Both the position numbers and the translations under genes were made by a program. A DNA stretch of 37,287 bases. It comes from Pseudomonadota bacterium. Its GTDB lineage: Bacteria; Pseudomonadota; Alphaproteobacteria; Acetobacterales; Acetobacteraceae. Below, one piece after another: positions 1-37,287 of the stretch. The stretch spans positions 1 through 37,287 of the forward strand of contig JAKAZY010000004.1 in NCBI GenBank assembly GCA_021826425.1. The letters are read 5' to 3'. The number at the start of each line of letters is the position of its first letter. Positions within the stretch are counted from its first letter, which is position 1. The notes under the pieces were generated by a model. The model was not told the DNA's origin. It saw nothing but the letters and a program-made list of their open reading frames with translations, and did no database searches.

Positions 1-83
1 GAAGCGGATTGCTGCGGGCTCTGCCGCGGGGTTTGGCGGCCCGGCTGCCGGGATAAACGAAGCCGCCCTTGCAGGCAGCTTCT

Positions 84-187
84 TTAGAGCTTTCAACTGA
101 ACGCTCTGGTTTTATGTTTGAGCGAGCCATTTCATGCAGTTATCTTGACGCCGCCGCGTCAATCTGAATGCATATTGCGCTGACAAA
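84..187. repeat. dispersed palindromic repeat copy R1
   Basis: AACTGAACGCTCTGGTTTTATGTTTGAGCGAGCCATTTCATGCAGTTATCTTGACGCCGCCGCGTCAATCTGAATGCATATTGCGCT closely matches the left half of R7. Confidence 0.85.
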
Positions 188-778
188 TCAAAAACCGCCC
201 TCGAAGGCAAGCTCGGTAACCGGCTTACGCGGGCTTGGCGTCTCCATTGCCTGCAACGCCTCGGGCAGCAAGGTCTTCGGCCCCTGTCGGCCAATCGCAA
301 CGGCGGCTTCAACCCGGAATCCCGCCGGCACTTTCAGCTCGGTATAGATGCGCTCATAAGCGATCCCGGCCATACCATGCGCCTGCCAGCCCATAAAGGC
401 CGCCTGCAGGGCCAGATAACCCCAGGCGGCGCCTGCATCGAAGGAATGGCTGTGCGAAGGCACCGGCGTATCCTTGCCAGGCACGGCCATGGTCTCTGAG
501 GACACAATGAATACGATCGCAGAAGCCGTTTTAGCCCAGCTCTGGTTGAACGGGTTCAGCAGCCCCAGAAACTTGTCCCAATGGGCATTGTCCCGCCGGG
601 TATAGAGAAACCGCCATGGCTGCGAATTATAGGAGGATGGCGCCCAGCGCGCGGCCTCGAACATCGTTCGCAGCGTGTGCTCGGAAATCTCCTCGCCGGT
701 GAAGGCGCGGGGCGACCAGCGCTCCAGGAAGATCTGGTCGATCGGATGGTCAGCGGTACGGGAATTCGCCGTGGTCAT
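188..778 (-). CDS. nitroreductase family protein
   Basis: ORF 196 aa; RWSPRAFTGEEI...EAARWAPSSYNSQPWRFLY is a typical nitroreductase N-terminal FMN-binding pattern. Confidence 0.9.
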   Translation of the reverse strand: MTTANSRTADHPIDQIFLERWSPRAFTGEEISEHTLRTMFEAARWAPSSYNSQPWRFLYTRRDNAHWDKFLGLLNPFNQSWAKTASAIVFIVSSETMAVPGKDTPVPSHSHSFDAGAAWGYLALQAAFMGWQAHGMAGIAYERIYTELKVPAGFRVEAAVAIGRQGPKTLLPEALQAMETPSPRKPVTELAFEGGF

Positions 779-857
779 GCATCACTCCTCAGGTTGAGCG
801 AGGCAAGCTTAGTCGCGGGTGGAGACGCTGGCAAAACCCGCCGGCGAAGGCGGCAGA

Positions 858-1838
858 TTATTGCAGATTGCGGTCCGGCGCCTCGCTGGCCACCGGGCTG
901 GCCATCGGCGCTTCGGCCACTTCGTTACGCCCGTTGCTGTCCGCAGCGATCACCGTGCCGTTATCCGGCTGTTTATAAATGAAGCCATAGGTTGGGTAGA
1001 CAGAGCCCATCATGGCGCCGTCTCCGAGTTCAACCCTCACGTCCGTCCAGTTATTATTCGGCGAGACATCCTGCACCGTCACGTCGTTGGTGATGGAGCC
1101 CGGCACCCAATTGGCTTGCGTTACGAGAATCGTCCGCGGGCCGAGAACCGCCGTGACAACCGCGACATGGCCGAGCGGCATGCGGCCGATGGAACGGAAG
1201 TTCAGCACCGCGCCGGTCATCGGCGTGTTACCGCGCGCATAGCGCCCGGCCGCTTCAGCCCACCAGAGGAAGGCATCGCCAGAAAGCTCGATATGCGAAA
1301 CCTCACGCGCGTAAGGCACGCATTGCAGGCGCGAATGGCGATACTCTGCCGCCACACGCTCGTAATGGGTGTGATACGCGGAGGCATAATGCGTTTCGTG
1401 CCACGAATGCTTAGCCGCGACATAGAGATGGTGAGAATAATGCACGGAGGCATAATGCGTTTCGTGCCGCAGATGCTTCGCCGCCACATACACATGGTGA
1501 GAATAGTGCTCGGACAGATGGTGAGAATAGTGCACGGAGGCATAATGCGTCTCGTGGCGTATCGCGCTGTGATGCGTGGTCCTGGCCAGATGCTCAGCCC
1601 TCATATGCTCTCGGCTGACCAATTTATGCACGGACAGAGTATGGTGCGGGGAGGTTGTATGCCGCGTGGACACGCGGGTGGCAGTGCGGTGCAAGGCCAC
1701 GTGATGAGCGCTGGCATGATGTGTGGAAGCCTGCGCGCACGCCGGAATCAAGACGGAAACCGCCGCGATAGAAACGCCTGCAAACCAGGCGCGCGCAGCA
1801 CGGCTGAACGAGCGAGACGGTGCCCCGTCCAGGACCAT
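858..1838 (-). CDS. secreted CHAP-domain-like protein with His/Tyr-rich tandem repeat linker
   Basis: ORF 858..1973; likely start MVLDGAPSRSFSRAARAWFAGVSIAAVSVLIPACAQA (signal-like) at 1838; C-terminal half LQCVPYAREVSHIELSGDAFLWWAEAAG...GHVAVVTAV resembles CHAP (Cys...His) amidase domain. Confidence 0.8.
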   Translation of the reverse strand: MVLDGAPSRSFSRAARAWFAGVSIAAVSVLIPACAQASTHHASAHHVALHRTATRVSTRHTTSPHHTLSVHKLVSREHMRAEHLARTTHHSAIRHETHYASVHYSHHLSEHYSHHVYVAAKHLRHETHYASVHYSHHLYVAAKHSWHETHYASAYHTHYERVAAEYRHSRLQCVPYAREVSHIELSGDAFLWWAEAAGRYARGNTPMTGAVLNFRSIGRMPLGHVAVVTAVLGPRTILVTQANWVPGSITNDVTVQDVSPNNNWTDVRVELGDGAMMGSVYPTYGFIYKQPDNGTVIAADSNGRNEVAEAPMASPVASEAPDRNLQ

Positions 1839-2262
1839 TTTCTGTCTCACCCGAGCTGACCAAAACACGAAAGAAGCATGTGTGCTGGTTACGGGTGGAT
1901 TGCAGGCAACGCAATGCGAAACTGCGACAAAATTACAACACTGACATGTTTTTGCCGATCTTGGCGCCATCACGAGACGACGTTTAAGATAATTTTCCTA
2001 AAACACAAAACCGTATTCATAACAGTTGCAGCGGGGCTTGCCGCAGGCCGAGTCGTAAAAAAGAGAGAAAAGATCGCTCAGCCAAATTTTTGGCGTGCGC
2101 TGGCCTCAGATCAAGCCGCTTTACAGGGAAATCCCGGGCATTGAATAACCCCTACTCGATTGATTCAGAATAGATTTAGAGAAGGAGGGCGGGCCGCGCA
2201 TGTGGTCCGCTCTGATTCTGTTCGGCTGCAACAGTTAACAAAAAATTGAACCGAAGCTGGGG

Positions 2263-2613
2263 CTACCGGCAGGCGGTGATCATAATTTCGACAAGGTAGG
2301 CCGGGTCCGCCAGCTTGGCTTCCACGCAGGCCCGCACCGGCGCCTGGCCTTCGGGCAGCCAGGCCGTCCATACCTTATTCATCGCTTCTCGGTATGACAT
2401 ATCCTTTAGCCAGATCTGCGCCTGGAGCATGCGGGTATTGTCGGTGCCATGCGCTTCCAGCAAGGCATCGATCTGTTCCAACACGTCCTTGGTTTGTGCG
2501 GTGATATCGCCGGAGGTGTCCCTCGCGACCACGCCCATGGTGTAGACGAACCCGTGATACTCAACAGCCTTGGACAGAATTGGGCTGGTTTCGGTGCGAA
2601 TGATGCGGCTCAT
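2263..2613 (-). CDS. RidA family protein
   Basis: 116 aa ORF; VYTMGVVARDTSGDITAQTKDVLEQIDALLEAHGTDNTRMLQAQIWLKDM typical of the RidA/YjgF family. Confidence 0.88.
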   Translation of the reverse strand: MSRIIRTETSPILSKAVEYHGFVYTMGVVARDTSGDITAQTKDVLEQIDALLEAHGTDNTRMLQAQIWLKDMSYREAMNKVWTAWLPEGQAPVRACVEAKLADPAYLVEIMITACR

Positions 2614-2625
2614 GAAAAACTCCGT

Positions 2626-2952
2626 TTAGTTAACGATATGTGGTGCCACAACCGGCACGTTGTTCACGCTGGGCGTGCCGTTCTGGTTGCCATATTCCTC
2701 GCAATTCTGAATCGCCTGGTCGCGCTGGCTCATGGCGCCCATGCGCTCGGCGTCGAAGACCTGCATCGGCGCGCCGTAACGAAGCCCGTTCTGCAGGGTG
2801 CGCGCCTGCAGATCCAGCGTGCTGTTTTGGTAGCCGGCATCGGCGGCATTGGTGCAGGCGGTGGCATCCGCCTGGGTGGCCTGGCTTTGCGGCTGGCTTG
2901 CACACCCGGCGAGAAGCAGGATGGACGCAGCGGCCAGGAAGCTTGATTTCAT
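2626..2952 (-). CDS. putative lipoprotein
   Basis: Start MKSSFLAAASILLLAGCASQP with lipobox LAGC; 108 aa. Confidence 0.75.
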   Translation of the reverse strand: MKSSFLAAASILLLAGCASQPQSQATQADATACTNAADAGYQNSTLDLQARTLQNGLRYGAPMQVFDAERMGAMSQRDQAIQNCEEYGNQNGTPSVNNVPVVAPHIVN

Positions 2953-3002
2953 GTGCAATACCCGAATTGTCTGCGCGAGCCATATCCGCTTTCGGGAAAA
3001 AC

Positions 3003-4001
3003 TCAATCGGCGACGTGCAGCAAGATCTTGCCGATATGGGTGCTGGCTTCCATCAGCGCATGCGCCTGGGCCGCCTGCTCCAGGGGAAACACTTTGTCGA
3101 TCACCGGGGCCACCTTGCCATGTTCCAGCAACGGCCAAACCTTCTGCTTCAGCGCGGTGGCGATGGCCTCTTTCTCTTGGGCGGTACGCGGGCGCATGGT
3201 AGAACCGGTGATGGTCAGGCGTTTGAGCATCACCGGCATCAGGTCGATCTCTGCTTTTGAGCCCTGCATGAACGCCACCTGCACCAGCCGCCCGCGCGGG
3301 GCAAGGGTTTTGATGTTGCGCTGGGTGTAGGGAGCCCCCACCATGTCCAGCACCACATCCACCCCGCGCTTATTTGTCAGCTCGGCTATCACCTGCTGAA
3401 AATCCCGGGTTTTGTAATTGATGGCGGTGGCGCCGTAACGCTCGACGAAGGCGCATTTCTCATCCGAGCCGGCGGTGGCGAACACGGCCGAGCCCTGCGC
3501 CCGGGCAAGTTGGATCGCGGTGAGGCCAATACCGGAGGTGCCGCCATGCACCAGCAGGCTTTCTTGCGGCGTCAGCCCCGCCATGTCGAACACATTCGCC
3601 CAGACGGTAAAGAAGTTCTCGGGCAGAGAAGCGGCCTGCAGCGCATCATACCCCTCCGGCCAATGCAGGCACTGCCCGCAGGCAACGGCGACATATTCGG
3701 CATAGCCGCCGCCATTGCACAAAGCCGTCACTTTGTGGCCAGGATAGAAACCGCTCGCCATCGGGTCAAGGGCCACCACTTCGCCCGCCACTTCGAGGCC
3801 GAGAATCGGGCTGGCGCCAGGTGGAGCCGGATAAAGCCCTTTGCGCTGCTGCACATCCGGGCGGTTTACGCCGGCCGCCTGCACGCGGATCAGCACCTCG
3901 TTCCCCTTCGGCACGGGCAGAGGTCCTGTGGCCAGCACCATCACCTCCGGGGCGCCTGAGGTTGGAACATCGATATATCGCATTGTCTGGGGCAGGTTCA
4001 T
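3003..4001 (-). CDS. NAD(P)H quinone oxidoreductase (zinc-type alcohol dehydrogenase-like, PIG3 family)
   Basis: Start MNLPQTMRYIDVPTSGAPEVM; ILGLEVAGEV, LVHGGTSGIGLTAIQLARAQG nucleotide-binding motif. Confidence 0.92.
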   Translation of the reverse strand: MNLPQTMRYIDVPTSGAPEVMVLATGPLPVPKGNEVLIRVQAAGVNRPDVQQRKGLYPAPPGASPILGLEVAGEVVALDPMASGFYPGHKVTALCNGGGYAEYVAVACGQCLHWPEGYDALQAASLPENFFTVWANVFDMAGLTPQESLLVHGGTSGIGLTAIQLARAQGSAVFATAGSDEKCAFVERYGATAINYKTRDFQQVIAELTNKRGVDVVLDMVGAPYTQRNIKTLAPRGRLVQVAFMQGSKAEIDLMPVMLKRLTITGSTMRPRTAQEKEAIATALKQKVWPLLEHGKVAPVIDKVFPLEQAAQAHALMEASTHIGKILLHVAD

Positions 4002-4161
4002 GCGCGTATATCGCCGTCCTCTTCGCGCTTGCGTCAACCCTGACCAGGTGCGAGTTGGAGCGCAATGATTGCAACCCCCACCGCCAAGGCAACCGGGGTT
4101 GCAATCTGAATCGCCATCTAACTCATTGATGAGATAAGGATTCACGGTTTAGGTTGGGCCA

Positions 4162-5322
4162 ATGCACATAATCCACCGCCGAACGCTGCTTGCCGCCGCC
4201 GCCATGCTCGGCCTTGCCGGGCCCGGCCGGGCCGCCAGCCCAACCAGCAAGACCAGCAGCCCCGCGCCCGGGCCGCAATTTGGCGCGGCCTTGCCGTTGA
4301 GCGGCCCATACGCCCTGGAAGGGGATGAAACGCTGCGCGGCATCCAACTCGCGATCGACGTGGTGAACGCCGGCGGGGGCATTGCCGGAGCGCCCGTTGC
4401 CCTTGCCCAAGCGGATATGCCCGCCCAGCCCGGCGCAGCTGGCGCGGTGAACTGGCTTATTTCCAGCCATAACGTGAACATCTTGCTGGGTAGTGGCGCC
4501 TCCGCCCTATCCTACCCAGCCACGGCCGCGGCGGAGCTGGCGCAGACACCCTTTATCGAGCTTACCGCCATGGCCGACGGCATCATGACGCGCGGTTTCA
4601 AATATCTGCTGCGCACATGCCCCACCACGGGCATGGCCGGAAAACTCGCGGCCAGCACCATCCAGGCCCACTTTACTGGGCGTGAGCTCGGGCTGCTGTT
4701 CAACACCGGGGCCGGGGCGGGGGCGATTGCCGCGGCGGTGACGGCGGCGCTGAACGCGGCCAGGCTGCCCATCACCCTCTCAGCGGGTTACCCGGAGGAT
4801 GCTGTTGATCTCTCAGAGCAGGCGGAGCGGATGATGCGCGCCAAGGTGGATGTGCTGCTGCATGCCGCCGGGCCGAATGATAGCCTGGCGCTTTTCCAGG
4901 CCATGAAAGGCTTGAACTGGAGGCCGGCAACGCTGATCGGCCTTGGCAATGGCTATGAACTGCGCGATACGCAGGCCGCTATCGGTGGCGCGCTGAACGG
5001 CACACTGGTGATCGCCGCACCGTTTTTCCCCGGTCCGGCGCAACAAATAGCGGATGCTTACGCGGCCCGTTACGCCGTACCCCCGCGCTCAGCTGAATCG
5101 TGCACCGCTTATGTGGGCGCCAAACTGGTATTCGACACGTTGAACACAGTAGGCGCAGATCCCACCAAGCTGCTGAACGCCATGCGGAAACTGAACTTGG
5201 CGCCAGGCTTGCTGTTGAACGGCTTTGGCGCCAGATTCGACGCTTCCGGCCAAAACACCGCCAGCTTCGTAACGCTGCAACGCTGGAAAGATGGTGCGCT
5301 GGTCGCGGCCCAAACCACATGA
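4162..5322 (+). CDS. ABC transporter substrate-binding protein (branched-chain amino acid / Leu-binding type)
   Basis: Twin-Arg-like N-term MHIIHRRTLLAAAAMLGLAGPGRAA; FGAALPLSGPYALEGDETLRGIQLAIDVVNAGGGI typical periplasmic binding protein. Confidence 0.85.
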   Translation: MHIIHRRTLLAAAAMLGLAGPGRAASPTSKTSSPAPGPQFGAALPLSGPYALEGDETLRGIQLAIDVVNAGGGIAGAPVALAQADMPAQPGAAGAVNWLISSHNVNILLGSGASALSYPATAAAELAQTPFIELTAMADGIMTRGFKYLLRTCPTTGMAGKLAASTIQAHFTGRELGLLFNTGAGAGAIAAAVTAALNAARLPITLSAGYPEDAVDLSEQAERMMRAKVDVLLHAAGPNDSLALFQAMKGLNWRPATLIGLGNGYELRDTQAAIGGALNGTLVIAAPFFPGPAQQIADAYAARYAVPPRSAESCTAYVGAKLVFDTLNTVGADPTKLLNAMRKLNLAPGLLLNGFGARFDASGQNTASFVTLQRWKDGALVAAQTT

Positions 5323-6472
5323 AACCGAATTCCGCCAAACTGGTGCCCTTGGAAGGGCTGCGGGGTATCGCCGCCGTTATCGTGATGCTGGGGCATATGG
5401 TGCGGGGACTGGTGCCGCCGCAACCCGGCACTCTCGACAGCCTGAAGCAGATTCATCATTGGATGCTGAATGGCGCCGCCGCCGTCTCCGTGTTCTTCGT
5501 GCTTTCCGGCTTCATCCTCAGCCTGCCTTTCGCAAAGGACAGCAGCCTGGCCCGCGTGGCAGCCGCGCTGTTGAAACGCTGGCCCAGGCTCGCCGCGCTT
5601 ACCGTCATCGCCTGCCTTCTCTCCTGGGGCATGATCGTGCTGAGCCATGATTATTACGAGCAGGCAGCCGCACTTTCCGGAAATTACTGGATGCGGACAC
5701 ATTTCAACGCCCCGCTCGATGGCCACGAAATTTCCTGGATAGAGGCCCTGCACGACGGGCTGTACCGCGTCTATCTCTTTGGGGATGTAGAGTTCGATTC
5801 CCCGCTCTGGACAATGCGGATCGAACTGTTCGGCAGTTTCGCCATCTTTCTCGCCGCGCCTTTGCTATTTGCTTTAAAAAACTGGCCGTTGCGCCTCACC
5901 GCCGTCGCGGGGGCGATGCTGGCGGCCGGCACGAATTTCCCGCTCACTTATCTTTCCGATTTCCTGGCCGGCACAGTTTTGGCCATGCTGTACGCCGAAA
6001 ACAAGCTGCCCGAAAATCCCAACTGGCTGGCTGCCGCAATGACCTTGGCGGGCGTGTACCTGTTCTGCTTCTCCTCGGTTGAGCACCGAGCGATCTACTT
6101 GCCGGTGAAAGCCATCGTGCCCGCCGCCAAATACGCCCATTTCGTCTGGGCCGCGAGCGCTGCGCTCATTATCATGCTGCTGCTTGGCAACCCTTATCTG
6201 CGCCGCGTATTTTAAAACCATGGGCGGCCTGGCTGGGACTGCTCTCCTTCCCGCTTTATCTGCTGCATGTGCCCATCATGCTCTCCGCCGGGGCGGCGAG
6301 TTTCACGCAGGCTGTGCCGGCCCTGGGCGTCACCGGTGCGGTGATTCTGGCCGCCGCCGTGAGCATCGGCCTTACAACGCTCTGTTCTCTGCCTCTGGCC
6401 TGGATAGATCGCGGCTGGACCAGGCTGCTCGGCCGTGTGGTGGGTATTTTTATCAAGCGCGCCGCAAGCTAG
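5319..6472 (+). pseudogene. acyltransferase 3 family protein, interrupted by a -1 frameshift near 6210
   Basis: ATG at 5319 gives LEGLRGIAAVIVMLGHM...SVFFVLSGFILSLPFAK and stops at 6215; the other frame continues as LKPWAAWLGLLSFPLYLLHVPIMLSAGA... to TAG 6470-6472, the expected C-terminal membrane segment. Confidence 0.82.
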
Positions 6473-6625
6473 AGCGCGATGACTTTATATTCGCTCACTT
6501 TGCGAGCGAGCCTAAGGTCTGAATCTCCCTCTATCTCATTGTTTTAGTGGCGGATTCAGATTTTAGATCGAATCACGTCGTGATCGGCTCTAAAATCATC
6601 CGGCTCTAAAAGCTGAACGCTCTAG
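6469..6625. repeat. dispersed palindromic repeat copy R3
   Basis: Bounded by CTAGAGCG...CGCTCTAG; shares long blocks with R5 (direct), R6 and R7 (inverted); arms GATTTTAGA 6559-6567 / TCTAAAATC 6589-6597 around ATCACG-T-CGTGAT. Confidence 0.85.
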
Positions 6626-6649
6626 GGGGCCCAGAGCCGGCGTTTCGCT

Positions 6650-7558
6650 CTACCCGCTCAGCCCCAGCGCCGCCTGGAACTCCACCCATTCGCGCTTGGA
6701 AAGACCAGAGCCTTCCTGCGCCACAGCCTCGCCTGCCAGCATTTTCTTCAACGCCTCCAGCATCTTCGCCGAGAACGTCACCGCCCCCAGCCGGTAATCG
6801 CAGAACGCCTTGTAGGAAAGCGGCACCCAGGCTTCGGTGAGCTTCAGCATCGCCTCGGCATAAACCCGGATTTCGTATTGCGCATGGGCATCGGCGCGCA
6901 GCCGCAGGAAGTGGAACAGATTATGTAAATCCGTCTTCCAGTACCACTGGGTATAGGTGTTCAGCGTCAGGTTCATCCGCGCCAGCTCCCGCGCCAGCCC
7001 GGTTTCCTCGCCCAGCATCTCTTCGTAATGGCCGTAGGTCTGTTCCGCGTCCTGGCGGAGCATCTCCATCACCCTGGCGGTGGTTTCAACGTCCAGCACC
7101 TCGCCACGGCCCTGGCGGTTGTCCGCGGATTGTTTGGCCATCTGCTCGGGCGCGGGCAGGTAATAATCTTTATCCAGAATAGAATAGCGCGCGGAATATT
7201 CATTCACATTGGCAGTGCGGTGCCTGATCCATTGCCGCGCCACAAAAATCGGCAGCTTTACGTGGAATTTTATCTCGCACATCTCAAACGGTGTGGAGTG
7301 GTAATGACGCATGAGGTAGCGGATCAGCCCCTCATCCTCCAGCGCCCGCCGGGTGCCGCGCCCGTAGGAAACGCGGGCGGCCTGCACCACAGCGCCATCA
7401 TCGCCCATGTAATCCACCACCCGCACAAAGCCGTGGTCCAGCACCGGAACAGCGGTGAAAAGCTGTTCCTCAAGGACGGCCACTGTAGGGCGGCGCGTGG
7501 CGTGAGAGGCAGCGCGCGCGGCCTCGATCTCGGATTGCTGTTCGGTTGAGAGGCTCAT
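6650..7558 (-). CDS. thyX: flavin-dependent thymidylate synthase ThyX
   Basis: [19 protein letters not shown] contains the ThyX signature region; 302 aa. Confidence 0.96.
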
Positions 7559-7594
7559 GCCGCATCTCTTTCACATTCTGCGATTCGGCACTAT

Positions 7595-7928
7595 ATGAAC
7601 CTCGTCAGCTTGCTGACTATGGCGATAAACGATGCGTGGAATAAGCGTTGTGGACCCGGGGGCAGTACCCGGCGCCTCCACCAGATTCCATTCCAGGCGT
7701 CCTGATGACGAAACGGCGCAGCCGTGTAGTCTGAATCAGGCCGCCCAGAATAGTTTGGGGGCGAAATAGACTCGACACGCGTGGTAAAGGCCCATCTTTT
7801 GCCCGGCATTGTACCGCCGTTATCGGGCTAATTTTTAAATGCGAACGATAACAACGTAGCATTCGCTGTCGCTGCCTAATCAGTAGCTAAGCGCGGTTCG
7901 GGGGGCACCGGGCAACAGAAGCCCCCCA
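7595..7928 (+). ncRNA. ssrA: two-piece (circularly permuted) tmRNA
   Basis: Acceptor part ends GTGGACCCGGGGGCAGTACCCGGCGCCTCCACCA (ACCA to 7683); spacer 7684-7756; coding part starts GGGGGCGAAATAGACTCGACACGCGT at 7757 with a 7-bp acceptor stem GGGGGCG/CGCCTCC and P2-like CACGCGT/ATGCGTG; tag GCGAACGATAACAACGTAGCATTCGCTGTCGCTGCCTAA = ANDNNVAFAVAA* at 7841-7879. 5' boundary approximate. Confidence 0.93.
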
Positions 7929-7931
7929 CTC

Positions 7932-8527
7932 ATGTTTACCGTAATCTTGACGTGGCGCGGCAATGAATTCGGCGAGGGCAATCTGCTCTCCCGGGCGCTG
8001 GTGGAAGGCGGCATTCCAAGCTTGGTGAAGCTGCTGAACCAGGATTTTGCCGGCTTGTTCGCGCGCGATACCCTGGAGCCCATTCTGGGCGGGGTGTTGA
8101 TGAAAGACGCGCAGTATCAAATCGCCTTTCATTCCAGCCTGGCTGCCCGGCATGAGAACAGCGCTACCCTGCCCACCCCAGCGCCAGAGCAGGACGCCAT
8201 TTATGCCGACGAAGCCTCAAAACACGCCTACCTCACCAGCAAAATGCGCCGCCAGCTTGCCGAGGGCGGACGTATCGGGGTTACCAGAGCCCCACCCCGG
8301 TAAACTGGCCTGAAAGTGCTGCCCTGCACGCCGCCCTTAACCGGTTCGGCCGCAACAAATTACTGGTGGTACAGCCAAACCCTCAGCGCAACGGCAAGGC
8401 CGAGCCGCTCGACCAGGGGCTTTTCCATGGCTATCTGGCTGAGGCGGCACCGCCGGATAAAGGCTGGCTTTTTGACCCCGTGAGCTGGGGCACCCTGTTG
8501 CGGGCCACATTGCGCCTGGCGCGCTAA
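7932..8527 (+). pseudogene. frameshifted ORF remnant of unknown family
   Basis: ORF 7932..8303 continues in another frame as ...GGYQSPTPVNWPESAALHAALNRFGRNKLLVVQPNPQRNGKAEPLDQGLFHGYLAEAAPPDKGWLFDPVSWGTLLRATLRLAR* to 8527 if one G is added in the GGGG run at 8277-8280. Confidence 0.6.
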
Positions 8528-8529
8528 AC

Positions 8530-8557
8530 AAAAAAAGGCGGTGCGCAATGCACCGCC
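8530..8557 (-). terminator. intrinsic terminator-like hairpin (minus strand)
   Basis: Perfect stem GGCGGTGC/GCACCGCC (8537-8544 / 8550-8557); on the minus strand followed by a run of 7 T. Confidence 0.65.
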
Positions 8558-8756
8558 AAGTTTAGGGAGGAAACGTCCAAGAAAATAGGAGAGAAACTCA
8601 TCCTATGCACAATTATATATCCCAGCCTGTTGAGCGGCGAAACTTGCAATTGCGCAGCGCAGCAATGCCAAAAAGCTGGCAGGATGAAGTTTGCTTCACG
8701 CGGCTATCGGCGGCCAAGCCAGCCACCACCCCAACCTGCACGATGCTTCAGGGCCT

Positions 8757-8846
8757 GTTAGAGTGCAATCGCTTTAGATTGAACCACCGATGGTTCAGTC
8801 TAAAGCGTGGATCGCCATCTAACGCATTGATTAGAGGCTGATAATC
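8757..8846. repeat. dispersed palindromic repeat, degenerate copy R4
   Basis: TTAGAGTGCAATCGCTTTAGATTGAACCA-CCGA-TGGTTCAGTCTAAAGC...GGATCGCCATCTAACGCATTGATTAGAGG; resembles family blocks. Confidence 0.55.
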
Positions 8847-8871
8847 TTGGCTCGAACACAGGGCGGTGCGC

Positions 8872-9357
8872 TTAATCCTGCGGCACCAGCACAATCACCG
8901 CCGCCTGCGCCGCTATGCCCTCGCCGCGCCCGGTGAAGCCCAGTTGCTCGGTTGTAGTGGCTTTTACGGAAACCAGATCGATGGAAACGCCCATCAGCGC
9001 CGCCAGCCGCTCGCGCATCGCCAAAGCGTGCGGGCCGATTTTCGGGCGCTCGCAGATGATCGTCACATCCGCATTGGCAAGCCGCCCGCCCCGTGCCGCG
9101 ATGCGCGCCGCCGCGTGGCGCAAAAACCGGGCGCTATCAGCGTCTTTCCAGGTATCCTCGCTAGGCGGAAAATGCCGCCCAATATCGCCCTCGGCCAACG
9201 CGCCATAAATGGCGTCGCATAGCGCATGGATGCCGACATCGGCATCCGAATGCCCCGCCAAGCCTTTTTCATGCGGGATTTTCACCCCGCAAATAATCAT
9301 GTCGCGATTTTCGGCCATGGCGTGAACGTCAAAACCGGTGCCGATGCGCGGGATCAT
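8872..9357 (-). CDS. ispF: 2-C-methyl-D-erythritol 2,4-cyclodiphosphate synthase
   Basis: [14 protein letters not shown]...[44 protein letters not shown]...[21 protein letters not shown] canonical IspF. Confidence 0.96.
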
Positions 9358-9460
9358 GCGTCTTCTCCTCAAATTACCGCGCCGGAATGCACGTATGGCG
9401 GCATTATCGTCAATAACCATCATTGCGCGGCGGGGCATTGGCAACTAATTTGCCCAAATC

Positions 9461-10516
9461 ATGAGCAACAGTACTTTCCCCATGATCCAACCGCTGACAA
9501 TCGGCCAAGGCCCCCGGCGGGTACGTCTGGAGTATCCAGTTATTCTCGCGCCGCTTTCGGGCGTGACCGACCTGCCCTTCCGCGCCTTGGTGAAGGCGCA
9601 AGGCGCCGGGCTGGTTGTGTCAGAAATGATCGCCTCCTGGGCAATGGTGCGGGAGAACCGCAACACGCTGCGCATGGCCGAGGTGGTTTCCGCGGGCGGC
9701 CCAAATTCCGTGCAGCTTGCCGGCTGCGACCCGGAGGCGATGGCCGAAGCCGCGAAAATCGCCGTGGGGCTGGGGGCGGACCTCATCGACATCAATTTTG
9801 GCTGCCCGGTTAAAAAAGTGGCCATTGGGCAATTGGCGGGCTCCTCGCTGATGCGCGACGAGGTGCTGGCCGGACGGATTCTGGAAGCCACCGTGCGCGC
9901 GGTGGACGTGCCGGTGACCTTAAAAATGCGCATGGGCTGGGACCATAACAGCCTGAACGCCCCCAATCTGGCGCGCATTGCCGAGCAGGCGGGCATCGCC
10001 ATGCTCACCGTACATGGCCGCACCCGTCAGCAATTCTACGAAGGTGTCGCGAACTGGGATTTCATCGCCGAGGTGAAAGCCGCCACCGCCCTGCCGGTGA
10101 TCGCCAATGGCGACATCACCAGCGAGCACAAAGCCGCGGAGGCTCTGCGCCGCTCGCGCGCTGATGGCGTGATGATCGGGCGCGGGGCGTATGGCCGCCC
10201 CTGGTTTTTGCAGCAGGTGATCGATTATCTCACCACCGGCAGCCTTACGGCCCCACCCTCCCTGGCTGAACAGAAAGAGATATTGCTGTGCCATTACCGC
10301 GCCATCCGCGCGCATTTCGGCGAGCAGGCGGGCACAAGGCTGGGGCGCAAGCATGTGGCCTGGTACAGCCAGGGGCTGCACAGCTCCGCTGGCTTTCGCG
10401 CCCAGATGAACCGGCTGGATTCCGGCGAGGCCGTGGAGGCGCTGATCCATCAATTCTACGATCCGCTGATCGAACAAGGCTTCATCCGGCAGGATGAGGT
10501 GGCGCTCGCGGCATGA
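9461..10516 (+). CDS. dusB: tRNA-dihydrouridine synthase (DusB / NifR3)
   Basis: VILAPLSGVTDLPFRALVKAQGAGLVVSEM...DINFGCPVKKV...TVHGRTRQQFY; located immediately upstream of ntrB. Confidence 0.95.
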   Translation: MSNSTFPMIQPLTIGQGPRRVRLEYPVILAPLSGVTDLPFRALVKAQGAGLVVSEMIASWAMVRENRNTLRMAEVVSAGGPNSVQLAGCDPEAMAEAAKIAVGLGADLIDINFGCPVKKVAIGQLAGSSLMRDEVLAGRILEATVRAVDVPVTLKMRMGWDHNSLNAPNLARIAEQAGIAMLTVHGRTRQQFYEGVANWDFIAEVKAATALPVIANGDITSEHKAAEALRRSRADGVMIGRGAYGRPWFLQQVIDYLTTGSLTAPPSLAEQKEILLCHYRAIRAHFGEQAGTRLGRKHVAWYSQGLHSSAGFRAQMNRLDSGEAVEALIHQFYDPLIEQGFIRQDEVALAA

Positions 10517-10559
10517 GGCGCATGAAAGCACAAGGCTGGACCAAGCGGAGCAAAGCGGC

Positions 10560-11702
10560 ATGAGCGGGTTTAAAAAAGCATTCAAAATCGTCCGCCGCGC
10601 GCCGCATGAAAAGCGGGTCCGGCTGGACCCCGCGCAAATTCTGGAAAACCTGCCCATCGCCGTGGTGGTGCTGGACGAGCAGGATGTGATCTCTGATGTA
10701 AATTACGCGGCGGAGGAGTTTTTCGGCGCCTCCAAAAATATTCTCCAGCACTCCAACCTGGGTGAATTGCTGCCGGTGGACCATCCAGTGTTTCTGATGA
10801 TGGAGCGCGCCCGCAGCGCCGGGGTGAGTATAGCCGAGCATGATTTGGTGCTGGAAGGCCCGCGCATGGCCCGGCGCGGCTGCACCGTGCTGGCCAGCCC
10901 GATGGACCAGCCCGGCTATGTGATGCTCACCTTCCAGGACGAATCCGCCGCCAAGGCGCTGGATCAGCAGATGTCCGCCCGCAATGCGGCGCGCTCCATC
11001 ACCGGCATGGCGGCCATTCTGGCGCATGAGGTGAAAAACCCGCTTTCTGGCATTCGCGGTGCGGCACAGCTTCTGGAACTCAACGCCGCCCCGCAAGACA
11101 AGGAACTCGCGGTGCTCATCCGCGACGAGGCAGACCGCATCCGCGCCATGGTGGAGCGCATGGAAACCTTCGGCGAGAAGAAGCTGGAACGTCAGGCGGT
11201 GAACATCCACCGGGTGCTGGAGCATGTACGCAAGCTGGCGGGCTCGGGTTTTGCCTCAAGCATCAAATTCGTCGAGACCTACGACCCTTCCTTGCCGCAT
11301 GTGCTGGGCGACCGCGACCAACTGATCCAGGTGCTGTTGAATCTGGTTAAGAACGCTGCCGAAGCGATTGCCGGCGGGGAGAGGCAGGATGGTGAAATTC
11401 ACCTCACCACCGGCTTTCAGCATGGCGTGCGGCTTTCCGCTTCCACCGGGCGCTCGCGCCCCAATCTGCCGCTTTTTGTTTCCGTGCGCGATAACGGCCC
11501 CGGCATCCCGGAGGATATCAGGCGGCATTTGTTCGAGCCGTTTGTCTCCACCAAGGCGGCGGGCTCGGGACTGGGCCTGGCACTGGTGGCAAAGATCATC
11601 GCCGATCATGGCGGGTTGATCGATGTCGATAGCCACCCCGGCCGCACGGAATTTCGTATCCATCTGCCCGTCTATGAAGACCCCGAAGAAGGCGTGAATT
11701 AA
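10560..11702 (+). CDS. ntrB: nitrogen regulation sensor kinase NtrB
   Basis: MSGFKKAFKIV...PAQILENLPIAVVVLDEQD (PAS), AILAHEVKNPLSGIRGAAQLLE, DNGPGIPEDIRRHLFEPF, GSGLGLAL. Confidence 0.94.
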   Translation: MSGFKKAFKIVRRAPHEKRVRLDPAQILENLPIAVVVLDEQDVISDVNYAAEEFFGASKNILQHSNLGELLPVDHPVFLMMERARSAGVSIAEHDLVLEGPRMARRGCTVLASPMDQPGYVMLTFQDESAAKALDQQMSARNAARSITGMAAILAHEVKNPLSGIRGAAQLLELNAAPQDKELAVLIRDEADRIRAMVERMETFGEKKLERQAVNIHRVLEHVRKLAGSGFASSIKFVETYDPSLPHVLGDRDQLIQVLLNLVKNAAEAIAGGERQDGEIHLTTGFQHGVRLSASTGRSRPNLPLFVSVRDNGPGIPEDIRRHLFEPFVSTKAAGSGLGLALVAKIIADHGGLIDVDSHPGRTEFRIHLPVYEDPEEGVN

Positions 11703-11705
11703 GTT

Positions 11706-13163
11706 ATGACGCTTCCCACCATACTCGTCGCCGATGATGACCGTTCGATCCGCACTGTGCTGACCCAGGCTTTGGGGCGCGCGGGGTATCAGGTCCGCGC
11801 CACCGCCTCCGCCGCCACTCTTTGGCGCTGGGTGGAAGATGGCGAAGGCGATGTTGCCATCACGGATGTTATCATGCCGGATGAAAACGGGCTGGACCTC
11901 ATTCCCCGCATCCGCCGCATCCGTCCGGAATTGCCGGTTATCGTGATGAGCGCGCAAAGCACGCTGACCACCGCCGTGCAGGCCACCCAGCGCGGGGCGT
12001 TTGAATATCTGCCCAAACCGTTCGATTTAGGTGATTTGCTGGCCGTGGTGGATCGGGCGTTAAAACAGCCGATGGCCCTGGCCGCCCTGCCTGGAGCGCG
12101 TAAGTCTTCAGCCGATGATGCAATGCCGCTGATCGGCCGCTCCCCTGCGATGCAGGAGATCTACCGGGTCATCGCGCGTCTTACCACCACCGACCTCACC
12201 GTCATGATCAACGGTGAATCCGGTGCCGGCAAGGAGCTGGTGGCGCGCGCCCTGCACGATTACGGGCGCCGCCGGCAAGGACCGTTCGTGGCCATCAACA
12301 TGGCCGCCATCCCGCGCGAGCTGATCGAGAGCGAGCTGTTTGGCCATGAGCGTGGCGCCTTTACCGGCGCCACCAACCGCCATATCGGGCGGTTTGAGCA
12401 GGCGGCGGGTGGCACGCTGTTTCTGGATGAAATCGGCGACATGCCGCCAGAAGCCCAGACCCGTCTGCTGCGCGTGTTGCAGGAAGGGGAGTTTATTACC
12501 GTCGGCGGCCGCCAGCCCATCCGTGCCAATGCCCGCATCGTGGCGGCCACCCACCGGGATCTGCGGTCGCTCATCCGCTCCGGCCAGTTCCGCGAGGATC
12601 TGTTCTACCGGCTCAACGTGGTGCCGATCCGGCTGCCGCCTTTGCGCGAGCGCCCGGATGACATCCCCGTGCTGGCGCAGCATTTCATGGGCAAGGCGCA
12701 GGCCGAGGGGCTGCCGGCGAAGACCATCGACACGGCGGCGATGGCGCTGCTCTCCGCCTATCGCTGGCCGGGCAATGTGCGCGAGCTGGAAAACGTGATC
12801 CGCCGACTGGCCGCGCTGGTGCCGCAGCCGGTTATCACCGAGGAGATCATCGCCCAAGAGCTGACGGATTATGCCCCGATGGACGAACCCGCAGCCCCGA
12901 TTTCCGGCGAGGAGGGCGACAACATGACCATGGTTGTCGAGCGCCATATCGCCCGGCTGTTAGCCTCCTTACGCGAATCCGGCGAGGAGGGCGTGCTGTA
13001 TGAACGCGCCTTGGCTGATCTGGAGCGTCCGCTGATCCGCATGACCCTGGCTGAAACCAGGGGCAACCAGATCCGCGCCGCCGCCTTGCTCGGCCTCAAC
13101 CGCAACACCTTGCGCAAGAAAATCCGCCAGCATGGCATAGGGGTGCAGCGTCGTGTCGGTTAA
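11706..13163 (+). CDS. ntrC: nitrogen regulation response regulator NtrC
   Basis: Receiver [17 protein letters not shown]+ [21 protein letters not shown] loop present, C-terminal Fis-type [22 protein letters not shown]. Confidence 0.95.
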
Positions 13164-13184
13164 AACCTTGCGGCGCTGGGTGGG

Positions 13185-15413
13185 ATGAGCGACCACCCGC
13201 CGGAAACCGAAAGACCATCGCCCTCCAGGCTCGCCTGGGCGGCGGATCTGATGCTGGGGCGGGTGGCAACCCTGCTGGTCGCCTCGGTCGCGCTGGCACT
13301 CGGCATCATCACCTTCGCCCTGCTGGCGGGGCGGGTGCGCATGCCCATGCATTCTGGCGGGGCCGTGGCTCTCATCGTCGCGGATTTCGCGGCCTTGCTG
13401 CTGTTGATTTTGGTGCTGGCCGGGCGCGTGACCAGGGTGATGCTGGAGCACCGACGTGGTGCTGCGGGTGCGGGGCTGCATGTGCGCCTGGTGCTGCTGT
13501 TCGGCGGCGTGGCGGCGGTACCCGCCGTGCTGGTAGCCATTTTCGCCATTGTCTTCTTCAATTTCGGCATCCAGGCCTGGTTCAATAATCGGGTACAGAC
13601 GGCCCTGGCCGAAAGCGACCAAGTGGCGCAAGGCTACCTCACGGAGCATGAGAACGACATCAGGCTCGATGCCCTGGCGATGGCAAACGATCTATCCCAG
13701 GCCGGGTCGGTCTTCTTTGGCGACCCCAACGAGTTCGCCTCCTATCTTGTTGGCCAGACCTCCACGCGCGGTCTCACCCAGGCGGTTATTTTTGACCCGC
13801 TGACCGGGCAGGTGATCGCCTCCGCCGGGCTGTTCGCGGGGATGGCGGCCAGCATCCCGGACCATAACGCCATCGCCCAGGCCAATAGCGGCGAGGTGCC
13901 TGTGATCAGCCCGCATGGCAGCACGGTTGAACAGGCGGTCATCAAGCTCGACATCACGCCGCCCTTGATGTTGATGGTGGAGAAGCCGATCGACCCGGCG
14001 ATTCTGGACCATGTCAACAAAACGACCCAGGCGGTAGCCGAATATCAGCGCCTCGCCAAAAACCGCTCGCAGCTGGAGGTTTCCTTCGCGCTGATCATCG
14101 CGGTGCTCACGCTGCTCGTGCTCTCGGCTCTCGTCGGTTTTGGCCTCGTCATCGCCAACCAGATCGCCAAGCCGCTTGGGCATCTTATCCGCGCCGCGGA
14201 ATCCGTACGACAAGGCGACCTCGACGTACAGGTGCCTGAGCACGCCACGGGGGACGAGATGGAAGGGCTTTCGCGCGCATTCAACCGCATGACCGCCCAG
14301 CTTGCCGCACAGCGGGGCGAGCTGCTGGACGTGAACAACCAGCTCGACGAGCGGCGGCGCTTTACCGAGACGGTGCTGGCCGGCGTTTCCGCCGGTGTTA
14401 TCGGGCTGGACGCGCAAGGGCGAATCGAATTGCCTAACCGCGCCGCCTCGGAGCTGCTGCAGCTCGACCTTTTGCCCCGGACCGGACAAAATCTAGCCGG
14501 GGTTGTGCCAGAATTCGCACCTCTCATGGCATCCGTGATGGCCAACCCGGAACGCCCCGCCACGGCGCAAATCGAACACGGCATGGGCGTCGCCAAGCGC
14601 GTGCTGCTGGTACGAATTGGTGCCGAGATGAAGGAAGGTATCGCGGATGGTTTCATCGTGACCTTCGATAACGTGACCGAGCTGATGTCCGCGCAGCGCA
14701 AGGCCGCCTGGGCAGATATCGCGCGCCGGATTGCGCATGAGATCAAAAACCCGCTCACCCCTATCCAGCTCTCCGCCGAGCGGCTGAAACGCCGCTTTGC
14801 CAAGGAGATCACCTCCGACCCTGAAAGCTTTACCCAATGCGCTGAGACCATCGTGCGGCATGTGGGCGATATCGGCCGGATGGTGGATGAATTTTCCTCC
14901 TTCGCCCGCATGCCGCAGCCGGTGATGCGCCCGGAATCACTGGAGCGGCTTGCCCGCGAGGCGATGGTGCTGCAGCGTGTGGCGAAACGGGACATTGAGT
15001 GGAGCGTAGAGATCGACACCCCTTTACGCGCCCAATGCGACCGCCGGCTGATCGGCCAGGCGCTGACGAATCTCTTGCAGAATGCCGCAGATGCGGTCGA
15101 AATGCGCGAAGGGGCGCGCCATGTTGCCTTGCGCCTTTACAGGCAAGGTGAGATGGCGGTGCTTAGCGTGACCGATGACGGGGTTGGCCTGCCGGAGACC
15201 GGACGGGACCGGCTGACCGAGCCTTATGTGACCCATAAGCCGAAAGGCACCGGCCTCGGGCTTGCCATTGTCGCCAAGATCATGGAGGACCACGGCGGGC
15301 GGCTTGAACTCAAAACCGCGCCGGGCGGAACCGGCGCCGAGGTCTGTTTGATTTTGCCAGCTCTACCGGAGACTGAGATGCTGGAGGATGCGAAGGAGTT
15401 GCCCGCCCGATGA
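13185..15413 (+). CDS. ntrY: sensor histidine kinase NtrY
   Basis: N-terminal TM segments, HAMP, RRIAHEIKNPLTPIQLSAERLKRRF; between ntrC and ntrX. Confidence 0.93.
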   Translation: MSDHPPETERPSPSRLAWAADLMLGRVATLLVASVALALGIITFALLAGRVRMPMHSGGAVALIVADFAALLLLILVLAGRVTRVMLEHRRGAAGAGLHVRLVLLFGGVAAVPAVLVAIFAIVFFNFGIQAWFNNRVQTALAESDQVAQGYLTEHENDIRLDALAMANDLSQAGSVFFGDPNEFASYLVGQTSTRGLTQAVIFDPLTGQVIASAGLFAGMAASIPDHNAIAQANSGEVPVISPHGSTVEQAVIKLDITPPLMLMVEKPIDPAILDHVNKTTQAVAEYQRLAKNRSQLEVSFALIIAVLTLLVLSALVGFGLVIANQIAKPLGHLIRAAESVRQGDLDVQVPEHATGDEMEGLSRAFNRMTAQLAAQRGELLDVNNQLDERRRFTETVLAGVSAGVIGLDAQGRIELPNRAASELLQLDLLPRTGQNLAGVVPEFAPLMASVMANPERPATAQIEHGMGVAKRVLLVRIGAEMKEGIADGFIVTFDNVTELMSAQRKAAWADIARRIAHEIKNPLTPIQLSAERLKRRFAKEITSDPESFTQCAETIVRHVGDIGRMVDEFSSFARMPQPVMRPESLERLAREAMVLQRVAKRDIEWSVEIDTPLRAQCDRRLIGQALTNLLQNAADAVEMREGARHVALRLYRQGEMAVLSVTDDGVGLPETGRDRLTEPYVTHKPKGTGLGLAIVAKIMEDHGGRLELKTAPGGTGAEVCLILPALPETEMLEDAKELPAR

Positions 15414-16795
15414 CCGAGATTTTAATCGTGGATGACGAGCCGGATATCCGGATGCTGGTCGAAGCGATTCTCAAAGATGAGGGTTACGAAGCCCGTAGCG
15501 CCGGCACCTCGGACGAGGCGCTGGCCGCGTATCGTGCGCGCCGCCCCTCCCTGGTGATTCTTGATGTCTGGCTGCAGGGCTCCAAGCTGGATGGTATCGG
15601 TATTCTGGACGTACTGCACCAGGAGGTGCCGCGCGTGCCGGTGGTGATGATCTCCGGCCATGGAACAATCGAAACCGCGGTTGCCGCCATCCAACGCGGT
15701 GCTTACGATTTCATTGAAAAACCATTCAATTCAGACCGTCTGCTGCTGGTGGTGAAACGCGCGCTGGAGGCCGCCAAACTGGAGCGCGAGAATGCCGAGC
15801 TGCGCCTGCGCGTGGGCAGCGACACTGACCTGACTGGCGAAGGCCATGGCATAGCCAGCCTGCGCAACGCGGTGGAGAAAGTTGCCCCCACCGGCTCACG
15901 CGTGCTGATCTCCGGCCCGCCGGGTTCGGGCAAGGAGACCGTGGCGCGGATAATCCACGCCAAGTCTCGCCGGGCGGATGGTCCCTTCGTGGTGATGAAC
16001 TGCGCCATTCTGGCACCGGAAAAATTCGAGGCGGAGCTGTTTGGCATCGAAGCTGGAACAGAAGCCCCGCGCAAGCAGGGCGTGCTGGAACGCGCCCATG
16101 GCGGCACCCTGCTGCTCGACGAAGTTTCCGAATTACCCATGGAGATGCAGAGCAAAATCGCCCGCGTGCTGCAGGACCAGAGCTTTGAGCGCGTGGGTGG
16201 CGCTACGAGGGTGAAGGTGGATATCCGCGTGCTCGCCACCACGGCAAAGGACCTCCAGGCTGAAATCACGGAAGGCCGTTTCCGGGAAGATTTGTATTAC
16301 AGGCTTTGCGTGGTCCCGCTGCGCGTGCCGCCCTTGAAGGAGCGGCGAGAGGATATTCCCGCCCTGGCCAATCATTTCCTGCAACACGCAGCGGAGATTT
16401 CCGGCCTGCCGGCCCGCTGCCTGGCCTCGGATGCCGTGGCGGCGTTGCAGGCGCATGACTGGCCGGGCAATGCCCGGCAGCTGCGCAACGTGATGGACTG
16501 GCTGATGATCATGCGCTCAAACGAGCCGGGAGAGCTGTTCCATGCCGAGCATCTGCCAACCGAGCTTGCCGCCCACGCGCCGCGCGCTTTAGCCATCGAC
16601 CCGGCGGCGGACGTAATGGCGCTGCCGCTGCGTGAGGCGCGGGATGTGTTCGAAACGCAATATCTGCAGGCTCAGCTTCTGCGCTTTGGCGGCAACATCT
16701 CGCGCACGGCGAATTTTGTCGGCATGGAACGCAGCGCCCTGCACCGCAAGCTGAAGCAGCTTGGCATTGGTGCCGCCGAGGACAAGGTGGCCTGA
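15410..16795 (+). CDS. ntrX: NtrX response regulator
   Basis: Receiver ILIVDDEPDIRMLVEAIL; AAA+ domain; Fis-type C-terminus; ATGA overlap with ntrY. Confidence 0.94.
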   Translation: MTEILIVDDEPDIRMLVEAILKDEGYEARSAGTSDEALAAYRARRPSLVILDVWLQGSKLDGIGILDVLHQEVPRVPVVMISGHGTIETAVAAIQRGAYDFIEKPFNSDRLLLVVKRALEAAKLERENAELRLRVGSDTDLTGEGHGIASLRNAVEKVAPTGSRVLISGPPGSGKETVARIIHAKSRRADGPFVVMNCAILAPEKFEAELFGIEAGTEAPRKQGVLERAHGGTLLLDEVSELPMEMQSKIARVLQDQSFERVGGATRVKVDIRVLATTAKDLQAEITEGRFREDLYYRLCVVPLRVPPLKERREDIPALANHFLQHAAEISGLPARCLASDAVAALQAHDWPGNARQLRNVMDWLMIMRSNEPGELFHAEHLPTELAAHAPRALAIDPAADVMALPLREARDVFETQYLQAQLLRFGGNISRTANFVGMERSALHRKLKQLGIGAAEDKVA

Positions 16796-16811
16796 ACGCG
16801 TGCCTGACGAC

Positions 16812-16935
16812 TGAGAGCAATATGCGTTTAGAGAGCGATGACTTTAGGTTCGCTCAATTTGTCAGCGAGCCTGAAGTCTGAATCGCCCTCTATCTCATTG
16901 TTTTAGTGGCGGATTCAGATTTTAGAGAGGATCGC
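16812..16935. repeat. dispersed palindromic repeat copy R5
   Basis: GAGAGCAATATGCGTTTAGAGAGCGATGACTTTAGGTTCGCTCAATTTGTCAGCGAGCCTGAAGTCTGAATCGCCCTCTATCTCATTGTTTTAGTGGCGGATTCAGATTTTAGAG; near-identical blocks in R3 and (inverted) R7. Confidence 0.85.
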
Positions 16936-16946
16936 ACTCACGCGGT

Positions 16947-18398
16947 TCACGCGGTGCGCTCTTGTTCTTTGCTTTGGCGATCCTCTTTATATACCGGAAT
17001 CGAGATGATGGCGCGTAGGCCAGGATGATTATCCTGCAGGTACAGCGTGCCGTTATGAAGCTGGGCAACGGCCACGACCAGCGCCAACCCCAGGCCTGAG
17101 CCCGCGGTGTTACGCGCTGACTCGGCACGGAAGAATCGCTGCGTTGCGCGGACCTTGTCCGTCTCCGCGATGCCGGGCCCGCGGTCGGCCACCGTGATCT
17201 GCACCACGTTGCCAGTTATCCTGGCTGAGAAATTGATGACTGTGAGGGATTCCGAAAACTTTAAAGCATTGTCGAGAAGATTCACCACCGCTTGCTGGAT
17301 CAGGTCGCGGTCCGCCAGCACCGGCAGCGGCTCGGTGATCTCGGTATGAAGCACGATCTGCTTGTCCTCGGCAACGGCGCGATAAAGCTCATCAAGATCC
17401 AGCAGCACCGGCGCCAGGTTGATGGGCGCGAAAGCCGCGCGGCGCGAGCCGGCCTCGATTTCTGAAATGCGCAATAACGCCTCGAAGACCGATACGATAC
17501 CATCGAGATCCTGGGTCGCGCGGTCGATGGCCGCCTGCATCTCCTCTTTGGTGCTGGCATGCAGTGCGGCATCCTCAAGCCGGCTGCGGGCGCGTGTAAC
17601 CGGCGTACGCAGATCATGCGCGATGGCGTTGGAAACGTGGCGCACTCCATCCATCAACCGGGCGATGCGATCCAGCATTTCGTTGATGGACATCGCCAAC
17701 TCATCGAATTCATCGCCCACGCCGCTCACCGGAACGCGGCGGGAAATATCGCCCCTGGCGATGGCCCCGGTGGTGGCGGAAATATTCCTGATAGTCCGCC
17801 GGAACACCGAGCGGATGAACAGCGCACCCAGAATACCCAGCGCCATCATCAGGCTCAACGCCCAGATCAGCCCAGCTCGCAGCACGTTGCGCAGCTCCAG
17901 CCGCGCCCGCACATCCCGCCCCACCAGCAATCTCATCCCGCCGGGCAACGCCTGAACCTGCAGCAGCGCCACGGAAGCGACGCCCTGGCGCGTCACCGGC
18001 AGCTCGTACCAGACATTATCCTGTGTCAGGCCAGCCGGCCAATGGTCAAGATTGCCGATCAGAATCTGGCCGGTGGCACTCAGCAAGAGATAGATGCCAT
18101 CTGGCTCGGATTCATTAGTCAGCCGGTTATGAATATCCGTTTCGAGCAAAGGCAGGCCGCCCAGCGCCTCCTGCTCCAGCAATGTCTGTGAATCGCTATG
18201 TATGGCATTCTGGACTTGGTGCTGCAGCAACCCCAGCGTGGAATACCAAAGTGCCACCGCCAGCACGAAGGCAGAGACACCGAAAACCCCCGCGTATACC
18301 AGGGCAAAACGCACCCCCGCGGAGCGGAACAATGCCCCCCGCCCGCGGTCGCCAACGGGTGGAGCCCCGCTGGCGGAAGCTGGGCCATGCCACGCCAT
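16947..18398 (-). CDS. HAMP-domain sensor histidine kinase
   Basis: SNAIAHDLRTPVTRARSRLEDA, ADRGPGIAETDK, GSGLGLALVVAVAQLHNG; 483 aa. Confidence 0.93.
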   Translation of the reverse strand: MAWHGPASASGAPPVGDRGRGALFRSAGVRFALVYAGVFGVSAFVLAVALWYSTLGLLQHQVQNAIHSDSQTLLEQEALGGLPLLETDIHNRLTNESEPDGIYLLLSATGQILIGNLDHWPAGLTQDNVWYELPVTRQGVASVALLQVQALPGGMRLLVGRDVRARLELRNVLRAGLIWALSLMMALGILGALFIRSVFRRTIRNISATTGAIARGDISRRVPVSGVGDEFDELAMSINEMLDRIARLMDGVRHVSNAIAHDLRTPVTRARSRLEDAALHASTKEEMQAAIDRATQDLDGIVSVFEALLRISEIEAGSRRAAFAPINLAPVLLDLDELYRAVAEDKQIVLHTEITEPLPVLADRDLIQQAVVNLLDNALKFSESLTVINFSARITGNVVQITVADRGPGIAETDKVRATQRFFRAESARNTAGSGLGLALVVAVAQLHNGTLYLQDNHPGLRAIISIPVYKEDRQSKEQERTA

Positions 18399-18418
18399 GG
18401 CTATCTGGTCATCCAGCC

Positions 18419-19102
18419 CTAGGCGTCTTCCGCACGCAACATGTAGCCGGCGTTGCGCACCGTGTGCAGCAGCGACGTCTCGAAGGGCTTATCGACCTTC
18501 TGGCGCAACCGCGAGACATGCACGTCGATCACGTTTGTCTGCGGGTCGAAATGATAATCCCATACGCCTTCCAGCAGCATGGTGCGGGTGACCACCTGGC
18601 CAGCATGGCGCATCAGATACTCCAGCAGCCGGAACTCGCGCGGCTGCAGATCGATCTTCTGTGTACCGCGCCGCACGGAGCGCGAGAGCAGATCCATCTC
18701 CAGATCCCCCACCTGCAGACGGGTGGCCGGGCCATCGCTCTTGCCCCGGCGGGTCAGCGCTTCCACGCGGGCCAGCAACTCGGCGAAGGCAAACGGTTTG
18801 GTGAGGTAGTCATCACCACCGGCCTTCAGCCCTTTTACGCGGTCATCCACTTGCCCGAGCGCGGAGAGAAACAGCACCGGAGTGGCGTTGTCCTGGCCTC
18901 GCAATGTTTCCAGCAAACGCAAACCGTCGATGCCGCCTGGCAGCATGCGATCCAGGATGATTGCGTCGAAATTCTCCGACGCCGCCAGGAACAGGCCGTC
19001 TCGGCCATTATCGGCATGTTCCACCGTGTGCCCGGCTTCGCGCAGGCCCTTCAGGACGAACCCAGCCACATCCCTGTCGTCTTCAACGACGAGTATCCGC
19101 AT
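18419..19102 (-). CDS. OmpR/PhoB-family response regulator
   Basis: MRILVVEDDRDVAGFVLKGL...ILDRMLPG...YLTKPFAFAELLARVEAL; winged helix VTRTMLLEGVWDYHFDPQTNVIDVHVSRLRQKVD. Confidence 0.95.
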   Translation of the reverse strand: MRILVVEDDRDVAGFVLKGLREAGHTVEHADNGRDGLFLAASENFDAIILDRMLPGGIDGLRLLETLRGQDNATPVLFLSALGQVDDRVKGLKAGGDDYLTKPFAFAELLARVEALTRRGKSDGPATRLQVGDLEMDLLSRSVRRGTQKIDLQPREFRLLEYLMRHAGQVVTRTMLLEGVWDYHFDPQTNVIDVHVSRLRQKVDKPFETSLLHTVRNAGYMLRAEDA

Positions 19103-19104
19103 CT

Positions 19105-20127
19105 CTACTCCCCTATTTGAACCGGTCGCCGTCCAACAATGACCGGCACGTGGAATATATGTGCATTTTCCTGAACCCCAAGGACCACTTTTCGCCCAGG
19201 CGCCATCGAAGCGATCGCGCGGGTGAGACCGTCCGCCCCAGAAATCGCCTCTCCATTCACCGTAACAATCACGTTAGACTGAGACAACCCTGCCAGATCA
19301 GCCGGCCCGCCGGGCTCCAACGCCGTGATCTGCGCCCCTGGTTTTCCATCCTGCGGGTCTGCGACAGAGACGCCCAGCCAGCCGCGCGCAACCTCGCCAT
19401 GGGCGATGAGCTGGGCCACGATCGGTGCGGCGCTATTGCTGGGAATCGCGAAACCGATCCCTACCGATCCGCCAGAAGGCGAGACAATTGCTGAATTTAT
19501 GCCAATCACCCCGCCCTGCATATCAAAAGCCGGACCGCCGGAATTGCCAGGGTTGATCGGCGCATCGAGCTGCAGGAAATGGTTGAACGGCCCCTCGCCA
19601 ATGTCGCGCCCCTCGGCCGAAATAATCCCGAGCGTGAAAGAGTTGCCCAGTGCAAAAGGGTTGCCCGCAGCCAGCACCCAATCGCCGATTTGCACCTTAC
19701 TGGAATCGGCCCAATGCGCGGGATGAAGCGGTTGGGAGGGCTTTATCCTGATGATCGCGATATCTGTCAGGTCGTCAGCCCCGACCAATTGCGCCGTTAA
19801 TTTTTCTCCATCATTCAAAGTTACCGTAATTTGCGCCGCCCCGGCGATAACGTGGTCATTGGTCACAATGAGCCCGGTGGAACTAATGATAAAGCCCGAC
19901 CCGGCGGCTTCGGTTAATGGCGGCGTGGCTTTGCCCCCCTGTACCGGTGCGGGGGTTTCGCCCTGTCCGCCGGAAGCCTCCGTCACCGTGATGCCAACCA
20001 CGCTGGGTGCGACCATTTTCACCAGGGGGGCGAGCGAATGCGGCGTCCCCTGGAACAGGCTGAACTGCGCGGATGCCGCAGCGGGAATTACCCAGAGTAA
20101 GCTCAGCGCCAATATCCGCCACCGCAT
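19105..20127 (-). CDS. HtrA/DegP-type trypsin-like serine protease with PDZ domain
   Basis: Start MRWRILALSLLWVIPAAASAQ; triad contexts VTNDHVIAGA, DIAIIRI, GNSGGPAFD; PDZ region GWLGVSV...GPADLAGLSQSNVIVTVNGEAI. Confidence 0.93.
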   Translation of the reverse strand: MRWRILALSLLWVIPAAASAQFSLFQGTPHSLAPLVKMVAPSVVGITVTEASGGQGETPAPVQGGKATPPLTEAAGSGFIISSTGLIVTNDHVIAGAAQITVTLNDGEKLTAQLVGADDLTDIAIIRIKPSQPLHPAHWADSSKVQIGDWVLAAGNPFALGNSFTLGIISAEGRDIGEGPFNHFLQLDAPINPGNSGGPAFDMQGGVIGINSAIVSPSGGSVGIGFAIPSNSAAPIVAQLIAHGEVARGWLGVSVADPQDGKPGAQITALEPGGPADLAGLSQSNVIVTVNGEAISGADGLTRAIASMAPGRKVVLGVQENAHIFHVPVIVGRRPVQIGE

Positions 20128-20320
20128 TTTGTGCTCCAAACCTCTCCGACGCCGCCAAACACCTGCCCGCCTGGCCCTGTTCTGCCATGGCGGCCGTGTG
20201 CAGGCCAATGCGCCAAATGGTTGCGCTTGCCCCGCAATTATAGTCCAATACTGGCCGCGAGGTGTTGAAAACGCTGCACAGCCTCACGACGTGCCCCTTA
20301 TACAGAAGGAGGGTAACAGC

Positions 20321-20659
20321 ATGAGCCCGAAACGCATCGATCCATCTTCCATCGATATCGAATACCTGAAGAGCGAGTTCGAAAAATTCCGCAGCGGGCT
20401 TGGTGAAACCACCGAAAAGATGGGCGACAACGCGCATGCCGCGCTGGAGCAGATTACCGCGTACCTGAATGGCGGCGATCTTTCCTCGCGTGTTGCCTCG
20501 CTCGAGGAGGAACTGGAGGTCCTGGGTGCCCGGCTGAAGGACGGCAGCAAGGATGCCGTGGCCAAGCTTGAAACACAAGTCAGCGCCCGCCCGTTAGCCT
20601 CACTGGCGATCGCGTTTGGCGTGGGCATGCTGGCCGCTGGCTTGCTGCGCCGCAGTTAG
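20321..20659 (+). CDS. small YqjD/ElaB-like (DUF883-like) membrane-anchored protein
   Basis: 112 aa, amphipathic helical N-part, C-terminal RPLASLAIAFGVGMLAAGLLRRS typical of this family; RBS-like GGAGGG upstream. Confidence 0.7.
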   Translation: MSPKRIDPSSIDIEYLKSEFEKFRSGLGETTEKMGDNAHAALEQITAYLNGGDLSSRVASLEEELEVLGARLKDGSKDAVAKLETQVSARPLASLAIAFGVGMLAAGLLRRS

Positions 20660-20665
20660 CACTGA

Positions 20666-21067
20666 ATGAGCCTTGCCCGCCACGTGCGCTTTTTATGCAA
20701 GAGCGCGGCATTATCGGCCAGCATGGCGGTGATGGTGCTGTGCTTGGCGCTGGGGGCGTTGGGGCTTCTTGTCGCCGCCTTCATCATCTGGCTGAGCCAC
20801 TTGCTGGGCATGGCCGCCGCCGTGGCGATTGCTGGGGCGGTGCTGCTCGTTATGGCGTTCATCGTAATGGGCGTGGCTAGGCTGGCGCTTGTCCGCATGC
20901 AGGCCAACCAGCCCAGCCTCGCCGCCGAGGCCCTTGGCATGTTCGGCTTTGGCCTGAGGATGGCAACCCTCATCATCCGGCGCGATCCCAGCAAGGCGCT
21001 GCTGACCGCGATGATCGCCGGTGCGCTTGCCGAATATCTCTCTGGCAAGCGCCCGCCGGGAGATTAA
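20666..21067 (+). CDS. small integral membrane protein (phage-holin-like / YqjE-like superfamily)
   Basis: Two TM segments; follows the YqjD-like gene; 133 aa. Confidence 0.6.
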   Translation: MSLARHVRFLCKSAALSASMAVMVLCLALGALGLLVAAFIIWLSHLLGMAAAVAIAGAVLLVMAFIVMGVARLALVRMQANQPSLAAEALGMFGFGLRMATLIIRRDPSKALLTAMIAGALAEYLSGKRPPGD

Positions 21068-21154
21068 TGCCAGCCAGCCCAAGCGCCGAGTGATGACCGC
21101 TGGGCAAAAACCAATCCACCCCCACCCCGCTGCGGGGCAGGGTTCTGGACAAGG

Positions 21155-21706
21155 CTATTTGGTGTTGTTCGCCGCCGCCTGAAGATCGGAAGCACGGGCG
21201 AGTATCCGATTCTCCAGCCCGTTGGCGATTGACGGATCAGCCGGGGTGTCCACCCATTGCCCGCCTTGCAGATTTTGCTGGAACACACTCACCTGGATGG
21301 CGTCGGCCGTGAGGGTCTTGCTGAGAATATAAGCGTTGGCCTTAAAGCGCGTATCCGGCGCGGAGGGCGGGCTGTACCAATCGGTGATGATAACGCCGCC
21401 AAACGGATCTGCGGAGACCAACGGCATGAAGGAAAGCGTGTCGAGCGTTGCCCGCCACAGATAGGCGTTGACCTGGATATTGGTGTTCGCGCCGGCATTG
21501 CTGTTGGCGCCCTGACCCAGGGTGAACAAGCTGCCCGAACTGGCCGGGGCGGGGCCGAAACCGCCTTGCTCATAATTATTGACTTGCGGAACGGAGGTTT
21601 TCAAACCGCCACAGGCGCTGAGCGACAACAAGCCGACAGCCAGGCCGGCGGGGACGGCAATGCGTTGAATAATCCTCAATTCTACTCTCCAAGCCCGAAA
21701 CTGCAT
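21155..21706 (-). CDS. DUF3576-type lipoprotein
   Basis: Lipobox-like LLSLSACGG; VNAYLWRATLDTLSFMPLVSADPFGGVIITDWYSPP characteristic of DUF3576. Confidence 0.85.
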   Translation of the reverse strand: MQFRAWRVELRIIQRIAVPAGLAVGLLSLSACGGLKTSVPQVNNYEQGGFGPAPASSGSLFTLGQGANSNAGANTNIQVNAYLWRATLDTLSFMPLVSADPFGGVIITDWYSPPSAPDTRFKANAYILSKTLTADAIQVSVFQQNLQGGQWVDTPADPSIANGLENRILARASDLQAAANNTK

Positions 21707-21768
21707 GTTGTTTAGCCTCCAACCATTATTCCGCCAAGGGCTGGGGTGGCAGAGACACGGATCGTGTC

Positions 21769-21804
21769 AAAAAACAAAAAGGGCGGCGGTTGCCCGCCAC
21801 CCTT
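21769..21804 (-). terminator. intrinsic terminator downstream of porin
   Basis: Minus strand reads GGGTGGCGGGCAACCGCCGCCCTTTTTGTTTTTT. Confidence 0.85.
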
Positions 21805-21836
21805 TTCTTGCCAATCCGGCAGGATTGTTTACATGC

Positions 21837-23114
21837 TTACCACTTAAGCGTGGTACCCACAGCAATGATCTGCTCATGCACGTTGGAGCGAGCGCCCGCA
21901 ACGGTCGTCGGCTGGTGCTGTTGGCCATACAGATACTGGATAAAGAAGCCAATGGGCTTGGCCAGCTGATAATTGGCTCCAACCGCCACGCCGTTTTCGT
22001 TCAACGTGCGAGCCGTGCCGCTCTTGCCAGGAACATAGGCACCTGAGGATTGCTGGTTAAAATAGGAAGCGCCCAGCGTGTACGGCCCGATATTGTAGGA
22101 CGCGCCCACAATGTAACCGAGCGCGTTACGAGCACCCTTTGGCTTGAAGTAGTAGCTGTCTTCCAGCTGGCCGTATTTAACGTTGCCGCCGACCGTAAGA
22201 CCCGCATAGGTGGTTTGTGCACCAGCCTCGAACACGCTCAGCTCATCATAACCATACGGGGCGCTGGCACCATAGCTGCCATTGGTGCTGCTCAGCGGCG
22301 CGCCGTGCAGGTAACCAACAGAGACCTTGTTGGCGAAGGCGTCGATTTTATTGCCGTAGGACACCGCCACATCCAGCGTGTTGCGGCGGCGGCCGTTGCT
22401 GCCACCGGCAACCGAGGTGGCGGCGGAGCCGTTGGCACTGCCGGGCTGATCCTGACCTTGCTTGAGGCCGTTGGAGCTAGGCTCGAAGCCAATGATGCCG
22501 GACAAGTTGCCACCCAGCACTTCAACAGCCGGGGTCTCATACACAAACTTGCTGGTTGTATAGAGATGGCTGGAGTCAGCGTAGACAAACTGCCCAGGGC
22601 TGCTCGGCAGGATGTTGAAGGGGCCGCCATCGGCATTGAACTGCGCGCCATCGCCGAAATTCTCGATCACGCCAGCCTGAGCCAAGGTGAAGGCGGAATC
22701 GGTATCGCCAAAGCGGAAAAAGCCGTAATCAGGCGTGCCGATATAACCGTAGCCACGGCGGATATAGAGCGAGCCAACGCCGTTGGTGCCGGTGTCGCTC
22801 GGGTTCGCCCGAACGCCCGCATTCGAGGTCGTGGTGCGCAGCTCAAACTGCACGCCGTACATGATGCCATTCAGCGTCTCGGCATCAAAACCGGGAAGCA
22901 GGCGGAAATCGCCGAAGGTGGAAACACTGTTCAGCTTATAGCCCGCGGCGTCGCTGCCCATGTTGGTGGCACCGTATGCGCCAACGCCGAACTGGAAATA
23001 GCCATTCAGGTGAACAACGATGGTGCCTGGGGCAGCAACGGGCTTGGCCGGCTGGGCGAAGGCAGCGCCCGTGGCAAGCATTGTCGCCGCAGTGGCCAGA
23101 AGTAGTTTGCGCAT
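21837..23114 (-). CDS. Gram-negative porin
   Basis: Signal peptide MRKLLLATAATMLATGAAFAQ; many amphipathic beta strands, C-terminal GTTLKW. Confidence 0.85.
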   Translation of the reverse strand: MRKLLLATAATMLATGAAFAQPAKPVAAPGTIVVHLNGYFQFGVGAYGATNMGSDAAGYKLNSVSTFGDFRLLPGFDAETLNGIMYGVQFELRTTTSNAGVRANPSDTGTNGVGSLYIRRGYGYIGTPDYGFFRFGDTDSAFTLAQAGVIENFGDGAQFNADGGPFNILPSSPGQFVYADSSHLYTTSKFVYETPAVEVLGGNLSGIIGFEPSSNGLKQGQDQPGSANGSAATSVAGGSNGRRRNTLDVAVSYGNKIDAFANKVSVGYLHGAPLSSTNGSYGASAPYGYDELSVFEAGAQTTYAGLTVGGNVKYGQLEDSYYFKPKGARNALGYIVGASYNIGPYTLGASYFNQQSSGAYVPGKSGTARTLNENGVAVGANYQLAKPIGFFIQYLYGQQHQPTTVAGARSNVHEQIIAVGTTLKW

Positions 23115-23479
23115 AATTCATCTCCTCATTCGCCGGAAGCGATGTTTCATCAACCCAAGGAGCCCATGGAGGCACCCAATTGCGCGTCTGGCACTGACAG
23201 GCCGCCCGCAATGTCGAGGCCCTTAAATATCCATCCACAAACGGAAGCAATCGCATACTTCTTTGTTCATTTGTTATTCAGGAGACTGTGGCGGCAGCGC
23301 CACAACTATATTACACTAATGTTAATTAATTATTTTAGTATTTGCTGAATTTTTCTTGATATATGACAATATGATTACATACTTTTCTGTTATTATCTAC
23401 TCATATTGTAGTTATATAATAGGGTTTAGTCTGGCGCGTGGCACATCCCCAGCGCACATAAATTTTTGTATAATATTCC

Positions 23480-24103
23480 CTAAAGAAAGGCCTCTATCGC
23501 CCCGATGCCGGCGCAACGAAATGTCAGCCCGCGCACCCGCGCGCCGGTTATTCCCCCCAGCGCGTAGGTTCTTATCCGCCCGGCCTGGCGGGCCAGTTTG
23601 AGCCACCCTGAAACGCCCAATCCGGGCGCACCGGGATGCGTGGCCGTCGGAAAAACTGGCGATATGAAAATCAGCGCCACACCGGCCCGGCGCGCTTTGG
23701 CGATTTGCGCCGCGTTATGGGCCGAGGCGCTGCGCAAAATCGGCTTGCCCCCCGCATTGTGTGCCGCCGCGCCGCCACGCAGATGCAGCCCTGCCCCCAG
23801 CGCCGCCGCCAGCCGCGCATCCCCGGCGATGATCAGTGTCAGCCGCCGCGCCCGGCAGATCCGCGCCGCCGCCTTGGCCAGCCGGGCGCGGTCCGGGTGC
23901 GAATCGTGGCGGAACAGCACCCCGCACAACCCCACTGGCAGCCGGCTGATAATGGCTAACGGGTCCGGCGTGCGGCCTTCATCGGTAAACAACCAGAGTG
24001 GTGGCGGGCCGGGTTTGCGCCGCGCATCTGGCGCGCTCTGCGCCTGCCTGCCCAAGCGGCGGCGCTTTACCACGCGGCCCCAGGCGATTAACCGTCCATC
24101 CAT
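23480..24103 (-). CDS. thiamine phosphate synthase-like (TMP-TENI) protein
   Basis: Start MDGRLIAWGRV; PPLWLFTDEGRTPDPLAII...IFISPVFPTATHPGAPGLGVSGWLKLA...YALGGI. Exact start uncertain. Confidence 0.75.
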   Translation of the reverse strand: MDGRLIAWGRVVKRRRLGRQAQSAPDARRKPGPPPLWLFTDEGRTPDPLAIISRLPVGLCGVLFRHDSHPDRARLAKAAARICRARRLTLIIAGDARLAAALGAGLHLRGGAAAHNAGGKPILRSASAHNAAQIAKARRAGVALIFISPVFPTATHPGAPGLGVSGWLKLARQAGRIRTYALGGITGARVRGLTFRCAGIGAIEAFL

Positions 24104-24770
24104 GCCCGACCCTAGCCTGATCGCCCGGAATCTCGAAACCATCCGCGCCCATATCGCCCAAGCCGCCCGCGCAGCCGGGCGGGATCCATCTGAGATCGTG
24201 CTGATTGGCGTTAGCAAGACGCATCCAAAGGCGGCGGTACTGGAGGCCATGGCGGCCGGGCTGTTCATCTTCGGCGAGAACCGGGTGCAGGAAGCGGCGG
24301 AAAAATTCCCCATCGCGGGGGCCCGGCTGCACATTATCGGCGGGCTGCAAACCAATAAAGCCGCACAGGCCGTACGGCTGGCCGATAGCATCGACAGCCT
24401 GGACCGCCCGCGTTTGGCCGACGCCATTGCCCGCGCCGCCGATGAAAAAGGCCGGCTGCCGGAATTGCTGGTGCAGGTGAATATCGGCGATGAGCCGCAG
24501 AAATCCGGCGTTCCGGCCGACGAGGCCGATGCCTTCATCCGCGCCATGCGCGCCCGCTTTGGTGATGCGCTGAAAGGGCTGATGTGCATTCCGCCGGAGG
24601 CCGAAGACCCCGCGCCATATTTCCGCAGGCTTGCCACCATGGCCGATATTCATGGCCTGGCGGTACGCTCCATGGGTATGTCCAGCGATTACGCGGCGGC
24701 GATTGCCGAAGGCGCCACCCATATCCGCATCGGCTCGGCGCTGTTCGGCCACCGGAGCGCCCGCGCCTGA
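24102..24770 (+). CDS. yggS: YggS family pyridoxal phosphate-binding protein
   Basis: VLIGVSKTHPKAAVLEAMAAGLFIFGENRVQEAAEKF...HIIGGLQTNKAAQAVRL...SMGMSSDYAAAIAEGATHIRIGSALFG. Confidence 0.95.
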   Translation: MPDPSLIARNLETIRAHIAQAARAAGRDPSEIVLIGVSKTHPKAAVLEAMAAGLFIFGENRVQEAAEKFPIAGARLHIIGGLQTNKAAQAVRLADSIDSLDRPRLADAIARAADEKGRLPELLVQVNIGDEPQKSGVPADEADAFIRAMRARFGDALKGLMCIPPEAEDPAPYFRRLATMADIHGLAVRSMGMSSDYAAAIAEGATHIRIGSALFGHRSARA

Positions 24771-24878
24771 TTCCGCGCCCGCCAAAGCCTGCCGGCTCCA
24801 GTTTGAAAAACATTTAATGATTTAAATTAACCAGGTCAGGCCTGTTTCGTGCTTATGCGGACTGTGCGGCGATAACTT

Positions 24879-25823
24879 TTGGCTGTATCTGCAAGCCTGT
24901 CATCCTTTTGCCCTTCGGAGATCAGCTTCCCGGTGATCAGATTATCGGTCCCGTTACGCCAAGCGTTATCGCGCCTGACCCTGCCCGTGATGCTGGTGTT
25001 TTCTCTCGGCTGCGTGCTGATCGGCCGCGCCGACCAGAATTTTTCGAGCCACCTGAGCGCCGCACTCGATGATATCCTGGCACCGGCCTACATGCTTGTC
25101 TCCGGCCCCATCCAGGCAGCGGAACATGGCACCGGCGAAATTGGCCATCTTTTCTCGTTAAGCGAGGAGAACGATCAACTGCGCGAGCAGAACGCCGAGC
25201 TGCTGCAATGGCAGGAGGTGGCAATGGCCCTGGCCGCGCAGAACGACGCGCTGAAGGCCTCGCTGCATTTCATGCCCTCGCCCACACCGGAATTTTCCAC
25301 CGGCGAGGTGGTGGCGGATCTCGGTGGGGTTTATGCACGCTCGGTGCTGGTGCTGATCCCGCCCGGCAGCGGCAATCCGCAAAACCTGATGGGCGCTGTG
25401 GCGCTGGATGGGCGCGGCCTTGCTGGCAGGGTTGTGGATACGGGCAGCCGCTCGGTTCGGGTGCTGCTAATCACCGATATCAACAGCCGCGTTCCTGTTG
25501 CCATCGGCACCAGCGGCGCGCCCGCCCTGATGGCCGGCACTAACGGCCCGGACCCGTCTTTGCTCTACTGGTCGCCCGGCCAGCCGCCCGCGGAAGGGGC
25601 GATGGTTCTCACCAGTGCTGAGGGCGGTGCCTTCCCGCCCGGCCTGCCCGTTGGCATCATACATTATGACCAGAATAATCAGCCCGTGGTGCTGCCGCTC
25701 GCTGATCTAGACGGGCTACGCCTGCTGCGCCTGTTCAGCTACCCGGATAGACTCCCGGCATTGACGCCGATCCCTCATGCCGGGGCGGCGGCAGCCGCCA
25801 AAACGAACCACCGGAAACATTGA
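24879..25823 (+). CDS. mreC: rod shape-determining protein MreC
   Basis: TM segment then coiled coil EENDQLREQNAELLQWQEVA; GAVALDGRGLAGRVVDTGSRSVRVLLITDINSRVPV; followed by mreD. Confidence 0.93.
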   Translation: MAVSASLSSFCPSEISFPVIRLSVPLRQALSRLTLPVMLVFSLGCVLIGRADQNFSSHLSAALDDILAPAYMLVSGPIQAAEHGTGEIGHLFSLSEENDQLREQNAELLQWQEVAMALAAQNDALKASLHFMPSPTPEFSTGEVVADLGGVYARSVLVLIPPGSGNPQNLMGAVALDGRGLAGRVVDTGSRSVRVLLITDINSRVPVAIGTSGAPALMAGTNGPDPSLLYWSPGQPPAEGAMVLTSAEGGAFPPGLPVGIIHYDQNNQPVVLPLADLDGLRLLRLFSYPDRLPALTPIPHAGAAAAAKTNHRKH

Positions 25824-25826
25824 GCC

Positions 25827-26372
25827 ATGGCCCGCGGTTCTACCCTGCGCCGGTCTACCCGCCCGTGGCGCCAGGTTGACGCTGTCTCGCGATGGCTTTT
25901 CCCCTTCGCGACATTGGTCTTCGGCCTGTTCGTCATTGGCATGCCGTTTGGCATTCCCGGCCAGGCGGCGCTGCGGCCGGTCTACGCCATGGCCTGTGTG
26001 TATTTCTGGTCGCTCTACCGGCCGGGCTCGCTGCCTGCACCGCTCGTGGCGTTGTGCGGGCTGTTGCTGGACCTTCTGGGCCTGTCTCCGTTCGGTGTTT
26101 GGGCGGTGCTCTTGCTGCTGCTGCAATGGGTCACGCTGCTGTTGCGGCGCAAGCTCGTGCCGGGGCGCTTTCTTCTGGTCTGGGCGGTATTCACGGCAAT
26201 GGCAGCGGTGAGTGTGACTCTAGCCTGGGCGGCGGCTTGCGCCTTCGATGAAACCTGGCTTCCTACCACACCGCTGGGGTTTGAATGGTTGCTCTCGGCC
26301 GGAATATACCCGGCCTTGGCAGCGCTGCTCATCAAGGCGCATCGCGGCCCGGCGGCGGTGGAACTGGCATGA
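25827..26372 (+). CDS. mreD: rod shape-determining protein MreD
   Basis: Polytopic 181 aa membrane protein between mreC and mrdA. Confidence 0.87.
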   Translation: MARGSTLRRSTRPWRQVDAVSRWLFPFATLVFGLFVIGMPFGIPGQAALRPVYAMACVYFWSLYRPGSLPAPLVALCGLLLDLLGLSPFGVWAVLLLLLQWVTLLLRRKLVPGRFLLVWAVFTAMAAVSVTLAWAAACAFDETWLPTTPLGFEWLLSAGIYPALAALLIKAHRGPAAVELA

Positions 26373-28258
26373 AGCGTCAGGCCAAGAACCGCACCTCGTT
26401 CTCGCGCCGGGCCTTTCTGATCGGCGCAGGCCAGGCGGCGGTGTTCGCCGCCATCACGACACGGCTTTACCATCTGCAAATCGCCGAGCATGGCAAATAC
26501 GCGCTGAAGGCGAAGCAGAACTCCATTTCCGAACGGCTGGTCGCCCCCCTGCGTGGCATCATGACAGACCGCTTCGGCGCGGTTCTGGCGGGTAACCAGC
26601 AGCACTGGAACGCCCTGTTTGTGAAGGATATGGCACCAGAGCCAGACGCGGTGCTGGAGAATTTCTACCGCCTCATCCCGCTCTCCGATGCCGAGAAGGC
26701 CCGTATCCAGCAAGATCTGGCAGCCCATCCCGGCTATATTCCAGTGATGCTGAAAGACTGGCTGGATTGGCCCGACATGGCGGCGATCGAGGTAAATACG
26801 CCAAACCTGCCGGGCGTGATCGTACAGGCGGGTTCCAGCCGCACCTATCCGCTGGGGGCCATCGCGGCGCACGCCGTTGGCTATGTCGGCCGACCGAACC
26901 AAAAGGAGACGGAGCAAGATTCAGTGCTGGCCCTGCCGGGCATGCGCGTGGGCCGCACCGGCGCTGAGGATGCGAACGACCTCGCCCTGCGCGGCGCGCC
27001 CGGTTTTGTGCAAACCGAAACAAATGTACGCGGCGAGGTGATGCGCGTGGTGGCGCAGGATAACGGCACGCCGGGGCAAACCGTGGCGCTGGCGCTGGAT
27101 TCCGGGTTGCAGCAGCTCGCCGTGCAAAGCCTGAGCAGCCAAACCGGCGCGGTGGTGATGCTGGATGCCACAACCGGCGAAATTCTCGCCATGGCCAGCA
27201 CCCCCTCCTTCGACCCAACATTGTTCGACAGAGGCGTGCCCAACGATATCTGGAACGGCTGGATCAACGACCCCCGACATCCGCTGCTCAACAAAGCCGC
27301 CGCCGGGCTGTTCGCCCCCGGTTCCACCTTCAAGCCCAGCGTCGCGCTGGCAGCGCTAAAATGCGGGGCCCTCACGCCCGATTCCACCCATAACTGCCCC
27401 GGCTTCCTCAAACTCGGGAGGCATATTTTCTGGTGCGACAATCACGACGCCCACGGCACTATCAATGTTGTGGATGCGCTGAAGGTCAGCTGCGACGTAT
27501 TTTTCTACAAAACCGCTCTGGATACCGGCATCGACCGCATCGCCGCCATGGCCTCGATCATGGGCCAGGGTGTCGATCTCGGCTCAGATGTGCCGAATGC
27601 TTCCGTCGGGTTAGTGCCCACACATGCCTGGGCCAAGCAGCACGGCATCGACTGGGTAGAAGGCAATACCGTGGTGCAGGGCATCGGCCAGGGCTACACC
27701 CAGCTCACGCCGCTTGCCCAGGCCACCATGGTTGCCAGGCTTGCCTCTGGCTTGGCGGTCACCCCGCATCTCGCCCGCCGCGTGGGCGGGGTGCTGCAAC
27801 CCGAATCCCTGCCCGGCGGGGCCCCGGCTTTGGATGTGGACGACCAGCATCTCGCGGTTGTCCGCCAGGGGCTGTTTGCGGTGGTCAACGACCCCGCCGG
27901 CACCGGCTATGGCGCGCGGCTGACCATCCCTGGCGTACAGATGGCGGGCAAAACCGGCACCGCCCAGGTGCACGACAACACCGCGGCTGAAAAAGCCAGA
28001 AACTTTAACGACATGACCATGGCCTGGGCGCAGCGCCCGAATGCCTGGTTTGTGGCCTATGCGCCCGCCGACGCGCCGCGCTACGCCGTGGCCGTTATGG
28101 TGGAGCACGGCAATTTCGGCGCGCAAACCGCAGCGCCCATCGCGCACGACATGATGACCTATGCCTTGCTGAACGACCCCGCGGGGCGGGACCAACCCTT
28201 GGCCAACCCACCCCCCATGCCACCGTTAACCGTGCCGCAGCAGGGCGCCAGCGCATGA
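26369..28258 (+). CDS. mrdA: penicillin-binding protein 2 (peptidoglycan transpeptidase)
   Basis: ATG at 26369 (ATGA overlap with mreD); APGSTFKPSVAL (SxxK), MAGKTGTAQV (KTGT). Confidence 0.95.
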   Translation: MKRQAKNRTSFSRRAFLIGAGQAAVFAAITTRLYHLQIAEHGKYALKAKQNSISERLVAPLRGIMTDRFGAVLAGNQQHWNALFVKDMAPEPDAVLENFYRLIPLSDAEKARIQQDLAAHPGYIPVMLKDWLDWPDMAAIEVNTPNLPGVIVQAGSSRTYPLGAIAAHAVGYVGRPNQKETEQDSVLALPGMRVGRTGAEDANDLALRGAPGFVQTETNVRGEVMRVVAQDNGTPGQTVALALDSGLQQLAVQSLSSQTGAVVMLDATTGEILAMASTPSFDPTLFDRGVPNDIWNGWINDPRHPLLNKAAAGLFAPGSTFKPSVALAALKCGALTPDSTHNCPGFLKLGRHIFWCDNHDAHGTINVVDALKVSCDVFFYKTALDTGIDRIAAMASIMGQGVDLGSDVPNASVGLVPTHAWAKQHGIDWVEGNTVVQGIGQGYTQLTPLAQATMVARLASGLAVTPHLARRVGGVLQPESLPGGAPALDVDDQHLAVVRQGLFAVVNDPAGTGYGARLTIPGVQMAGKTGTAQVHDNTAAEKARNFNDMTMAWAQRPNAWFVAYAPADAPRYAVAVMVEHGNFGAQTAAPIAHDMMTYALLNDPAGRDQPLANPPPMPPLTVPQQGASA

Positions 28259-29415
28259 TCGAATATGGCAGCCTAAGTTTGCGCCGCCCCTTCCGCGAAC
28301 GCTCCTTCGGCCTGGCGCGCAAGCTGATGCGGGTGAACTGGCTGTTCGTGCTTTGCGTCTGCCTGCTGGCGGGGGTGGGGTATGCGGCCCTTTATTCCGC
28401 CGCCGGCGGCTCGCCGCAACCTTACGCGCAAAGCCAACTCATCCGGTTTTGCGGCGCGCTGGTGCTTATGCTCGGCATCGCCATGGTGGATATCCGCTTC
28501 ATCGCCAAACTCTCCTGGCCCGCCTGGGTTTTTGGTATCCTCCTGCTCATCGCGGTGATGAAATTTGGCCATGTGGGCCTGGGCGCGAAGCGCTGGATGA
28601 CCGTGGGCGGCATGGAAATTCAGCCCTCAGAGCTGATGAAATTGTTTCTGGCCATGGCGCTGGCCCGCTATTTTCAGCGCGCCACGCCTGAGCAAACCGG
28701 CAACCTGCTTTTCGTGCTCCCCGCCATCCTCGCCGCCCTGGTGCCGATGGGGCTTATCTTGAAAGAACCCAATCTCGGCACCGCCATCATCACCGGTACC
28801 ATCGGCGCCACGGTGATGCTGGGGGCGGGCGTGCGCTGGTGGTGGTTCGCGCTCGTAGTGGTGTTTATCGCCATCTGCGCGCCGGTTATTTACCACCATC
28901 TGCACGCCTACCAGAAAGCGCGGATCGACATCTTCTTGAACCCCGGCGCCGACCCGCTGGGAGCAGGCTACAACATTATCCAGAGCAAAATCGCGCTCGG
29001 CTCCGGCGGATTCTTCGGCCAGGGTTTTCTGCACGGCACCCAGAATCAGCTCAACTTCCTACCTGAGAAACAGACGGATTTCGTCTTTACCATCATCGCG
29101 GAGGAGTTCGGCTTCTTTGGCTCCGTAGCGGTGCTGGGGCTGCTGATGTGCATCGTGACGATGGGTTATTACACGGCGCTATCCTGCAGCCATGTCTATG
29201 GACGGCTGTTGGCTTTGGGCATCGCCACGAATTTTTTTCTCTACTGCTTCGTCAACCTCTCGATGGTAATGGGCCTTATTCCCGTAGGCGGCGTGCCGCT
29301 TCCGCTCATCTCCTATGGCGGCTCGGCGCTGACCGCGGTGATGCTGGGTTTCGGGGTGCTGATGTCGATCCATGTACACCGGGATGTGGACTTTCCCGAG
29401 CACGAGGAATTCTGA
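28255..29415 (+). CDS. rodA: RodA (SEDS-family peptidoglycan polymerase)
   Basis: ATGA overlap with mrdA; GAKRWMTVGGMEIQPSELMKL, FLPEKQTDFVFTIIAEEFGFFGS, PLISYGGSAL. Confidence 0.96.
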   Translation: MIEYGSLSLRRPFRERSFGLARKLMRVNWLFVLCVCLLAGVGYAALYSAAGGSPQPYAQSQLIRFCGALVLMLGIAMVDIRFIAKLSWPAWVFGILLLIAVMKFGHVGLGAKRWMTVGGMEIQPSELMKLFLAMALARYFQRATPEQTGNLLFVLPAILAALVPMGLILKEPNLGTAIITGTIGATVMLGAGVRWWWFALVVVFIAICAPVIYHHLHAYQKARIDIFLNPGADPLGAGYNIIQSKIALGSGGFFGQGFLHGTQNQLNFLPEKQTDFVFTIIAEEFGFFGSVAVLGLLMCIVTMGYYTALSCSHVYGRLLALGIATNFFLYCFVNLSMVMGLIPVGGVPLPLISYGGSALTAVMLGFGVLMSIHVHRDVDFPEHEEF

Positions 29416-29421
29416 GACTGC

Positions 29422-30207
29422 ATGGCGATCCTGGTGTTCGATTCCGGCATCGGCGGGCTGGGTGTCGTCGCCGCGCTAAACCAGCTTGCCCCCGGCCTGC
29501 CGCTAACGTACCTCGCCGATAACGGATTCTTTCCCTACGGTGAAAAACCGGACGAGATTTTACTGCCGCAAATCATCCGGGTGATCGGCGAGGCGCTTGC
29601 GCGGCAGGCGCCCGAAGCCGTAGTGATTGCCTGCAACACCGCCAGCACGATTGCCCTGGCCGCCCTGCGGGAGGCGTTCGCGCTGCCCTTCATCGGCTGC
29701 GTGCCGCCCATAAAACCCGCCGCCGCCGCCAGCCATACGCGCAGCATCGGCGTGCTGGCCACCAAAGCCACCGCGCGACGGCCTTACCTCAACGGCCTCA
29801 TCGAAAAATTCGCTGCAGACTGCACGGTGTTCACCCTTGGTGCGCCCACATTGGCGGAGCTGGCAGAACAAAAATTCCAAGGTGCCAGCGTTGATGTTTC
29901 CAACGCCGTAACCCCCCTTTTCGTGCAACCCGGCGGCGAAGCCATCGATGCGGTGGCGCTGGGCTGCACGCATTACAGCTTCCTGCTGCCTGAGTTTCTG
30001 ACCCTGCGGCCAGATATTTCCTGGCACGACCCCGCCATGCCGGTTGCAAAACAAACGCTGAAAATCATCGAAGGGCTAAGCCTTTCGCAAGTCCCGCGCA
30101 CCGCGCACTGTACGGGCGCGGCAATTTCACCGCAGCTCCTGGCACCGTTTGCGCTAAAGCCGGATGATTTTAGATCGAATCACGACATGATCCGCTCTAA
30201 AATCTGA
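29422..30207 (+). CDS. murI: glutamate racemase
   Basis: VFDSGIGGLGVVAAL, ADNGFFPYGEKP, VIACNTASTIAL, ALGCTHYSFLLPE; C-terminal ~17 codons lie in repeat R6. Confidence 0.95.
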   Translation: MAILVFDSGIGGLGVVAALNQLAPGLPLTYLADNGFFPYGEKPDEILLPQIIRVIGEALARQAPEAVVIACNTASTIALAALREAFALPFIGCVPPIKPAAAASHTRSIGVLATKATARRPYLNGLIEKFAADCTVFTLGAPTLAELAEQKFQGASVDVSNAVTPLFVQPGGEAIDAVALGCTHYSFLLPEFLTLRPDISWHDPAMPVAKQTLKIIEGLSLSQVPRTAHCTGAAISPQLLAPFALKPDDFRSNHDMIRSKI

Positions 30208-30219
30208 ATCCGCCTCTAG
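30154..30219. repeat. dispersed palindromic repeat copy R6
   Basis: CTAAAGCCGGATGATTTTAGATCGAATCACGACATGATCCGCTCTAAAATCTGAATCCGCCTCTAG; inverted match to the right half of R3. Confidence 0.85.
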
Positions 30220-30246
30220 TGTCGGCGCTTTCGCCAAGCTCTCACT

Positions 30247-30936
30247 CTAAACCACTGCCCCGAACAAATGGCCGATCAGCATGGTCGCCGCCATCGCCAA
30301 GGCTCCCCAGAAGGTAACGCGGATAGCGGGTTTCAGCGCCGACGCGCCCCCCGCCCAGGCGCCGGTGGCCCCCAACACCGCCAGGCACAACAGTGCCCCA
30401 AGCCCAAGGCCGGGAATCAGCAACGCGGCTGGCAAGGTCAACGTGAAGATCAACGGGGCCGCCGCCCCGACGGAGAATGTGACGGCCGAGGCCATCGCCG
30501 CCTGAATGGGATTGGCGCGGGTGAGTTCGAAAATGCCCAATTCGTCTCGCGCATGGGCGCCCAGTGCATCCCGGGCCATCAACTGCAATGCAACCTCGCG
30601 CGCCAGTTCCGGTGCAACACCACGCGCCTCGTAGATGCCAGCCAACTCGTCGACCTCCGCCTCGCCTTCCGCCGCCTGCTCCTCGCGCTCCCGCGCTAGA
30701 GCCGCGGTCTCAGTATCCGCCTGGGAGCTGACAGACACATACTCCCCCGCCGCCATCGCCATGGCACCCGCCACCAGCCCCGCAATACCCGCCACCAGCG
30801 CATCATGGCGCGCCCCGCTGGCCGAGATCACGCCCAAAATCAGGCTGGCCGTGGAGATAATGCCGTCATTTGCCCCCAGCACGGCGGCGCGCAACCAGCC
30901 CGTCCGCCCGATCAGATGATTTTCGCTGTGTTGCAT
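30247..30936 (-). CDS. VIT1/CCC1 family metal transporter-like protein
   Basis: HLIGRTGWLRAAVLGANDGIISTASLILGV...GAMAMAAGEYVSVSSQADTE typical VIT family. Confidence 0.92.
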   Translation of the reverse strand: MQHSENHLIGRTGWLRAAVLGANDGIISTASLILGVISASGARHDALVAGIAGLVAGAMAMAAGEYVSVSSQADTETAALAREREEQAAEGEAEVDELAGIYEARGVAPELAREVALQLMARDALGAHARDELGIFELTRANPIQAAMASAVTFSVGAAAPLIFTLTLPAALLIPGLGLGALLCLAVLGATGAWAGGASALKPAIRVTFWGALAMAATMLIGHLFGAVV

Positions 30937-31093
30937 CACGCCCCCATTGAGCAGGTGAAGTGAGTGAGTTGGTGAAGTAAGACCATTTGGCACATTACCA
31001 CATCATTGCACTTTCAAAAAACTCAGAACGCCTCGCAATTTCAACACCGTGCCGCCAACGCGTTTCCTTGTGGGAAGATCTGACCGTTTAGCC

Positions 31094-31292
31094 CAGAGCG
31101 TTCAGTTCTAGTTGAACGCTCTGATTTTGCGTTTGAGCAAGCCGTTTCGTGCATTTATCTTGACGCCGCCGCATCAATCTAAATGCATATTGCTCTAAAA
31201 TCTGAATCCGCCTCTAAAACAATGAGATAAAGGGCGATTCAGACTTCAGGCTCGCTCGTAAAGTGAGCGAACCTAAAGTCATCGCGCTCTAG
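31094..31292. repeat. dispersed palindromic repeat copy R7 (longest composite)
   Basis: Starts with perfect 11-bp hairpin CAGAGCGTTCA/TGAACGCTCTG, then an R1-like block, then an inverted R3/R5-like block ending CGCGCTCTAG. Confidence 0.88.
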
Positions 31293-32038
31293 GCACGCAA
31301 AAACATCCCAATCGTCAGCGCGATGCCAATTCCGCTCACCACCAGTCGCAAAGCTGTCTCCGGCACCCGGCGCAAAAGCACAACCCCAATCTGCGCACCC
31401 ACCATCGCGGCAATGCCCAGCACCAAAACCAGCGTCCAGTTCTGCTTGCTTTCCACTAGAAAAATCGCGGCGGCGGCAACGTTCATCACCCCGGCCAGCG
31501 CGTTTTTCGTTGCCCCCGCGGCACGCACGGCAACGCCCACGGCGGTTAACACCGCCAGCATCAAAATACCGATGCCACCACCAAAATACCCGCCATAAAT
31601 CGCGATGGCGAATTGCAACGCCAGCGTAATGCGCGGCGAGATCGGCGGCTTTTCACCCTCCGCCCGCTTGCGCCTGAAAAAACTGCCCCAAATGAACACC
31701 AGCGTGGCAAACAAAATCAGCCAGGGCACCAGATGCGTGAAAAAGCTCACTGGCGTTGCCAAGAGCAGCAACGCGCCCAGCGCGCCGCCAATCAGGCTCG
31801 CGGTGATGAGCATTTGCAGCGAAAGCCCCGCCGCCCCTTCGGCCATGTGCCGCCCGGCCCAGCCGGCCGCGGCTTGGCTGGGAAACAGCGCGATGGAGGA
31901 CGTTACGTTGGCGGCGCGCGGGTCAAGCCCCGCCAACAGCAAAGCGGGAAAAGTTACAAACGAGCCGCCGCCCGCCAGCGAGTTCATCATGCCGGCCAGC
32001 AGCCCCGCCACCGCCAGCACGATGATGGAAAAATTCAC
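31289..32038 (-). CDS. TSUP (TauE/SafE) family membrane transporter
   Basis: GLLAGMMNSLAGGGSFVTFPALLLAGLDPRAANVTSSIALFP...GGYFGGGIGILML typical TSUP; GTG start, GTGA overlap with upstream gene. Confidence 0.92.
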   Translation of the reverse strand: MNFSIIVLAVAGLLAGMMNSLAGGGSFVTFPALLLAGLDPRAANVTSSIALFPSQAAAGWAGRHMAEGAAGLSLQMLITASLIGGALGALLLLATPVSFFTHLVPWLILFATLVFIWGSFFRRKRAEGEKPPISPRITLALQFAIAIYGGYFGGGIGILMLAVLTAVGVAVRAAGATKNALAGVMNVAAAAIFLVESKQNWTLVLVLGIAAMVGAQIGVVLLRRVPETALRLVVSGIGIALTIGMFLRA

Positions 32039-33015
32039 GCCAGCAGCGCTGCCAGCTCCGCCGCCGGGGGCCGGGCGCCAATGCGCGAAATGGCAAGCGA
32101 CGCCGCCTTGGCGCCCAGCCGTCCCGCGGCATCCAGCCCATGGCCCCGCGTGTAAGCAGCCAGAAAACCGGCGGCATAGGCATCGCCGGCGCCGGTCGTG
32201 TCCACCACCTGCACCGGCACCGGCGCAATTTCTATCGCCTGGCCTTCATGCAGAATAACGCTGCCCACCTCGCTGCGGGTCAGCACCGCCAGCTTCACAT
32301 CCGCCGCCGCCCTGGCTGCCGCTTCCTCGAAGCTGTTCACCTCGTAAAGGCTGCACACCTCCACTTCGTTGGCGAAGAGAATATCCACCCCCTCGGCGAT
32401 CAACCGGCGGAAGCCATCGCGGTGCCGGTCCACGCAGAACGCATCGGAGAGCGACAAAGCCGTCTGCTGCCCCGCCGCGCGGGCCATGCGCGCGGCCTCG
32501 GTAAAGGCCGCCTGTGCAGCTGGTGGGTCGAACAAATACCCTTCCAGATATAGCACTTTCGAGGCCGCGATCACCGTCTCGTCCAGATCATGCAGGCCGA
32601 ATTCACCGCCCGCACCCAAATAAGTGTTCATCGTGCGCTGGCCATCCGGCGTTACGAGAATCAGGCAGCGCGCCGTGGGCACCGACGCTTCAAGCGGCGC
32701 TGTGGCGTAATGCACGCCAACGGCAGCGATCTCACGCCGGAACACAGCGCCCATTTCATCCCTCGCCACCTTGCCGATGAACGCCACATTGGCACCAAGT
32801 GCTGCCGCCACCGCGCAGGAATTAGCGACAGACCCACCCGAGGCCGTCACCCCGCCCTGCATCGCCGCGGTCAACCTGGTTGCGGTGTCCGCGTCGATCA
32901 GTTGCATTGCGCCTTTCGGCATGTCGTGGCGGCTTAAAAATTCGTCATTTGTTGGTAGCAAAAAATCGACGATGGCATTGCCAATGCCGGTGATATCGAA
33001 TTGTGACACGGCCAT
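32035..33015 (-). CDS. PfkB-family carbohydrate/nucleoside kinase (adenosine kinase-like)
   Basis: ITGIGNAIVDFLL...GGSVANSCAVAAALGANVAFIGKVARDEMG...VVDTTGAGDAYAAGFLA; start could be 33015 or 33027. Confidence 0.93.
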   Translation of the reverse strand: MAVSQFDITGIGNAIVDFLLPTNDEFLSRHDMPKGAMQLIDADTATRLTAAMQGGVTASGGSVANSCAVAAALGANVAFIGKVARDEMGAVFRREIAAVGVHYATAPLEASVPTARCLILVTPDGQRTMNTYLGAGGEFGLHDLDETVIAASKVLYLEGYLFDPPAAQAAFTEAARMARAAGQQTALSLSDAFCVDRHRDGFRRLIAEGVDILFANEVEVCSLYEVNSFEEAAARAAADVKLAVLTRSEVGSVILHEGQAIEIAPVPVQVVDTTGAGDAYAAGFLAAYTRGHGLDAAGRLGAKAASLAISRIGARPPAAELAALLA

Positions 33016-33111
33016 ATTCGCTGACACTCCCCGGGTTACAGCGGCGATGGGTTAGCATCGTGGACCGGGCTGGGCAAACGCCAGGAAGGTTGTTTAGCCA
33101 TCTGCCCCGTG

Positions 33112-33270
33112 CTAGAGCCGGTGGTTATAGATCGACCCGCTTCGCGGGGGAATCTGAAGTCTGGATCGCACCCTAATCTATTGGTTCAGAGGCAGATTTA
33201 GACATTAGAGCCTGGTCGTTTCAAGTTCAGTCGCGGCGCGATCCACCTTGAAACATGAATCAGTCTCTAG
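33112..33270. repeat. diverged dispersed palindromic repeat R8
   Basis: CTAGAG...TCTCTAG ends; internal GAATCTGAAGTCTGGATCGCACCCTAATCTATTGGTTCAGAGGCAGATTTAGA resembles family; hairpin GTTTCAAG/CTTGAAAC. Confidence 0.6.
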
Positions 33271-33349
33271 TTGATGTTTTCGGGCGGATCGCTCAGGCGG
33301 TCCGGTTATTTGGCGCAAACCTAACGCGATAAGCCAACACGGAGGATAA

Positions 33350-33967
33350 GTGTTCAACAAGCGCAAAACGGAAGAGCCACAACCGGTCTCCACCGCGCTC
33401 CCGGCGGACCAGGCAAAGCCATCCCCATCCTCACCGGCGGATAACGCCGCCGACAATCTTTTTAATCCATCAAGCTTCCAGGAGAGCCCCATGGCCCGTT
33501 CGCCTTTTGCGCCAACACCGAGCCCCACCATCCCGTCCAACCCGATTCCACCTGCCTCGGCACCGCGCTCATTGATGCCCAACACCCCCTCGCGTGAAGC
33601 CGCCGAGCGTCGTACTTTGGTAGTAGGTCGAGGCATTTCCGTGCAGGGCACCGTGCAGGATGCCGAACGCCTGGTGGTTGAAGGCACGGTTGAGGCCACG
33701 ATGATCAATGCTAACGAACTCTCCATCGCCCCCGGCGGCGTGTTCAAAGGCGAGGTTGAAGTGGATGACGCCGAAGTGGCCGGCACCATTGACGGCACCC
33801 TGGTGGCCCGCGCCACGCTGGTTGTGCGCGCCACCGGCCGCGTGCTGGGCACCGCGCGTTGCCGCCGCCTGCAGGTTGAGGATGGCGGGCAGATCACTGG
33901 CCGAATCGAGATGCTGAACGAGACAACGACATCCGCCCCTGCCCCCGCTTCGCTGACGGATGCCTGA
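33350..33967 (+). CDS. bactofilin family (polymer-forming cytoskeletal) protein
   Basis: GTG start with GGAGG RBS; LVVGRGISVQGTVQDAERLVVEGTVEATMINANELSIAPGGVFKGEVEVDDAEVAGTIDGTLVARATLVVRATGRVLG beta-helix repeats. Confidence 0.92.
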   Translation: MFNKRKTEEPQPVSTALPADQAKPSPSSPADNAADNLFNPSSFQESPMARSPFAPTPSPTIPSNPIPPASAPRSLMPNTPSREAAERRTLVVGRGISVQGTVQDAERLVVEGTVEATMINANELSIAPGGVFKGEVEVDDAEVAGTIDGTLVARATLVVRATGRVLGTARCRRLQVEDGGQITGRIEMLNETTTSAPAPASLTDA

Positions 33968-33994
33968 TCGCGCCGGTGGATTAGTGTGACGCAA

Positions 33995-34026
33995 ACCCGG
34001 AGCCACCATGCGGCTCCGGGTTTTTT
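33995..34026 (+). terminator. intrinsic terminator downstream of bactofilin
   Basis: ACCCGGAGCC-ACCATGC-GGCTCCGGGT followed by TTTTTT. Confidence 0.92.
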
Positions 34027-34038
34027 ATTGCGGGTGCT

Positions 34039-35544
34039 CTATTGAATAACGGTCTGCGACTCTCTCCCGAGCATCAATGCCAGACGATCCAGCCGCCGCA
34101 GCACGGCATCCCCCGCGAATACGCCGTTCGCCGCCGCCAGGCTAAGCACCAGCCGGTCTTGCGGCAGGGTCAGCTCGGTTCCCGCCAGCAGATGCGGCGT
34201 ACCGGCGGAAAGCGTATAGGCCAAGCGCAAAGCGGTGCCCAAGGTATCGGCCCGCTGTGCGGCCTGCATGTCCAATAGCGCGCGGGCGGGTGCAAGAAAC
34301 CCAGCTTCGGGGGGCGCATCATAGCGCACCGCCGTCGCCAGCGCCAAATACGCCCTAGCATGATGGTCCAGGCTCATCCCCGCCTGACGCATCACGCGCA
34401 TGAACGCCTGCTCGGCCCGGTATTCAGGGTGTTCATGGCTGCCGATATCCGAGAGCCAGCAAGCCGCCTCGCGCAGGCGCTTCTGGGCGACAGTTTCGCC
34501 GGAGAATAATGGCGCCGTCCAGGCCACCAGGGCCTGCGGCAGATTGGCATCGCGCACCGTCCCGCGCACGAGGTCCCTTGAGGCCGCGAGCAGCGGGTCT
34601 TCGGCGCGGATTTCCGGCGGCAATAGGCGGGAAAACCAGCCCTCCCGTAAGCCATTGGCCGAAAACACTACCCGCGCAGCACCCGTGGCGCGCAGCAGAC
34701 GCCGCAAGATTACCGCCGCATAGGGCAGATCCTCTATGCGTTTGCGCGGCACACCGGGCAGCCGTTCGATCAGCTTACGCCCGCCCTCGCTGAGCACCCC
34801 GGCAAGATCGCGCGCCTCTTCACGATTGATTGTGTAATGGTGAACGATGTTCAGCGGGTAACCGGTCTGCGCGATATGGATGCGCGCCAGCGCCCGGAAG
34901 GCGCCGCCGGAGAGGTACAAATCCTTCCCCGCCGCTTCCGCCGCGAACGGCACATCAGCGAGTGCCTCGATCATCACCGTGCGGGCGCGGGCGATATCCT
35001 CCCCGGCGCGCTCGGCGAGGCGGATAACGCCCACCGGCAACGTCACCGCCTGACCCACTTTGCCGGCATCGAGCCTAATCAGCTCCAGCGAACCACCGCC
35101 GAGATCAGCCAGCAGCCCATCCGCGCCAGGAATGCCGCAGAGCACGCCCTCGGCCGAAAGAGTTGCCTCCTCCTCGCCGGAAAGCACCGAAACCCGCAAG
35201 TCCGGCAGGCGTTTCATGATCGCCTTCACGAAGGCCGCGCCGTTCTCGGCATCGCGTACGGCCGAGGTCGCCAGCACATCAACCGGGCTCGCCCCCATGG
35301 CGCGGGCAATGGCGGCGTAGCGGTGCAACACGGTTTCAGCCTGGGCCAGCGCGTCATCCTTCAGCCGGCCGGTGCTGGTCATGCCCTTGGCCAGGCGCAG
35401 CACGGCCTTCTCGTTGAAAATCTGCATCGGGTTGCGCAGCTCACCCTCGTAGATCACGAGCCGTACCGAGTTTGACCCCAGATCGACCACAGCCCGGCGG
35501 AACGCCGGGCGAGCCTGGTGGCCGGAATGGGTCACCTGATCCAT
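34039..35544 (-). CDS. Ppx/GppA family phosphatase
   Basis: AVVDLGSNSVRLVIYEG, LATSAVRDAENGAAFV, LSGEEEATLSAEGV, LLADLGGGSLELIRL. Confidence 0.93.
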   Translation of the reverse strand: MDQVTHSGHQARPAFRRAVVDLGSNSVRLVIYEGELRNPMQIFNEKAVLRLAKGMTSTGRLKDDALAQAETVLHRYAAIARAMGASPVDVLATSAVRDAENGAAFVKAIMKRLPDLRVSVLSGEEEATLSAEGVLCGIPGADGLLADLGGGSLELIRLDAGKVGQAVTLPVGVIRLAERAGEDIARARTVMIEALADVPFAAEAAGKDLYLSGGAFRALARIHIAQTGYPLNIVHHYTINREEARDLAGVLSEGGRKLIERLPGVPRKRIEDLPYAAVILRRLLRATGAARVVFSANGLREGWFSRLLPPEIRAEDPLLAASRDLVRGTVRDANLPQALVAWTAPLFSGETVAQKRLREAACWLSDIGSHEHPEYRAEQAFMRVMRQAGMSLDHHARAYLALATAVRYDAPPEAGFLAPARALLDMQAAQRADTLGTALRLAYTLSAGTPHLLAGTELTLPQDRLVLSLAAANGVFAGDAVLRRLDRLALMLGRESQTVIQ

Positions 35545-35587
35545 GCGTCACTCTCCATCAGGGCGGCTCCGTACCAAAGATAAATTT

Positions 35588-36670
35588 TCATGACTGATGC
35601 ACAGCCTGCGCGCCAAGGTCCAGGCGCAGCAGCACCGCATCATCGCCATCCTCGTAATAGGCGTTTCGCAAACCACATTGCACGAAGCCAAACTTTTCAT
35701 AAAGCGCGCGCGCCGGGTCATTGCCGCGCGCCACTTCCAGATACACCGCGCCTATGCCCCCGGCGCAGAGTCTGCGCAAACCTTCGCGCAGCAAGGCAGC
35801 GCCTATGCCCTGGCGCTTTGCCAAAACACCCAAGGTTAAAATCTCCGCCTCGTCCAGCACCGCACGCAGCAGAATGAACCCGCTGGCGTCATGCGTCAGC
35901 GCCAGCACACCCGGTTGGCGCAGCAACGTGGCAAACGCCGCCTCGTTCCATGGCTCATGCGCAAATGCCAGCTTGTGCATCGCCGCCAAGGCGGCGGCAT
36001 GGGCGGGGCCGGCCTCGGTAATCGGGTTCATGAAGGGGGGGGGTCGTAAGCCCGCGGCCGGCAGCTTGGCCTCGGGCGGGTCCACATAAAGCGGCACCGC
36101 CGCACCCGGCGCCTGCCCTTCGGCCTTTTGCTTCAGCGCCGCGCAGCCAACCCAGGCAGCGTCGACCAACCGCGCGCCGGTCAGCATCACATCCGCCCCC
36201 TTGGCGGCGAGATATGCCGCCACAAGGGCTGCTTCCTCCCCGGCAATGGCCACGGGCATGGATGGCACGGGCAGGGCGTCATCCGCAAATGCCTCCGCTT
36301 TGCCCTGGCGCAGCAAAAACAACCGCCCGCGCCGGGCGCGAATGCCAACCCAGAGCGGGCGTGGCAGACCTGGCAGCGCCTGTGCATAGGCAGCCGCTGC
36401 CGTAACGCCCCACAGCGGCACCCCAAGCCCGGCGGCAAAACCCTGCGCCAGCGCGATGGAGGTCCGCAGCCCGGTAAAACTGCCCGGCCCGGTACAGATG
36501 GCGATATCGGTGATGGCTTGGCTGTGCGCTGCCTCCTGCAACAAGAGCGGCAGGGTTTCGATCAAGCCCGGCTTCAGCTTCGCGGTCCAGCTTCGCAGCA
36601 CCACCCCATCCGCCGCCAGCAACGCCAGCCCGGCGCGCGGGCCGGAGGCGTCTAACGCAATCAGGCTCAC
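35588..36670 (-). CDS. TsaB (tRNA t6A biosynthesis) fused in frame to RimI-like GNAT acetyltransferase
   Basis: N-part ICTGPGSFTGLRTSIALAQGFAAGLGVPLWGV (TsaB); C-part from MNPITEAGPAHAAAL...LTLGVLAKRQGIGAALLREGL...YEKFGFVQCGLRNAYYED (RimI); junction at C9 tract (36035-36043). Confidence 0.88.
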   Translation of the reverse strand: MSLIALDASGPRAGLALLAADGVVLRSWTAKLKPGLIETLPLLLQEAAHSQAITDIAICTGPGSFTGLRTSIALAQGFAAGLGVPLWGVTAAAAYAQALPGLPRPLWVGIRARRGRLFLLRQGKAEAFADDALPVPSMPVAIAGEEAALVAAYLAAKGADVMLTGARLVDAAWVGCAALKQKAEGQAPGAAVPLYVDPPEAKLPAAGLRPPPFMNPITEAGPAHAAALAAMHKLAFAHEPWNEAAFATLLRQPGVLALTHDASGFILLRAVLDEAEILTLGVLAKRQGIGAALLREGLRRLCAGGIGAVYLEVARGNDPARALYEKFGFVQCGLRNAYYEDGDDAVLLRLDLGAQAVHQS

Positions 36671-37254
36671 GCGAGTTCAGCCGCCTCCTCAAAGGCCAGG
36701 CGCGGCAGGCGCGGCGGCAAGGCTTCATCTGGCTTGGGATGGCCGAGATTGATGAGGAAATTCGACCGCCAGTTCTTTTTCGTGAAGAAAGCGCGGTCCA
36801 GCTTGGCGCGGTCGAAACCGGACATCGCCCCGGTAGCAAATCCCATCGCCCTTGCCGCCAGCATGAAATACGCGCCCTGGAGGGAGGAGTTGCGCATCGC
36901 TGTTTCCTCCGCCAGGTCCGGATTACCGGCAAACCAGGGCTTCACATCCATGCCGGGGTAAAGCTCGGGCAGTTTGAGGTAGAATTGCGGGTCGAACGCC
37001 ACCACAACCGTAACCGGGGCGGCGGCAACGGGCTCTATATTCCCGGCCGAGAGGCATGGCCGCAGCAACGCCTTACCCTCCGGCGTGCGGATGAACAGGA
37101 ATCGCGCGGGCGAGCAATTGGCCGAGGTCGGACCCATTTTCGCCAGCTCATACAGCGCGCTCAGCGCCTCGTCTGAAACCGGTGCATCACTGAACCAGGA
37201 ATGGGTGCGCGCTTTGCGGAACAGCGCATCCAGCGCCGCGTCATCCAGAGCCAT
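36667..37254 (-). CDS. malonic semialdehyde reductase / nitroreductase family protein (RutE-like)
   Basis: FRKARTHSWFSDAPVSDEALSALYELAKMGPTSANCSPARFLFIRTPEGK, RutE/HadB-type nitroreductase. Confidence 0.87.
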   Translation of the reverse strand: MALDDAALDALFRKARTHSWFSDAPVSDEALSALYELAKMGPTSANCSPARFLFIRTPEGKALLRPCLSAGNIEPVAAAPVTVVVAFDPQFYLKLPELYPGMDVKPWFAGNPDLAEETAMRNSSLQGAYFMLAARAMGFATGAMSGFDRAKLDRAFFTKKNWRSNFLINLGHPKPDEALPPRLPRLAFEEAAELA

Positions 37255-37287
37255 TCTGCCTCCTGTGGGTTACGCCGCCTGTGTAAC

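Follow-up and report, generated by a model that had tools for sequence, protein, structure and literature searches.

The open reading frame (ORF) that appears to fuse TsaB to RimI in this genome of the Acetobacteraceae is very probably an ordinary overlapping tsaB/rimI pair, in whose assembled sequence a C run at the end of tsaB is one base too long. Two origins of this base deserve serious weight. A consensus error in the long homopolymer has about an even chance, and a real variant private to this genome, arising by replication slippage, has a substantial but smaller one. The data fit error and slippage alike. As far as the sequence allows us to judge, free TsaB and free RimI, made as two separate proteins, would most likely be the normal state here.

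The fused frame hinges on a run of nine C

The window, by which we mean the whole 37,287-nt stretch of DNA analysed, is contig C13 of a draft genome of 1.84 Mb, assembled in 155 contigs and 80.8% complete. The features of the locus are collected in Table 1. On the minus strand, the junction reads GGC TTA CGA CCC CCC CCC TTC ATG AAC CCG, exactly as given in the original prediction, and a single ORF of 360 codons ahead of its stop joins TsaB and RimI through the nine C (C9). The fused seam is RPPPF-MNPITE, so that the two domains are joined without any added linker. The TsaB model TIGR03725 matches residues 4-196 of the 360-aa product with 81.7 bits, above its cut-off of 69.3. In the rimI part, TIGR01575 matches residues 226-347 with 79.3 bits, slightly below its cut-off of 86.4, and PF00583 matches above its own; by their domains, the two halves thus correspond to ordinary tsaB and rimI genes. 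The GTGA overlap that had been noticed between tsaB and the gene upstream is also present.

Table 1. Features of the tsaB-rimI locus in the window
Feature	Position	Strand	Basis
Apparent fused ORF TsaB-RimI, 360 aa, GTG start	35588..36670	-	ORF and domain matches
tsaB body up to the C run (t6A synthesis subunit)	36044..36670	-	TIGR03725 above cut-off; protein 77-83% identical in nearest congeners
C9 homopolymer, one base longer than predicted by the conserved two-gene frame	36035..36043	-	Sequence, alignment, frame computation
ATGA with the RimI start; TGA out of the tsaB frame at C9, in frame at C8	36028..36031	-	NTGA overlap in 29/36 congeners
rimI (bS18-alanine N-acetyltransferase), own ATG start	35588..36031	-	TIGR01575 79.3 bits (slightly below cut-off), PF00583 above cut-off
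Nitroreductase-family gene, upstream; GTGA overlap with tsaB at 36670-36667	36667..37254	-	PF00881
ppx/gppA-family gene, downstream	34039..35544	-	PF02541

We computed the reading frames for other lengths of the tract. At eight C, the upstream ORF has 213 aa and ends in LRPPPS*; its stop begins 1 nt downstream of the A in the RimI ATG, giving ATGA, and the computation thereby reproduces the RPPPS* end and the stop/start overlap that had been predicted for this length. With C7 or C10, the upstream ORF continues in another frame to a stop 74 nt beyond the RimI ATG. At every length computed, the body of TsaB is intact, and so is the RimI ORF when read from its own ATG. At the assembled C9 the frame is open through the end of tsaB, and a stop at that end appears at C8; it counts against the extra-C explanation that C8 is itself a deduced length, never observed.

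This arrangement suggests how one base could be enough to create a fusion. In the usual layout, the RimI ATG begins one base before the tsaB TGA, and an insertion of one base just upstream takes the tsaB frame past its own stop and into the rimI frame. Because ATGA puts rimI in the very frame reached by a +1 shift, the fusion would be the automatic outcome of one extra base.

tsaB and rimI are separate genes in the congeners

Of 37 further genomes in the genus, 36 have the locus, and we compared all 36 junctions for the tsaB stop and the rimI frame. tsaB and rimI are separate in every one of them. Stop and start overlap as NTGA in 29 congeners (21 ATGA, 6 GTGA and 2 TTGA), and in the remaining seven the rimI start abuts the tsaB stop or comes a few bases after it. 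No C run of at least eight was found at the seam among these 36 junctions. The nearest congeners end TsaB in LRPAPV* at GCCGGTATGA, and the C8 version of the window yields this conserved end, LRPxP plus one residue, followed by ATGA. When the window was aligned by MAFFT with its seven nearest congeners, the sole gap near the seam was of 1 nt and fell at the C run, directly behind CG; one surplus base in the window would be its natural reading. The window therefore resembles the congeneric overlapping pair in gene order, in the LRPxP end of TsaB and in the ATGA at the RimI start, and differs from it in the extra base of the C run, which makes the frame miss the tsaB stop. All of this argues for an extra C, and an indel, one of the options put forward in the original prediction, is strongly supported, since the congeners fit the C8 frame.

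That the ORF represents an established gene fusion, selected in this lineage, is extremely improbable. Fusions of rimI and tsaB have been reported in Bordetella and Mycobacterium leprae (PMC4926160), which speaks for such an event, and the window shares with them the presence of both domains in one ORF. Its join differs from theirs, as far as they can be compared by report, in hinging on a homopolymer and in being common to no congener. With 0 of 36 congeners fused, an established fusion is contradicted at the level of the genus, and independent relatives with a C9 fusion and an identical linker, set beforehand as the finding to count against the original prediction, were looked for among these 36 congeners and not found. 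A recent fusion, also raised there, survives solely as a private +1 mutation; such a fusion, private to the species, has room to exist because even the closest of the congeners shares only about 82% identity in TsaB. Since fusions have been reported, even a true TsaB-RimI fusion here would not be new in kind.

A slippage-prone toggle, the third option, would mean that the slippery C tract makes the population, or else the ribosome, alternate between a fused TsaB-RimI and two separate proteins. We consider it very improbable. The tract is long enough for slippage, but the seam retains a C run in none of the 36 congener junctions, whereas a phase-variable (contingency) homopolymer locus would be expected to conserve its tract; a conserved contingency tract is ruled out by this absence. 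The genome as a whole also holds fewer long C/G runs than modelled (see below). A toggle would moreover switch little, because TsaB and RimI are intact at every tract length, and a conserved or selected toggle finds no support. In E. coli, tRNA-Pro(UGG) has been associated with +1 and +2 shifting on CCC-CG (PMC4519876), and we infer that this may have a bearing on the C9 seam: if C9 is real, a fraction of the ribosomes might shift by +1 while reading the proline codons and terminate at ATGA. A more elaborate version, in which a single cell line uses the slippery C9 to produce the TsaB-RimI fusion in frame and, when the ribosome slips by +1 or the tract contracts, free TsaB as well, tying t6A synthesis to S18 acetylation, has next to no probability in our judgement.

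Homopolymers and reading frames elsewhere in the genome

The C9 tract is the sole homopolymer of at least eight in the 37-kb window and the only place where a frame is departed from. A first-order Markov model leads one to expect about 0.8 C/G runs of at least nine in the window, so that the length of C9 alone is unremarkable. Congener ORFs were mapped on the window, and about 25 other genes with congener homologues proved to run in one frame throughout, with neither a frameshift nor, for real genes on their coding strand, a split alignment among them, in agreement with a local surplus base at the seam. Genome-wide, about 23 distinct C/G runs of at least eight are present, fewer than the approximately 130 expected from the Markov model scaled from the window.

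We judged 22 C/G runs by codon bias, and twelve of them also by translation. Most assessable runs of 8-10 in the genome keep frame, several of them inside coding sequence, such as the C9 of a queG-like gene and the C10 of a thiG-like gene; since these two are in frame, homopolymers are not always miscalled in this assembly, which weighs against the extra-C explanation. On the other side stands a C8 in an autotransporter gene (contig C81:7808-7815), which breaks the frame by +1: its open frame is of 373 aa, versus mostly 839-957 aa in relatives, and in all eight relatives compared the frame continues through the site. A surplus base is thus found in two of about 10 assessable runs (tsaB-rimI and autotransporter), both times as +1, and the two would fit occasional consensus homopolymer errors or real slippage alike. 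The autotransporter gene may be a pseudogene or encode a phase-variable surface protein, or the shift may be a consensus error. A TonB-receptor-like gene with a frame change at a C8 (contig C8:21722-21729) was left out of the count because it has further in-frame stops and looks decayed. At another C8 (contig C103:15977-15984), a transporter-like and a DnaA/Hda-like gene meet, and the run is followed by an intact ATGA overlap, which is the layout that tsaB-rimI would show at C8.

If the extra C is purely an artefact of sequencing or assembly, the true sequence in the cells is C8, with two genes. We hold this to be about an evens case: the draft state of the genome in many contigs, the singularity of C9 in the window, both as a homopolymer and as a frame departure, and the second +1 at the autotransporter C8 favour it, but most of the assessable runs being in frame weighs the other way. 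Homopolymer runs were the source of most indel errors in a resequenced 454-based genome, the technology of which may differ from that used for the window (PMC5552945). In the GeneTack survey, unclustered frame transitions were attributed mostly to indel mutation or sequencing error (PMC3711429). The window is like such singletons at homopolymers in that a C run has changed by one base in one genome only, and it differs in the effect of the shift: no gene is broken, and two are joined.

Long C runs are subject to mutation by slippage. A real +1 mutation private to the strain, which would then truly encode one TsaB-RimI polypeptide without regulatory meaning, is a tentative reading of appreciable probability. 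It may be nearly neutral because both domains are intact at C9, and the fusions known from other bacteria lend it some plausibility; the lack of any fused congener and of any linker added between the domains tells against it.

Other apparent fusions in the family

We searched 250 genomes of the family and, among the places listed, found two further unbroken TsaB-RimI frames, in genomes G197 and G162. In G197, the fused ORF crosses a short stretch that is duplicated to the left and right of an N. This looks like a scar of assembly, and we do not take G197 as evidence for natural fusion. G162, a one-contig genome of another genus, carries one inserted T shortly before the seam relative to G083, in which the protein is 90% identical and tsaB and rimI are separate; this T also alters the conserved LRPxP end of TsaB. 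Given the single-T difference from G083, we do not take G162 as an established fusion. Both cases look like local sequence accidents and so weaken further the notion of an established fusion, and the G162/G083 difference, in which one base fuses the same gene pair, agrees with an extra C in the window.

Implications for the annotation of fusions

The fusion ORF most likely reflects an error in the sequence or a one-base mutation private to this genome, and not a new kind of protein. The main value of the case is as a caution for the annotation of gene fusions. An ATGA overlap with one extra homopolymer base upstream gives a clean-looking fusion ORF, and therefore a gene fusion that occurs in a single genome and has a homopolymer at its seam is no proof of a protein fusion. 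The pair G162 and G083 carries the same warning, as a one-base difference at a different spot leads to the same fusion.
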